Of a stretch of DNA of 64,000 nt, positions 1-64,000 are shown one piece after another (positions within the stretch are counted from its first letter, which is position 1; each line of letters opens with the position of its first letter). The notes under the pieces were generated by a model. That model was not told where the DNA came from and did not search any database. It worked only from the letters and a program-made list of their open reading frames with translations. The position numbers and the translations under genes are program-made. This stretch comes from Ruminococcus sp. (lineage in GTDB: Bacteria; Bacillota; Clostridia; Oscillospirales; Ruminococcaceae). The DNA lies in the NCBI GenBank assembly GCA_015066745.1, contig SVNW01000011.1, forward strand, positions 1 to 64,000, in the 5' to 3' direction.

Positions 1-83
1 GATTGCTCCTTTCTATTGAATTTTTGGGGTTGGTGTGGTATAATGAGCTTGTCAATAATTAAGAAGTTGGAAAGGGGAATAAT

Positions 84-377
84 ATGAAAAAAATAAGTGT
101 TAAGCTGATTCTTTCATTCTTGGCTTTTTTAACTATCAATCTGTGGCTTATAGCTAAGGGAGTTACTAAAGGCAATGCTGACTTTTTTATTTCTTCAACA
201 GTAGAAGAAACTATTTTATTTATTCTTTTACAGCTATTTGTCATCGTTATTTATAATATTCAGCCACTTACAATAAAAAAGTCCAAACTAATATATTGGT
301 GTGTTTCCGAAGTATTTGTTTTTGCTACTGTTTTCTTTTGGGGGATATTTATTGTTGGACCTATATGGTTTATATAA
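84..377 (+). CDS. Small hydrophobic membrane protein, about 3 predicted TM segments, unknown function
   Basis: 97-aa ORF with strongly hydrophobic segments; SD-like ggaaagggg upstream of ATG. Confidence 0.6.
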   Translation: MKKISVKLILSFLAFLTINLWLIAKGVTKGNADFFISSTVEETILFILLQLFVIVIYNIQPLTIKKSKLIYWCVSEVFVFATVFFWGIFIVGPIWFI

Positions 378-482
378 CTACAGATTTCAATATCTGTTCC
401 AACCGACCTCTCCAGCCACTTGTGACGAAGAATAACTGTACACAGCTTCCTGCTATCAATCTGTTGTCAAAAGACAAAAGAA

Positions 483-520
483 AATCCCGAAAACCTCATC
501 GTTGCGAGGTTTTCGGGATT
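483..520 (-). terminator. Rho-independent terminator downstream of the GMP synthase subunit gene
   Basis: Perfect 15-bp inverted repeat aatcccgaaaacctc / gaggttttcgggatt with 8-nt loop; T-rich run on the minus strand after the stem. Confidence 0.85.
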
Positions 521-527
521 GATTATT

Positions 528-1505
528 TTATTCCCACTCAATAGTACCAACCGGCTTAGGTGTCAGATCATACAGAACTCTGTTGATTCCTTCAACTTCA
601 GCAGTGATACGTGCAGTGATCTTGTGAAGAAGTGCATATGGGATTTCTTCGATAGTAGCACTCATAGCGTCTGTAGTATTTACAGCACGGATAATAGCAG
701 GCCAGCCTTCGTAACGCTTGCTGTCTTTAACACCTACGCTCTTCATATCCGGAACAGCGATAAAGTACTGCCATACAGTCTTGTTAAGACCTGCGTTTTC
801 AAATTCTTCACGTAAAATAGCGTCTGCTTCACGAAGAGCGTTAAGACGATCTCTTGTGATAGCACCAAGACATCTTACGCCGAGACCCGGACCTGGGAAT
901 GGCTGACGATCAACCATGTTAGCAGGGAGGCCGAGAGCCTTACCTACAACACGTACTTCATCTTTGTAAAGGAGCTTTACAGGTTCAACGAGTTCAAACT
1001 GCATATCTTCTGGAAGTCCGCCAACGTTGTGGTGAGCCTTTACGCCGTCGCTTTCGAGGATATCAGGATAGATAGTGCCCTGAGCGAGGAAAGAAATACC
1101 TTCGAGTTTGCTTGCTTCTTCATCAAAAACTTTGATAAATTCGCCACCGATGATCTTACGTTTCTTTTCAGGTTCTGCAACATCTTTGAGAAGGTCGAGG
1201 AAACGGTCGGTAGCATCAATATATATAAGATTTGCATCAAGCTGGTTGCGGAAAACTTCGATAACCTGTTCACTTTCGCCTTTACGCATAAGACCGTGAT
1301 TTACGTGAACGCAAACGAGCTGTTTACCGATAGCCTTGATTAAGAGAGCAGCAACAACAGATGAGTCTACACCGCCTGAGAGAGCGAGGAGAACTTTTTT
1401 ATCTCCTACCTGAGCCTTTACAGTGGCTACCTGTTCGTTTATGAAAGCCTCTGCGAGTTCAGGTGTAGTAATTCTTGCCATAGATTCCGGACGTACATTT
1501 TCCAT
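528..1505 (-). CDS. guaA: GMP synthase (glutamine-hydrolysing), ATP-pyrophosphatase subunit only, no glutaminase domain
   Basis: LSGGVDSSV PP-loop, KRKIIGGEFIKVFDEEA, HHNVGGLP, PFPGPGLGVR and C-terminal GTIEWE; the protein starts just before the PP-loop domain. Confidence 0.93.
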   Translation of the reverse strand: MENVRPESMARITTPELAEAFINEQVATVKAQVGDKKVLLALSGGVDSSVVAALLIKAIGKQLVCVHVNHGLMRKGESEQVIEVFRNQLDANLIYIDATDRFLDLLKDVAEPEKKRKIIGGEFIKVFDEEASKLEGISFLAQGTIYPDILESDGVKAHHNVGGLPEDMQFELVEPVKLLYKDEVRVVGKALGLPANMVDRQPFPGPGLGVRCLGAITRDRLNALREADAILREEFENAGLNKTVWQYFIAVPDMKSVGVKDSKRYEGWPAIIRAVNTTDAMSATIEEIPYALLHKITARITAEVEGINRVLYDLTPKPVGTIEWE

Positions 1506-1726
1506 GATTGATCATTCCTTTCGTTAATTAAAACCGATATAATTATATCACGACAACGCTGATTTTTCAATAGGGAATAAGTTTAAAAAAATTTTTTGAT
1601 GAAGTTAATGGTATATTGATATATTATGTTGTTATTTTTTGTATGTGTTGCTTAAAGTAAAAACTTTCAATTTTTTGACATTTTCTATTTTTTGAAAATA
1701 TTTCAGCTTTTATCGATAAAAATAAG

Positions 1727-2893
1727 TTATTTTTCCCATTCAAACATTCTGTAGACTTTTTCATTATGCACTCTTGTGCTGAGTACAAATCCCATCATGA
1801 CATACATACTTAACAAAGCAGTTCCTCCGGCACTTACAAAGGGGAACGGAACACCGATAACCGGCAATATTTTTAGAGCCATTCCGATATTCATTACACA
1901 GTGGGCAAAAATCATTGCAAATGCACCCATACATATATTTTTACCAAGTTCTTCTCTGGTTTTTCGGCTGTCTGCTATTATTTTTATACAGATATATGCC
2001 ATAAGTGCAATAAGCGCAACACAACCGGCAAATCCGAAGACATATCCGACGTATGAAAAAATGAAGTCGTTGTGCATTTCAGGAACTTCATGGTAGTTGT
2101 CATTGCACAGACCGTTTCCGGTTATTCCGCCGGAGGCAAGGAGATTAAGTCCCAGATCCTGTTGCCATTCAATACCTTCGGGGTCGCTTCCTGGATTGAA
2201 AAGTATAAGGATACGCTCTTTATGAACTGAGCCGAGAAGATATTTCCATGCAAAGAACAAAGCAGGCGGTATGGCGATAACAGCAAGGAGTATGTAACCT
2301 ATCGATATTCCTGCCGAATATATCATCACAAGAAACATCACAAGAAATACAAGTGCTGTACCATGGTCGCCCTGTTTCATGACGATAGCTACCGGAACTG
2401 CACCGTGAAGGCATAGCAAAAGCGTATTTATAAGATTGTTCATGCTGTCCTTGACTTTATAGAGATGATATGAAAATGACAGCAGAAAAGCTATTTTTAA
2501 TATTTCCGCAGGCTGAAAGGTTATCGGTCCGAGTTTGAGCCATGCGATATCATCAGTACCGCTTACACCGACACCCATTGAAGTAAATGTCAGAATAACA
2601 GGAACTATGGCGACAGGGACATACAGAAACCAGAGTTTTGATATTTTTTTATAGTCAAAAGCGGCTATAAAAAGGCTGACAGCCAGACCTGCAAGCATTG
2701 AAAAAAGCTGAGTCCTGAAAGTATCGGGATGAAGATAATCCGTTTTTCCGAGAGAGTAGAGCAGGGCAACTCCAAGAGCTGTACACAGACTTACTGCAAG
2801 CAGTAAAAGTTTGTCAAGCTTTTTGAAATATTTTGCAATGGCATTAAAAATGGTTTTCATTTTTGTATTCCTTTCAAAAATTTTGTTTTTCAA
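1727..2893 (-). CDS. RodA/FtsW/SpoVE family SEDS protein
   Basis: Multi-TM; motifs GITGNGLC, HNDFIFSYVGYVFGF, PFVSAGGTALLSMYVMMG; translation probably begins at the internal ATG (MKTIFNAIAKYF). Confidence 0.88.
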   Translation of the reverse strand: MKNKIFERNTKMKTIFNAIAKYFKKLDKLLLLAVSLCTALGVALLYSLGKTDYLHPDTFRTQLFSMLAGLAVSLFIAAFDYKKISKLWFLYVPVAIVPVILTFTSMGVGVSGTDDIAWLKLGPITFQPAEILKIAFLLSFSYHLYKVKDSMNNLINTLLLCLHGAVPVAIVMKQGDHGTALVFLVMFLVMIYSAGISIGYILLAVIAIPPALFFAWKYLLGSVHKERILILFNPGSDPEGIEWQQDLGLNLLASGGITGNGLCNDNYHEVPEMHNDFIFSYVGYVFGFAGCVALIALMAYICIKIIADSRKTREELGKNICMGAFAMIFAHCVMNIGMALKILPVIGVPFPFVSAGGTALLSMYVMMGFVLSTRVHNEKVYRMFEWEK

Positions 2894-3686
2894 GTTGTGA
2901 AAGATATTCTGATATAGTTTTGGTTACGCCGTATTCGGCATTGCTTTTAGCTATGTATTTCCCGTATTTTTTCATGTCATCATTGGCATTTTCCATTACA
3001 TAGCTGTATTCTGCCTGTTCTAAAAGTGAAATGTCATTGTAAAAATCACCGAAAGCCATAGTTTCGGACCTGCTTATGCCAAGCTCTTTCTGAAGTATTG
3101 AAAGTCCGGCACCTTTGCATACACCGGGATTCATTATATCCATCCAGCAACTTCCTGATATCTGTAACTCCACAGAATCTTTAAAAAGTCTGTTAAGTAC
3201 AGGAAATGAATTTTCTGAAGGGTCTTTTTTATCGAATATAGCTATCTTGAAAATCGTGTCATTTACATCAAGCAGATCATTAAGCACAGTACGTGTAAAA
3301 TAATAAAAACCAAGTTCTTCTTCTGACTGCCTGTTAAACTCCTCCGAAATATATGTACCGTTCATTCCGCAAAGTACAAGGTGTACATCGGGGAGATATT
3401 TTTTACAGGCACTGATGATTTCCTTCAGTTTATTGTCGGGGAGACCGTTCACTCCGGTGATCTTTCCGTCAACTACATTAAATGCACCATTGTCACAGAT
3501 AAATGTCATTTTGTCTGTTCTTTCCTTAAAAAGCGGTTTTAATGCCGAATACGATCTTCCGCTTGCTACGACAAATTTGATATTGTATTTTTCAAGTTTG
3601 TCGAGTATATCAAAAAAATCCGGAGGGAAATTTTTGTCAGGGTCAAGAAGAGTGCCGTCCATATCGCTTGCTATAAGTCTTATCAT
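2874..3686 (-). CDS. Cof-type HAD-IIB family hydrolase
   Basis: DMDGTLLDPD N-terminal motif, FGDFYNDISLL motif IV. Confidence 0.9.
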   Translation of the reverse strand: MIRLIASDMDGTLLDPDKNFPPDFFDILDKLEKYNIKFVVASGRSYSALKPLFKERTDKMTFICDNGAFNVVDGKITGVNGLPDNKLKEIISACKKYLPDVHLVLCGMNGTYISEEFNRQSEEELGFYYFTRTVLNDLLDVNDTIFKIAIFDKKDPSENSFPVLNRLFKDSVELQISGSCWMDIMNPGVCKGAGLSILQKELGISRSETMAFGDFYNDISLLEQAEYSYVMENANDDMKKYGKYIAKSNAEYGVTKTISEYLSQLEKQNF

Positions 3687-3716
3687 ATTAAGAGATTCAT
3701 TCCTTTGTGTAAAATA

Positions 3717-5249
3717 TCATTCTCTCTGATTCCAGTATTTCCTGTCAAGCGATCTGTACTGTACAGCCTGTGAAATATGTGATTTGTCTATTACTTCCTT
3801 GTTATCAAGATCTGCTATGGTACGTGCTACTTTAAGTATTCTGTCATAAGCTCTGGCTGAAAGACCCATTCTGTCAAACACGTTTCCTAAAAATGTTCTT
3901 GCTTTATCATCAAGTGGACAGAAATCATGAAGTTTTGATGAAGTGATCCTTGCGTTGCACGGAATGGAAGTTCCTTTAAATCTTTCAAGCTGTATTTCAC
4001 GTGCGTTTTGTACTCTTTTGCGTATAGTTTCCGAACTTTCTTCTTTTGCAGTAGACGAAAGATGTTCAAACTCTACCGGAGCAACTTCTATATGAAGATC
4101 AAGTCTGTCAAGAAGCGGACCGGAAATCTTTGAAAGATAGTTTGAGACTTGTTTTTGTGAGCATATGCATTTTTTCTTCGGGTGACCGAAAAAACCGCAG
4201 GGGCAAGGGTTCATAGCAGCGATAAGCATTATTGATGAAGGGTAAGTTATAGTACCTGCAGAACGGGAAATAGTAACTTTTTGATCTTCGAGCGGTTGTC
4301 TGAGTATTTCGAGGGTTCTTCTGTCAAATTCGGCAAGCTCATCAAGAAAAAGAAGACCGTTGTGTGCAAGTGATATTTCTCCGGGGTGAGGAACGCTTCC
4401 GCCACCTGCCAGTCCGGCAGATGAAATAGTGTGGTGAGGAGAACGGAAAGGTCTTACCGTTACAAGCGGAGTATCTTTGTCAAGAAGTCCTGAAATAGAG
4501 TGAATGTTGGTTGTTTCTATAGATTCTTCAAATGTCATCAGAGGCAGAATAGAAGGTAGTCTTTTTGAAAGCATACTTTTTCCGCTTCCGGGGCTTCCGA
4601 TAAGCAGTGCATTGTGACCTCCTGCAGCGGCTATTTCCAGAGCAAGCTTTGCTGCGTGCTGTCCTTTTATATCGCTGAAATCAGCGGCAGAGCAGTAGTG
4701 AGTGTCACGAGGCTTGTATTTTTTCTGAACCGGAATTTTATTTCCGCCTTTGAAATGTTCGATGACATCCATAATAGATTTTACACCATAAACATTGATT
4801 TCGTCAACTACTGATGCTTCAAATGCATTGTCATACGGAACAAATGCGTGCTTAATGTTATTTTTCTGAGCTACAAGTATCATAGGTAAAACTCCGTTTA
4901 CGTGTCGTATATTACCATTTAACGATACCTCACCGATAAAACAGCAATCATCGGTGTTTTCGGTGATATAGCCCATTGCTTTTAAGATTCCCATAAAAAT
5001 TGCCAGATCATGAACAGAACCGCTTTTTTTCGTATCAGCAGGAGCAAGATTCATCATTACTCTTGCGTTAGGAAATTTTATTCCGCCTGAACGCATTGCT
5101 GATTTTATACGTTCACGACTTTCTTTTACTACCATATCAGGAAGACCTACTATCTCAAAAGATGGTTGACCCATACTTATATCGGTTTCTACATCTACCG
5201 GAAAAGCATTTAATCCGAATAATCCCAGAGTATTAATTTTTGAAAACAT
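3717..5249 (-). CDS. YifB/ComM family Mg-chelatase-like AAA+ ATPase
   Basis: GSPGSGKSMLSKRLPSILP Walker A, FRSPHHTISSAGLAGGG, LLFLDELAEF, MNPCPCG. Confidence 0.95.
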   Translation of the reverse strand: MFSKINTLGLFGLNAFPVDVETDISMGQPSFEIVGLPDMVVKESRERIKSAMRSGGIKFPNARVMMNLAPADTKKSGSVHDLAIFMGILKAMGYITENTDDCCFIGEVSLNGNIRHVNGVLPMILVAQKNNIKHAFVPYDNAFEASVVDEINVYGVKSIMDVIEHFKGGNKIPVQKKYKPRDTHYCSAADFSDIKGQHAAKLALEIAAAGGHNALLIGSPGSGKSMLSKRLPSILPLMTFEESIETTNIHSISGLLDKDTPLVTVRPFRSPHHTISSAGLAGGGSVPHPGEISLAHNGLLFLDELAEFDRRTLEILRQPLEDQKVTISRSAGTITYPSSIMLIAAMNPCPCGFFGHPKKKCICSQKQVSNYLSKISGPLLDRLDLHIEVAPVEFEHLSSTAKEESSETIRKRVQNAREIQLERFKGTSIPCNARITSSKLHDFCPLDDKARTFLGNVFDRMGLSARAYDRILKVARTIADLDNKEVIDKSHISQAVQYRSLDRKYWNQRE

Positions 5250-5365
5250 AATTTTATTGTCCTTTCTTAAAATATTTATTTACAAAACCATATTTATGAA
5301 ATAATAATATCATATTATGGATAAAAAATCAATAGTTGTAAAGGGAGTTTTTTGAAAAAATAAAA

Positions 5366-5404
5366 AATCTCATATTTCAGACAAAAAAATCTGAAGTATG
5401 AGAT
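5366..5404 (-). terminator. Terminator/attenuator-like hairpin upstream of the yifB-like gene, active orientation minus
   Basis: atctcatatttcaga / tctgaagtatgagat inverted repeat (one G-U); on the minus strand it is followed by ttttttatttttt. Confidence 0.5.
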
Positions 5405-5501
5405 CAATGATATTTAAAAATAAATACTCTATCCGATAAATCAAAAAACGTTGAAGATTTGATAAAAAAACCGTTTGTTATTACAAAAATATTTTAAGCC
5501 A

Positions 5502-5530
5502 TTGACACCTTGGATTGATTGTAGTATAAT
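5502..5530 (+). promoter_or_regulatory. Sigma-70-type promoter for rpoB
   Basis: TTGACA (5502-5507), 17-bp spacer, TATAAT (5525-5530), about 160 bp upstream of rpoB start. Confidence 0.8.
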
Positions 5531-5692
5531 TATATAATGTATCAAAATGGCTATTTATATACTTGTTTTATAACAGTATCAGTATAACATATAAGTGTTA
5601 AAATAGCAATAGTTTCAGATTAATTCCTGTATTATTGTCATTTTTTACAGTGACAGTTGCAGGTCATCAACACAAAGGAGGACCAGACACCT

Positions 5693-8600
5693 ATGGTGAA
5701 TGTCAAGCCTAAACAGCTCGGAAAAAATGTAAGAATGAGCTTCGGTAAAATAAACGAGGCTTTAGAGATGCCAAATCTTATTGAAGTGCAGAAAAATTCC
5801 TACAAATGGTTCAAAGAGGAGGGACTGAAAGAGGTTTTTCATGATGTAGCAGCAATTACTGACTACAACGGAAATTTAGTTCTGAATTTTACAGGATACA
5901 AAATTGACGAAACGCCTAAGTATTCTATTGCTGAATGTAAAGAGCGTGATGTTACTTATGCAGCACCATTGAGAGTTACTGCAACACTGTGGAACAAGGA
6001 AACCGGCGATGTTAAGGAAAGCGAAATTTTCATGGGCGATTTTCCGCTTATGACTGACAGCGGTACTTTTGTAATCAACGGTGCAGAACGTGTTATTGTT
6101 TCTCAGCTTGTCAGATCTCCGGGTGTTTACTACTCGTTTGAAAAGGATAAGACAGGTAAGAACCTTTACAAGTCCACTGTTATTCCGAACCGTGGTGCAT
6201 GGCTTGAATACGAGATGGACTCCAATGACGTAGTATATGTACGTATAGATAAAAACAGAAAAATACCGCTTACTACATTTATAAGAGCACTTGGTGTAAG
6301 TACTGACGAAGAAATCGAAGATATGTTCGGTTATGACGAAAGACTTTATCAGACAATGACTCAGAAAGACGGTACCAAAAACAACTCTGATGCGCTTATT
6401 GATGTTTACAAGAAGTTGCGTCCGGGTGAACCGCCTACGGTAGAAAGCGCTCTGTCACATATTAATAATCTTTTCTTTGACGCAAAGAGATATGATCTTT
6501 GTAAGTTCGGAAGATACAAGTACAACAAAAAACTTGGTATAGCATCAAGACTTGCAGGTCATAAGCTTTCAAGACCTGTTGTAAATTCACTTACAGGTGA
6601 ATTTATGGCTGATGAGGGAGAATTCATAAACTATGAGAAGGCTTGTGAGATCGAGCAGGCTGGTGTATCAGAAGCCTTTGTAAATGTTGAAGTAAAGGAA
6701 GATTACACAACTCCTTTAGGCGAAAAGAAGGTAAGACTTGTTGAAAAAGAAGTAAAGATCATCGGTAACGGTATGGTTGATATCACAAAGTATGTAAACT
6801 TTGATGTAGAAAAGTATGATATCAACGAAAAAGTTTACTTCAAAGTTCTCAAGGATATCCTTGAAAATTCCGCCAATGAAGAAGAAATCGAAGAAAATGT
6901 AAAGAAGAGAGTGGAAGAACTCGTTCCTAAGCACATTATTCTCGATGATATATACGCTACAATAAGCTATTTCCTCAACCTTTGTTCAGGTATAGGAACA
7001 GTTGACGATATCGACCATCTTGGAAACAGAAGAATCCGTTCTGTAGGTGAACTTCTCCAGAACCAGTTCAGAATCGGTTTTGCAAGAATGGAAAGAGTTA
7101 TCCGTGAAAGAATGAACCTTCAGACTCAGGATGTTGATACAATAACACCTCAGTCACTTGTAAATATCCGTCCTATCACAGCGGCTATAAAAGAATTTTT
7201 CGGTTCATCACCACTTTCACAGTTCATGGATCAGACAAACCCTCTGGCTGAACTTACACATAAGAGACGTCTTTCAGCTCTCGGTCCTGGCGGTCTTTCA
7301 AGAGACAGAGCCGGATTTGAGGTTCGTGACGTTCACTACAGCCACTACGGAAGAATGTGTCCTATCGAAACACCTGAAGGTCCTAACATCGGTCTTATCT
7401 CATATCTTGCTACATTTGCAAGAATCAATAAATACGGATTTATCGAAGCTCCTTATCGTAAAGTTGATAAAGAGACAGGTGTGGTTACAAATGAAGTTGT
7501 ATATATGACAGCTGATGTTGAAGACAACTTTGTAGTTGCACAGGCTAATGAACCGCTTACAGAAGACGGAAAATTTGCAAGAGTAAGAGTAAATGCACGT
7601 TACAGAGACAAGATCCTCGAATGTGAAAGAGAAATCGTTGATTACATGGACGTTTCACCTAAGATGGTTGTTTCTGTTGCTACAGCCATGATTCCGTTCC
7701 TTGAGAACGATGACGCTAACCGTGCGCTTATGGGATCAAACATGCAGCGACAGGCTGTACCGCTTCTCAAGACAGAAAGCCCTATCGTAGGAACAGGTAT
7801 GGAATACAAGGCAGCTGTTGACTCAGGTGTGTGTATTGTGGCTGACTGTAATGGTGTTGTTACCGGTGTTTGCGCTGATGAGATCGTAGTAAAAGACGAA
7901 AACATGATCGAACATAAGTACAAACTTACAAAGTTCAAGCGTTCAAACCAGGGTACATGTACAAACCAGCGTCCTATAGTAAATGTCGGTGAAAAGATAA
8001 CTGCAGGTCAGGTTCTTGCTGACGGTCCTGCTACATGTGACGGTGAAATATCACTTGGTAAAAACGCACTCATCGGATTTATGACATGGGAAGGTTATAA
8101 CTACGAAGACGCCGTACTTCTTAACGAAAGAGTTGTACGTGAAGATATATATACATCTATCCATATTGAAGAATATGAAATAGAAGCAAGAGATACAAAG
8201 CTCGGACCTGAAGAGATCACAAGAGATATTCCTAACGTGGGCGATGATGCTCTCAAGGATCTTGATGAAAACGGTATTATCCGTATCGGTGCTGAAGTTC
8301 ATGCAGGCGATATACTTGTTGGTAAGGTAACACCTAAGGGTGAAACTGAACTTACAGCAGAAGAAAGACTTCTCAGAGCAATATTCGGTGAAAAGGCAAG
8401 AGAAGTACGTGATAATTCTCTTAAAGTACCTCATGGTGAAGCCGGTGTTATTGTTGACGTAAAGATATTTACAAGAGAAAACTGTGATGAACTCAGTCCC
8501 GGTGTAAATATGCTCGTTCGTTGCTATATCGCTCAGAAGAGAAAGATCTCTGTCGGAGACAAGATGGCCGGTCGTCATGGTAACAAGGGTGTCGTTTCAC

Positions 8601-9544
8601 GTATACTCCCTCAGGAAGATATGCCATTCCTTGCTGACGGTACACCACTTGATATCGTTCTTAACCCTCTCGGTGTTCCTTCACGTATGAACATCGGACA
8701 GGTACTTGAAGTACATCTTGGTATTGCGGCTAAGGCACTTGGCTGGAAGATAATGACTCCGGTATTTGACGGTGCGCACGAAGAAGATATACGTGCTTGT
8801 TTCAGAGCAGCTGATGAACATCTCAAGAAGGTTGATGATCCTGATATGCTCTTTAACGGCGTTGACTTCAACGAAGACGGTAAGTTTACGCTTTATGACG
8901 GAAGAACAGGTGAACCTTTTGATAACAAGGTTACAGTTGGTTATATGTATTACCTCAAACTCCATCATCTCGTTGACGATAAGATCCATGCACGTTCAGT
9001 AGGTCCTTACTCACTTGTTACACAGCAGCCTCTCGGCGGTAAGGCACAGTTCGGTGGACAGAGATTCGGTGAAATGGAAGTTTGGGCACTTGAAGCTTAT
9101 GGTGCTGCATATACACTTCAGGAAATCCTTACAGTTAAGTCTGACGATACTGTAGGACGTGTAAACACATATGAAGCTATTGTTAAGGGACAGAACGTTC
9201 CTAAGCCGAGCTTCCCTGAAGCATTCAAGGTTCTTATCAAGGAACTCCAGTCACTTGGTCTCGATGTAAGAGTTCTTGATGCTGAAGAAAATGAAATAGA
9301 TCTTAAACAGACTTTTGATGATGATGATATCATACCTCAGCCGGTTTCAGCAGCAGATGACACAGCTATGCCGCTAACCGATGATTATTATGATTCAGCA
9401 GAAGCAGAAGATTCAGGTATGGCCATAGAAGAAAATGACGATGATTCTGATATGTTAGGCATGGATGATGACGACGAATTTAACGATATGGATGACAGTG
9501 ATTTTAATTACGATGATCTTGCTTCTGATGAAGACGATATGTAA
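5693..9544 (+). CDS. rpoB: DNA-directed RNA polymerase subunit beta
   Basis: Full-length beta motifs ([48 protein letters not shown]). ORF opens at 5657, but AAAGGAGG before ATG 5693 supports that start. Confidence 0.98.
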
Positions 9545-9585
9545 TTGTAATAACGTTTGATTTAGTTTAAGATAGGAGTTAAGTA

Positions 9586-9610
9586 GTAAAGAGAGAACAG
9601 CTCTCTTTAC
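9586..9610 (+). promoter_or_regulatory. Hairpin in the rpoB-rpoC intergenic region
   Basis: Perfect 10-bp stem gtaaagagag-aacag-ctctctttac. Confidence 0.6.
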
Positions 9611-9640
9611 ATCTTGCCTCCGGTGTGGGAGGATAATGCT

Positions 9641-12600
9641 TTGGAATTTAACGAATTCAAATCTATAAAAATAGGGCTTGCTTCACCTGATCAGATTCGT
9701 ACATGGTCATATGGTGCGGTTGAACGTCCTGAAACTATAAACTACAGAACACAGAAGCCTGAACGTGACGGTCTTTTCTGTGAAAAGATTTTTGGACCTA
9801 CTAAAGACTGGGAATGTCACTGTGGTAAGTTCAAGAAGATAAGATTTAAAGGTAAAGTCTGCGATCGTTGTGGTGTTGAAGTCACAAGAGCAAAAGTAAG
9901 ACGTGAAAGAATGGGACACATAGAGCTTGCAGCTCCTGTATCACATATCTGGTATTTCAAAGGTACACCTTCCAGAATAGGTCAGGTGCTTGAAGTTTCA
10001 CAGAAACGTCTTGAAGAAATACTTTACTTTACTAAATATATTGTTGTCGATCCGGGCAATACAACAGAGCTTATTAAAAAGCAGCTCCTTTCAGAAAAGG
10101 AATATCTTGATGCGCTTGAAAAATACGGCGATGATTTTTATGCTGATATGGGTGCTGAAGCAATAAAAGAGCTTCTTGAAGAGTACGATCCGGGAAGATA
10201 TGATGAATATATTACACAGCATATCGAACAGTTTGCAAAGGTAACAGGCATAAGTGAGAGAGAAATAATAGATTATCTTTCAAAGAGAATCTATATAATC
10301 ACTGATAACGGCGGAAATCCTGATTATGAGGAAGGCCAGGTCGTAAAAAGATCAGTATTCCTTCACAAGGTAATGCGTTACAACAGAGAACAGGAAGAGT
10401 ACGGAAGTCCTATCAGAATAAAAGTAAAAACAGGTTCTGAATATATTGAAGAACTTTTCAATAAAAATATAGCCGACGCAAATGTAAACGGTGAATTTGA
10501 TGAAATAGCAAACAAGGATAACTGGATAAACAGCCTTGTATGGCTTGCAAATGAACTCAAAGCTGAGCTTAAAGATCTTCCTGCAGGTCAGAAGAAGATA
10601 AAGCTTTTAAAAAGACTTGAAATAATAGAAGCTTTCAGACTTTCAGGTAACAAGCCTCACTGGATGGTTCTTGATGTTGTTCCGGTAATTCCTCCGGATA
10701 TCCGTCCGATGGTTATGCTTGATGGTGGCAGATATGCTACATCAGACCTTAATGATCTCTACAGAAGAGTTATAAACAGAAACAATCGTCTTAAGAGAAT
10801 GCTCACTCTTGAAGCTCCTGATATCATTATCAGAAACGAAAAACGTATGCTTCAGGAAGCTGTAGACGCACTTATAGATAACGGCAGACACGGCAGACCT
10901 GTTACAGGTCCTAATAACAGAGCTTTAAAATCTCTTTCTGATATGCTCAAAGGTAAGCAGGGTCGTTTCAGACAGAACCTTCTCGGTAAGCGTGTTGACT
11001 ACTCAGGACGTTCGGTTATCGTTGTAGGACCTGAACTCAAGATGTATCAGTGCGGTCTTCCTAAGGAAATGGCACTTGAACTTTTCAAACCTTTTGTTTT
11101 AAAGAGACTTGTTGATACAAAGGTAATTGCTAATATAAAGAGTGCAAGAAAACTCGTTGACAGAGCAAGAACAGAAGTATGGGACGCTCTTGAAAATGTA
11201 ATCAAGGATCACCCTGTTCTTCTTAACCGTGCCCCCACACTTCACAGACTTGGTATTCAGGCTTTTGAACCAATCCTTGTTGAAGGTCGTGCACTTAAAC
11301 TTCATCCGCTCGTATGTACAGCATATAACGCTGACTTTGACGGTGACCAGATGGCTGTACATCTTCCGCTTTCAGCAGAAGCTCAGGCAGAAGCAAGATT
11401 CCTTATGCTTGCCGCTAACAACCTTCTTAAACCATCAGACGGTAAGCCGGTTGCTGTTCCTACACAGGATATGGTACTCGGTTCATACTACCTCACAATG
11501 CAAAAAGATGGTGAGCCGGGCGAAGGAAAGGTATTCAGAGATGAAAATGAAGCTCTTATGGCTTACAATGAACACGCAGTATCTCTCCATGCCGCTATTA
11601 AAGTAAGAATAACAAGAGAAATCGCAGGAAGAAAAGTTTCAAAGATAATTGACTGTACAGTCGGAAGACTTATATTCAATGAAAATATTCCTCAGGATCT
11701 CGGATATGTTGACAGAACTGATTCTGAAAAACAGTTTGATCTTGAAGTAGCATTCCTTGTAGGTAAGAAACAGCTTTCTGATATTATAGAACGTTGTATC
11801 CGTATTCATGGTACAACAACAACTTCAGAAGTTCTTGATAAGGTAAAAGCACTTGGATTTAAGTATTCCACAAAGGCAGCTATCACAGTTGCTGTATGTG
11901 ATGCGGTTATTCCGCCTCAGAAGAAAGAAATACTTGATACTGCTCAGGGTAAGATCGATATTATCACAGAACAGTTTGAGTATGGATATATTTCAGGTGC
12001 AGAAAAATCCAAGAAGGTTATCGAAATCTGGAACAAGGCTACAGATGACGTAACAAAGGCTCTTAAATCGAACCTTGACAAATACAATCCTATCTTCATG
12101 ATGGCTGACTCAGGTGCCCGTGGTAGTATCAACCAGATAAGACAGCTCGCAGGTATGCGTGGACTTATAGCCAATACATCAGGTACAACTATCGAGATCC
12201 CGATCAGAGCTAACTACCGTGAAGGTCTTAACATTCTCGAATACTTCATTTCATCTCGTGGTGCCCGTAAAGGTCTTGCCGATACAGCGCTCAGAACTGC
12301 CGACTCAGGTTACCTTACAAGACGTCTTGTTGACGTATCACAGGATGTTATCATTCACGAAACAGACTGTGAATCAAATGATGGTCTTGAAGTATACGAA
12401 ATCAGAGAAGGAAACGAAAAGATCGAACCACTTTCAGAACGTCTTCTCGGACGTTACCTTGTTGATAATCTCTGTGATCCGCAGACAGGCGAAGTTATAG
12501 TGCCTAAGACAAAGCTTATGACAGAAGAAGATGTAAACAAGGTTGTAGGTCTTGGCGTAGAACGTGTTAAGATCCGTTCAGTTCTCCATTGTAAATCAAA

Positions 12601-13540
12601 ACAGGGTGTATGTGCTAAGTGTTATGGTGCAAACCTTGCTAACGGAAACCTTGTATCTGTCGGTGAAGCAGTTGGTATCATTGCGGCTCAGTCTATCGGT
12701 GAACCTGGTACACAGCTTACAATGAGAACGTTCCATACAGGTGGTATCGCTTCAGCAGAAGATATCACACAGGGTCTCCCTCGTGTTGAAGAACTCTTTG
12801 AAAGCCGTCGTCCTAAGAACGCAGCTATAATCGCAAGAATCGCAGGACGCGTTCATATTGAAGAAGTAAAGACTACTAAGAAGGTATTTATAGTAGACGA
12901 AGAGACAGGAGAACAGGAAGAATATATGATTCCTTGGAACCTCAGACTTAAAGTACGTGATAACGAACTTATCGAAAAGGGTACAAGAATCACAGAAGGT
13001 AACTGTTATCCTGCAGATATACTTGCAGTACAGGGAACAGAACATGTACAGAACTATATCATCAGTGAAGTACAGAAAGTTTACCGTTTGCAGGGTGTTG
13101 ATATCAACGATAAGCATATCGAAGTTATCGTAAGACAGATGCTCAGAAAGATAAAGGTTGAAGACAGTGGCAGCAGTTATCTCCTTCCTGGTTCACTTGT
13201 TGACAGAAAGGAAATCGATACTATCAATGCAGAACTTCAGGAAAGAATCGATGCCGGTGAATTCGGTATTTCACTCGTTACAACCGTTCCTGTTCTTCAG
13301 GGTATCACAAAGGCATCTTCAAGTTCAGACAGCTTCCTCTCAGCAGCATCATTCCAGGAAACTACAAAGGCTCTTACAGATGCAGCTATCAGAGGAAAGA
13401 GCGATAATCTCCTCGGACTTAAAGAAAATGTTATTATTGGTAAGCTTGTTCCTGCCGGAACAGGTATGGAAATGTATAATAAGGTTAAGGTTGTTAAAAA
13501 CGACAAGCCTGAAACATTTTCAGCTGATAATGTGATCTGA
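9641..13540 (+). CDS. rpoC: DNA-directed RNA polymerase subunit beta'
   Basis: [12 protein letters not shown] active-site motif, zinc ribbons CHCGKFK..CDRCGVE. ORF opens at 9614, but GGGAGG 8 nt before TTG 9641 supports a TTG start ([12 protein letters not shown]). Confidence 0.97.
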
Positions 13541-13560
13541 TAAAAGATATCAAAAAAATA

Positions 13561-13591
13561 TGTCCTCCGAAAATCCGGAGGACATTTTTTT
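13561..13591 (+). terminator. Rho-independent terminator after rpoC
   Basis: tgtcctccg / cggaggaca 9-bp stem followed by 7-T tract. Confidence 0.92.
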
Positions 13592-13619
13592 GATGTTAAG
13601 GTTATTTTACATGATATCT

Positions 13620-15344
13620 TTATACATTTGAAGCCGAAGCATAAAGATTATAGTAAAATCCCTGCTTCTTCATTAATTCTTTATGGTTGCCTTGTTCGAT
13701 TATATTACCGTCTTTCATAACAAGTATAAGGTCTGTGTTTCTTATAGTAGAAAGTCGGTGTGCTATGATAAAGCTGGTTTTACCTTTCATGAGTTTTTCA
13801 AAAGCTTTCTGGATCTGTACTTCAGTACGGATATCTATGTTACTTGTTGCTTCATCAAGTATGAGCATAGGTGGATTTGTGAGCATTATACGGGCTATGG
13901 TGAGAAGCTGTTTCTGACCTTGTGAAAGGTTTCCGCCGTTTTCGTCTATGATGGTGTTGTATCCGTCAGGTAGTCTTTTTATAAAGCTGTGTGCATGAGC
14001 AGCTTTTGCAGCTTCTATTATTTCATTTTCTGTTGCATCAGGTTTTCCGTAAGAAATATTGTCAGATACCGTTCCTTTGAAAAGCCATGTTTCCTGCAGT
14101 ACCATTCCGAAACAGCTTCTTAAACTGTTTCTCTGAACTTCCCTGACATCATGTCCGGAAATCACTACATCGCCGTCAGTAGTGTCGTAAAATCTCATCA
14201 GAAGATTTATAAGAGTTGTCTTTCCGCAACCTGTAGGTCCGACTATAGCAATACGCTGACCGGGAGTAATGCTGATGTTGATATTCTGAAGCAAAGGTTT
14301 TTGCGGTACATATGAAAAGCTTACGTTTTCAAAGCGTACAGAACCGTCTGATTTTTCGATTACAGCAAGTTTGCTGTCATCACTTTCATTTTCAGCCGAT
14401 ATTACATCAAATACTCTGCGGGCGCAGGCAAGGGCGTTCTGCAGTTCTGATATAACGCCTGAGATCTCATTGAAGGGTTTTGTGTACTGATTTGCATATG
14501 ACAGAAAACTTACAAGAGTACCTACCGATATGTGTCCGTTTATAACTCTGCTTGCACCGTACATTGCTACAAAGGCATAGATTATTCCGTTTATAAATCT
14601 TGTGAGCGGATTTGAAACAGATGAGAAAAATGTTGCCTTAAAACCGCTTGCTCTGTACTGTGAGTTGAGCTTGTCAAAATATTCCTGTGCATCATCTTCG
14701 TATGAAAAAGCTTTTACGATGGACTGGTTTTTTATCATCTCATCTGTAAATCCCGAAAGTTTTCCTCTTATTTCGGATTGTTCGGTAAATGCCTTATGTG
14801 AAGCTTTTGCTACACCTGCAGCGGCTACAAGAGAGAGTGGGGTAAGAAGAATAACTATGAGAGCTATCTTGACATCTATTATCAGCATCAGAATGAGTGT
14901 TCCGAGAATGGTTATTATACCGGTAAAAAACTGTGTAAAACACTGTGTAAGAGCGTCAGAGACAGTTTCTATATCATTTGTTGCACGGCTGATAAGGTCA
15001 CCTTTTGAATGTTTGTCAATAAAGCTTATAGGTACTTTATTAAGCTTTACAAAGAAATCTTTTCGTATATCGCATGAAGTGAGATATGAGAGACGATTTG
15101 TACTTCTTGTCATGATCCATTGTGAAAATGCACTTATTATTACTGCAAGACATAAAAATATGAGCGTTTTTGAAACTGACTTAAAGTCAACATTTCCCTT
15201 TCCGATGATATAGTCTATAGCTTTACCTGTAAGGATAGGTGTTATAAGTGAACCGGCTACACCGATAACAGCAAAGATTATTGTAACAGCAAGGTCTTTG
15301 CTGTATTTTTTTGTGTAAGAGAAGATTTTCTTTAGTATATCCAT
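13620..15344 (-). CDS. ABC exporter half-transporter (TM + ATPase), catalytically canonical partner
   Basis: GPTGCGKTT Walker A, LSQGQKQLL signature, MLILDEATSNID Walker B; N-terminal ABC TM domain. Confidence 0.93.
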   Translation of the reverse strand: MDILKKIFSYTKKYSKDLAVTIIFAVIGVAGSLITPILTGKAIDYIIGKGNVDFKSVSKTLIFLCLAVIISAFSQWIMTRSTNRLSYLTSCDIRKDFFVKLNKVPISFIDKHSKGDLISRATNDIETVSDALTQCFTQFFTGIITILGTLILMLIIDVKIALIVILLTPLSLVAAAGVAKASHKAFTEQSEIRGKLSGFTDEMIKNQSIVKAFSYEDDAQEYFDKLNSQYRASGFKATFFSSVSNPLTRFINGIIYAFVAMYGASRVINGHISVGTLVSFLSYANQYTKPFNEISGVISELQNALACARRVFDVISAENESDDSKLAVIEKSDGSVRFENVSFSYVPQKPLLQNINISITPGQRIAIVGPTGCGKTTLINLLMRFYDTTDGDVVISGHDVREVQRNSLRSCFGMVLQETWLFKGTVSDNISYGKPDATENEIIEAAKAAHAHSFIKRLPDGYNTIIDENGGNLSQGQKQLLTIARIMLTNPPMLILDEATSNIDIRTEVQIQKAFEKLMKGKTSFIIAHRLSTIRNTDLILVMKDGNIIEQGNHKELMKKQGFYYNLYASASNV

Positions 15345-15347
15345 ATT

Positions 15348-17069
15348 TTATTCACCGGCTTTCTGTATTTCAACTATTTCGCTGTAGACTTCGCAGTTTT
15401 CGCAGAGATAATCGTGAGTACCAAAGCCTACTGCTTTACCGTCTTCAAGAACGAGGATCTTATCTGCATTTTTCAGTGAAGTGGCACGCTGGGATATCAT
15501 TATGACAACCGGATTTTCGGGAAGGTCTGCAATAGCTCTTCTGAGGTTTAAGTCAGTTGTCATATCAAGTGCGCTTGTACTGTCATCAAGTATAAGGATC
15601 TCCGGTTTTGCGGCAATGGCTCTGGCAATCGTAAGACGCTGTTTTTGTCCGCCCGAAAAGTTTTTTCCGCCCTGGAGTACAGGTGCATTTATTTTGTCAG
15701 GAAGCTTTTCTATAAATTCGTATGCCTGAGCGGTTTTAAGTGCATCTATCACTTCGTCATCTGTTGCAGATTTGTTTCCCATTCTTATATTTTCGGCTAC
15801 TGTTCCCGAAATAACGGATACCTTCTGAGGAACAGAAGCGATCATTTTACGAATACTGCTTATCTTGTATTCTTTTATATTTTTTCCATAGATTTTTATT
15901 TCTCCGCTTGTTACATCAAAAAATCTTGGAATGATATTTGCTATAGTAGTTTTACCACTGCCTGTACCACCGATAATTCCGAGAGTTTCTCCTTTTTTTA
16001 GTGTAAATGATATATTGCTTACAGATTCTTCTGAAGCGTCAGGATATCTGAATGATACATCGGAAAATTCAAGTACAGTGTCACCTGTCGCAACGATATC
16101 TTCCTTTCCGTCAGTAAGTGAGGAGTTTATATTGAAAATTTCAGTTATACGGTTAGCGCCTGCTGCGGCTTTGTTGAAAAATACGATAAGATTTGCAAGT
16201 ACAACAAGTGAAAGTGAGATCTGTGTCATGTAGTTTATCAGGGCAGTTATTTCACCTTGTGTCAGACTGCCTGTATCTACTCGTATTCCGCCAAACCATA
16301 TTATCAATGCGGCGGCAAGATTAAGTATCATAAAGTTTGCAGGGTTTAAAACTGCGGATATTTTGCTTACTATGACTGCGTGTTTGCTCAGATCATCCGA
16401 TGTTGAGGAAAATTCGTCTATTTCTTCCTTTTGTCTTGAAAATGCTCTTATAACACGGGTTCCTTCAAGATTTTCGCTTGTAAGAAGTGATACTTTGTCA
16501 AGTCGTTTTTGATTCTGTTTATACATCGGAATAGATTTTGACATTACTTTGTATACGATAAAAGCTATTATCGGAGCGGCACCAATGGGTATAAGCGAGA
16601 GTTTCAGGTCTATTGATACAGCCATTATGACAGCACCGATAATCAGAAAAGGAGAACGGGTAGCAAGTCGTATGCCCATATTTACACCGGTCTGTACAGC
16701 ATTTGTATCATTTGTAAGTCGTGTTATCAGTGTCGACGCACCGAGTTTGTTTATTTCTGCGTGGGAGAGAGTATTTATATGTTTGTAAAGAGATTTTCTG
16801 AGTGACGTTGCATATCCGTATGCACATTTAGCAGCAAAAAACTGGCATGTGAGGGCAAAAGCGAGTCCCGATATTCCGAGGAGTATCATGACTCCGCCCA
16901 TTTTTATTATATAATCCTTGTCATTGTTCCCGATACCTGTGTCAATGATCTTAGCGGTTACAAGAGGAACTATCAGCTCAAATATCGCTTCGAGCAGTTT
17001 AAAGAAAGGGCCGAGAAAGAGGTATTTTTTATATCCGTCAAAATATTTTAGTAAACTTTTCATCAGCAA
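15348..17069 (-). CDS. ABC exporter half-transporter (TM + ATPase), partner with Asp in the catalytic Glu position
   Basis: GGTGSGKTT, FSGGQKQRL, EILILDDSTSALD; lies directly upstream of its partner with a 3-nt gap. Confidence 0.93.
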   Translation of the reverse strand: MLMKSLLKYFDGYKKYLFLGPFFKLLEAIFELIVPLVTAKIIDTGIGNNDKDYIIKMGGVMILLGISGLAFALTCQFFAAKCAYGYATSLRKSLYKHINTLSHAEINKLGASTLITRLTNDTNAVQTGVNMGIRLATRSPFLIIGAVIMAVSIDLKLSLIPIGAAPIIAFIVYKVMSKSIPMYKQNQKRLDKVSLLTSENLEGTRVIRAFSRQKEEIDEFSSTSDDLSKHAVIVSKISAVLNPANFMILNLAAALIIWFGGIRVDTGSLTQGEITALINYMTQISLSLVVLANLIVFFNKAAAGANRITEIFNINSSLTDGKEDIVATGDTVLEFSDVSFRYPDASEESVSNISFTLKKGETLGIIGGTGSGKTTIANIIPRFFDVTSGEIKIYGKNIKEYKISSIRKMIASVPQKVSVISGTVAENIRMGNKSATDDEVIDALKTAQAYEFIEKLPDKINAPVLQGGKNFSGGQKQRLTIARAIAAKPEILILDDSTSALDMTTDLNLRRAIADLPENPVVIMISQRATSLKNADKILVLEDGKAVGFGTHDYLCENCEVYSEIVEIQKAGE

Positions 17070-17109
17070 ATTCTCCTTTGAAAATAAATGTTGTGATGAT
17101 TTTTCTGCT

Positions 17110-17148
17110 TTATAAAAACAAGACCCTCATAGTGAAGGCCTTGCTTTT
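17110..17148 (-). terminator. Probable terminator of tyrS
   Basis: Minus-strand stem caaggcc / ggtcttg followed by gtttttata. Confidence 0.5.
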
Positions 17149-17165
17149 GTACATATAAAAAGTTT

Positions 17166-18383
17166 TTATCCTTTTACAACCTTGTGGAATGTTTTCTTAC
17201 CTTTTTTGAGGATAACATCACCATCGATCTTTATAAGGGCTGACGGATCAGTTACTTTCTGATCGTTTACTGAAAGACCGCCCTGAGTAACTGTTCTTCT
17301 TGCGTCACCGTTTGAAGTAGCAAGTCCTGTCTTTACCATAAGTGTGAGAACACCGATCTCGCCGTTTGTGAGGTCTTCTTCGCCAAGTGTTGTTGTTGGC
17401 ATATCAGCACTGTTACCGCTTCCTGAGAATACAGCCTTTGCTGCTGCGTCAGCCTTATCAGCTTCTTCTTTGCCGTGAACAAGTTTTGTAAGTTCATAAG
17501 CAAGAAGTTCCTTTGCTTTGTTGAACTGAGCGCCTTCCATAGTTTTTTCCATTTCTTCTATTTCTTCAACAGGAACAAAAGTGAGCATCTTAAGGCACTT
17601 GATAACGTCAGCGTCACTTACATTTCTCCAGTACTGGTAGAAGTCATACGGGCTTGTCTTTGCAGGGTCAAGCCATACAGCTCCCTTTTCTGTTTTACCC
17701 ATCTTCTTACCTTCTGAGTTGAGAAGAAGTGTAATAGTCATTGCGTGTGCGTCTTTTCCGAGTTTCTTTCTGATAAGCTCTGTACCGCCGAGCATATTTG
17801 CCCACTGGTCATCTCCGCCGAACTGCATATTACAGCCGTACTTCTGGTAAAGCATATAGAAGTCATAACTCTGCATTATCATGTAGTTAAATTCGAGGAA
17901 AGTAAGACCTCTTTCCATTCTCTGCTTGTAACATTCAAAAGTAAGCATCTTGTTTACTGAGAAGCATGCACCTACTTCACGAAGTACATCTACATAGTTG
18001 AGGTCAAGCAACCAGTCGCCGTTGTTTACAACGATAGCCTTGTCTTCCGAAAAGTCGATAAAGTTGCTCATCTGTTTTTTGAAACATTCAACGTTGTGGT
18101 CGATAGTTTCTTTTGTCATCATTTTTCTCATATCTGTTTTACCGGAAGGGTCTCCGATCATTGCAGTACCGCCACCGATAAGAACTATTGGCTTGTTTCC
18201 AGCCATCTGAAGTCTTTTCATAAGACAGAGAGCCATAAAGTGTCCTACATGGAGAGAATCAGCTGTAGGGTCAAATCCGATATAAAAAGTAGCTTTTCCT
18301 TCATTTATAAGATTTTTGATTTCATCTTCATCAGTAAGCTGTGCAAGAAGACCTCTTCTTTTAAGTTCTTCAAATAATGTCAT
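17166..18383 (-). CDS. tyrS: Tyrosyl-tRNA synthetase
   Basis: FYIGFDPTADSLHVGHF (HIGH-like), KMGKTEKGAVWLDP (KMSKS-like), C-terminal S4-like domain; SD supports ATG at 18383 rather than 18449. Confidence 0.96.
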   Translation of the reverse strand: MTLFEELKRRGLLAQLTDEDEIKNLINEGKATFYIGFDPTADSLHVGHFMALCLMKRLQMAGNKPIVLIGGGTAMIGDPSGKTDMRKMMTKETIDHNVECFKKQMSNFIDFSEDKAIVVNNGDWLLDLNYVDVLREVGACFSVNKMLTFECYKQRMERGLTFLEFNYMIMQSYDFYMLYQKYGCNMQFGGDDQWANMLGGTELIRKKLGKDAHAMTITLLLNSEGKKMGKTEKGAVWLDPAKTSPYDFYQYWRNVSDADVIKCLKMLTFVPVEEIEEMEKTMEGAQFNKAKELLAYELTKLVHGKEEADKADAAAKAVFSGSGNSADMPTTTLGEEDLTNGEIGVLTLMVKTGLATSNGDARRTVTQGGLSVNDQKVTDPSALIKIDGDVILKKGKKTFHKVVKG

Positions 18384-18489
18384 AAAAATTCTTCCTCCAA
18401 AATAATAAAAACTTTCGTCAATAACATTAAAATAGTAGCACAAACCCATGATAATGTCAAGGGCTTTTTCAGTTTATCGGTATAAAAGG

Positions 18490-19497
18490 TCAAAATACAG
18501 TATTGGCTCTGTAATTTTTGGCTTCCTGTGAGGATTTTATACCACGTATGTCCTTGCCTATAAATTTAAGATGTGTATAAGTGAGGACTATTCTTGAGGT
18601 GATACGCGGTTCATATTTTGCAGATATCTCATCAGGTGTAAGGTTTGTGCTTACGATGGTAGGGATTCCTTTGTTTATACGGGTATTGAGTATGTTGTAG
18701 AGAGTCGACCTGTAAAAATCAGTTGTATTTTCTGTGCCAAGATCGTCAAGTATGAGAAGGTCTGCATTTACAACAGTTTCATATGTGTCTATGTCTGTTT
18801 CGATACGTCCGAAGTGTTCTTTTTCTATTTTTATCAGAAAGTTTACAGTAGAGTCGTAAAGAACGTTTACTCCCTTGTTAAGAAGCTGTTCTGCTATCGC
18901 AAGGGAGAGATGTGTTTTACCGAGACCCGGATTTCCGTACATAAGAAGATTTTTTGAATCTTGAGAAAATGTATTTGCGTACTGCTTGCAGTATTCGAGA
19001 TTTTTTGACATGGTAACAAAGCAGTTTTCGTTTTCCTCAGAAATTATATTTTTATAGTACGAAAGATCAAAAGAATCAAAACTGCAGAGTGTAATTCGTG
19101 AAGATGCATTTAAGTGGTCTACTGATACTTTTCCGATAAGTTCTTCAAAGCAGTTGCACATTTTTCCGTTGTGATATCCTGTGTCACTGCATTTTTCGCA
19201 ATTGTATCTGAGTTCAAGGTAGTCATGCGGATATCCGTTTCTGACAAGGAGAGAAGCTATCATTTCCTGTGCTTGTCTGTTCTGATTTTCAAGACTTTTT
19301 ATTTTTTGCTGGATATCTTCGCCTTTGCGTATAATTTTGATGAGATTTATTCCTGTAGTAGAAAGTATACGGTTTATTTCTGCTATTTCGGGGATTTTCT
19401 GTTCTATTTCGGCATTTCGTCTGTCATTTTCGGCTATAGCTGAAAGACGGCGTGTATTCATCATTTCTGATGCTCTGGCAAATATATTTTTATTCAT
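18490..19497 (-). CDS. DnaC/DnaI-like ATP-binding replication protein (helicase loader-like)
   Basis: CEKCSDTGYHNGKMCNC zinc motif, GNPGLGKTHLSLAIA Walker A, LLILDDLGTE Walker B. Confidence 0.9.
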   Translation of the reverse strand: MNKNIFARASEMMNTRRLSAIAENDRRNAEIEQKIPEIAEINRILSTTGINLIKIIRKGEDIQQKIKSLENQNRQAQEMIASLLVRNGYPHDYLELRYNCEKCSDTGYHNGKMCNCFEELIGKVSVDHLNASSRITLCSFDSFDLSYYKNIISEENENCFVTMSKNLEYCKQYANTFSQDSKNLLMYGNPGLGKTHLSLAIAEQLLNKGVNVLYDSTVNFLIKIEKEHFGRIETDIDTYETVVNADLLILDDLGTENTTDFYRSTLYNILNTRINKGIPTIVSTNLTPDEISAKYEPRITSRIVLTYTHLKFIGKDIRGIKSSQEAKNYRANTVF

Positions 19498-19502
19498 TTG
19501 TA

Positions 19503-20537
19503 TTAGATTCCTTTATTTGTATTTTCGGTGAGTGTAATGGCAAGATCTCTTGTAAATTCGGAAACGTCATACTGGGATTCAGGCTTCTTTTTAAAATTTT
19601 TACTTTCCTGCTGAGCCTGTTCAAGTGTGGTAATTCCTTTTTTACGCCAGTTTTCAAGTATTCCGTTTACATAATTTACAGTAAGTTTTTTTCCTGTGTC
19701 TATCATTTTTTCGCAGGCAAAGTTGATAAGGTCGGTGCTGTAGCCTTTCATACGCCACTGGTCAAAAAATTTCTTCTGATTTTCAGTAGGTTCTCTTGTG
19801 AGTCCGAATGATTTGTACACTTCACGATTGAAAGTATTTACTTTTGAAATGCGTTCGATTTCATTCTGTGCTTTTTCAAGAGTGTTGATATCATTTTTAT
19901 ACCAGTCTATTGCTATGGTGTCTATATAGGCGATATTTGCTTTCTGAATTGATGAACAGTATGTGAGAAGCATAAGTATTACATCAATATTGAGCCCTAA
20001 GTATTCGTGTTGCCATATAAGTGAACGTGTCATGGTATTGTTTATCATTCCGCCAAGGCAATTTTGTGCTACTTCAAGAAGATTTTTTATATCTCTTGAT
20101 TCATTCTTCATTTTTTCTATTTCTGACGGCAGTATGTTAAAAGTTGAGCTAGAAAGTTTTACAGGGGCTTGTTTTGGTGGTGTTTTTTGTGCTTCTCCTG
20201 TTTTTTCTTTTATTTCCTGTTTTTCTGTTTTTTCGGTAACAGGAGCAGGTGGCTGAACTTGTATGTCTGATTTGCTTTCTTTCTTTTCGTGAGTAAGAGT
20301 GCCGAGGATACCGACTTCCTGCCAGAAGTTAAAAGCATCTTTTACATCATCTTCGTTTATATTTATAGCGGTGCATATTTCAGAGATGTTGATTTGCTTT
20401 CCGTTGTTTCTGAGTATGTAGAGCAGTACTTTTACTGCATTTCCCGATGCAAGTTTTATATAGTTGTCAACAACGGCATTTGGTACGGCAAATATAGACC
20501 CCCACGGGCCTGCATTTAAGAAGTAATCCATATTCAT
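19503..20537 (-). CDS. DnaD domain-containing replication initiation protein
   Basis: N-terminal winged-helix-like region and C-terminal DnaD-like region (INLACEKMIDTGKKLTVNYVNGILENWRKKGITTLEQA type); adjacent to the DnaC/DnaI-like gene. Confidence 0.85.
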   Translation of the reverse strand: MNMDYFLNAGPWGSIFAVPNAVVDNYIKLASGNAVKVLLYILRNNGKQINISEICTAININEDDVKDAFNFWQEVGILGTLTHEKKESKSDIQVQPPAPVTEKTEKQEIKEKTGEAQKTPPKQAPVKLSSSTFNILPSEIEKMKNESRDIKNLLEVAQNCLGGMINNTMTRSLIWQHEYLGLNIDVILMLLTYCSSIQKANIAYIDTIAIDWYKNDINTLEKAQNEIERISKVNTFNREVYKSFGLTREPTENQKKFFDQWRMKGYSTDLINFACEKMIDTGKKLTVNYVNGILENWRKKGITTLEQAQQESKNFKKKPESQYDVSEFTRDLAITLTENTNKGI

Positions 20538-20662
20538 TTCTCCAAAAAAATAAAGTCATTTTAAAAAATCCATAAAATAAGAATAACATATTTTTCAGCT
20601 AAAAACAAGGGGAGTGATGTGGTGTAAAACAGGTAAAAAATATGGAGTGAATTTTCAGATGA

Positions 20663-20691
20663 TTGACAATAAAATAACCTAATGGTATAAT
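20663..20691 (+). promoter_or_regulatory. Sigma-70-type promoter
   Basis: TTGACA, 17-bp spacer, TATAAT; about 70 bp upstream of the ATG at 20762. Confidence 0.7.
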
Positions 20692-20761
20692 GTATTGGTT
20701 ATCGAATTTTAATAATATTTTGGATACGATGATAATAATAATCACAAGGAGATTAAAAGTA

Positions 20762-21050
20762 ATGATCAAAAGGAATGTAACTTCTAAGATTACTGCTACA
20801 ATAACAAGCACAGCTATGTTGCTATCATATTGTAACTTGTCAGCTTAGAATTGTTGCTGAAAACGAATTTAAAGCTACAACAGATAGTTACTCTTGGCTT
20901 TATGATCTCATAACAGACATTAAGGATTCTTCTGATGATGCTTGCCAAGGAACTATAAATATAGTTAATATAGTTAAAGGCATCGCAAATAGATACGGAA
21001 AAATACTTATTTGCGAGCCGTATTATGATGGAGCAAAGGTTAATGTATGA
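20762..21050 (+). pseudogene. Frameshifted small secreted-protein gene (signal peptide plus about 65-aa remainder in the +1 frame)
   Basis: AAGGAG SD and ATG 20762 encode MIKRNVTSKITATITSTAMLLSYCNLSA* (stop 20846-20848); the +1 frame continues ...LRIVAENEFKATTDSYSWLYDLITDIKDSSDDACQGTINIVNIVKGIANRYGKILICEPYYDGAKVNV* to 21050. Confidence 0.5.
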
Positions 21051-21535
21051 TGTTACAAAAGCAACTTAAACATTATAAAACTAAAAATGAAAGTTCTCTT
21101 TCGAGAATCTGGGTTGATATTGGCATACTAATAATCATTTTTTTTGTGGAAGTGGGTGTTGATGTCAAACGAAAGGTGAATATAACTAATGAATTACCAA
21201 AACTTATATCAATAAATCCATTTTCCGCTTTGATTCTTTTTATTCTGTTCCATATCATATTTTTAATTATAAAATCTGTTATTTATAACAAGAGGAAACA
21301 AAATATAATGGAACATGGTAATGTAATTGAAGGCGTAATAACAGGCACAATAAACATTAAGGTTTTAAGTCGAACTCCCGGAGCTACATATAATTATAAG
21401 TATCACGTTCAGCTAAGTGATGGAAGAACAGTTAATACCGAAGTTTATTACGAAGACTTTGTTAAGAATGATAGTATAAGTAGCTGTACAGTTTATGAAT
21501 ATAATAGCCATTATTATTTCACGGATTTCAGATAA
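21047..21535 (+). CDS. Hypothetical membrane protein (two N-terminal TM segments, C-terminal extramembrane domain)
   Basis: 162-aa ORF; ATG overlaps the preceding frame's stop (ATGA), suggesting translational coupling. Confidence 0.7.
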   Translation: MMLQKQLKHYKTKNESSLSRIWVDIGILIIIFFVEVGVDVKRKVNITNELPKLISINPFSALILFILFHIIFLIIKSVIYNKRKQNIMEHGNVIEGVITGTINIKVLSRTPGATYNYKYHVQLSDGRTVNTEVYYEDFVKNDSISSCTVYEYNSHYYFTDFR

Positions 21536-21683
21536 GGGTAGAAAACAAAGCATAAAATAAATCAATCCTAATAAATCAAAGTTTGCTTTATTAGTATACC
21601 ACAATAACAAATATTCCATGGAATCGAACATACAATGCACTTTGTGGTTTTTGTATATATCGTATAAAACGAAACATTATATA

Positions 21684-21712
21684 TTGACATAATTATAAAT
21701 AAATGATATAAT
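21684..21712 (+). promoter_or_regulatory. Sigma-70-type promoter for the PBP-GGDEF gene
   Basis: TTGACA, 17-bp spacer, TATAAT. Confidence 0.65.
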
Positions 21713-21750
21713 CAATATAATAGTTGATATAATTATGATGGGAGGGTTGT

Positions 21751-23679
21751 ATGTTGGAACAAAGAAAGTGTATAGCTGTCATTACAGCAGAGCCGGACGG
21801 AAAATGTCAGCAGATGCTTATAAAAGGGGTTCGTGATAAAGCTTTTGAAGAAAATATGAATGTTGCGGTTTTCTGTACTGCTACTAACAATAGTTGTTTT
21901 GATGAGTATAGCGAGACGGAAGAACAGGTATATTATATACCTGATTTTGATAAATTGTATGGTATTGTATACGCTCCGGATATGATATTATTTGCAGGTA
22001 TAGATAAGATAACAGAACGTTACAGAAATGCAGGTTGTCCTGTGATATGTGTCGATGTTGAAAAAGAAGGCTTTATAAATCTTATCGGAACAGATGACAG
22101 AGTTGTGCGTGAATCTATAAATCATCTGTACTATGAACATGGCTGTCGTGATATAGCTTATATGACAGGAATAAAAGATTATCCTCATGCAGAGATGCGA
22201 CTCCAGAGTTATCGTGACGCAATGCGTGACCTAGGGCTTAATGTCACTGAGGACAGGATTTTTTACGGTGACTTCTGGTATAATAAAGGCGGAGAATTTG
22301 TACAACAGCTACTTGAAAGTCAGAAAGGTCTTCCGCAGGCTATAGCGTGTGCAAGTGACAGAATGGCACATAGTGTATGTGAGGCATTAAAAAGCCTTGG
22401 ATATAGGATTCCGGAAGACGTACTTGTTACAGGGTACTGGGAAAATGATCCGACATTATCATATATTACGGGAATGGGGAAAAATCCGGCAACAGTAGGA
22501 TACAGAGCTGTGGAAATGATATGCGAAATAGCAAGAGGGAAAAAATATAAGAAAGATACATACTATGTAGAGTGTGTTGCGAATAAAAACATATCATACA
22601 GCTGTGGTTGCGTGGACGAAAGTTCAAAAATGATGTTCGGTGCAGTTCTTGATATATTTCAAGAATCCGGTGGATTTTTTTCACCTTATAATAAAATGTC
22701 CGAACATTTATATGAAGTGGACGGATTTAATGATTTATTCTGGAAAGTGGACTGGTATACAAATTTTATAAAGCCTTTTGAATGTATGAATGTATGTTTG
22801 TGTGAAGGCTGGGACAAATCGCAGGATAATTCAAAACTTACTGAAAATATCTATCTTGTTTATGAAAGTGACAGAGTAGATGGTGATGAATACGCAAGAT
22901 CAGTTGACTTTGAGAGAACGTTTCATGTTTCTGAGATGTCGCCTGCACTCTGGAAAGAATCAAAGGAACCTACTGTATTTTATTTTTTTCCTGTTTTCAC
23001 AAAGAAAAGGAGCTATGGATATATAGTTTTATCTTATGGAAACGGCTACATAATAGACGGTCTTGTGCATAAGTTCTGGTTGAGAAATTTTCAGCTTGCT
23101 CTTGAGTCGCAAAGGAGATTTATGGAGATAAAATTTTTGTATTCTGCAATGGAGAAAAATGCAGTTATTGATTCTATGACAGGTCTGTACAACAGAAATG
23201 GTTTTAATATGTATTCTAAAGAATTACTTGATGATGCTGTAGCGGAAAAACGAAAATTTGCGGTTATTATGGCAGATCTTAACTGCCTTAAATATATAAA
23301 TGACGTATTCGGGCATTATGCAGGTGACGATGCTATATGTACAGCAGGCAAGGCGATATCATACTCGACTTGTCCGAAAGCCTTAAAGGAAAGAAACTTC
23401 CGTATGGGCGGTGACGAATATCTGAAGATCATAGTCGGTGATATAAGCAGTGAAGACGTGGAAGAATGTATAAAAGAAGTAAATAAATATCTTGCAAAGA
23501 GAAATAACAGAAGTGATGTAAAATATCCTGTCATAGTAAGTATGGGATATGCCATAGATGACGCTGATAAGATAGAATCTCTCAACGAATTTATAATTAC
23601 AGCCGATGAACGTATGATCAAAAATAAAATTGAAGTCAAGAAAAAAACAGGTTTTGATCATAAGCGTAATGAAAAATAA
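21751..23679 (+). CDS. Periplasmic-binding-protein/LacI-type sensor fused to a C-terminal GGDEF diguanylate cyclase domain
   Basis: N-terminal region resembles LacI-family ligand-binding fold (INLIGTDDRVVRESINHLYYEHGCRDIAYMTG, PQAIACASDRMAHSVCEALKSLGYRIPEDVLVTGYW); C-terminal DSMTGLYNRNGF ... NDVFGHYAGDDA ... FRMGGDEYLKI. Confidence 0.88.
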   Translation: MLEQRKCIAVITAEPDGKCQQMLIKGVRDKAFEENMNVAVFCTATNNSCFDEYSETEEQVYYIPDFDKLYGIVYAPDMILFAGIDKITERYRNAGCPVICVDVEKEGFINLIGTDDRVVRESINHLYYEHGCRDIAYMTGIKDYPHAEMRLQSYRDAMRDLGLNVTEDRIFYGDFWYNKGGEFVQQLLESQKGLPQAIACASDRMAHSVCEALKSLGYRIPEDVLVTGYWENDPTLSYITGMGKNPATVGYRAVEMICEIARGKKYKKDTYYVECVANKNISYSCGCVDESSKMMFGAVLDIFQESGGFFSPYNKMSEHLYEVDGFNDLFWKVDWYTNFIKPFECMNVCLCEGWDKSQDNSKLTENIYLVYESDRVDGDEYARSVDFERTFHVSEMSPALWKESKEPTVFYFFPVFTKKRSYGYIVLSYGNGYIIDGLVHKFWLRNFQLALESQRRFMEIKFLYSAMEKNAVIDSMTGLYNRNGFNMYSKELLDDAVAEKRKFAVIMADLNCLKYINDVFGHYAGDDAICTAGKAISYSTCPKALKERNFRMGGDEYLKIIVGDISSEDVEECIKEVNKYLAKRNNRSDVKYPVIVSMGYAIDDADKIESLNEFIITADERMIKNKIEVKKKTGFDHKRNEK

Positions 23680-23691
23680 ATATATCAGAAC

Positions 23692-23731
23692 ATACAGTCA
23701 GACGTAAAAAAATCTGGCTGTATTATTTTTT
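23692..23731 (+). terminator. Rho-independent terminator after the GGDEF gene
   Basis: atacagtcaga / tctggctgtat stem (one G-U) followed by tattttttt. Confidence 0.85.
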
Positions 23732-23812
23732 TCTATTGTAAATGCAGTGATTTTGTGGTATGATTGTAATGTTAGTGATTTGAATACTATTGATTTGTCT
23801 GGAGGAATTTTT

Positions 23813-25186
23813 TTGTCATCTTATATAGAAAAAATAAAGTCTTTAAATGAGAAAAGAGAAGCACCGCCACTTGCGCATATTCATAATTACGGGTGTCAGC
23901 TCAATGTAACAGACGGTGAAAAACTCAAAGGTTTATTGTTGAATATGGGATATGGCATTACCGAAATTCCCGAACAGGCCGATCTCGTTATCTTCAATAC
24001 TTGTGCGGTTCGTGAAAATGCCGAGGAACGTGTTTTTGGAAATCTCGGCTTTTTAAAACAATACAAGGAAAAGAATAAGGAAATGATAATATGCGTCTGT
24101 GGCTGTATGACAGAACAGTCGTGTATAGTTGAAAAAATAAAAAGTTCATACAAATATGTTGATATAGTTTTCGGCACAAATGCTTTTGATAAATTTCCTT
24201 CATATGTGTATAATATAATCGAAGGACAAAAGCGTGTCTATGATACCTCAGGACCTGACGAGACGATTCATGAAGGACTTACTCAGGTACGCAGTTGTAA
24301 ATTCAAAGCATCTGTTCCGATAATGTATGGCTGTAACAACTTCTGTACCTATTGTATAGTGCCATACGTAAGAGGACGTGAACGCAGTCGTGCACCCAAA
24401 CTTATACTTGACGAAGTACGCAGTCTTGTAAATGACGGTTGTAAGGAAATAATGCTTTTGGGGCAAAACGTAAATTCATACGGAAATGACCTTGACAAAG
24501 ATATAAATTTCCCATGGCTTTTAAGACAGATAAATGCGATAGAGGGTGACTTTATCATAAGATTTATGTCATCGCACCCTAAAGATGCAAGCAAAGAGCT
24601 TATTGATGCTATTTACGAATGTGAAAAAGTCGGAAAACATCTGCACCTTCCTGTTCAGTCTGGAAATGACGACGTTTTAAATCGCATGAACAGAAAATAT
24701 ACAGCGCAGAAATATCTTGAGATAATTTCTTATGCACGAGAAAAAATGCCTGATTTTTCATTTTCAAGTGATATACTTATCGGATTTCCGAATGAAACCG
24801 AAGAAGAATTTCTTGATACACTTGACATCGTAAAAAAAGTAAGGTACAGCAATATCTACAGTTTTATATATTCAAAAAGAACAGGCACAAAAGCTGCGCT
24901 TATCGATGATAAGATAACATATGAGGAAAAGCAGGGTCGTATGCAGAGACTTCTTGACCTGCAACGTGAGATAACCACAGAAGATTATAAAAAACTGGTG
25001 GGTAAAAAACTCAGAGTACTTGTTGAAGCAAACTCAAAAGGCGGAGAGGGTACGCTTACAGGAAAGAGCAGTGAATTTGTCATAGTAAACTTTGACGGCG
25101 ACAGCTCGCTTATAGGTACTTTTGTGAATGTTGAAGTAACAGGTGCAAGGAACTGGGCAGTTGACGGAAAAATATGTACCACATAA
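23813..25186 (+). CDS. miaB: tRNA-2-methylthio-N6-dimethylallyladenosine synthase
   Basis: NYGCQLNVTDGEKL, GCNNFCTYCIVPYVRGRERSR radical-SAM cluster, TRAM-like C-terminus; SD ggagga places TTG start at 23813 rather than 23747. Confidence 0.95.
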   Translation: MSSYIEKIKSLNEKREAPPLAHIHNYGCQLNVTDGEKLKGLLLNMGYGITEIPEQADLVIFNTCAVRENAEERVFGNLGFLKQYKEKNKEMIICVCGCMTEQSCIVEKIKSSYKYVDIVFGTNAFDKFPSYVYNIIEGQKRVYDTSGPDETIHEGLTQVRSCKFKASVPIMYGCNNFCTYCIVPYVRGRERSRAPKLILDEVRSLVNDGCKEIMLLGQNVNSYGNDLDKDINFPWLLRQINAIEGDFIIRFMSSHPKDASKELIDAIYECEKVGKHLHLPVQSGNDDVLNRMNRKYTAQKYLEIISYAREKMPDFSFSSDILIGFPNETEEEFLDTLDIVKKVRYSNIYSFIYSKRTGTKAALIDDKITYEEKQGRMQRLLDLQREITTEDYKKLVGKKLRVLVEANSKGGEGTLTGKSSEFVIVNFDGDSSLIGTFVNVEVTGARNWAVDGKICTT

Positions 25187-25260
25187 AAACTTGACAAGAA
25201 AGAAACCTCGTGATATCATTAAAAGAGTTGAAAATAAAGTAAAACCGGAGGAAATAAAAA

Positions 25261-25665
25261 ATGGATATAATCAAGATGACAAGAGAACTCGGAAAAGCGA
25301 TACAGCAGGATGAAAGATATATCGCATATTTTGCCGCCAAGGATAAGAACGACAAGGATTCAGATCTTCAGAAGCTTATCGGTGAGTTTAATATAAAGCG
25401 TCTGGAACTTAACAACGAAATGACCAAAGACGACAAGGACGCAGAGAAGCTCAAGGAACTTGATGTTACTATAAAGGATATGTACACAAAGATAATGGGA
25501 AATGAAAGCATGATGGCGTTTAACATAGCTAAAAATGATATGGATGCACTTCTTTCAGAAATAAACAACATAATCACTATGTGTGCAAACGGAGAAGATC
25601 CGGATACATGTATGCCGGAACAGTCATGCAGCGGAAGCTGTGCATCATGCAGCGGATGCCATTAA
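25261..25665 (+). CDS. YlbF/YmcA (Com_YlbF) family protein with cysteine-rich C-terminus
   Basis: Helical YlbF-like body and tail CANGEDPDTCMPEQSCSGSCASCSGCH; sits between miaB and mutS. Confidence 0.78.
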   Translation: MDIIKMTRELGKAIQQDERYIAYFAAKDKNDKDSDLQKLIGEFNIKRLELNNEMTKDDKDAEKLKELDVTIKDMYTKIMGNESMMAFNIAKNDMDALLSEINNIITMCANGEDPDTCMPEQSCSGSCASCSGCH

Positions 25666-25687
25666 GATCGAGTTTACAGATTTGGCA

Positions 25688-25729
25688 ATGAGTACGGGGA
25701 TTTTTTATCCATGTACTCATTTGTATTTT
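25688..25729 (+). terminator. Terminator-like hairpin between the ylbF-like gene and mutS
   Basis: atgagtacggggat / atccatgtactcat imperfect 14-bp stem followed by ttgtattttt. Confidence 0.7.
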
Positions 25730-25759
25730 TATAAAGTATTTAAAGAAAGAATGTGAAAT

Positions 25760-28387
25760 ATGCTATTAAAAGATATTGACAGAGAAAAAATATCGCCAAT
25801 GATGCGTCAGTACTGTGATATTAAGGATAAGTATCCCGATTATATACTTTTTTTCAGACTCGGTGATTTTTACGAGATGTTTTTTGATGACGCAATAACT
25901 GTTTCACGAGCATTGGAACTCACACTTACAGGCAGAGACTGCGGACTTGAAGAAAGAGCACCGATGTGCGGAGTGCCTTTTCACAGCAGTGATGTTTATA
26001 CCAAAAAGCTTATAGAAGCAGGATATAAGGTAGCTATATGCGAACAGCTTACAGATCCTTCAGAATCAAAGGGAATAGTTGTACGTGATGTTGTTCGTAT
26101 AGTAACTCCCGGAACGCTTATAGAGAGCAGTATGCTTGATGATTCGGCAAATAACTACATAGGTTGTGCTTTTTACAGTGATGGTGAGTGTGCTCTGTGT
26201 TTTGCCGACCTTTCGACAGGCGAAGCGGCTGTATCGTTAAAAAGCGGAAAAGAACTTGAAAATGATATAATAAATGATATTTCAAGATATCATCCCTCAG
26301 AGATGATCTTCAATCATGATTTTGCCGGACTTAAATCAGTAAATGAATTTATAAAAGATAAACTTGAATGTGCTTTTTCTGTTCGCAAAGATGAATGTTT
26401 TGAGCCTGATATGAAAGAAGAGATCGTATTTGCACAGTTTTCAGTTTCATCTTTTGAAGAGCTTTATCTTGAAAAAAATGATATACGTGTAAAGAGCGTA
26501 TGCGGACTTTTTGATTATTTTTATGAGACACAACGCTCACTTACAGGCCGTTTTACTAAAATAGATATAGTCGGCGAAAATGCCTATATGGGTATTGATC
26601 TTTCTGCAAGAAGAAATCTTGAACTCTGCGAAACACTAAGAAATAAGGAGAAAAAAGGCTCACTTCTCTGGGTAATGGATAAAACCGAAACTTCGATGGG
26701 AAAAAGACTTCTCAAGTCCTATATAGAACAGCCTCTTCTCAGTCCTGCACGTATCATAGAAAGACTTGATGCAGTTGAGATACTTACCAAAAATTCACTT
26801 ACACTTATGGAACTGCGTGACCTTCTTGATAAAGTGTATGATATAGAAAGACTTATGACAAGGGTAATGTACAAGACTGCTACGCCTCGTGACCTTAAAG
26901 CATTGTCAGCTACATCGCTCATGCTTCCCGATATAAAAAAACAGCTTGAAAATGTGTCTGATTCAAAGCTTCTCAGTTCTCTTAATAAAGATATATTTAC
27001 TCTTGATGAAATAGCAAATCTTATAGAAAACTCAATAGTTGACGAGCCTCCTGTCGCTGTAAAGGACGGCGGAGTAATAAAGGACGGCTTTAATGCTCAG
27101 CTTGATGAGTTAAGAGGGATAATGTCAGGCGGAACGGATATAATAAGCGGAATAGAAGAAAGAGAAAAGGAACGTACAGGAATAAAGGGTCTTAAGATCG
27201 GTTATAACAGAGTTTTCGGCTATTATATCGAAGTTACACGTTCTTATTATAAACTTGTTCCTGATGATTATATAAGAAAGCAGACGCTTACAAACTGCGA
27301 GAGATTTATAACACAGGAACTTAAAAATGTTGAAAATACCATTCTCGGAGCAAAAGATAAGATACTTGTTCTTGAAGCGGATATATTCAATGAAATAAGG
27401 GATTTTGTTGCGTCAAAGCTTGATGAAGTTCAGAAAACTGCGTCAGCTGTAGCCATACTCGATGTAATGTGTTCTTTTGCACAGACAGCTATAGACAACA
27501 GATATACCAAGCCTGATATAGCCATAGACGGAACTATCGAAATAAAAGACGGCAGACACCCTGTTGTTGAACTTATGCTTTGTGATGAAGTGTTTGTTCC
27601 TAATGATACATACATAGATACAAAGTCTAACCGTATGTCTGTTATAACAGGTCCTAATATGTCAGGTAAATCAACATATATGCGACAGGTAGCACTGATA
27701 ACTCTTATGGCTCAGATGGGTTCTTTTGTACCTGCGGCATATGCGAGAGTATCTGTTGTTGATAAAATATTTACCCGAATAGGAGCATCTGATGACCTTA
27801 CTTCAGGCCAGAGTACGTTTATGGTTGAAATGAAGGAAGTCGCAGAAATTTTAAAACATGCAACAAAGCAAAGCCTTGTTATACTTGATGAAGTCGGCAG
27901 AGGTACGTCAACTTTTGACGGAATAAGTATTGCAAGAGCAGTTGCCGAGCATATCTGTACAGGAAAAAATCTTGGCTGTAAGACATTGTTTGCAACACAC
28001 TATCATGAACTTATAGGACTTGAAAATGAGCTTGACGGAGTGAAAAATTATAGTATAGCTGTAAGAAAACATGGCGACAGCATACGTTTCTTAAGAAAAA
28101 TAGTTCCCGGTGGAGTTGATGACAGTTACGGTATAGAAGTTGCAAGGCTTGCAGGAGTACCGTCAAAGGTAATAAACAGAGCAAAGGCATTGCTTTCCGA
28201 ACTTGAGCAGAATACAAAAAAACAGCAGGAAATAATGGAGAAGTACAGCAGTCAGGATCAGCAGATAAGTTTTGACAGTATAAACAGGGAAAATGCACTT
28301 GACAGACTGAAAAAGACGAATATAGCAGAACTTTCAGACAGTGAGTGCCGTGAACTTCTTGAAGATATGTATACGATGCTCAGTTAA
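25760..28387 (+). CDS. mutS: DNA mismatch repair protein MutS
   Basis: GDFYEMFFDDA, TGPNMSGKSTYMRQ Walker A, DEVGRGTSTFDG. Confidence 0.98.
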   Translation: MLLKDIDREKISPMMRQYCDIKDKYPDYILFFRLGDFYEMFFDDAITVSRALELTLTGRDCGLEERAPMCGVPFHSSDVYTKKLIEAGYKVAICEQLTDPSESKGIVVRDVVRIVTPGTLIESSMLDDSANNYIGCAFYSDGECALCFADLSTGEAAVSLKSGKELENDIINDISRYHPSEMIFNHDFAGLKSVNEFIKDKLECAFSVRKDECFEPDMKEEIVFAQFSVSSFEELYLEKNDIRVKSVCGLFDYFYETQRSLTGRFTKIDIVGENAYMGIDLSARRNLELCETLRNKEKKGSLLWVMDKTETSMGKRLLKSYIEQPLLSPARIIERLDAVEILTKNSLTLMELRDLLDKVYDIERLMTRVMYKTATPRDLKALSATSLMLPDIKKQLENVSDSKLLSSLNKDIFTLDEIANLIENSIVDEPPVAVKDGGVIKDGFNAQLDELRGIMSGGTDIISGIEEREKERTGIKGLKIGYNRVFGYYIEVTRSYYKLVPDDYIRKQTLTNCERFITQELKNVENTILGAKDKILVLEADIFNEIRDFVASKLDEVQKTASAVAILDVMCSFAQTAIDNRYTKPDIAIDGTIEIKDGRHPVVELMLCDEVFVPNDTYIDTKSNRMSVITGPNMSGKSTYMRQVALITLMAQMGSFVPAAYARVSVVDKIFTRIGASDDLTSGQSTFMVEMKEVAEILKHATKQSLVILDEVGRGTSTFDGISIARAVAEHICTGKNLGCKTLFATHYHELIGLENELDGVKNYSIAVRKHGDSIRFLRKIVPGGVDDSYGIEVARLAGVPSKVINRAKALLSELEQNTKKQQEIMEKYSSQDQQISFDSINRENALDRLKKTNIAELSDSECRELLEDMYTMLS

Positions 28388-28415
28388 GAAAAGTTAAGAA
28401 AAAGGGAGTGAGTTT

Positions 28416-30440
28416 GTGCCGGCAATAAATCTTTTAAGCAAAGAAATTTCCGAACTTATTGCAGCAGGTGAAGTTATTGAAAGACCGTCATCTGTTATAA
28501 AAGAACTTATCGAAAATTCCATAGATGCAGGTGCGACGCATATAACTGTTGAGATAAAACGTGGCGGTTCTACTTTTATACGAGTTACGGATGATGGTTG
28601 CGGTATAGCATTTGATGATGTTCCGAAGGCATTTTTAAGACATGCGACAAGCAAGATAACGTCAAGGGAAGACCTTAACAGTATTCTTACTCTGGGTTTC
28701 AGAGGCGAGGCGCTTGCATCGGTGTGTGCCGTATCAAAAGTGGAGATAATGACAAAACAAAAAGATGATGAACTCGGAACACATTACATAACAGAAGGTT
28801 CACAGGAAGTGATGCATGAAAAAACAGGCTGTCCTGACGGTACGACAATAATAATACGAGATCTTTTCTACAACGTTCCTGCCAGACAGAAGTTTATGAA
28901 AAAGGACACTGTTGAGGGAAATATGGTCAGCAGTATAGTTGACAAGATAGCGCTTTCCCACCCCGAAATATCATTTCGTATGATAAGGGACAACAAAGCA
29001 GAACTCAGTACGTCAGGTGACGGAAATCTGTATTCGTCTATATTTGCCGTATACGGAAAAAATTTTGCGGCAGATATGATAGAAGTGGATTATGAACTTG
29101 ATGGTATAAGAGTGAGTGGTTATTGTGTAAAACCACTGTATTCCAAGGCAAACAGAGTTTTTCAGAATTTTTTTGTAAACGAGAGATATATAAAATCACA
29201 GGTGTGTGCATCGGCGCTTGAGGAAGCATATAAAGGCGTCATAATGGTGGGAAAATTTCCTGCTTGTGTACTGAAAATCGGGCTTGCACCCGATACGGTA
29301 GATGTAAATGTTCATCCTGCAAAGGTTGAAGTGCGTTTTTCAGATGATAAGCCTATTTATAACTGCATTTATTTTGCTGTAAAGTCAGCACTTATGAAGG
29401 CAGGTATGATATATGATTTTGAACTTGAAAAGACCGCATTTTCAAAAAGCTCTGCAAGCGAGAGTGAAAAAGAAGAAGTTTATCAGCCTCAAATCCCTGT
29501 AGTACCTGAAAAATCTGAAAAACCGCCTTTACAGAATGTTGTTTCTGATATTTCAAAAGAAGTTTTCAAAGAAAATAAGGCAGAGCAGTCACAGCAGACT
29601 GTTGATGAAGTTTCTGTATGCAATAATACTAAGCCCGAAAAGCCTGAAAACCTGTTTGAAAATAATAATGTCAGACCACAAAATCTTTCGGCAGTACCTG
29701 CATATACAGCTGTTATAAAAGAAAACCCTCCCATAAAACCGATTGTTCACAGCCGTATAGAAGAACCTGTAAAAAATGAAGAAAAAGTTGAAAACTTTAG
29801 CTATATAAACAGAGCATCACTTCAAAAAACAGAGCCTGCACCTGAAAAAACCTTTAAGCCGGCTGAGGAGAAAAAAGAACTTCGTTATATAGGCGAAGCT
29901 TTTAAAGGATATATTATTTCGGAAATAGATGACAAAATAGTTATCGTTGACAAGCATGCGGCTCATGAACGTATAATATTTGAAAGACTTAAAAAACAGG
30001 GATATGAATCAAGCCAGCTTATAATGTGTGCAGAAGGCATACTGCTGTCGCTTGATGAAGCAGATGCACTTTCTGAAAATCGTGAGCTACTTGAAAAAAT
30101 GGGATTTTCTCTTGATCTTACAAACAGTCCGTATGTAACAGTCAAGGCTTTACCGTCTATTATCGCACATCTTAATCCCGATGAGCTTATTCCTGAACTT
30201 GCGGAAAACTTCAGAAAAAACAAGCTTGACCCGCGTCCCGAAGCCATAGATGATATACTTCATACAGTAGCGTGCAAAGCCGCAATAAAAATGAACGACA
30301 AAAACAGTTCTCTTGAACTTGAAAAACTGGTAAATGATGTGTATAACGATGAAAATATAAGACATTGTCCTCATGGCAGACCGGTAATGTTTGTGATAAC
30401 AAAATATGAACTTGAAAAACAGTTCAGACGAAAAGTGTAG
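28416..30440 (+). CDS. mutL: DNA mismatch repair protein MutL (GTG start)
   Basis: LIENSIDAGAT, DDGCGI, GFRGEALASV, C-terminal DKHAAHERIIFE. Confidence 0.97.
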   Translation: MPAINLLSKEISELIAAGEVIERPSSVIKELIENSIDAGATHITVEIKRGGSTFIRVTDDGCGIAFDDVPKAFLRHATSKITSREDLNSILTLGFRGEALASVCAVSKVEIMTKQKDDELGTHYITEGSQEVMHEKTGCPDGTTIIIRDLFYNVPARQKFMKKDTVEGNMVSSIVDKIALSHPEISFRMIRDNKAELSTSGDGNLYSSIFAVYGKNFAADMIEVDYELDGIRVSGYCVKPLYSKANRVFQNFFVNERYIKSQVCASALEEAYKGVIMVGKFPACVLKIGLAPDTVDVNVHPAKVEVRFSDDKPIYNCIYFAVKSALMKAGMIYDFELEKTAFSKSSASESEKEEVYQPQIPVVPEKSEKPPLQNVVSDISKEVFKENKAEQSQQTVDEVSVCNNTKPEKPENLFENNNVRPQNLSAVPAYTAVIKENPPIKPIVHSRIEEPVKNEEKVENFSYINRASLQKTEPAPEKTFKPAEEKKELRYIGEAFKGYIISEIDDKIVIVDKHAAHERIIFERLKKQGYESSQLIMCAEGILLSLDEADALSENRELLEKMGFSLDLTNSPYVTVKALPSIIAHLNPDELIPELAENFRKNKLDPRPEAIDDILHTVACKAAIKMNDKNSSLELEKLVNDVYNDENIRHCPHGRPVMFVITKYELEKQFRRKV

Positions 30441-30451
30441 GAGGCTTTTTT

Positions 30452-31393
30452 ATGAAAACCAATATACTTGTTATAACAGGGCCTACAGCTTCAGGAAAGA
30501 CTGCTCTCGGAGTAGAAATGGCAAAAAGACTTGACGGTGAAGTTATATCAGCTGATTCTATGCAGATATACAAGGGTATGGATATAGCTACCGCAAAGCC
30601 TGCAAAAGATGAGATGAGTGAAGTGCCTCATCATCTTATAGGTTTTCTTGACAGGACAGAAAGTTTTTCTGTTGCTGATTATGTGGAAATGGCAAATGCT
30701 GTGGCAGAAGATATTATTTCAAGAGGTAAAAAGCCGATAATCGTAGGCGGAACAGGGCTTTATATTTCATCATTTATAAATAATGTTCAGTTTGCCGATA
30801 TAAAAAGCGATGAAAGTGTAAGGGCACGTTTAAAAGAAGAGGCACAGCTTTACGGAAACGAATATCTTTTAAGCAAGCTTTCAGAGTGCGATCCAGAAAC
30901 CGCATCTGAACTGCATCATAATAATCTTTCAAGAGTTATACGTGCTCTTGAAGTATATGAAGTTACAGGAAAGAAACTCAGTGACTACAAAAAAGAGAGC
31001 CTTTCACAAAAATCACCATATGATTTTACAGTGACCGCACTTACTTACACCGACCGTCAGCATCTGTATGACAGAATAAACAGACGTGTCGATATCATGC
31101 TTGAAAACGGTCTGCTTGATGAGGCATATGAAGTTTATAAAGAGAGCGGAAAAATAAAAACTGCACATCAGGCGATAGGTTGCAAGGAACTGATACCATA
31201 TTTTGAAAATACTGCGACTCTTGATGAGTGTATAGAAAAGATAAAGCAGGAAACACGCAGATACGCCAAAAGACAGCTTACATGGTTTCGAAATAAACCT
31301 GATGTGAACTGGATAGAAGCGGACGAAAATTCAGATATAAATTTTTTTATAAAAAAATGTGAAAATATTATAGCCAAACAGAGAAATATATGA
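30452..31393 (+). CDS. miaA: tRNA dimethylallyltransferase
   Basis: ITGPTASGKTALGVEMAKRL, SADSMQIYKGMDIATAKP, YAKRQLTWFRNK. Confidence 0.97.
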   Translation: MKTNILVITGPTASGKTALGVEMAKRLDGEVISADSMQIYKGMDIATAKPAKDEMSEVPHHLIGFLDRTESFSVADYVEMANAVAEDIISRGKKPIIVGGTGLYISSFINNVQFADIKSDESVRARLKEEAQLYGNEYLLSKLSECDPETASELHHNNLSRVIRALEVYEVTGKKLSDYKKESLSQKSPYDFTVTALTYTDRQHLYDRINRRVDIMLENGLLDEAYEVYKESGKIKTAHQAIGCKELIPYFENTATLDECIEKIKQETRRYAKRQLTWFRNKPDVNWIEADENSDINFFIKKCENIIAKQRNI

Positions 31394-31435
31394 TATAATA
31401 AAAGATGTGTAGTCACACAACAAAGAAAATATATT

Positions 31436-31519
31436 AATTTCTTTGGCAGAAATTTCAATCGGTCTTTTGCAGAGGACATGATTTTAGATTTAATTTATTT
31501 TATTTTTTATCTGCAAAGA
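31436..31519 (+). promoter_or_regulatory. Structured hfq leader: two hairpins, the second with a U-rich 36-nt loop
   Basis: aatttct-ttggc-agaaatt (31436-31454); tcttttgcaga (31463-31473) with tctgcaaaga (31510-31519), ending 2 nt before the hfq SD. Confidence 0.4.
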
Positions 31520-31533
31520 ATGGAGTTATATTT

Positions 31534-31785
31534 ATGAACAAGCAGTTGAACTTACAGGACGTATTTTTAAATCAGGCAAGAAAAGAAAAGATAATGATTA
31601 CAATTTATCTTACAAACGGCTTCCAGTTTAAAGGAGTAGTAAAAGGCTTTGACAGTTATATAGTTATACTTGATTGTGAAGGCAGACAGCAGATGGTTTA
31701 CAAGCATGCAATATCAACAATAATGCCATCAAGACATATTTCAATACTTGACAGTAGCGCTTCACAGTCTGAAAAGGCAGAATAA
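31534..31785 (+). CDS. hfq: RNA chaperone Hfq
   Basis: [41 protein letters not shown]...[12 protein letters not shown]: Sm1 and Sm2 (YKHA) motifs. Confidence 0.96.
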
Positions 31786-33035
31786 TGAATACCCGTACTG
31801 CAAAGCTGCTGTTGGCGATTCTTGTCTTATTTATGACATTGACTGTGATAAATGTTGTGATTCATCTTTTTGAAAATGACTATGTAACAGAAACGGCTGT
31901 AGCTGTTTCATCGTCACATTCAATTAATTTTAAGGGCATATATGTCAGAGATGAAGAAGTCCTTTATTATGACGGAAACGGTGTTGTAAGCTATGCGGTA
32001 GAAGATGGCGGAAGAGTCAGTATAGGCGAAACAGTGGCATATGTTTATGCAGATGATAAGCAGATACAGTTAAATCAAAGAATAGAAGCCATAGATTCCG
32101 AGATAGCTGTATTAAATAAGATACAAAATCCCGGAACACAGGAAATATCACAGCCGGCATACCTTTCTTCACTTATTGAACAGGCATATCAGAGCATGAT
32201 GTTCAATAAAGAAGGGAAAAAATTTACGGCACTTAGTAATACAAAGGAAGAAATGCTCATTTATATGAGTACACTTCAGTATGTAACTGATGAGATAGAT
32301 TCTTTATCGGACAAGATAGCCGGACTTGAAGCAGAAAAGTATGAACTTGAAAATCAGCTGAAATCGCCAAATGATGTCATAGAGGTTCCTTATTCTGCGT
32401 ATTTTTCAAGCAGAGTCGATGGCTATGAAGGATATCTTGACTATGAACAATCTCAGAAACTTACTTCTTCACAGATAGAAAGTATAAGTGACAGTATAGA
32501 AAGTACAAATGAACAGAGTGGTAATAAAGTACCGGTCGGAAAACTTATTAAAGGTTACAAATGGTATATAGTAGGAATAGTAGAAACTACGGACTGGCTT
32601 TCACTCGGTGATACTGTAAATCTATACTTTCCATCAAGTGACAACAAACTTGATGCTAAGATAGAAAGCATACGTGACAGTGATGATGGAAATGAAAAAA
32701 TTATAACACTTGTATGCACAGATATGTCGCATGATTTTGTACAGCACAGGGTCGAAAACGTAGAAATTCAGGATGAAGAGTATAAGGGAATCAGAATTTC
32801 TCGTGAAGCGATACAGGTAAAAGACATGGAACAGGAAGTAGAAGAAAACGGTGTAAAGTCACTTCAGGTAGTTCCTGTAAAAGGTGTTTATGTAAAGCAT
32901 GGCGAGAAAGTTATCTTCAAGAAAATAGATCCTGTTTTCAGCGCTGATGATTATGTTGTTTCAAAAATAGTTCCAGACAGCGATTATGTTCAGCTTTACG
33001 ATGATACTATTGTGGGAGGTATGTCCTTAAAATGA
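31785..33035 (+). CDS. HlyD-like membrane-fusion-type protein, single N-terminal TM
   Basis: N-terminal TM, barrel-sandwich-like VEDGGRVSIGETVAYVY, coiled-coil; located between hfq and yggS. Confidence 0.7.
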   Translation: MNTRTAKLLLAILVLFMTLTVINVVIHLFENDYVTETAVAVSSSHSINFKGIYVRDEEVLYYDGNGVVSYAVEDGGRVSIGETVAYVYADDKQIQLNQRIEAIDSEIAVLNKIQNPGTQEISQPAYLSSLIEQAYQSMMFNKEGKKFTALSNTKEEMLIYMSTLQYVTDEIDSLSDKIAGLEAEKYELENQLKSPNDVIEVPYSAYFSSRVDGYEGYLDYEQSQKLTSSQIESISDSIESTNEQSGNKVPVGKLIKGYKWYIVGIVETTDWLSLGDTVNLYFPSSDNKLDAKIESIRDSDDGNEKIITLVCTDMSHDFVQHRVENVEIQDEEYKGIRISREAIQVKDMEQEVEENGVKSLQVVPVKGVYVKHGEKVIFKKIDPVFSADDYVVSKIVPDSDYVQLYDDTIVGGMSLK

Positions 33036-33727
33036 AAACACAATTTAACTATATTGATGAAAATTACAAAAGGATAGTATTTAATCTCAATGAAGCTAAA
33101 GAAAAATACAATCGTTCCGGAGAAAATATCGATATAATGGCGGTTACTAAAACAATAGCGCCTGAGGTAGTAAATTATGCGATATCTTCATGCGGTATAA
33201 AAATACTCGGCGAAAACAGGGTACAGGAATACCTTTCAAAAAAAGAGTTGTATTCTCCCGCCTCTGTTCACTTTATAGGCCAGTTACAGACAAATAAAGT
33301 AAAATACATAGTTGACAGCGTTGATATGATACAGTCGGTAGACAGTAAAAAACTTGCTCTTGAAATAAACAAGCATGCCGAGCGTGCAAAAAAAATACAG
33401 AATATTCTTGTAGAAGTAAATATTGCAGGTGAAGAAGCAAAAGGCGGAGTATCTCCCGATGAGCTTACAGAACTGCTTTATGAACTTTCAGAGCTAAGCA
33501 ATATCAAGGTTTGCGGGCTTATGACAGTTCCTCCTGTTTTTGAGTCAGAAAAATTTTTATATGATATGCAAAAAATATATATTGACATTTCAGAGAAAAA
33601 AATAGATAATATTAATATGAGTCTTTTATCGATGGGAATGTCAGGCGATTATGAAACAGCGGTCAGATACGGTTCAAATATGATACGTATCGGCAGTGCG
33701 CTTTTCGGTGCACGAGTATATAAGTGA
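33032..33727 (+). CDS. YggS/PLPBP family pyridoxal phosphate homeostasis protein
   Basis: MAVTKTIAPEVV, GENRVQEYLSK, HFIGQLQTNKVKYI, LSMGMSGDYETAVRYGSNMIRIGSALFG. Confidence 0.95.
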   Translation: MKTQFNYIDENYKRIVFNLNEAKEKYNRSGENIDIMAVTKTIAPEVVNYAISSCGIKILGENRVQEYLSKKELYSPASVHFIGQLQTNKVKYIVDSVDMIQSVDSKKLALEINKHAERAKKIQNILVEVNIAGEEAKGGVSPDELTELLYELSELSNIKVCGLMTVPPVFESEKFLYDMQKIYIDISEKKIDNINMSLLSMGMSGDYETAVRYGSNMIRIGSALFGARVYK

Positions 33728-33836
33728 CATTTTTTAAAATTGTTTGTATGGCTTTTTATCATTTGGTCGCACATGATGATAAAAGCAGGTTATAAATTCT
33801 CTATTTATTTTATGTGCGAGGAAAGGAAAAAATGTA

Positions 33837-34301
33837 ATGAAGCTTTTAGATAGTTTGAAGGATTTCTTTTTACCACCTGAGCAGGAGGACGATTATCAGC
33901 CTGAAACACCAAAGCAGGAGATGCAGCCAGCGGCAACGCACCAGATACATCAGCCTCAGCCAAGCGAGATGATCGAAACACCTGATGAGAAGAGGAATAA
34001 AGTAGTGAACATTCAAGCGACAGCACAGTTACAAGTAGTTCTGGTTAAACCGGAAGTTTTTACAGATGCAAAACAGATAGCAGATCACCTTATAGCAAAG
34101 AAGACAGTTGTTTTAAACCTTGAAACAGCATCTTCTGAAAACAAGAGAAGAATCATAGATTTTCTTGTTGGTGTTGCATATGCAAACGGCGGAAGTCTCA
34201 AGCCGGTAGCAAATCTTACTTATATAATCACACCTTACAATGTTGGTTTTATAGGTGAAGATCTTGTTGGTGAGCTTGAAAATAACGGTGTAATTATTTA
34301 A
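33837..34301 (+). CDS. sepF: Cell division protein SepF
   Basis: C-terminal SepF domain VVLVKPEVFTDAKQIADHLIAKKTVVLNLE...RRIIDFLVGVAYANGGSLKPVANLTYIITP. Confidence 0.93.
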   Translation: MKLLDSLKDFFLPPEQEDDYQPETPKQEMQPAATHQIHQPQPSEMIETPDEKRNKVVNIQATAQLQVVLVKPEVFTDAKQIADHLIAKKTVVLNLETASSENKRRIIDFLVGVAYANGGSLKPVANLTYIITPYNVGFIGEDLVGELENNGVII

Positions 34302-34370
34302 GCTGCATAATATTTTTTGAGTTTCCTGCGCAAATGGAAATGATATCAAATTTAAGAGGTGATAGAGTTG

Positions 34371-35105
34371 ATGAAGGCAAGTGACATAAACAGTCAAAAA
34401 TTTGAAAAAGCAGCATTCGGATATAAACAGGAAGATGTTGACGGATTTCTTAATGAACTCGCTGCTGATTATTCTCAACTTGAAAAGGATAATGAAGAGA
34501 TAAACACAAAACTTCAGGTTCTTGCTGATAAAGTAAGAGAATACAGAAAAGACGAAGACGCAGTAAAAGATGCACTTCTTTTTGCACAAAAAGAAGGACA
34601 TCGTGTTGTTACTGAAGCAAATACAAAGGCTGAAGAAATAATCTCCAAAGCCAAGCGTGAAAGTGAAAAGATAATAAGCGATGCGACAATGGATTCCAAG
34701 AAAGCTGTTGAAGAAGTAAGAGCAGAACTGAAAAAAGAACAGGAAAATCTCTCCTACATGCAAAAACAGGTATCAGAATTCAAGAAAAATCTCTTTGATA
34801 TGTACAAATCGCATCTGGAAATGATATCATCTATGCCTCAGACAGAAGATGATGATATAGATGAAGACGAAGATGAAGATGAATCAGTTGTTGAAGAAAT
34901 TCCGGCAGTTTCAGAAAAAGAGGAAAAAGTATCTGAACCTGTAAAACAGCCTGCATCACCTTCCCCTTCATATGCACCGGTAAATCCGGAACCTGTTGAA
35001 AAACCTGATCCGTTCAGAACACAGTCTATACCTGTAATAGGCGCAGGTACAGGCGATAACAAGTATGCTGAACTTCAGTTCGGACAGCAGAATAATAATA
35101 AGTAA
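34371..35105 (+). CDS. DivIVA domain-containing protein
   Basis: DINSQKFEKAAFGYKQEDVDGFLNELAADY N-terminal DivIVA motif, coiled-coil, acidic linker; start ATG 34371 preferred over GTG 34359 by SD. Confidence 0.9.
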   Translation: MKASDINSQKFEKAAFGYKQEDVDGFLNELAADYSQLEKDNEEINTKLQVLADKVREYRKDEDAVKDALLFAQKEGHRVVTEANTKAEEIISKAKRESEKIISDATMDSKKAVEEVRAELKKEQENLSYMQKQVSEFKKNLFDMYKSHLEMISSMPQTEDDDIDEDEDEDESVVEEIPAVSEKEEKVSEPVKQPASPSPSYAPVNPEPVEKPDPFRTQSIPVIGAGTGDNKYAELQFGQQNNNK

Positions 35106-35146
35106 CATAAATTTATATATGATAACCAGTAAAGGAAGATTATAAA

Positions 35147-37957
35147 ATGTCTCAGGATTATAACAATACTTTAAATTTACCTAAGACAGACTTCCCTATG
35201 AGAGGAAATCTGCCTACAAAAGAACCGGAAACTTTGAAAAAGTGGGAGTCTGAAAGACTTTACTACAAAATGATTGAGAAAAATGAAGGTAAGCCACTTT
35301 ACATACTTCATGACGGACCTCCGTATGCAAACGGTGAGATCCACCTTGGAACAGCTCTTAACAAGATTCTCAAGGATTTTATAATAAAGTACAAAAATAT
35401 GAGCGGTTTCTGCGCTCCATATGTTCCCGGTTGGGATACTCACGGACTTCCTATCGAACTCAAGGCACTCAAAGCTATTGGCGTTGAAAATGGTGCGGTT
35501 TCTCCGGCAGAACTCAGAAAACACTGCAGAGACTTTGCCATGAGTCATGTAAAAAATCAGATGAACCAGTTCAAGAGAATCGGTAGCATCGGTAATTATG
35601 ACGATCCATATCTTACACTCAAGCCTGAGTATGAGGCAAGACAGATAGAAGTCTTTGGAAAGATGGCTACAGAAGGATATATGTATAAAGGTCTTAAGCC
35701 TGTTTACTGGTGTCCTGACTGTAAGACAGCTCTTGCAGAAGCAGAGATCGAATATTCAAATGATGATTGTCACTCAATCTATGTAAAGTTCAATGTTACA
35801 GATGACAAGGGTGTTTTCTCAGCTGCAGGTGTTGATCCTTCAAAGGTTTATTTTGTAATATGGACAACAACTACATGGACTATTCCTGGTAACCTTGCAG
35901 TTTGTCTCGGACCTGAATATGACTATACACTTGTAAAGGTAAACGATGAGTACTATGTAATGGCAGAAGAACTCGTTGCTGCTACAATGAAAGCTGCAGG
36001 TATTGAAGAATACGAAACTCAGGGCAGATTTACAGGTAAAGAACTTGAATACATAAAGACAAAGCACCCTCTCTTTGACAGAGTTTCTCCTATTATCGTA
36101 GGTGATCACGTAACTCTTGAAAGTGGTACAGGTTGTGTTCACACAGCACCTGGTCACGGTGTAGAAGACTATGAAGTATGCCGTAACTATCCTGAAATCG
36201 GAATAATAGTTCCTGTTGACGCAAACGGAAAGCTTACAGATGAAGCAGGCGAGTTTAGCGGAATGGACACAAATGAAGCAAACAAGGCGATCGCAGCAAA
36301 GCTTGAAGAAGTAAATGCACTTCTGGCTATTGAAAAGATCGTTCACCAGTATCCACACTGCTGGAGATGTAACAGCCCGATAATCTTCAGAGCAACTTCA
36401 CAGTGGTTCTGTTCAGTAAACGGCTTTAAGGATAAAGCTATAAAGGCTATCGAAGACGTAAACTGGATCCCTGGCTGGGGCGAAGAAAGAATAAAGGGAA
36501 TGGTACGTGACAGAAGTGACTGGTGTATCTCACGTCAGAGAACATGGGGCGTTCCTATTCCGATCATATACTGTAAAGAATGTAATGAACCAATAGTAAC
36601 AGAAGAAACTATTGCAGCTATTTCTGATACATTCAGAAAAGAAGGCGCAGATTCATGGTGGACAAAGGAAGTTTCCGAAATAATTCCTTCAACTGTAAAG
36701 TGTAAGTGCGGTTGTTCCGAGTTTACAAAGGAATATGACATCATGGACGTATGGTTTGACAGTGGTGTTTCACATTCTGCTGTTATGGAAGAATATGACG
36801 AACTTCAGTGGCCTGCTGATCTCTACCTTGAAGGTGCAGACCAGTACAGAGGCTGGTTCCAGTCATCACTTCTTACTTCAGTTGTATATAAGGGCAAGGC
36901 TCCTTATAAAAACGTATGCACTCATGGCTGGGTCGTTGACGGTCAGGGCAAGAAGATGTCCAAGTCACTCGGCAACGGTATCATGCCTGATGAAATCGTA
37001 AAAGAATTTGGTGCAGATATTTTAAGACTCTGGGTAGCATCTTCAGACTACCATTCAGATATCAGAATATCCAAGGATATTTTAAAACAGCTTTCAGAAG
37101 CTTATAAGAAAATAAGAAATACAGCAAGATTTATTCTCGGTAACATCTCAAACGGTGACGGATTCGATCCTGATACTGATGCAGTTTCCGATGATAAGCT
37201 TACAGAAATAGATAAGTGGGCAATTACAAGACTTGATGCACTTATCGATAAGGTAAATGCAGGTTATGAAAGTTTTGAATTCCACATAGTATTCCATGCT
37301 ATCCATAACTTCTGTGTAACTGAAATGTCCAACTTCTATCTTGATATTATCAAGGACAGACTCTACTGTACAGGTGAGAAGTCAGAAGAAAGACGTGCAG
37401 CACAGACTGCTATGTACAGAATACTCAGCGGTGTTGCAAGACTTGTTGCACCTATCACATCATTTACAGCAGAGGAAATCTGGAGCTATATGCCACATTG
37501 TGAAGGCGAAGATACAACAAGTATTTACCTTAATCAGATGCCTGCAAAGAGCGGTATAGAAGTTACACCTGAATTTGAAGCAAAGTGGAATCTTATTTAT
37601 GATCTTCGTCAGTCTGTAAATAAGGCGCTCGAAATCAAGAGAAACGAAAAGGTTATAGGTAAATCACTTGAAGCTTCCGTTAAGCTTTACTGTGGAAGTA
37701 ACTTTGAAACTGTAAACGCTATGGTAAGTGAACTTGCTGAGATATTCATCGTTTCAAAAGTAGAAGTATTTGCAGACGGAAACGGAGAGTTTGATGCACA
37801 GACACTTGGTGCAAGCGGACAGGCATCAGATATCACAGTAACTGTTGAAAAGGCAACAGGTGAAAAATGTGAAAGATGCTGGACATATTCCGAAACAGTA
37901 GGAAAATGTGCAGAACACGCAACTCTTTGTGCACGTTGTGCATCAGTTGTAAAATAA
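35147..37957 (+). CDS. ileS: Isoleucyl-tRNA synthetase
   Basis: HDGPPYANGEIHLGTALNK, KMSKSLGN, C-terminal zinc motif CERCWTYSETVGKCAEHATLCARC. Confidence 0.98.
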   Translation: MSQDYNNTLNLPKTDFPMRGNLPTKEPETLKKWESERLYYKMIEKNEGKPLYILHDGPPYANGEIHLGTALNKILKDFIIKYKNMSGFCAPYVPGWDTHGLPIELKALKAIGVENGAVSPAELRKHCRDFAMSHVKNQMNQFKRIGSIGNYDDPYLTLKPEYEARQIEVFGKMATEGYMYKGLKPVYWCPDCKTALAEAEIEYSNDDCHSIYVKFNVTDDKGVFSAAGVDPSKVYFVIWTTTTWTIPGNLAVCLGPEYDYTLVKVNDEYYVMAEELVAATMKAAGIEEYETQGRFTGKELEYIKTKHPLFDRVSPIIVGDHVTLESGTGCVHTAPGHGVEDYEVCRNYPEIGIIVPVDANGKLTDEAGEFSGMDTNEANKAIAAKLEEVNALLAIEKIVHQYPHCWRCNSPIIFRATSQWFCSVNGFKDKAIKAIEDVNWIPGWGEERIKGMVRDRSDWCISRQRTWGVPIPIIYCKECNEPIVTEETIAAISDTFRKEGADSWWTKEVSEIIPSTVKCKCGCSEFTKEYDIMDVWFDSGVSHSAVMEEYDELQWPADLYLEGADQYRGWFQSSLLTSVVYKGKAPYKNVCTHGWVVDGQGKKMSKSLGNGIMPDEIVKEFGADILRLWVASSDYHSDIRISKDILKQLSEAYKKIRNTARFILGNISNGDGFDPDTDAVSDDKLTEIDKWAITRLDALIDKVNAGYESFEFHIVFHAIHNFCVTEMSNFYLDIIKDRLYCTGEKSEERRAAQTAMYRILSGVARLVAPITSFTAEEIWSYMPHCEGEDTTSIYLNQMPAKSGIEVTPEFEAKWNLIYDLRQSVNKALEIKRNEKVIGKSLEASVKLYCGSNFETVNAMVSELAEIFIVSKVEVFADGNGEFDAQTLGASGQASDITVTVEKATGEKCERCWTYSETVGKCAEHATLCARCASVVK

Positions 37958-38055
37958 ATTTTTTTGCAAAGAGCTTGTCGTTTTGTATAATCAAAGAGCG
38001 GCAAGCTTCTTTTGCAGACAGTAAAGATTTACAGCTAAACAGATGAGGTGAACAA

Positions 38056-38553
38056 ATGATAATAATTGTTATGATAATTGTTACGGCGATACTCGTCTGC
38101 GTGGATCAGATGATAAAAATCTGGGCTGTAGGGGAACTTGCAGCAAAAGGGATATCAAAGCCGTTTATAAAATTCGCAGATACGGAAATTATAAATTTGA
38201 CTTATACAGAAAATACCGGTGCAGCTTTCGGCATAATGAGTGACAAGCAGTGGTTTACGATAGGAGTAGCTTCTGTCGGTCTTATTGCTTTTACTGTATA
38301 TATGCTGAAGTGTTACAACAAATCAAAGTTTGCCATGATAGTAAGTGCAATGGTCATAAGCGGAGGCATCGGAAATCTTATCGACAGAATACGTTGCGGT
38401 TATGTTGTGGATTATCTTGAAGTAAAGATATTTGATTTTGCTATATTTAATTTTGCGGATGTATGTGTTACAGTAGGTGTTGTACTTCTTTTGATTTATT
38501 TTCTTTTCTTTGCAGAATCAGAAAATGAAAAATCAAAGATCAGGAGAAGATAA
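38056..38553 (+). CDS. lspA: Lipoprotein signal peptidase
   Basis: TENTGAAFGIM, GGIGNLIDRIRCGYVVDYLE, FNFADVCVTVG. Confidence 0.95.
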   Translation: MIIIVMIIVTAILVCVDQMIKIWAVGELAAKGISKPFIKFADTEIINLTYTENTGAAFGIMSDKQWFTIGVASVGLIAFTVYMLKCYNKSKFAMIVSAMVISGGIGNLIDRIRCGYVVDYLEVKIFDFAIFNFADVCVTVGVVLLLIYFLFFAESENEKSKIRRR

Positions 38554-39470
38554 TGATGCCTTCAGAGAAAGTTTATACTGCATATGAAGATGCTGTCGGC
38601 GAAAGGATAGATAAGTGGATATGTTCTCAGAACGATGAACTTACAAGAAATTCTGTCCAGAAGATGATAAATGACAAAATGGTCGCAGTAAACGGAAAAA
38701 CAGTTTCTAAAAATTATAAAATGTCACTCGGAGATGAAGTGTTGCTTATTATTCCCGAACCTGTGGAACTTTCAGCAAAACCTGAAAATATTCCGGTGGA
38801 TATTGTCTATGAAGATGATGATCTTCTTGTAGTAAACAAGCCCAAAGGAATGGTGGTTCACCCTGCGGCTGGAAACTACGACGGCACACTTGTAAATGCA
38901 CTGTTGTATCATTGCAAGGGAAGACTGTCATCGATAAACGGAGTTATCCGTCCCGGAATAGTTCATCGCATTGATAAAAATACAAGCGGACTTCTGATAG
39001 TCGCCAAAAATGATTTTTCTCATGCAGGACTTGCGCAACAGATCAAAGAACATTCGTTTACAAGAGAATACGAAGCTGTAGTATGCGGAAAGTTCAAAGA
39101 ATATGAGGGTACAGTAAACGCTCCTATAGGTCGTCATAAGACTGACCGAAAGAAGATGTGTGTGACAGAGCTTAATTCCAAAGAAGCAGTGACACATTTT
39201 CGTGTTATAGAGCAATACGAAAAATATGCTCATCTCAGATTAAAACTTGAAACAGGCCGTACTCACCAGATAAGAGTGCATATGAAGTACATAGGTCATC
39301 CGGTTCTCGGTGATGATGTTTACGGTACCGAATACAAGGGCATTGACGGGCAGTGTCTGCATGCAAAAAAGATTGGATTTATTCACCCAAGAACAGGTGA
39401 ATATCTTGAATTTGACAGTGAATTGCCGGAGTATTTCGGCGATATACTAAATAAACTTAAAAACATTTAA
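38553..39470 (+). CDS. RluA/RluD family 23S rRNA pseudouridine synthase
   Basis: S4 domain, VVNKPKGMVVHPAAG, GIVHRIDKNTSGLLIVAK. Confidence 0.95.
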   Translation: MMPSEKVYTAYEDAVGERIDKWICSQNDELTRNSVQKMINDKMVAVNGKTVSKNYKMSLGDEVLLIIPEPVELSAKPENIPVDIVYEDDDLLVVNKPKGMVVHPAAGNYDGTLVNALLYHCKGRLSSINGVIRPGIVHRIDKNTSGLLIVAKNDFSHAGLAQQIKEHSFTREYEAVVCGKFKEYEGTVNAPIGRHKTDRKKMCVTELNSKEAVTHFRVIEQYEKYAHLRLKLETGRTHQIRVHMKYIGHPVLGDDVYGTEYKGIDGQCLHAKKIGFIHPRTGEYLEFDSELPEYFGDILNKLKNI

Positions 39471-39496
39471 AATATTTCTAAAAAGGAGATTTTTTT

Positions 39497-40339
39497 ATGG
39501 ATGCTACAATAAAAAAACAACTTGAGATTACAGCTGCAAAAGTAAGAATGGGCGTAATCGAAGGAACATTTAATGCAAAATCCGGTCATCCGGGCGGATC
39601 ATTATCAATATGTGATCTTATGACATATCTTTACTGGGTAAAGATGAATGTTGATCCAAAAAACCCTGATATGGAGCAGAGAGACAGATTTGTACTCTCA
39701 AAAGGTCACTGCGCACCTGCTCTTTATTCTATACTCGCAGAAAAAGGATTTTTTGACAAGGAAGAACTCAAGTCATTAAGACATATCGGAGCACTTCTTC
39801 AGGGACATCCATGTATACATATCCCCGGTGTCGATATGAGCAGTGGTTCACTTGGTCAGGGAATTTCAGTTGCATGTGGAATGGCACTTGCAGGAAAGAC
39901 AAGCAATGCTGACTATAAGGTATACACAGTACTCGGTGACGGTGAAATTGAAGAAGGTCAGGTATGGGAAGCAGCAATGTTCGCAGCTCATTACAAACTT
40001 GATAATCTCGTTGCAGTAGTTGACAATAATGGTCTTCAGATAGACGGTGCAATAACAGAAGTTTGTTCACCTGAACCTATAACAGACAAATTTGCAGCAT
40101 TTGGCTGGCATGTTATCACTATGGACGCACATGATTTTGATTCAATTGAAAAAGCATTTGACGAAGCAGAAAAAATTTCAGGAAAACCTGTTGCAATTAT
40201 TCAGAAGAGCGTAAAGGGTAAAGGCGTTTCCTTTATGGAAAATAAGTGTTCATGGCATGGAACAGCTCCTAACAAGGAACAGTATGATCAGGCTATGGAA
40301 GAATTAAACGCTCGTATTGCAGAGCTTGAATCCAAGTAA
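39497..40339 (+). CDS. Transketolase, N-terminal (TPP-binding) subunit
   Basis: SGHPGGSLSICDLM, SKGHCAPALYS, GDGEIEEGQVWEAAM; only the N-terminal half. Confidence 0.95.
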   Translation: MDATIKKQLEITAAKVRMGVIEGTFNAKSGHPGGSLSICDLMTYLYWVKMNVDPKNPDMEQRDRFVLSKGHCAPALYSILAEKGFFDKEELKSLRHIGALLQGHPCIHIPGVDMSSGSLGQGISVACGMALAGKTSNADYKVYTVLGDGEIEEGQVWEAAMFAAHYKLDNLVAVVDNNGLQIDGAITEVCSPEPITDKFAAFGWHVITMDAHDFDSIEKAFDEAEKISGKPVAIIQKSVKGKGVSFMENKCSWHGTAPNKEQYDQAMEELNARIAELESK

Positions 40340-40363
40340 TGATTGAGAAAGGAATGAATAATT

Positions 40364-41317
40364 ATGGCAGAAGTAATAAAAAAAGCTACACGTGAAAGCT
40401 ATGGTGAAGCATTGAAGGAACTTGCGGCTGAATGTGAAGATCTCGTAGTACTTGACGCTGACCTTGCAGAAGCTACAAAGACAGTTATGTTCAAAAAAGA
40501 ATATCCTGAAAGATTTTTTGACTGCGGTATTGCAGAAGCAAATATGATGGGCGTTGCAGCAGGTCTTGCAGCTTGTGGCAAGATACCGTTTGCAAGTAGT
40601 TTTGCAATGTTTGCTGCAGGACGTGCTTTTGAAATAGTAAGAAACTCTATCGGTTATCCTCATCTTAACGTTAAAATAGGTGCAACACACGCAGGTATAT
40701 CTGTTGGTGAAGATGGTGCAACACATCAGTGTAACGAAGATATAGCTCTTATGAGAACTATCCCGGGAATGACGATCATAAATCCGGCTGACGGTGTTGA
40801 AGCTAAAGCCGCTGTAAAAGCAGCAGCTGCTTACAACGGTCCGGTATACCTTCGTTTTGGCAGACTCGCAACACCTATATTCAATGACGAAGCTTCATAC
40901 AAGTTTGAAATAGGCAAAGGCATTACTCTCAAAGAAGGCAATGATGTTACTATAATCGCAACAGGCCTTATGGTAAATGAAGCTATGCAGGCAGCAAAAC
41001 AGCTTGAAGCAGATGGTATCAATGCAAGAGTAATAAATATCCATACTATAAAACCACTTGATACAGAGATAGTTTGCAAGGCTGCAAAAGAAACAGGTCT
41101 TATCATAACAGCAGAAGAACACAGCGTTATCGGAGGACTCGGTTCAGCTGTATCAGAAGCTGTAACTCAGTGCTGTCCTGTTCCGGTTATAAAGATCGGT
41201 GTAAATGATGAATACGGATACAGCGGACCTGCTGTAGACCTTCTCAAAAAATTCGGACTTTGTGCTGACAATATCGTTTCCAAGACAAAAGAAGCTGTTG
41301 AGAAGTTCAAAAAATAA
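40364..41317 (+). CDS. Transketolase, C-terminal subunit
   Basis: DADLAEATKT, FDCGIAEANMMGVAAGLA, EEHSVIGGLGSAVSE; immediately after the N-terminal subunit. Confidence 0.95.
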   Translation: MAEVIKKATRESYGEALKELAAECEDLVVLDADLAEATKTVMFKKEYPERFFDCGIAEANMMGVAAGLAACGKIPFASSFAMFAAGRAFEIVRNSIGYPHLNVKIGATHAGISVGEDGATHQCNEDIALMRTIPGMTIINPADGVEAKAAVKAAAAYNGPVYLRFGRLATPIFNDEASYKFEIGKGITLKEGNDVTIIATGLMVNEAMQAAKQLEADGINARVINIHTIKPLDTEIVCKAAKETGLIITAEEHSVIGGLGSAVSEAVTQCCPVPVIKIGVNDEYGYSGPAVDLLKKFGLCADNIVSKTKEAVEKFKK

Positions 41318-41334
41318 AAATATAGTTTAAATAA

Positions 41335-41384
41335 AACAAATCGTTTGTATAATCTATTGGTTATACAGACGGTTTGTTTTTTTA
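41335..41384 (+). terminator. Rho-independent terminator after transketolase genes
   Basis: aacaaatcgtttgtataa / ttatacagacggtttgtt 18-bp stem (two G-U) followed by poly-T. Confidence 0.9.
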
Positions 41385-41508
41385 TGATAAAAAATGTGCA
41401 TCTGAAATTTTATATTTATAAAAAAGGTATTGATTAATCATAATTTTATCGATATAATTAATACAGTGATTATAGTTTCCGACTTATTTAAAATTAGGAG
41501 TGAAAAAT

Positions 41509-43422
41509 ATGGTAAAGAAAGCGAAACGAATGATAAGCGGATTATTGGCAATGATTACTGCTGTTAATATGTCATGCTTTATTCAGATCGAAAATGTCAG
41601 TGCATCATCTGAACTACTCAGAAGTACGTTTGAGGGAAATAATGATGGCTGGACTGCCCGTGGAAACGCAACAGTGGAATATACCGACAAAACAGCGTAT
41701 GAGGGCGGTTATTCGTTATATGTATCCGGAAGAACTGCCTCATGGAATGGTGCTATGATCGGGCTTGGTGCTGATTTTAAGGCAGGAAAGTCTTATGATT
41801 TCAGCGGTGCTGTTATGTATGATACAGGTGAAGCAACTGAAGAAATTTCTATGACTATGCAGTATAACAATGCGTCAGGTGAAGTGATATACGATCATCT
41901 TGCTACAGTCAGTGTGGAAAAAAATAAATGGACAACTGTTCTTGCAGAGAACTATACTGTTCCTTCGGGTGCAACTGATATTATATTGTACTTTGAAACT
42001 CCTGAAAGCACTATAGATTTTTACATTGATGAAGTAGTTGCATATGGTGAAAAGTCTCAGTCGGTTACACCGACTAAGAGAGGTCCCGGAGATATAAACG
42101 GTGACGGATATATAAATATAGTTGATCTTATTTATTTAAAACAAGGTATCATGGGTGAATTGAGTTTTGCTGATTTCAGTTATTATGCTGACCTTGACGG
42201 AAATAAAATTATAAGCTCAGCAGATATGACTTATATGGTGAAGTATCTTTTCGGTCAGATATCGGAGTTCCCTGCAACGTCTATGCCCGGAAATGAACCG
42301 CCGGTTGATGATAATTATGATGACAGTTATTCTGAAAATCTTGATGCAAAGACTTTGAAGATGTGTCAGGATTCCCTTTACCGTGTAGGTAATACCAAAA
42401 GACTTCTTGATAAGATACAGAAAGCAAAATCAGGAGAAAATGTGACAGTAGGTTATATAGGCGGATCAATAACAGAAGGCTCAAATGCCGGAGCACAGCT
42501 TTGCTACGCTAAACTTTCCCATCAGTATTTTGCAGATACATTCGGAACAGGAAGTAATGTCGGATATGTAAATGCAGGATTATCAGGTACTTCTTCAGTT
42601 CTTGGAGTACTCAGAGCAAAGAGGGATCTTCTGTCAAAATCTCCTGATGTGATATTTGTTGAGTATTCTGTAAACGATCAGGGAAGTCTGCCATATCAGA
42701 AATCGTTTGAGTCACTTGTGAAAAAATGTCTTATGCAGGAAAATGAACCGGCTGTTATAGTACTTGTTACACGTTCTCAGAGTGGTGGTTCATGTCAGCC
42801 TCAGATGGTTGCAGTAGCAGAAAATTATGACCTTGGTGTAATAAGTGTTGACAATGCTGTTTCAAATGCTCTTAAAACGGGTGTTATGACATGGGGCGAT
42901 TATGCAAGTGACCAGTATCACCCTCATAAAGAGGGGCACAAGCTTGTAGCGGAGTTTATAGGATATTATTACCGACAGGCACAGCTTAGTAAAAATCGCA
43001 GTACATCATATGAAATACCATCAACTGTAGTATATGGTGATGAATATGCAACTGCTGAAATGGTAAGTGTATCAGAACTTAAAGATTTCAATGCAGGTTC
43101 ATTCAAAAGCGGTACAAGTATAAGTTCATTCAGAGACGGCTGGACACACAGTAAAAATGGAAATACACCGATGACATTCAGTGTGGAAGGCAGAGGAATA
43201 TTCCTGATGTTCAAGTCAAATCAGACAGCATCTATGGGAACAGCGATAGTTGATGTAAACGGCAAACAATCAAAAGTAAGCAGTAATAAATTATATACAT
43301 GGGGCGGACCTGATGCAGATCTTGCGTATATTCAGGACAAGTCTGAAACTCTTAATGTATCTATATCTCTTGAGTCTGTATCAAGTGATTTTGAACTTCT
43401 TGGAATAGGCGTTATCAGATAA
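41509..43422 (+). CDS. Secreted cellulosomal SGNH/GDSL esterase: signal peptide, CBM22-like module, internal type-I-like dockerin, SGNH hydrolase, C-terminal beta module
   Basis: Dockerin repeats GDINGDGYINIVDLIYLKQGIM and ADLDGNKIISSADMTYMVKYLFG; GGSITEG nucleophile block, DQYHPHKEGH catalytic D-x-x-H block; N-terminal carbohydrate-binding-like domain; SD taggag supports ATG 41509. Confidence 0.88.
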   Translation: MVKKAKRMISGLLAMITAVNMSCFIQIENVSASSELLRSTFEGNNDGWTARGNATVEYTDKTAYEGGYSLYVSGRTASWNGAMIGLGADFKAGKSYDFSGAVMYDTGEATEEISMTMQYNNASGEVIYDHLATVSVEKNKWTTVLAENYTVPSGATDIILYFETPESTIDFYIDEVVAYGEKSQSVTPTKRGPGDINGDGYINIVDLIYLKQGIMGELSFADFSYYADLDGNKIISSADMTYMVKYLFGQISEFPATSMPGNEPPVDDNYDDSYSENLDAKTLKMCQDSLYRVGNTKRLLDKIQKAKSGENVTVGYIGGSITEGSNAGAQLCYAKLSHQYFADTFGTGSNVGYVNAGLSGTSSVLGVLRAKRDLLSKSPDVIFVEYSVNDQGSLPYQKSFESLVKKCLMQENEPAVIVLVTRSQSGGSCQPQMVAVAENYDLGVISVDNAVSNALKTGVMTWGDYASDQYHPHKEGHKLVAEFIGYYYRQAQLSKNRSTSYEIPSTVVYGDEYATAEMVSVSELKDFNAGSFKSGTSISSFRDGWTHSKNGNTPMTFSVEGRGIFLMFKSNQTASMGTAIVDVNGKQSKVSSNKLYTWGGPDADLAYIQDKSETLNVSISLESVSSDFELLGIGVIR

Positions 43423-43457
43423 TAAATACAGAAAACAAAAAATATTTTATATCTTCG

Positions 43458-43495
43458 AATAAAACGGATGTTTAATGTGTCCGTTTTATTTTTTT
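43458..43495 (+). terminator. Rho-independent terminator after the dockerin esterase gene
   Basis: Perfect 11-bp stem aataaaacgga / tccgttttatt followed by ttttt. Confidence 0.88.
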
Positions 43496-43631
43496 AGAAA
43501 TTTTTTTAGACAAATATTGACACTACACAAACTGTAAATCATATTTTTTGTTAAAATAGACTTGCAGTTTAACTGAAAATATGTTAAAATAAATAAATAA
43601 ATTGTTATTGATAAAGATAGGGGGGACTCCG

Positions 43632-44702
43632 ATGTCCAGAATAAGAGTGGCTGTAATTTTCGGCGGAGTTTCAAATGAATATGAAACATCGCTTCTGGCG
43701 GCGTCGTCAGTTATAAATAATATTGATAAAGAAGAATATGAAACGATCTGCATAGGAATAACCCGAAAGGGCAGATGGCTTTATTATCCGGGTACAGCAG
43801 AAGAAATACAGTATGACAGATGGAGTGAGAACTCTGATTGTATACCTGTAGCTATTTCACCTGATCCGAACAGAAAAGGTATCATAAAGCTTGAGAACGG
43901 AGAAGCATCATTTTCAAAAGTTGATGTTATTTTTCCTTTGCTGTACGGCAAAAACGGTGAAGACGGAACAATTGCAGGAATACTCAGGTGTACAGGTATT
44001 CCTTTTGTCGGAAGTGAGCTTATGGCATCAGCAGCCTGCATGGATAAGACTTACACACGAATGGTTCTCGGTTATAACGGAATAAAAACTTCAAACTGGC
44101 GTATGATGTTCAGAAACGAATTAAACGAACTTGACAGCAAGTGTCGTCAGTACTGCGATGAACTGTCATATCCTATCATGGTAAAACCGGCTAATTTCGG
44201 TTCATCTGAAATGCTCAGAACAGCAAACGATTACGATACTTTAAAAAATGCTATCAAACTTGCGCTTGCGCAAGATGAAAAAGTAGTTATTGAAGAATAC
44301 GTAGAAGGAAAAGAACTGCAGATTGCGGTTACAGGATACGAAAGACTTACAGTATCAGAACCGGGTGAAGTTATAGTAAAAAAAGACGACTTTGACTTCA
44401 ATGATATGTTCAGTCGAAGAGAATACATTATTCCTGCGGATATAAGCTGTGAAGTTGCAGAATCATTAAAACAGCTTTCAGTAAAAGTATATAAGCTTAT
44501 GGGCTGTACGGGAATGGCACGTATTGATTTTTATAAAACAGACAATGACGAAATAGTAATAAGTCAGATAAATACAGTTCCCGAAATTTCTGAAGGAAGT
44601 ATGTTCGTGAAGTTAATGGCTCTTTCCGGATATAATTTTACAGAACTTATAACAGAACTTATAACACAGGCTATAGTCAACTACGAAGGCAAGTCAGTGT
44701 AA
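43632..44702 (+). CDS. ddl: D-alanine--D-alanine ligase
   Basis: VIFGGVSNEYETSL, PLLYGKNGEDGTIAGIL, MVKPANFGSSEM, SQINTVPEISEGSMF; SD agggggg supports ATG 43632. Confidence 0.93.
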   Translation: MSRIRVAVIFGGVSNEYETSLLAASSVINNIDKEEYETICIGITRKGRWLYYPGTAEEIQYDRWSENSDCIPVAISPDPNRKGIIKLENGEASFSKVDVIFPLLYGKNGEDGTIAGILRCTGIPFVGSELMASAACMDKTYTRMVLGYNGIKTSNWRMMFRNELNELDSKCRQYCDELSYPIMVKPANFGSSEMLRTANDYDTLKNAIKLALAQDEKVVIEEYVEGKELQIAVTGYERLTVSEPGEVIVKKDDFDFNDMFSRREYIIPADISCEVAESLKQLSVKVYKLMGCTGMARIDFYKTDNDEIVISQINTVPEISEGSMFVKLMALSGYNFTELITELITQAIVNYEGKSV

Positions 44703-44728
44703 ATCCTGAAAAATGAGGTAAAAATTTT

Positions 44729-45523
44729 ATGAAAGAATACTCTATCGGAGTTTTTGACTGCACAGTAGGCGGTCTTGCTCTGGTAAATGAACTGAACTTA
44801 CTGCTGCCTTCCGAAAAAGTAATATATTTTTCAGAAAAACTTAAATCTGATGCTACAGCAGATGAAAAAGAATCTTTAAAAAATTGCACTATTGATAAGA
44901 TAGATTTTATTAAAAAATATAATGTAAAAGCAGTAGTTTCATGCTGTAGTGATATAAATTCCGCATGGGGCATGAAAATGCCTTTGACGGATATAACATA
45001 TTCGGGTACTTTTCTTCCGGCAGCTCAGTCAGCGTGTGCCGTTACAAGAAACAACAAGATCGCAGTTATGGGTTCTTCAAAGATAATAAAAAAAGGTTGC
45101 TATGCAAAGATAATCAAAAATATCAGACAAAATATTACTGTTATGGGTGTAGCGTGTCCATATCTTAGCGGTATGGAAGAAGATGATACCAACTTTATAA
45201 ATAAAGAGGATTTTATAAAGTCAACATCTGATATATTTGAGAAACTTCGTGAAGAAAAAGTTGATGTTGTTATAGTGGCAGATGGTTATTATCATCTTAT
45301 AACAGACGAGATAAAAAAACTTGCAGAAGGTTCTTTTGAACTTATATCTCCCTATGAAGAAACAGCAAAGAAGATATATAATGACTTGCTTGGGGAAGAT
45401 TTGCTGACAGACAGTGAAGAAACTGCTGATAATATAATTTATTTTGATGAAAATGAAGCTCTGCATAAAAAAGCAGTTTCATTTTTCCTCAAAAGAACTA
45501 CAGAATTAAAACCTATAGATTAA
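44729..45523 (+). CDS. Divergent glutamate racemase-like (Asp/Glu racemase fold) protein
   Basis: IGVFDCTVGGLALVNEL, LPSEKVIYFSE and IAVMGSSKIIKKGCYAKII resemble MurI, but catalytic motifs are altered (see findings). Confidence 0.7.
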   Translation: MKEYSIGVFDCTVGGLALVNELNLLLPSEKVIYFSEKLKSDATADEKESLKNCTIDKIDFIKKYNVKAVVSCCSDINSAWGMKMPLTDITYSGTFLPAAQSACAVTRNNKIAVMGSSKIIKKGCYAKIIKNIRQNITVMGVACPYLSGMEEDDTNFINKEDFIKSTSDIFEKLREEKVDVVIVADGYYHLITDEIKKLAEGSFELISPYEETAKKIYNDLLGEDLLTDSEETADNIIYFDENEALHKKAVSFFLKRTTELKPID

Positions 45524-45549
45524 TGTGAAAGAAGCAGGACAGTAAAAAA

Positions 45550-45984
45550 ATGAAAGAAAAGTTTGACAAAGTTATCATAGAAATGAAAAGTGTTCAGTCC
45601 TCAGATGATGATACAGACAAAATGGAACTTATAACCGAGGGCAGATTTGCTTTTGAAGGGCTAAGATATGTTATAGAGTATAATGATTCGGAAGCTACAG
45701 GATTTGAAGATTCTGTTACTACTATAGAGGTCATAAGCGACAGCATGGCAATGATAAAAAGAACAGGAAAGTCTTCTTCCAATCTCGTGATAGAATCAGG
45801 CAAAAAGCATCATTGTCATTATGAAACTCCGTATGGTGATATGATGATCGGTGTTTATACTCACGAAATAAATAATCAGCTTGATATTACAGGCGGAACA
45901 TTATATATGAAATATACAATAGATATAAATTCGTCTTATGTTTCTGATAATGAGATATTTTTAAAAGTAAAGAAAGTAATATAG
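45550..45984 (+). CDS. DUF1934 / YwiB-like beta-barrel protein
   Basis: Small protein with YwiB-like pattern (GRFAFEGLRYVIEYNDSEATG...YETPYGDMMIGVYTHEI); follows the racemase-like gene. Confidence 0.65.
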   Translation: MKEKFDKVIIEMKSVQSSDDDTDKMELITEGRFAFEGLRYVIEYNDSEATGFEDSVTTIEVISDSMAMIKRTGKSSSNLVIESGKKHHCHYETPYGDMMIGVYTHEINNQLDITGGTLYMKYTIDINSSYVSDNEIFLKVKKVI

Positions 45985-46255
45985 TCTTTTTTCCATGGCA
46001 AGCATGGAATGTAAAATTGTATTATTTTAGGCATAATTTATAAAAAAGAATTGTAAAACACTCGTAATATTTGGTTTTAAAATGATGGTCTTGTGAATAA
46101 TAAACAAGAAAATACCGTGAAAAACGCTATTGTTCACAGTTTATTAACAACTAAAGTACGAAAATGTGGTACAATCTGTTATAATAGTAGTTTGATAAAT
46201 TTTATCAATTGTTCGCGAAAATATTTTAAAATCAAATGTAGAAAGGGATAATGTT

Positions 46256-47341
46256 ATGGCAAATAGATTATTTCAGGGTTTGGTTCATCAGATGTACGAA
46301 ACTATCGGTGCAACCATAGGTGTTGTTGATGAAACTGCAACAATTATTGCCTGCAGTGACTTTACTAAGATAGGTACTACAAACGAATTTGTTTCACTTG
46401 ACTTAAACGGCTCATCAGATGTGTTTGTACGTGACGGATTTACATACAAGCCGTTTGGTTCAAACATCAAGAACGATTATGCTGTTTTTGTTGAAGGTGC
46501 AGATGAAACAGCTGCAAAGTATGCAAATATTCTCTCTATCACTCTTACAAATATCAAGCAGTATTATGATGAGAAGTATGACAGAAACAACTTTATCAAA
46601 AACGTAGTACTTGATAATGTACTTCCGGGTGATATCGTAATAAAGGCAAGAGAGCTTCACTTTAATGCAGAGATAAGCAGAGTAGTTCTTCTTATCCGTA
46701 TAGTATCTGCAAATGATATATCAGCTTATGATGTTATACAGAATCTTTTCCCTGACAAGAGCAAGGATTTTGTCTTCAATATCACAGAAACTGATATAGT
46801 TCTCGTAAAAGAAGTAAAGAGCGGTGTTGACTCCAAGGATCTCGAAAAGCTTGCACGTTCAATTGCCGATACTCTCAGTGGCGAATTCTACACAAGAGTA
46901 AATGTAGGTATAGGAAATGTTGTAGTAGGCGTAAAGGATCTGGCACGTTCCTTCAAGGAAGCGCAGACAGCTCTTGAAGTAGGTAAGGTATTTGATACAG
47001 ACAAGGTTATCGTAAGCTATGACAATCTCGGAATAGCAAGACTTGTTTATCACCTCCCTACAACACTTTGTGAAACATTCCTTCACGAAGTATTCAAGAG
47101 AGGCAGTATAGAATCTCTTGATCACGAAACACTCTTTACTATTCAGAGATTTTTTGAAAATAACCTTAATGTGTCTGAAACATCAAGAAAACTTTTCGTA
47201 CACCGAAATACTCTTGTTTACAGACTTGAAAAAATCAAAAAACTTACAGGTCTTGACCTTAGAGAATTTGACCATGCGATTATTTTCAAGATCGCACTTA
47301 TGGTTAAGAAATATCTTTCAGCAAATCCTATCAAGTTCTGA
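46256..47341 (+). CDS. CdaR/PucR-type transcriptional regulator
   Basis: C-terminal HTH NVSETSRKLFVHRNTLVYRLEKIKKLTGLDLREFDHAIIFKIAL; N-terminal sensory-like domain. Confidence 0.88.
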   Translation: MANRLFQGLVHQMYETIGATIGVVDETATIIACSDFTKIGTTNEFVSLDLNGSSDVFVRDGFTYKPFGSNIKNDYAVFVEGADETAAKYANILSITLTNIKQYYDEKYDRNNFIKNVVLDNVLPGDIVIKARELHFNAEISRVVLLIRIVSANDISAYDVIQNLFPDKSKDFVFNITETDIVLVKEVKSGVDSKDLEKLARSIADTLSGEFYTRVNVGIGNVVVGVKDLARSFKEAQTALEVGKVFDTDKVIVSYDNLGIARLVYHLPTTLCETFLHEVFKRGSIESLDHETLFTIQRFFENNLNVSETSRKLFVHRNTLVYRLEKIKKLTGLDLREFDHAIIFKIALMVKKYLSANPIKF

Positions 47342-47390
47342 TAAAAAAATGCTGATTTTTCAAAACTAGAATAAGATTATTAAGTTATAG

Positions 47391-47423
47391 CGCTTGCCTT
47401 ATATACAGGATATAAGGCAAGCG
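47391..47423 (+). terminator. Strong hairpin between the CdaR-like gene and ftsE, weak U-tract
   Basis: Perfect 14-bp stem cgcttgccttatat-acagg-atataaggcaagcg. Confidence 0.6.
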
Positions 47424-47454
47424 TTAATAAAAATACTTCTGAGGCGGTGTTCAT

Positions 47455-48153
47455 GTGGTTGAACTAAAAAATGTATCCGTTGCATATAACAAAGGTCAGA
47501 ACGTAATAAAGGGTATTGACATAAAAATAGAAGACGGTGATTTTACATTTATCGTTGGTGCGTCAGGTGCAGGTAAGAGTACTCTTATCAAGTTGCTTCT
47601 CAAAGAGGTAGATGCTTCTGACGGAACAGTTATGGTGAACGGTTACAATCTTAGGACGTTGAAAAGAGCACGTATACCTAAGTTCAGAAGAACGATAGGC
47701 GTTGTTTTTCAGGACTTCAGACTTATACCGACTATGACGGTATATGAAAATATCGCATTTGTTCTTCGTGTTATAAATGCACCAAGATCCTACATAAAAA
47801 AGAGAGTTTCTTACGTTATAGGTCTTGTCGGACTTCAGAATAAGACAAAGTCCTATCCTACAGAACTTTCGGGCGGTGAACAGCAACGTGTTGCGCTTGC
47901 AAGAGCACTTGTAAATGACCCGAAACTTCTTATAGCAGATGAGCCTACAGGAAACGTTGACCCTGAGTTATCACATGAAATAGTAGGATTGCTCAAGGCC
48001 ATAAATCAGTGCGGTACAACTGTAGTTATGGTTACACATGAGCATGAATTGGTAAAGCATTTCGGAGGTCGTCTGATAAATATTAATCAAGGTACAGTTA
48101 TCTATGATGATATTATAGACGGAGACGACTCATATATGGAGGAAGACGTATAA
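47455..48153 (+). CDS. ftsE: Cell division ATP-binding protein FtsE (GTG start)
   Basis: VGASGAGKSTLIKLLLKE, VFQDFRLIPTMTVYENIAF, LSGGEQQRVALARAL, LLIADEPTGNVDP. Confidence 0.95.
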   Translation: MVELKNVSVAYNKGQNVIKGIDIKIEDGDFTFIVGASGAGKSTLIKLLLKEVDASDGTVMVNGYNLRTLKRARIPKFRRTIGVVFQDFRLIPTMTVYENIAFVLRVINAPRSYIKKRVSYVIGLVGLQNKTKSYPTELSGGEQQRVALARALVNDPKLLIADEPTGNVDPELSHEIVGLLKAINQCGTTVVMVTHEHELVKHFGGRLININQGTVIYDDIIDGDDSYMEEDV

Positions 48154-48329
48154 AATTTGATTATCCGTCACCTGACGGATATATTGCTATGCCTTGATGT
48201 TTATCTGAGGGCATAGATGTAACAGCATTTATACGTGTGTTTTTTGGTTGAGAGGAGAAGTGATTCTGTATAGGTAGTTTATTTTATCTTATCGGACAGG
48301 GATTTAAAAACATATGGCATAACAGGGTA

Positions 48330-49169
48330 ATGGGAGTAGCAACAGCGTGTGTACTTACCGTATCTTTATTGCTTGTCGGTGTTTTTTCTCTGTTTGCGAT
48401 GAATGTCGAAATACTCCTTACTTCTATTGAAAGTAAAAATGAGATAGTGTTATTTTTAAAGGACGATGTTGTTGGTGAGGATATTATATCTGCCGAACAG
48501 GCGATAAAAAATCTGCCAAATGTATCAGTAACCGAATATTATCCGAGAGAGCAGGCTCTTGAGGATTATATAAAGCAGATGGAAGGCTATGAAAATATTT
48601 TTGAAGAACTCAGAAATGACAATCCTTTGCCAAATGCTTTTAATATTCAGATCAAAGATACAACGCTTATAACAGAAACTGTAAATCAGATGACTTCGTT
48701 TGAGTTTACAGAGTCTGTAAAAGCACCAACTGATTTTGCGAAGATTTTAAACAAACTGAAAAATGTGGTTTCGGTTATATCGATCGTACTGCTTGTTGCA
48801 CTTATAGCTGTTTCGATAGTAATGATATCAAATTCTACTAAAGCGAGTGTATACACAAGAAGACGTGAGATAAATATCATGAAGTATGTAGGTGCTACAA
48901 ACTCATTTATACGTACACCGTTTTTCTTTGAAGGACTTTTTACAGGTCTGGTGTCAGGTATAGGTGCATCGGTTATTACATATTTCGGATATACGGCTCT
49001 TATGGATATCATAACTAATGATATATCATTCTGGGAAATTATAGGTGTTGTTGAACCGTTACCTTTTGACAATATAAAATATATTGTTTTTGCAGTTTAT
49101 TTATGCATTGGCTCAGTGATCGGTGCTATAGGAAGTGTGGTAAGTACCACTAAGCATCTTAAAGTGTAA
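48330..49169 (+). CDS. ftsX: Cell division protein FtsX (conserved coding extends upstream to about 48270)
   Basis: FtsX ECD and TMs (ISNSTKASVYTRRREINIMKYVGATNSFIRTPFFFEGLFTGLVSG); upstream in-frame SLFYLIGQGFKNIWHNRV matches FtsX N-termini. Confidence 0.92.
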   Translation: MGVATACVLTVSLLLVGVFSLFAMNVEILLTSIESKNEIVLFLKDDVVGEDIISAEQAIKNLPNVSVTEYYPREQALEDYIKQMEGYENIFEELRNDNPLPNAFNIQIKDTTLITETVNQMTSFEFTESVKAPTDFAKILNKLKNVVSVISIVLLVALIAVSIVMISNSTKASVYTRRREINIMKYVGATNSFIRTPFFFEGLFTGLVSGIGASVITYFGYTALMDIITNDISFWEIIGVVEPLPFDNIKYIVFAVYLCIGSVIGAIGSVVSTTKHLKV

Positions 49170-49271
49170 AAAAAATTAGTGTTGCTGTCGTTTGGGTTTA
49201 TAGAACGTACAGTAACACTTAAAAAATAATATCGGGTGAAAATGAAAAATTCTGAAAGGATATAAAGAAAT

Positions 49272-50792
49272 ATGAATAAAAGCTTAAAGGCTAAGATTTT
49301 AGCATTTTCGATTATAGGACTTATTTCGATTAATTCTTACGTACATAGTGATAACATTAAAAACACAACTCATATCAGCGCAACACAGACAATAGAAGAA
49401 CTAGAAGCATTAAAGGCTGAAAATGAAAAGAAAATCAAACAATTGCAGGAAGAGATAAAAAAGTCTCAGGAAAAGTATGCGACCATCGTAGAAGATGAGA
49501 AAGCCAAACTTGAATATCAGGAAACACTTAATGAAAAAATAGCACTGCAAAATCAGAATATTGATTATGTGGTAAATCAGATAAAACAGATCGATGATGA
49601 TATAACAGAAAATAAAAATCGTATTCTTGTTATAGAGTCTGATATATTTATAAAAAAAGCAGAAATTGAACGCAGTATGCAACTTTTTAAGCAAAGACTC
49701 AGAGTATCATATATGTCAGGAAATGATAATCTGGCAGCAGTTCTGACAGGTTCGGCAGATTTTTATGATTTGCTTGCAAAGATGGAACTGGTGTCAAAGA
49801 TAGCAGAGCGTGATGATGAAATGATAGACACACTCTGTACTCAGCTTGAGGAACTTGATGAGCTTAATAAGGCACTTGCGGCAAAGCAGAATGAGCTTGA
49901 GACAAGTATGGCAGAATCTGAAGACAAAAAAGCAGAGTTTGATGTTTTACTTGAACAGCTTATAAAGGATAATGAAAAGACTCAGCAGGAACTTGACTCA
50001 CTGCAGACTGACAAGCAGGAAATACAGGTTGATATAGAAGCTAAGGAAAGTGCTATTGCACAGAAGGAAAAAGAACATGAAAAGTTCATGGCTGATATAG
50101 CAGCGGCACAGGAAGCTATACGTATCGAACAGTCAAAGAAAGCTGAAGAATCACGAAAACTTGAAGAGTCAAGAAAGGCCGAAGAATCAAAACGTGCCGA
50201 AGAGTCAAGACGTGCAGAGGAATCACGAAAAGCCGAAGAATCAAAGCTTGCAGCACAGCAGAGTCAGAAACCGGCAGTTACAGCACCTCCTGCAACTCAG
50301 GCACCGCCTCCTGTTGCGACAACACCTGCTACAACACAGGCTGTATCGTCATCACAAGGTTTTGTATGGCCTGTTCCGGGTTATTATCTGCCACCTACAA
50401 GTTATTATGGTTATAGAAGTTTTGATAACAGCTTCCATAAGGGTATAGACTTAGGACAGGCAGGAATAGCAGGTGCAGCTATAGTAGCGATAGCCGATGG
50501 TGTAGTTGTAACTGCAAAGAGTGGTTGTACGCATAACTGGAGTAAAAACTACAGCTGTGGATGTGGCGGTGGATACGGAAATTATGTAACTATTGCACAC
50601 AGTGACGGTACATATTCTTCATTGTATGCTCATTGTCAGTCTATATGTGTTTCTTCGGGACAGTATGTTACACAGGGACAGACTATAGGATATGTTGGTA
50701 CTACAGGATATTCTACAGGAAATCATCTCCATTTTGAAATTCATAAAAACGGCAGTACAGTGGACCCATTGTCTTTAGTAAGTCCATATTAA
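49272..50792 (+). CDS. Secreted coiled-coil murein hydrolase/activator with C-terminal M23 (LytM) domain, PcsB/EnvC-like in architecture
   Basis: N-terminal signal segment, long coiled-coil, repeat region, C-terminal M23 motifs HKGIDLGQAGIAGAAIVAIADGVV, YGNYVTIAHSDGTYSSLYAHC, GNHLHFEIHKNG. Confidence 0.92.
   Translation: MNKSLKAKILAFSIIGLISINSYVHSDNIKNTTHISATQTIEELEALKAENEKKIKQLQEEIKKSQEKYATIVEDEKAKLEYQETLNEKIALQNQNIDYVVNQIKQIDDDITENKNRILVIESDIFIKKAEIERSMQLFKQRLRVSYMSGNDNLAAVLTGSADFYDLLAKMELVSKIAERDDEMIDTLCTQLEELDELNKALAAKQNELETSMAESEDKKAEFDVLLEQLIKDNEKTQQELDSLQTDKQEIQVDIEAKESAIAQKEKEHEKFMADIAAAQEAIRIEQSKKAEESRKLEESRKAEESKRAEESRRAEESRKAEESKLAAQQSQKPAVTAPPATQAPPPVATTPATTQAVSSSQGFVWPVPGYYLPPTSYYGYRSFDNSFHKGIDLGQAGIAGAAIVAIADGVVVTAKSGCTHNWSKNYSCGCGGGYGNYVTIAHSDGTYSSLYAHCQSICVSSGQYVTQGQTIGYVGTTGYSTGNHLHFEIHKNGSTVDPLSLVSPY
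50136..50243 (+). repeat. Six degenerate 18-bp units encoding [KR]x[AL]EES
   Basis: KKAEES RKLEES RKAEES KRAEES RRAEES RKAEES in frame inside the M23 protein. Confidence 0.85.
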
Positions 50793-50807
50793 GAATCAAT
50801 AAACTAA

Positions 50808-50859
50808 AAATACATCATGTTAGCAGACAGATCAGAAGTTCTGCTGACATGATGTATTT
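50808..50859 (+). terminator. Long hairpin between the M23 gene and the S41 protease gene
   Basis: 20-bp stem aaatacatcatgttagcaga / tctgctgacatgatgtattt with one G-U, 12-nt loop. Confidence 0.6.
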
Positions 50860-50867
50860 GTTAAAAA

Positions 50868-52058
50868 ATGAAAAGAAAGTCAGTTGATATTATGAAAAAA
50901 ACAAGAACAGTTCCTGTTTATGTAGCAGTAATGCTCATAATCGTTATTGCATCAATGACATTTTCACTGACATATTTTTTTATGAGCAGGAGTTATTATA
51001 AAAAATATAAGACTTATGAGCTTATGGCAGAAATAGAATATCTGATAAACAAGCATTATTACGAAGAACCTGAGGATATCGGAGAACTTGTTGATATGGC
51101 GCTTACAGGTTATGTTGCAGGTCTCGGAGATGTTTACTCATGTTACAACGATATCGAAGACACTAAGGAAGCCGATAATAATCATGCAGGTTTTTATGTA
51201 GGTATTGGTATAACTGTAACTATGTCCGCAGAAGGATATATAGAGATAATAGAGATACCGCAAAATTCACCGTCACTTGAAGCAGGTCTTCAGGTCGGGG
51301 ATATAATAACAGCCATAGACGGTAAAGACGTACTTTCAACAGGATATCAGGAATCTGTTGAAAGTGTAAAAGGTGACGTAAACACTGAAGTTACACTAAC
51401 AGTAAAACGTGGTGATACCGTAAGTGATTATAAAGTAACACGTAAAACATTTGATATCGTTACTGTTGAAGGTAAAATGCTTGAAGACAATATAGGCTAT
51501 ATATCTATTTCACAGTTTAACGGAAAAACATATGAACAGTTTCAGGAAAAGCTTGACAGTCTTCTTTCTGACGGAGCAAAGGGGTTAGTGTTTGATGTCA
51601 GAAATAATGGTGGCGGTCTTGTATACTCTGTAGAAGATTGTCTTGATCCGTTGCTTCCTGAAGGTGAGATAGCTGTTGCTATTTACCGGGATGAAAAATC
51701 AGAAACGATAGTTGAATCTGATAAAAAAGAACTCGATATTCCTATGACAGTTCTTATAAACGGTGGTTCGGCAAGCGGAGCAGAACTTTTCGCCGCATCA
51801 CTGAGAGATTTTAAAGATGCACCTCTCATAGGTACTAAATCATACGGAAAAGGAGTTATGCAGGATACATTTACTTTAAGTGATAAAAGTACGGTTGTAC
51901 TTACTGTAGCAAAATACAAAACAACAAAATCAGATTGTTATCACAAAGTAGGTCTTATCCCCGATATCGAAATAGAACCCGATAATGAAAATGACGGTGA
52001 CGAGCAGCTTGATAAGGCTGTCGAATTTATCAGATCAGAAATCAAAGAAGTGTCATAG
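50868..52058 (+). CDS. S41 family C-terminal processing peptidase with PDZ domain
   Basis: N-terminal TM, PDZ (SPSLEAGLQVGDIITAIDGKDV), VFDVRNNGGGLV, LINGGSASGAELFAASLRD, GTKSYGKGVMQ. Confidence 0.94.
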   Translation: MKRKSVDIMKKTRTVPVYVAVMLIIVIASMTFSLTYFFMSRSYYKKYKTYELMAEIEYLINKHYYEEPEDIGELVDMALTGYVAGLGDVYSCYNDIEDTKEADNNHAGFYVGIGITVTMSAEGYIEIIEIPQNSPSLEAGLQVGDIITAIDGKDVLSTGYQESVESVKGDVNTEVTLTVKRGDTVSDYKVTRKTFDIVTVEGKMLEDNIGYISISQFNGKTYEQFQEKLDSLLSDGAKGLVFDVRNNGGGLVYSVEDCLDPLLPEGEIAVAIYRDEKSETIVESDKKELDIPMTVLINGGSASGAELFAASLRDFKDAPLIGTKSYGKGVMQDTFTLSDKSTVVLTVAKYKTTKSDCYHKVGLIPDIEIEPDNENDGDEQLDKAVEFIRSEIKEVS

Positions 52059-52088
52059 AAAAAATTACATTTAAGTTTGCTAACACAA

Positions 52089-52117
52089 TTGACAACCTTG
52101 AAATGTTGTAATATAAT
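52089..52117 (+). promoter_or_regulatory. Sigma-70-type promoter for greA-lysS
   Basis: TTGACA, 17-bp spacer, TATAAT. Confidence 0.75.
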
Positions 52118-52188
52118 ATAATAGTATGGCTAGAGATAGTTTTCTTAAAGAAATTAAAAAAATAAATCTTGTATGAGGAGAGTATATT

Positions 52189-52662
52189 ATGGCTGAAAAG
52201 AAACAGATGTCCCGTGAGGGCTACGAAAAACTGGAACAGGAGCTTGCGTATCTTATAACTGTACGAAGAGCGGAAGTTGCACAGAAACTTAAAGAAGCAA
52301 GATCATTTGGTGACTTGTCTGAAAACGCTGAATATGATGAAGCAAAGAACGAGCAGGGTATCCTTGAAGCACAGATCGCTGAAATGGAAAACACACTTGC
52401 AAATGCCGAAGTTGTTGATGATGAAGATATCTCTGTACATGAAGTAGGTGTTGGTTCTACTATAGAGATCAAGAGAACAGACAGGGATAAAGTAGAAAAG
52501 TTCAAGATAGTAGGTACAACAGAAGCAGATCCTCTTGAAGGTAAGATCTCTGATGATTCACCTATCGGCAAAGCTGCTATGAAGAAAAAAGTAGGCGACA
52601 GATTTACAGTTGAAGCACCTGTAGGCGAACTTGAGTTCGAAATATTATCAATTTCAAAGTAA
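52189..52662 (+). CDS. greA: Transcription elongation factor GreA
   Basis: MSREGYEKLEQELAYL, GDLSENAEYDEAKNEQ, SPIGKAAMKKKVGD. Confidence 0.97.
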   Translation: MAEKKQMSREGYEKLEQELAYLITVRRAEVAQKLKEARSFGDLSENAEYDEAKNEQGILEAQIAEMENTLANAEVVDDEDISVHEVGVGSTIEIKRTDRDKVEKFKIVGTTEADPLEGKISDDSPIGKAAMKKKVGDRFTVEAPVGELEFEILSISK

Positions 52663-52682
52663 GAAAGGCAAGGTTTTTTTTA

Positions 52683-54200
52683 ATGAGCGAAAATCAGACA
52701 AATGAACAGATGCAAGAAGAAGTTATTGAACAGGACATAAATATTCTTAAAAAAGTAAGAATAGAAAAACTTGAAGAGCTCAAGAAAAATAATAAAAATC
52801 CATACGAGATAACCAAGTATGAAACAACAGCAAAGAACATAGATATCAGAGAAAAGTTTGAAGAAATGGAAAATCAGACTGTTTCTATCGCCGGAAGAAT
52901 AATGAGCTGGCGTGATATGGGTAAAGCTAACTTTATAGATGTTCGTGATGATACAGACAGAATGCAGGTTTATATCAGAATGAACGATATCGGTGAAGAT
53001 GTTTTCTCCGAATTCAAAAAATGGGATATCGGTGATATCGTAGGTGTTGAAGGTTTTGTTTTCCGTACAAGAAAAGGTGAAATATCCGTTCATGCGCAGA
53101 AAATAGTTCTTCTTTCAAAATCACTTCTTCCACTTCCTGAAAAGTGGCATGGTCTTAAAGATCAGGATATGAGATATCGTCAGCGCTATGTTGATCTTAT
53201 CTGCAATCCGGGCGTTAAGGATACATTTGTAAAGAGAAGTCTTATTCTTAAAGAAGTAAGACAGTATCTTGACAATCTCGGATATCTGGAAGTTGATACA
53301 CCTGTACTTCATACACTTGAGATCGGTGCTGCCGCAAGACCTTTCATTACACATCACAACGCACTTGATCTTGATATGTATCTGAGAATCGAAACAGAAC
53401 TTTACTTAAAACGTCTTATAGTAGGCGGTTTCAATAAGGTATACGAAGTAGGACGTATTTTCAGAAATGAAGGTATGGACACATCACATAACCCTGAATT
53501 TACTACTATCGAAATGTATCAGGCATATACAGACTATTTTGGAATGATGGATCTTATAGAAGATATGTATGTACAGATCACAAAGAAAATATGTGGCAGT
53601 GATGTTATTACATATCAGGGAACAGAGATCAATATGGCTGCTCCATGGGAAAGACTTACTATGGTTGAAGCAGTTAAGAAATACGCAGGAGTTGACTACA
53701 ACGACTGGAAATCAGATGAAGAAGCAAGAGCTTGTGCAAAGGCTCATAACGTTGAAGTTGAAGAAGGCGCATCTGCAACTAAGGGTCATGTTCTTATTGC
53801 ATTTTTTGACGAATTTGTTGAGAAGAAACTTATACAGCCTACAATAATCTATGATTATCCTGTTGAAAACTCACCGCTTGCAAAGAGAAAACCATCAGAT
53901 CCTGCATTTACAGAGAGATTTGAATACTTTATCTATGCAAGAGAAATGGGTAATGCATTCTCCGAGCTTAACGATCCAATCGATCAGAGAGAACGTTTTG
54001 TTAAACAGGTTGAAGCAAAACGTGCGCAGGGCGGTAACAACGCACAGGTTGACGAAGACTTCGTTACAGCACTCGAATACGGTATGCCGCCTACAGGTGG
54101 TCTTGGTTTCGGTCTTGACCGTCTTGTTATGCTCCTTACAGACAGCGCATCTATAAGAGATGTACTGCTCTTCCCGACAATGAAACCACTCGAACAGTAA
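52683..54200 (+). CDS. lysS: Lysyl-tRNA synthetase (class II)
   Basis: GRIMSWRDMGKANFIDVRD, RQRYVDLI, NEGMDTSHNPEFTTIE, GLGFGLDRLVMLLTDSASIRDVLLFPTMK. Confidence 0.97.
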   Translation: MSENQTNEQMQEEVIEQDINILKKVRIEKLEELKKNNKNPYEITKYETTAKNIDIREKFEEMENQTVSIAGRIMSWRDMGKANFIDVRDDTDRMQVYIRMNDIGEDVFSEFKKWDIGDIVGVEGFVFRTRKGEISVHAQKIVLLSKSLLPLPEKWHGLKDQDMRYRQRYVDLICNPGVKDTFVKRSLILKEVRQYLDNLGYLEVDTPVLHTLEIGAAARPFITHHNALDLDMYLRIETELYLKRLIVGGFNKVYEVGRIFRNEGMDTSHNPEFTTIEMYQAYTDYFGMMDLIEDMYVQITKKICGSDVITYQGTEINMAAPWERLTMVEAVKKYAGVDYNDWKSDEEARACAKAHNVEVEEGASATKGHVLIAFFDEFVEKKLIQPTIIYDYPVENSPLAKRKPSDPAFTERFEYFIYAREMGNAFSELNDPIDQRERFVKQVEAKRAQGGNNAQVDEDFVTALEYGMPPTGGLGFGLDRLVMLLTDSASIRDVLLFPTMKPLEQ

Positions 54201-54214
54201 TTTTTTTTCAGAAT

Positions 54215-54256
54215 AAAGCAGGAGGGGAATGTTCAGACCTTCCTGCTTTGTTATTG
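54215..54256 (+). terminator. Probable terminator after lysS
   Basis: aaagcaggaggg / ccttcctgcttt stem with short T-rich tail. Confidence 0.6.
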
Positions 54257-54278
54257 TATAAGAAAGGCGATATTTTAT

Positions 54279-55160
54279 ATGAGCAACGAAAAAAAAGAAG
54301 AAAAAAATAATACAAAAGAAAAAAGCATACTTGAAACGATAAAAGAAGTAAATCAAAAAGAAAAAATGGAAAAAATGCAGCGTATGGCCGAGGAGCAAAA
54401 AAAACTGCATGAAAAAGAAGAAAAGGAAAGAGAAGTTTATAACAATAAGCTTATGCAGGACAAGGTAGAGCTTATAAAGATGAAGCAGGGCATGAGCGAC
54501 AAAGATATGTCGGCTAAGGAAGAAGAAAAGAAAAACTACACTATAAAAGAAAAAATAGGAAACTTTATTTATCACAATAAACTTTGGATAATAATGTTTG
54601 TTATTTTTGGAGGCATGGCAGGATTTATGGTACACGATTATGTAACCAAGGATAATCCCGATATGACTATTATGGTACTTGTTGACGATTATGAGCTTTC
54701 TATGAAATCAGACAAGATAGAAGAAATCTTGAATGAATATATCGAAGATGTAAATGAAAACGGAGAAGCTCATGTAACTGTTTACTATATGCCTGTTTCC
54801 GAGGACCTTGATCCATATACACTTCAGGCAAATTCGACAAAGTTTTTTGCTTTGATGCAAGACGGTGAAACCATGATGGTGATGGCAGACTCTGTTATAG
54901 CAGAAAGACTTATGCCCGAACAGACTCTTGAAGATCTGTCACAACATTTTCCTGAAAATGAAAATGTAAAAGGTTATGGTTTTTACTTGTCAGAAACTGA
55001 TTTTGCAAAAGAAATAGAGTATCCCGAAGAATTTTCCGATGATATTTATATAGGTATCAGAAAAGTAAAAGAAGGCGTAAAGTACAGCAAGGAAATGCAG
55101 GAAAATTATGATGTAGCGTATAAGGTACTTGAAAAACTTATCGAAAGATACAGCAAATAA
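54279..55160 (+). CDS. Hypothetical single-TM protein with long charged N-terminal coiled-coil
   Basis: K/E-rich N-terminus, central TM (LWIIMFVIFGGMAGFMV), C-terminal folded domain. Confidence 0.7.
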   Translation: MSNEKKEEKNNTKEKSILETIKEVNQKEKMEKMQRMAEEQKKLHEKEEKEREVYNNKLMQDKVELIKMKQGMSDKDMSAKEEEKKNYTIKEKIGNFIYHNKLWIIMFVIFGGMAGFMVHDYVTKDNPDMTIMVLVDDYELSMKSDKIEEILNEYIEDVNENGEAHVTVYYMPVSEDLDPYTLQANSTKFFALMQDGETMMVMADSVIAERLMPEQTLEDLSQHFPENENVKGYGFYLSETDFAKEIEYPEEFSDDIYIGIRKVKEGVKYSKEMQENYDVAYKVLEKLIERYSK

Positions 55161-55278
55161 AAAAAGTAAAAGATGAAAATGCTGTGAAGTAGTTGACATT
55201 GTACAAAAAATACGTTAATATTAATATGTAAATTGTTGAAATAAAGCAACTTATCTGAAACGAAAGGGTAAATATTTT

Positions 55279-56016
55279 ATGAGTAAACTTTGTAAATTTT
55301 GTGGCGCAGAAATGGACGATGAAGCTTTTGAATGTCCTGAGTGCCTGAAAAAAATTCCCGGTGCTGAACTTCTGGCAAAACAAAAAGCTATAGAAAAGAA
55401 ACAAAAATTAAAATCAAGACTTACGACAGCAGGTATTGTTCTCGGTGGAATTGCTATTATTACCGCACTTGTGGCTATAGTTACAACTTTAAATAAAAAA
55501 CCGTCTGATCTGTACGGAAAGCCGATAGAAACATACATAGAAAGCTGTGTTGAAAATAATTATAAGAAACATATGTCAGCATTTACAGGATATATGGGAA
55601 CATTTCTTGCACAGCAGTATTCTTATTATGTTATGGGACAGATTCCCGAAGATGATACAAAAGTTCAGACAGCGGCTATTCTCTACCTTGATGCTTATTA
55701 TCAGGATCTTATTGCCAAGTACGGAACAGATGTTGAAATAACATATGATATAAATGATGAGAAACGATATACTGCTGAAGAACTTCAGAAGTATCAGGAA
55801 GAATATATAAGCTTTTATAAAGATGGTCTTGCAGGTACAGTATTCAGTGATGGATATGAGCTTGTTCTGACATTTCATATCGATGGTATGCTTGCAAAGA
55901 ATACCATCGTAGAGCCTGGATTTCAGGTTTTTGAAATAGATGACGAGTGGTATATTATGAGAACAGTTGATTTCTTCTATGAAGAAGAAGCACCTGACGT
56001 AGAAACATACAAATAA
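55279..56016 (+). CDS. Zinc-ribbon protein with one TM and an extracytoplasmic domain
   Basis: N-terminal CKFCGAEMDDEAFECPEC, TM VLGGIAIITALVAIVTTL. Confidence 0.75.
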   Translation: MSKLCKFCGAEMDDEAFECPECLKKIPGAELLAKQKAIEKKQKLKSRLTTAGIVLGGIAIITALVAIVTTLNKKPSDLYGKPIETYIESCVENNYKKHMSAFTGYMGTFLAQQYSYYVMGQIPEDDTKVQTAAILYLDAYYQDLIAKYGTDVEITYDINDEKRYTAEELQKYQEEYISFYKDGLAGTVFSDGYELVLTFHIDGMLAKNTIVEPGFQVFEIDDEWYIMRTVDFFYEEEAPDVETYK

Positions 56017-56023
56017 AAAAATA

Positions 56024-56066
56024 AATGCATCATATCTGTTTTTTGGATACGATGCATTATTTTTAT
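56024..56066. terminator. Bidirectional terminator between convergent genes
   Basis: aatgcatcatatc / gatacgatgcatt stem flanked by T-rich on + and A-rich upstream (T-rich on -). Confidence 0.75.
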
Positions 56067-56731
56067 CCTTCAAGCCTTATTACGTTGTCAAAAAGTGCAT
56101 AAAACTTTTGTGGAATAATTTTGTTCATATGACATTTTCCGAAAAACCATTTGTCAAATTTACATTCGGAAAGTATCTGTTCAAAGAAAGTATCTGTTTC
56201 AAGTCGGTGAAGCATATCGAGATCAAGGCATTTTTTCAGTGAATGCGGTGGCTCGTGTGTAATAATATAATCAACTTTTCCATCATGGGCAAGAAGATTT
56301 TTTACACCTTCCTCAACTTCTTCTATGGTTGGCTGTTCTTCTTCAAACCATGTGTTTGTTTCACGTCTTATATCAATGTCCTGACTGTGACCTCCGCCGA
56401 AGGTAAAGAACTTTTTGCCTTCTATAGTGTACACCTGACCTCTTTTAAGATGTACAAGCTTTCCGCCTATGGCACGGGCTGTTCCGCCGTTCCATTGTAT
56501 TTCAGGATATTCGGAAAGAAGTTTAAAGTTTTCATGACAACCGTCTATAAAAGCAACAGTGTATTTTAGTTCGCCGATTTTTTTTAGTATCTGCTTTTCA
56601 GCTTTGTCGCCGTTCCATATAAATCCGAAATCACCGCAAACAATGAGTGTATCGCCTTTTTTTATTTTTCTTGTCGTAGAATCTTTAAATCTTGAAAAAT
56701 CCCCGTGAGTATCACCTGTAATATATATCAT
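56063..56731 (-). CDS. Calcineurin-like metallophosphoesterase
   Basis: ITGDTHGDFSRF, VCGDFGFIW, IDGCHENF, ITHEPPHS, FFGKCHM. Confidence 0.9.
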   Translation of the reverse strand: MIYITGDTHGDFSRFKDSTTRKIKKGDTLIVCGDFGFIWNGDKAEKQILKKIGELKYTVAFIDGCHENFKLLSEYPEIQWNGGTARAIGGKLVHLKRGQVYTIEGKKFFTFGGGHSQDIDIRRETNTWFEEEQPTIEEVEEGVKNLLAHDGKVDYIITHEPPHSLKKCLDLDMLHRLETDTFFEQILSECKFDKWFFGKCHMNKIIPQKFYALFDNVIRLEG

Positions 56732-56925
56732 GTTACCACCTGTTTTATTTCAAAAATATAATAGGAAAAAAATTATCCTTAAAATATATTTTATCATAAA
56801 AAACACTTCACGTAAATATTTTATTTAAAATTTGTGAATTTTTTTATTCAAACCTCTTTTAAATGTCCTGAAAATTTGCTATAATAATTATGTATGAAAA
56901 AATAAATTTTTGGAGAGGGAAATAA

Positions 56926-58302
56926 ATGAAAAAGTTTTTAAGCGTTTTAACAGTAATTATCATTTTTCTCAGCATGATCCCTGCAGAAAGTGCTGAAGCC
57001 ATATCGTTCAATCCGTCCAAGACGATATACAGTGATTCGGCTATACTGTACAATCTGGACACTGAAACGATAGTTTATGAAAAAAAAGCTGATGACATAA
57101 AGCCCCCTGCGCAGTTGATACAGATAATGACAGCTATTATCGTACTTGAGAGACAGGAAGATCTTTCAGAAGTTGTAGAAGTTCCGTCATCTATCTTTGA
57201 AGAATTTACAGCATACAGGGAAAAGTATACTGAAGAAGAGTATCCGTACAGTGAAGTAACCACCTGTTACATTGACGAAGGCGAGCAGATGACTATCGAA
57301 AGTCTTCTGTATGCAATGATGCTCAGATCTTCATGTGAAGCGGCAAGCACGCTTGCATATATTGTAGGTGAAGGAAGCATACAGAACTTTGTAAGTATGA
57401 TGAATGAGAAAGCAAAGGAAATAGGCGCAGTAAACACAAAGTTTACAAATCCTCACGGACTCTATGATGAAAATCAGGTATCTACAGCACGTGATCTTAT
57501 GCTTATTACACGCTATGCACTTAATGTTCCCGGATTTTCAGAAATATCATCAACATATTTTTACAATACAGGTGCAACAAATATTCATGAGTCAGGCATA
57601 GACCTTGAAAACGTAAATATCATGATGGACTCTGAAAGCTCACACTATTATCCCGGAACAAAGGGTATAAAAACAGGTAACTCTAATCAGTCAGGACGTT
57701 GTCTTATCACAAAAGCTTCCAAGGACGGTCAGAACTATCTTCTCGTACTTATGAATTCTCCGCTTGAAATATCAGGTGAGACAAAGTTTACACATCTTAT
57801 GGACGCAGCTTCTATCTTTGACTGGGCGTTTGATACTATATCCTACAGAGTAGTAGTAGAAGAAAATAACGAAATAGCTACAGTAGAAATAAATTATGCA
57901 AAAGACAGAGATTTTATAAATCTCAAACCTGCAAAAGAAGTGTGGAGCATATGGCCTAAAAATGTAGATACAAAAAATATTGATTCGGAAGTACAGCTTT
58001 ACTATGAGGAACTCAATGCACCTCTTAAAGCAGGCGAAGTTATCGGAAGTGTAAAATTTACATATCAGGGTAACGAAATAGATACAGTAGACCTTGTTGC
58101 ATATAACGATGTTGAAGTATCAGAAATAAAATATGCTACAGCTGTACTGGAAACTTACTTTAAGTCGTCTGCTTTTAAACAGGCAATAAAGATAGCAATT
58201 GGTTTGTCGGTTATATATATTGTTGTTGTTATCTATGTAATAAATCTTCGTGCTAAGAAACGTCGTGAAATGCGTGCTGCGCAGAGAAGAAACATAAAGT
58301 AA
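56926..58302 (+). CDS. D-alanyl-D-alanine carboxypeptidase (penicillin-binding, DacA/DacF type)
   Basis: Signal peptide, SCE motif (RSSCEAASTLA), KTG motif (GIKTGNSNQSGRCLI), C-terminal TM anchor. The first S-x-x-K motif is not obvious (see findings). Confidence 0.88.
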   Translation: MKKFLSVLTVIIIFLSMIPAESAEAISFNPSKTIYSDSAILYNLDTETIVYEKKADDIKPPAQLIQIMTAIIVLERQEDLSEVVEVPSSIFEEFTAYREKYTEEEYPYSEVTTCYIDEGEQMTIESLLYAMMLRSSCEAASTLAYIVGEGSIQNFVSMMNEKAKEIGAVNTKFTNPHGLYDENQVSTARDLMLITRYALNVPGFSEISSTYFYNTGATNIHESGIDLENVNIMMDSESSHYYPGTKGIKTGNSNQSGRCLITKASKDGQNYLLVLMNSPLEISGETKFTHLMDAASIFDWAFDTISYRVVVEENNEIATVEINYAKDRDFINLKPAKEVWSIWPKNVDTKNIDSEVQLYYEELNAPLKAGEVIGSVKFTYQGNEIDTVDLVAYNDVEVSEIKYATAVLETYFKSSAFKQAIKIAIGLSVIYIVVVIYVINLRAKKRREMRAAQRRNIK

Positions 58303-58316
58303 AAAAATGAAAAAAC

Positions 58317-58365
58317 AATGCGGAAAATAGGTTTACATCAAGTAAATCATATTTTCCGCATTTTT
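58317..58365 (+). terminator. Rho-independent terminator after the carboxypeptidase gene
   Basis: Perfect 13-bp outer stem aatgcggaaaata / tattttccgcatt followed by TTTTT. Confidence 0.9.
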
Positions 58366-58425
58366 CATAAATGGTAACAAATCGATGACAAAACAAAAAA
58401 AATCACTATAAATAATTATAAATAC

Positions 58426-58454
58426 TTGACTATTTTATAAAAATGTTATATAAT
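58426..58454 (+). promoter_or_regulatory. Near-consensus promoter pointing antisense into the gene at 58454-58774
   Basis: TTGACT, 17-bp spacer, TATAAT on + strand. Confidence 0.45.
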
Positions 58455-58774
58455 TAATTTTGTTGATTTGCTTTTACATATGCTTTTTCATCAGGTAATC
58501 TTGCGATTATCCATTTGGCATTTTTGTTCTTTCTTTTAGCAAAGTGCCCTACGGGCATATCACAAAGCTCTTCAAGGCTGGGATCAAGTTCACAGAGTTC
58601 GCCGATAGTTATTATAACAGCGTCGGCATCTGTATGAGTTGAACTGCATGAAAACTGCCAGTTGTTATCGTCAAAATGATGAGTTACAAATGTGATCGGT
58701 TTGTTGTCCTCAAGAACGTGGGTGCAAGTGAAAACAAGCATTCCGCTTCTTTCAGAAAAAGGATAATAAGACAT
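58454..58774 (-). CDS. Small conserved-looking hypothetical protein
   Basis: 106-aa ORF with SD (ggaggt) upstream of ATG on the minus strand. Confidence 0.65.
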   Translation of the reverse strand: MSYYPFSERSGMLVFTCTHVLEDNKPITFVTHHFDDNNWQFSCSSTHTDADAVIITIGELCELDPSLEELCDMPVGHFAKRKNKNAKWIIARLPDEKAYVKANQQN

Positions 58775-59040
58775 TTTACGTACCTCCGTAGATTTTTTAC
58801 AAGTCTATTATACTACAAAGGAAACATATATTCAAGTAAAGGCTTTATTAGCAGGATACTATGAATAAAAAATCTTTGTAATGACTTTAAAAAAACGGAG
58901 TAGTGACATTATTACAAAGGAATTTTAACCGTTTTGTTATTTTTTAATTTTTTCTTCAATTTCTATAGTGATAATGCACTAAAAACAAATCATTTGGTTG
59001 TGAAAAATATTCAATAAAGATAACAATTTTGTATTATTCA

Positions 59041-59069
59041 TTGACTTTCACTCGATTTCAGCGTATATT
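59041..59069 (+). promoter_or_regulatory. Probable promoter of the LacI-family regulator
   Basis: TTGACT, 17-bp spacer, TATATT, about 45 bp upstream of the start codon. Confidence 0.55.
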
Positions 59070-59114
59070 ATTATATAAGATAAACATTAAAAAAAAGTTT
59101 ATCCGGAGTTGAAC

Positions 59115-60131
59115 ATGGTTTCTATAAAAGATGTTGCAAAAAAATGCGGTGTGTCGGTTGCGACAGTGAGCAAGGCATTAAATGATTGCTCGGACATAAG
59201 TCAGGCAACCAAGAAGAAAGTCAGGGACGTGGCTAAGGAACTTGGTTATTTTCCTAACTCTCAGGCAAAGGCACTAAAAACAAGCCGTACAAATACGATC
59301 GGTATTATTTACGCCGATAAGTTTGGCAACGGACTCAGTCAGAATTATTTCTCAGCTGTTATCGACAGTTTCAAGGTAGCGGTCGAGAGAAAAGGATATG
59401 ATATTATTTTTATCGGGTCTCAGACCGTTGACGGAAATAAATTATCATATTATGAGCATTGCAGATACAGAAATGTTGAAGGCGTGCTTGTGGCTTGTGT
59501 TGACTTTTATGACAGAGACGTATGTACTCTCCTAAGAAGTGATCTTCCGGTAGTTTCACTTGATTTCTTCTCGAAGCGTGATTATTCGGTTTACTCTGAT
59601 AACCGTCAGGGAATGAGAGATATCATAGAATATGTTTATGATATGGGACACAGGAAGATAGGTTATATTTACGGTGACACTTCGCAGGTTACAACGATAA
59701 GACTTGATACATACATCGAAACGATGAAACAGTTAGGTCTTTCGGTAGAAGTCGATTATGTCAGACAGGGACGATATAATGACATCGAGCTTGCAAAGAA
59801 ACTGACTAAAGAAATGCTGTCGCTTTATGAACCGCCCACTTGTCTTATAATGCCTGATGATATTGCTTCATTCGGTGCTTTTATGGCGGCAGGTGATATG
59901 GGTCTGAAGCTTCCGGACGATTTGTCCGTAGTGGGATATGACGGTATTCAGATAGGACAGATAATGGAACCAAATATAACTACAGTGTATCAGGATACAA
60001 AGCTTCTCGGAATAAAATCGGCAGAGTTACTTCTGAAGAGAATAAACGGTGAAGAAATAACTGATATCAACAAGCAGGTGGTTATAGAAACCAGACTGCT
60101 GAAAGGTCAGACGGTAAAAGCTCTGACGTGA
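59115..60131 (+). CDS. LacI family transcriptional regulator
   Basis: SIKDVAKKCGVSVATVSKALND HTH; periplasmic-binding fold; SD cggag supports ATG 59115. Confidence 0.95.
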   Translation: MVSIKDVAKKCGVSVATVSKALNDCSDISQATKKKVRDVAKELGYFPNSQAKALKTSRTNTIGIIYADKFGNGLSQNYFSAVIDSFKVAVERKGYDIIFIGSQTVDGNKLSYYEHCRYRNVEGVLVACVDFYDRDVCTLLRSDLPVVSLDFFSKRDYSVYSDNRQGMRDIIEYVYDMGHRKIGYIYGDTSQVTTIRLDTYIETMKQLGLSVEVDYVRQGRYNDIELAKKLTKEMLSLYEPPTCLIMPDDIASFGAFMAAGDMGLKLPDDLSVVGYDGIQIGQIMEPNITTVYQDTKLLGIKSAELLLKRINGEEITDINKQVVIETRLLKGQTVKALT

Positions 60132-60196
60132 CGTTTATATGCCTATTATATTTTATATTTAAATATAATACAATCATTAAGGAGGAAAATTTAGAA

Positions 60197-61615
60197 ATGA
60201 AAAATTTAAAGAAAACTTTAGCATTACTTGCAGCTCTTGCAATGTCAGCAACAGCTCTCTACGGTTGTGGCGATGAAAAGGAATCATCAACTGCTAACAA
60301 CTCAAGCTCAAAGGTTGAAGAATCAAAGGACGATTCAAAGGCTGATGACTCATCTAAGGAAGATAACGACGGCGACGCTGAAGGCGATCAGCTCACAATC
60401 CTTTGCTGGAACGCTAACGACAGTAAGCCAATGGTAGACCTCTTCTGCGAAAAGACAGGTCACGATCCTTCAGAAATCAACATCAAGAACTTTGACTGCC
60501 AGGGTGGTGAAGCTGCTGAACTCTACGAACAGTATCTTTCAGAAGCGGCTAACGACGCTGATATCATGTTCCTCGAAGCTGACTGGGCTCTCAAGTTTAT
60601 AAACGACGATTCACAGACAATGGCTCTCAGCGAAATCGGTATCGACGAAAGCTCACTCGGTGATATATATGATTACGTTCTCGAAATCGGTAAGTCAACA
60701 GTTGACGGTACACTCAAGGGTATCTCATGGCAGGCTGCTGCAGGTGGTTACTGCTACAGAGAAGACCTCGCTAAGGAGTACCTCGGCGTAGAAACACCTG
60801 AACAGATGCAGGAAAAGGTTAAGGACTGGGATACATTCCTTGAAACAGCTAAAGAATACAAGGCTGCTAAGGGTGACAAGGCTGCTATGGCTGCTACACT
60901 CGGCGGTGTATGGCAGGTATATGGTGGTTCACGTGGTTCAGCATGGCTTACATCTGACAACAAGCTTGCTGTAGATGATTACTGCAAGAACTATGCTGAA
61001 TTTGCAAAGACTCTCTGGAGCGAAGGTTATGTAACAAACGTTAATCAGTGGGGTGACGAATGGTATGCACTCGGTGCAACAGATGACGTTTTAGGTTACT
61101 TCGTATCAACATGGGGCTTTGGTGACACAATTCTTGCTAAGGCTGCAGGCGGCGAAGGCGGTGCTACTTTCGGTAAGTGGAAATGTGTAGTTGGTCCAGC
61201 AGAATTCTACTGGGGCGGTACATGGCTTGCACCTGCAACAAGATGCAACAGCAAGGATCTTGCTAAGGAATTCATCGAATTCTTCACAACAAACAAAGAC
61301 GGTGCTGAAGCATACGCTCTCAAGCAGGGTGAATACATGTCTAACTCAGCAGTTATGGAAAAAATCATTGCTGACGGCGAATACAAGGGTGCTCCTGTTC
61401 TCGGCGATCAGAACCACTTCGAAGTACTTAACGAAGTTGCTAAGGGCATCGACATGGCTGGAAAGATTACTCCATATGACTCAACAATCAAGACAGCATT
61501 TAACGATGCAGTAAACGCTTACTGTGAAGGTACACTTGGTTCTGTTGAAGAAACAATGGGCGATTTCGAAACAAGAGTTATGGAAGCACTTCCAACTCAG
61601 CTTAACTGGGAATAA
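60197..61615 (+). CDS. Sugar ABC transporter substrate-binding lipoprotein
   Basis: Lipobox ALYGCGDEKESS, Ser/Asp-rich linker, SBP family 1 body; AAGGAGG SD supports ATG 60197. Confidence 0.93.
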   Translation: MKNLKKTLALLAALAMSATALYGCGDEKESSTANNSSSKVEESKDDSKADDSSKEDNDGDAEGDQLTILCWNANDSKPMVDLFCEKTGHDPSEINIKNFDCQGGEAAELYEQYLSEAANDADIMFLEADWALKFINDDSQTMALSEIGIDESSLGDIYDYVLEIGKSTVDGTLKGISWQAAAGGYCYREDLAKEYLGVETPEQMQEKVKDWDTFLETAKEYKAAKGDKAAMAATLGGVWQVYGGSRGSAWLTSDNKLAVDDYCKNYAEFAKTLWSEGYVTNVNQWGDEWYALGATDDVLGYFVSTWGFGDTILAKAAGGEGGATFGKWKCVVGPAEFYWGGTWLAPATRCNSKDLAKEFIEFFTTNKDGAEAYALKQGEYMSNSAVMEKIIADGEYKGAPVLGDQNHFEVLNEVAKGIDMAGKITPYDSTIKTAFNDAVNAYCEGTLGSVEETMGDFETRVMEALPTQLNWE

Positions 61616-61741
61616 TTTATAACTGATTGAAAATTTTATAAATTAATATACTTCACACAACCTATAGAGTAGTTATGCTCTATAGGTGTGTGTCGTGTTA
61701 ATTCTGTTTTTATTAAATTAATTCTGGGAGGGCTTTTGAGA

Positions 61742-62770
61742 ATGAAATCGAGTGCGCAAAATAGAATTCGTTCTATAAGTTATGCGAAATATGGATACTT
61801 TTTTATACTGCCTTTTTTTATAGTGTATTTCATTTTTCAGCTTTATCCGCTTTTTAACACATTCAAACTTAGTTTGTATGGAAACGCTACCAATCCGGAG
61901 GCTTTTGTAAAGTTAGATAATTTTAAGACTTTGATTTTTGGAGAGAGTGATATTATTGCTTCAAAAGCAGCGGCGACACAGAGTAAAGCTCTTTTCAGAG
62001 CATTTGGAAATACACTTATACTGTGGTTTGGTAACTTTATACCGCAGATTTGTCTTTCATTGCTTCTGGCAGTATGGTTTACAGATCTTAATTTAAAGAT
62101 CAAGGGCAAAACATTCTTTAAAGTAGTAATGTACATGCCAAATATAGTTACAGCAGCTTCAGTAGCAGCTTTATTCTTGATGTTATTCTCAAGATCTGAC
62201 TACGGTCCTATAAACTCATTTCTTATGGAGAACTTTGGTTTAGAAAAACCTATTGACTTTATAAGGGACAAATGGATTTCACGTGGAGTTGTTATGTTCA
62301 TACAGACGTGGATGTGGTTTGGTAATACTATGATTATGCTTATGGCAGCTATCATGGGTATCAGTCCGTCACTCTTTGAGGCTGCTGATATCGACGGTGC
62401 CAACAGCAGACAGGTATTTACAAAAGTAACACTTCCTCTGCTTCGTCCAATGGTTGTCTACACAATGATTACTTCCATGATTGGTGGTCTTCAGATGTGG
62501 GATATCCCGTACCTCTACAAAATTGGTACATCTTTCAATGATAATATAAAGACTATAGCAGTATTTATTTACAATAACTTCCATGGAATGAATCCAAACT
62601 ATGGTTATTCTGCTGCTGCCTCTGTTGCACTCTTTATTCTTACTTCTATTCTTGGTTCATTCTGCTTTGCTATGAACAGAGACAAGGATGCTGCAAAGAG
62701 AAAGAAACAGATAAAAGAAGCTAAGAAGAAAATGAAAGAGCAGAACAAAGCAACATTTGGAGGGTTTTGA
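61742..62770 (+). CDS. Sugar ABC transporter permease (MalF type)
   Basis: Multi-TM with EAA-like loop EAADIDGANSRQVFTKVTLPLLRP; SD gggagg before ATG 61742. Confidence 0.94.
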   Translation: MKSSAQNRIRSISYAKYGYFFILPFFIVYFIFQLYPLFNTFKLSLYGNATNPEAFVKLDNFKTLIFGESDIIASKAAATQSKALFRAFGNTLILWFGNFIPQICLSLLLAVWFTDLNLKIKGKTFFKVVMYMPNIVTAASVAALFLMLFSRSDYGPINSFLMENFGLEKPIDFIRDKWISRGVVMFIQTWMWFGNTMIMLMAAIMGISPSLFEAADIDGANSRQVFTKVTLPLLRPMVVYTMITSMIGGLQMWDIPYLYKIGTSFNDNIKTIAVFIYNNFHGMNPNYGYSAAASVALFILTSILGSFCFAMNRDKDAAKRKKQIKEAKKKMKEQNKATFGGF

Positions 62771-63654
62771 TTATGAATAATGTTAAAGACAGTTACGCAG
62801 CTAAGGTGCGTGCAAAATCCATAGGTGTTATGATTGTTCTCGTAATTCTTGCTTTGATCTGTTTATTGCCTATATGGATACTTTTTGTAAACGCCACACG
62901 TGATACACAGGATATTATGACAAACGGTCTCTCTTTTATACCCGATACTCATTTTTTTGCTAATATTAAGGAAACTATAAGACTTAATTCTGAGGGCAAG
63001 ATTACATATGATGCGTTTATAGGTTACAGGAACAGTTTTATTATTACAATATCGGCTACTGTATTGACTGTGTTTTTCTCAGCACTTACTGCATACGGTC
63101 TTGTAGTATATGATTTTAAAGCAAGCGGACCGGCTTATACCTTTATTCTTATGGTAATGATGGTACCTGTTCAGGTTACATCAGTTGGTTTCGTACAGTT
63201 TATGTCACAGATTAAATTGACAGATACATATGTTCCGCTTATCGTACCTGCAGTAGCAGCTCCGGCGATAGTGTTCTATATGCGTCAGTATATGAAGTCA
63301 TCATTCCCGCTTGACATTGTTGAAGCGGCGCGTATCGATGGTACAGGAGAGTTCAGAACATTCCTTACAATCGGTCTTCCTATGATGAAACCTGCTATCG
63401 GTGTACAGGCTATATTTGCATTTATTGCTAACTGGAATAACTTCTATACACCATCCATGGTTCTTATTTCAAGAGACCCAAGTAAGTATACAATGCCTAT
63501 GATGATCAATTCAATTCTTTCTAACGATAAGCTTAGTGACCTCGGTGTAAAATATACATCTATCATGCTTTCAATCTTACCTGTTATGGTTATCTACATT
63601 CTTCTTTCCAAGACTATCGTTGAAGGCGTTGCTGAAGGTGGCGTTAAGGAATAA
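62767..63654 (+). CDS. Sugar ABC transporter permease (MalG type)
   Basis: Multi-TM with EAA loop EAARIDGTGEFRTFLTIGLPMMKP. Confidence 0.94.
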   Translation: MIMNNVKDSYAAKVRAKSIGVMIVLVILALICLLPIWILFVNATRDTQDIMTNGLSFIPDTHFFANIKETIRLNSEGKITYDAFIGYRNSFIITISATVLTVFFSALTAYGLVVYDFKASGPAYTFILMVMMVPVQVTSVGFVQFMSQIKLTDTYVPLIVPAVAAPAIVFYMRQYMKSSFPLDIVEAARIDGTGEFRTFLTIGLPMMKPAIGVQAIFAFIANWNNFYTPSMVLISRDPSKYTMPMMINSILSNDKLSDLGVKYTSIMLSILPVMVIYILLSKTIVEGVAEGGVKE

Positions 63655-63696
63655 TATTTCCGAAAAAACAATCGAAGATTATAATATTTTATTTAT

Positions 63697-63733
63697 AAAA
63701 AAATACGACAGTTTTAAGCTGTCGTATTTTTTT
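63697..63733 (+). terminator. Rho-independent terminator of the sugar ABC operon
   Basis: atacgacag / ctgtcgtat stem followed by poly-T. Confidence 0.9.
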
Positions 63734-63736
63734 ATG

Positions 63737-63769
63737 TAAAAAAGACTCTCATCAAAAAAGATGAGAGTC
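63737..63769 (-). terminator. Rho-independent terminator for the minus-strand ABC permease gene
   Basis: gactctcatc / gatgagagtc 10-bp stem followed by tttttt on the minus strand. Confidence 0.88.
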
Positions 63770-63775
63770 AGAATG

Positions 63776-64000
63776 TTATTTTTTAAGTATCTTTTCTGCT
63801 GTAAAAGCCAGTATAAGCATGAAGAGATTTATAATTACTATAGTAGAACCTGCAGGAGTATCTATACTGTAAGAGAGTCCAAGACCGACAATAAAGCATA
63901 GTGTAGAAACAAGTGATGAGGATATTACAACAGACTTGAAGCTTCTGCAGAGTCGCATAGAAGTAATAGCAGGGAATATAAGAAGGCTTGACATAAGCAA
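63776..64000 (-). CDS. ABC-3 family metal (Zn/Mn) transporter permease, C-terminal part; gene runs off the window
   Basis: SSLLIFPAITSMRLCRSFKSV...GLGLSYSIDTPAGSTIVIINLFMLIL resembles ZnuB/MntB C-termini. Confidence 0.8.
   Translation of the reverse strand: MLMSSLLIFPAITSMRLCRSFKSVVISSSLVSTLCFIVGLGLSYSIDTPAGSTIVIINLFMLILAFTAEKILKK

Follow-up and report, generated by a model that had tools for sequence, protein, structure and literature searches.

Which function is left to a glutamate racemase (MurI)-like protein whose catalytic motifs have been replaced, and how does its host obtain the D-Glu of its cell wall? The question is raised by an open reading frame in the window (the whole 64-kb stretch of DNA analysed), which is located between two genes as follows:

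43632..44702, + strand: ddl, D-alanine--D-alanine ligase (PF07478/PF01820 and NF002528, scores above cut-off)
44729..45523, + strand: altered MurI orthologue, hereafter pseudo-MurI (264 aa, ATG start)
45550..45984, + strand: DUF1934 protein (PF09148, E 4e-33), encoded downstream of murI throughout the family

The ddl frame is open from TTG 43602, with ATG 43632 as the likely start. Gaps of 26 nt separate the pseudo-MurI frame from the ddl end and from the DUF1934 gene, and a ribosome-binding-like GAGG is found about 12 nt 5' of its ATG. An Rfam scan of the 64-kb window revealed no RNA element. Positions 41500-43422, read by eye, encode a secreted protein with an SGNH-hydrolase-like part and a dockerin-like repeat pair (GDINGDGYINIVDLIYL, DLDGNKIISSADMTYM), which suggests a cellulosomal, Ruminococcus-type organism as the host.

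The relatedness of the ORF product to MurI has been established by profile, sequence and structure comparison. Glutamate racemase models cover most of its length with scores far under their curated cut-offs (NF002035: E 2e-32, 112.6 bits against 328; TIGR00067: E 1e-24, 87.1 bits against 146.65), so that a full-length match above cut-off to a catalytic MurI family model is lacking. All 22 matches of a PDB sequence search are glutamate racemases (best E 1e-22), and identity to the aligned canonical relatives is 26-34%. The AlphaFold2 model, built from a 21-sequence alignment (pLDDT 90.5, pTM 0.90), has the MurI fold: its best 48 Foldseek matches in the PDB are glutamate racemases, with TM up to 0.89. 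The MurI-like layout, proposed earlier from the letters of the DNA, is thus borne out by all of these comparisons.

The active-site motifs were read from an alignment with 40 canonical MurIs. A row for B. subtilis RacE served there for numbering only; it is also present in the pseudo-MurI tree, with no bearing on the pseudo-MurI clade. Three blocks are replaced:

44756..44764, + strand: codons 10-12, D-C-T (canonical: D-S-G)
44942..44953, + strand: codons 72-75, C-C-S-D (canonical: A-C-N-T; C73 kept, Thr replaced by an acid)
45278..45292, + strand: codons 184-188, A-D-G-Y-Y (canonical: G-C-T-H-Y; Asp185 at the site of the second catalytic Cys)

In the first block Asp10 is retained and Ser11 is changed to Cys; the sister genome carries D-C-G, and two deeper relatives keep D-S-G. 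The second block, ACNT or ACGT in the canonical proteins, corresponds to C72-C73-S74-D75, with the first catalytic Cys at Cys73 and the invariant Thr at Asp75. In the third, GCTHYP reads ADGYYH: the catalytic Cys is Asp185, Thr is Gly186 and His is Tyr187. The invariant substrate loop PYG (41-43) is D-A-T, with Ser replacing Thr 116 and Ile replacing Thr 119. Pseudo-MurI therefore possesses one of the two catalytic cysteines of the CNT and GCTH motifs (C73, with Asp185 at the second position), and the substrate residues Ser11, PYG and the threonines of CNT and GCTH are represented by C11, D-A-T, D75 and G186. The earlier note had described the change of D-S-G to D-C-T and of GCTHYP to ADGYYH with loss of the second cysteine, and both descriptions hold in the alignment. 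Its replacement of ACNTA by SCCSD is right as to an altered block and one residue off in register, since the first Cys is kept; this retention, like the loss of the PYG loop and of Thr 116 and 119, had escaped it.

The altered protein has been found in four of 11 genomes of the genus: the window genome (G000), G152, G154 and G156. A184, D185, G186 and Y188 are invariant among the four orthologues (A-D-G-x-Y), position 75 is Asp or Glu in all of them, and the canonically invariant positions 17, 77, 116, 146, 147 and 184-186 are switched in 4/4. As A184/D185/G186 are identical in three independent orthologues, the motif change is not a sequencing error. Other positions vary: residue 73 is C, C, C, S (Ser in G154), residue 11 is C, C, S, S and residue 187 is Y, Y, N, H. 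There is hence no strictly conserved nucleophile, given Ser at 73 in G154 and the variation at 11. With one catalytic Cys and nearly all substrate contacts lost, racemase activity is improbable, and glutamate racemisation is probably absent from pseudo-MurI.

A second, canonical murI, whose presence had been left to be checked, was searched for above cut-off in the window genome (3.48 Mb, 92.5% complete) and in 11 genus genomes, a set with one 100% complete assembly and one of 4 contigs; none was found. No full-length D-amino-acid transaminase (D-AAT) was found in the genus, in which only partial matches of 37-48 bits to longer, BCAT-length proteins were obtained. In the own genome the PF01177 racemase profile has no match and DapF was not found; D-AAT, DapF and PF01177 racemases have thus been ruled out by profile searches as its D-Glu source. 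Because this genome is 92.5% complete, the case that other genes are absent comes chiefly from the congeners. PF01678 (diaminopimelate epimerase) was not found in G000, G151 and G152, and is present in other congeners.

That no other D-Glu source (MurI, D-AAT) was found agrees with the MurD2/MurL route. In this lineage MurD2 would ligate L-Glu to UDP-MurNAc-L-Ala, and MurL, with ATP, would epimerise the terminal L-Glu to D-Glu. Both genes, which the earlier note missed and which would make murI dispensable, have been identified outside the window, MurL through the gene adjoining murD:

L135 5813-7186 (contig C98 of G000): murL, after hydE, overlapping murD
L135 7183-8520 (contig C98 of G000): murD (MurD2-type), directly downstream of murL

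The MurL homologue matches NF041275 at positions 63-403 of 447 (E 4e-67). Its activity here is assigned by homology and context, since its score of 227 bits falls short of the Xanthomonadales-specific cut-off (700); no solved structure in the PDB is related to MurL by sequence. MurL is found near murD in G152, G156, G149, G153 and G151 as well. The gene directly 5' of murD belongs to one family in 13 of 14 loci of genomes devoid of murI and transaminase, and a MurL-family gene does not stand beside murD in genomes with murI or with a transaminase; in G109 murL is on a different contig. MurL is present in 14 of the 149 family genomes. In 27 of the 149 no MurI reaches the cut-off, and all 14 belong to these 27, an exclusion with a chance of about 1e-12 (hypergeometric, phylogeny ignored).

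The MurD sequences point in the same direction. MurDs of murI-less genomes have lower TIGR01087 scores than those of the others, and 25 of them, from both groups, were read in alignment with E. coli MurD (mature numbering; the reference gave a full-length match in the PDB). Residues 182/348 are Glu/Arg in all 18 MurDs from MurL genomes (murI-less and transaminase-less), the own one included, and Asn or Asp/Lys in the seven others, two of which come from genomes with no murI and a D-AAT homologue. The choice between D- and L-Glu is fixed by such residues, as E197D/R358K switches the Xanthomonas MurD2 (PMC8788868). The host genome appears to use the MurD2/MurL route for D-Glu, and from homology, gene order and residues we infer that MurL and MurD2 are active in it.

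Two further gene contents were observed in the family. G003, G126 and G099 have no murI and encode a full-length D-AAT homologue (225-232 bits, under the curated cut-off); the MurDs read from G003 and G099 keep the canonical residues. G072 (99% complete) is without MurI, MurL, a full-length D-AAT match and DUF1934, and has DapF.

A persisting glutamate racemase activity of pseudo-MurI, with an acid/base pair made up of Cys73 and Asp185 or of C11 and C73, is very improbable. The retained first Cys and Asp10 would agree with such an activity, as would a genome without canonical MurI. However, Cys73 is Ser in one orthologue and C11 is Ser in two, the substrate Thr and PYG are gone, and in MurI residue 11 and Cys73 face the pocket from one side, which counts against the pair C11 and C73. 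Moreover, seven congeners have neither a MurI-like gene at this place nor a canonical MurI anywhere, and MurL/MurD2 are present in those examined. The doubt expressed at the outset about a D-Glu-producing role was right.

The descent of the gene can be followed from its position. The ancestral order, seen in other genera of the family, is ddl-murI-DUF1934-argS (an argS-like gene last), with ddl as the first gene of the ddl-murI-DUF1934 cluster; in most MurL genomes ddl adjoins DUF1934 with no gene between. In G099 a 310-aa gene separates ddl from DUF1934, but its sequence is not MurI-like. In the four congeners the altered gene is found at the murI position (ddl-pseudoMurI-DUF1934), and the conservation of the order in related genomes, put forward as a check in the earlier note, is in this way established. 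The seven other genus genomes, without a MurI-like gene at the locus, form one clade in which the deletion is clean. In the protein tree the four pseudo-MurIs are a single clade (support 100/100) on a long stem branch, and in a five-gene tree of the genus their carriers stand on the deepest branches (82 and 91% support at the deepest two nodes). Pseudo-MurI is very probably a vertical descendant of the family murI, still in place. The history is simplest as one loss of the catalytic site before the genus diversified, followed by retention and one deletion within the genus. The identity of only 26-34% to canonical relatives could also be read as the mark of a MurI-family protein that does not derive from the local murI, either a separate paralogue or one gained by horizontal transfer. 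Such an origin is extremely improbable, as the ancestral position between ddl and DUF1934 is exact in 4/4 orthologues and the closest sequence relatives are the MurIs of related Oscillospiraceae. A re-purposed function, proposed earlier from the operon position, is probable; the position itself, being the ancestral murI site, is no sign of a new peptidoglycan role.

Pseudo-MurI is under purifying selection. In the closest pair (window genome and G152; 264 codons) dN/dS is 0.19 (bootstrap 0.13-0.26; NG86, estimates being rough at a dS of about 1), with no indels and no stops over a dS of about 1, whereas neutral simulation at half the observed divergence gave about 10 stops (minimum 2); on these grounds the gene is regarded as maintained. 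Canonical MurI pairs have a dN/dS of 0.03-0.10, two to six times lower, so the constraint is below that on an essential enzyme. This faster evolution and the long stem branch, together with the clean loss of the gene from seven congeners as well as from other genera with MurL, would be expected of a relaxed murI remnant heading for loss as in the sister clade. Decay is nevertheless unlikely: the interval of dN/dS is well under 1, stops and indels are absent, the gene is intact in all four species, which span the deepest splits of the genus, and the fold is modelled with high confidence.

The reading preferred here is that of a relic MurI which, after a switch to MurD2/MurL, was kept as a pseudoenzyme with a regulatory role; taken whole, it is moderately probable, and its history and non-racemase part can be held with high confidence. 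The need for free D-Glu would have ended under MurD2/MurL, and MurI would then have become dispensable. The altered protein would be the outcome of this switch in D-Glu supply: before the genus diversified, the racemase site would have been lost (Asp for the second Cys; no substrate Thr, no PYG loop), the altered MurI would have been kept by purifying selection as a non-racemase, and one clade of the genus would later have deleted the gene. As a regulator it might bind a small ligand in a remodelled pocket or a partner protein; the conserved pocket acids suggest a remodelled ligand site. The regulatory role is perhaps a secondary one already present in MurI, such as the gyrase inhibition documented in other bacteria.

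The pseudoenzyme or regulator role, favoured here over a new enzyme, stands at about even chances. With the same history, pseudo-MurI could have been neofunctionalised for another reaction or substrate at Asp10, Cys73, Asp/Glu75, Asp185 and Gly186. Asp10 is kept, position 75 is acidic, Asp185-Gly186 is invariant, and specific switched positions (17, 77, 116, 146, 147, 184-186) are common to the four orthologues. Besides, some members of the aspartate/glutamate racemase superfamily, EcL-DER and arylmalonate decarboxylase, work with a changed Cys pair, although we know of no member of this type with a change of Cys to Asp-Gly at the second position. Cys73 and the acids 75 and 185 could thus form a new catalytic site, counter to a strict sense of pseudoenzyme. 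A new enzyme is nonetheless rather unlikely, with Ser in place of Cys73 in G154, Cys or Ser at residue 11, a moderate constraint, and four loci that have no new metabolic gene in common. Put more broadly, the statement that MurI was replaced by MurD2/MurL and that the freed racemase became a new functional protein, be it a regulator that senses a ligand or an enzyme whose site is Asp-based, is one to which we give equal weight for and against.

MurI is treated as a drug target and as the nearly universal supplier of D-Glu. For cell-wall synthesis, however, a group of Ruminococcus-like gut bacteria appears to rely on MurD2/MurL, and racemase inhibitors are for this reason not expected to act on it. 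The retained non-racemase MurI allows a selectable non-catalytic role of MurI to be tested; if the reading is true, the lineage is a natural experiment which parts the catalytic from the other roles of MurI. In the literature searched, no report of MurL/MurD2 in Ruminococcus or relatives was found (subscription papers possibly excepted), nothing relevant on a MurI-less Ruminococcus, and no link of the term pseudoenzyme with glutamate racemase.

Compared with MurI/RacE (TIGR00067, EC 5.1.1.3), pseudo-MurI shares the full-length fold, the ddl/DUF1934 locus, Asp10, the first Cys and the VGGL and ACP motifs. It differs in the replacement of the second Cys by Asp185 and of the Thr of CNT by Asp, in the absence of the PYG loop and of threonines 116/119, and in a score below the curated cut-off; nor is it the likely D-Glu source of its host. 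As in EcL-DER and arylmalonate decarboxylase, the fold is kept while one catalytic Cys is exchanged, but pseudo-MurI belongs to another subfamily (PF01177 was not detected in it). MurI has been described as a DNA gyrase inhibitor in four bacteria, covering E. coli, B. subtilis (YrpC) and mycobacteria (PMC10886550); these are likewise MurI-fold proteins with a documented role beyond D-Glu supply. They are active racemases as well, and a gyrase link of the present protein would be by analogy only.

The rarely seen MurL/MurD2 route is on record for actinobacteria and for certain Gamma- and Alphaproteobacteria; relatives of low similarity occur in cyanobacteria, a fungus and an amoeba (PMC8788868, PMC5808125). 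As in Xanthomonas and Micromonospora (NF041275; PMC8788868), murL of the host lies directly upstream of murD, its MurD carries Glu182/Arg348, and MurI and D-AAT are absent. In contrast to these, the host is a Bacillota gut bacterium, outside the distribution given in PMC8788868 and PMC5808125, its MurL is distant (227 against 700 bits), and an altered murI persists. MurD2/MurL is the probable pathway of the host genome, and not the identity of the ORF at 44729-45523.
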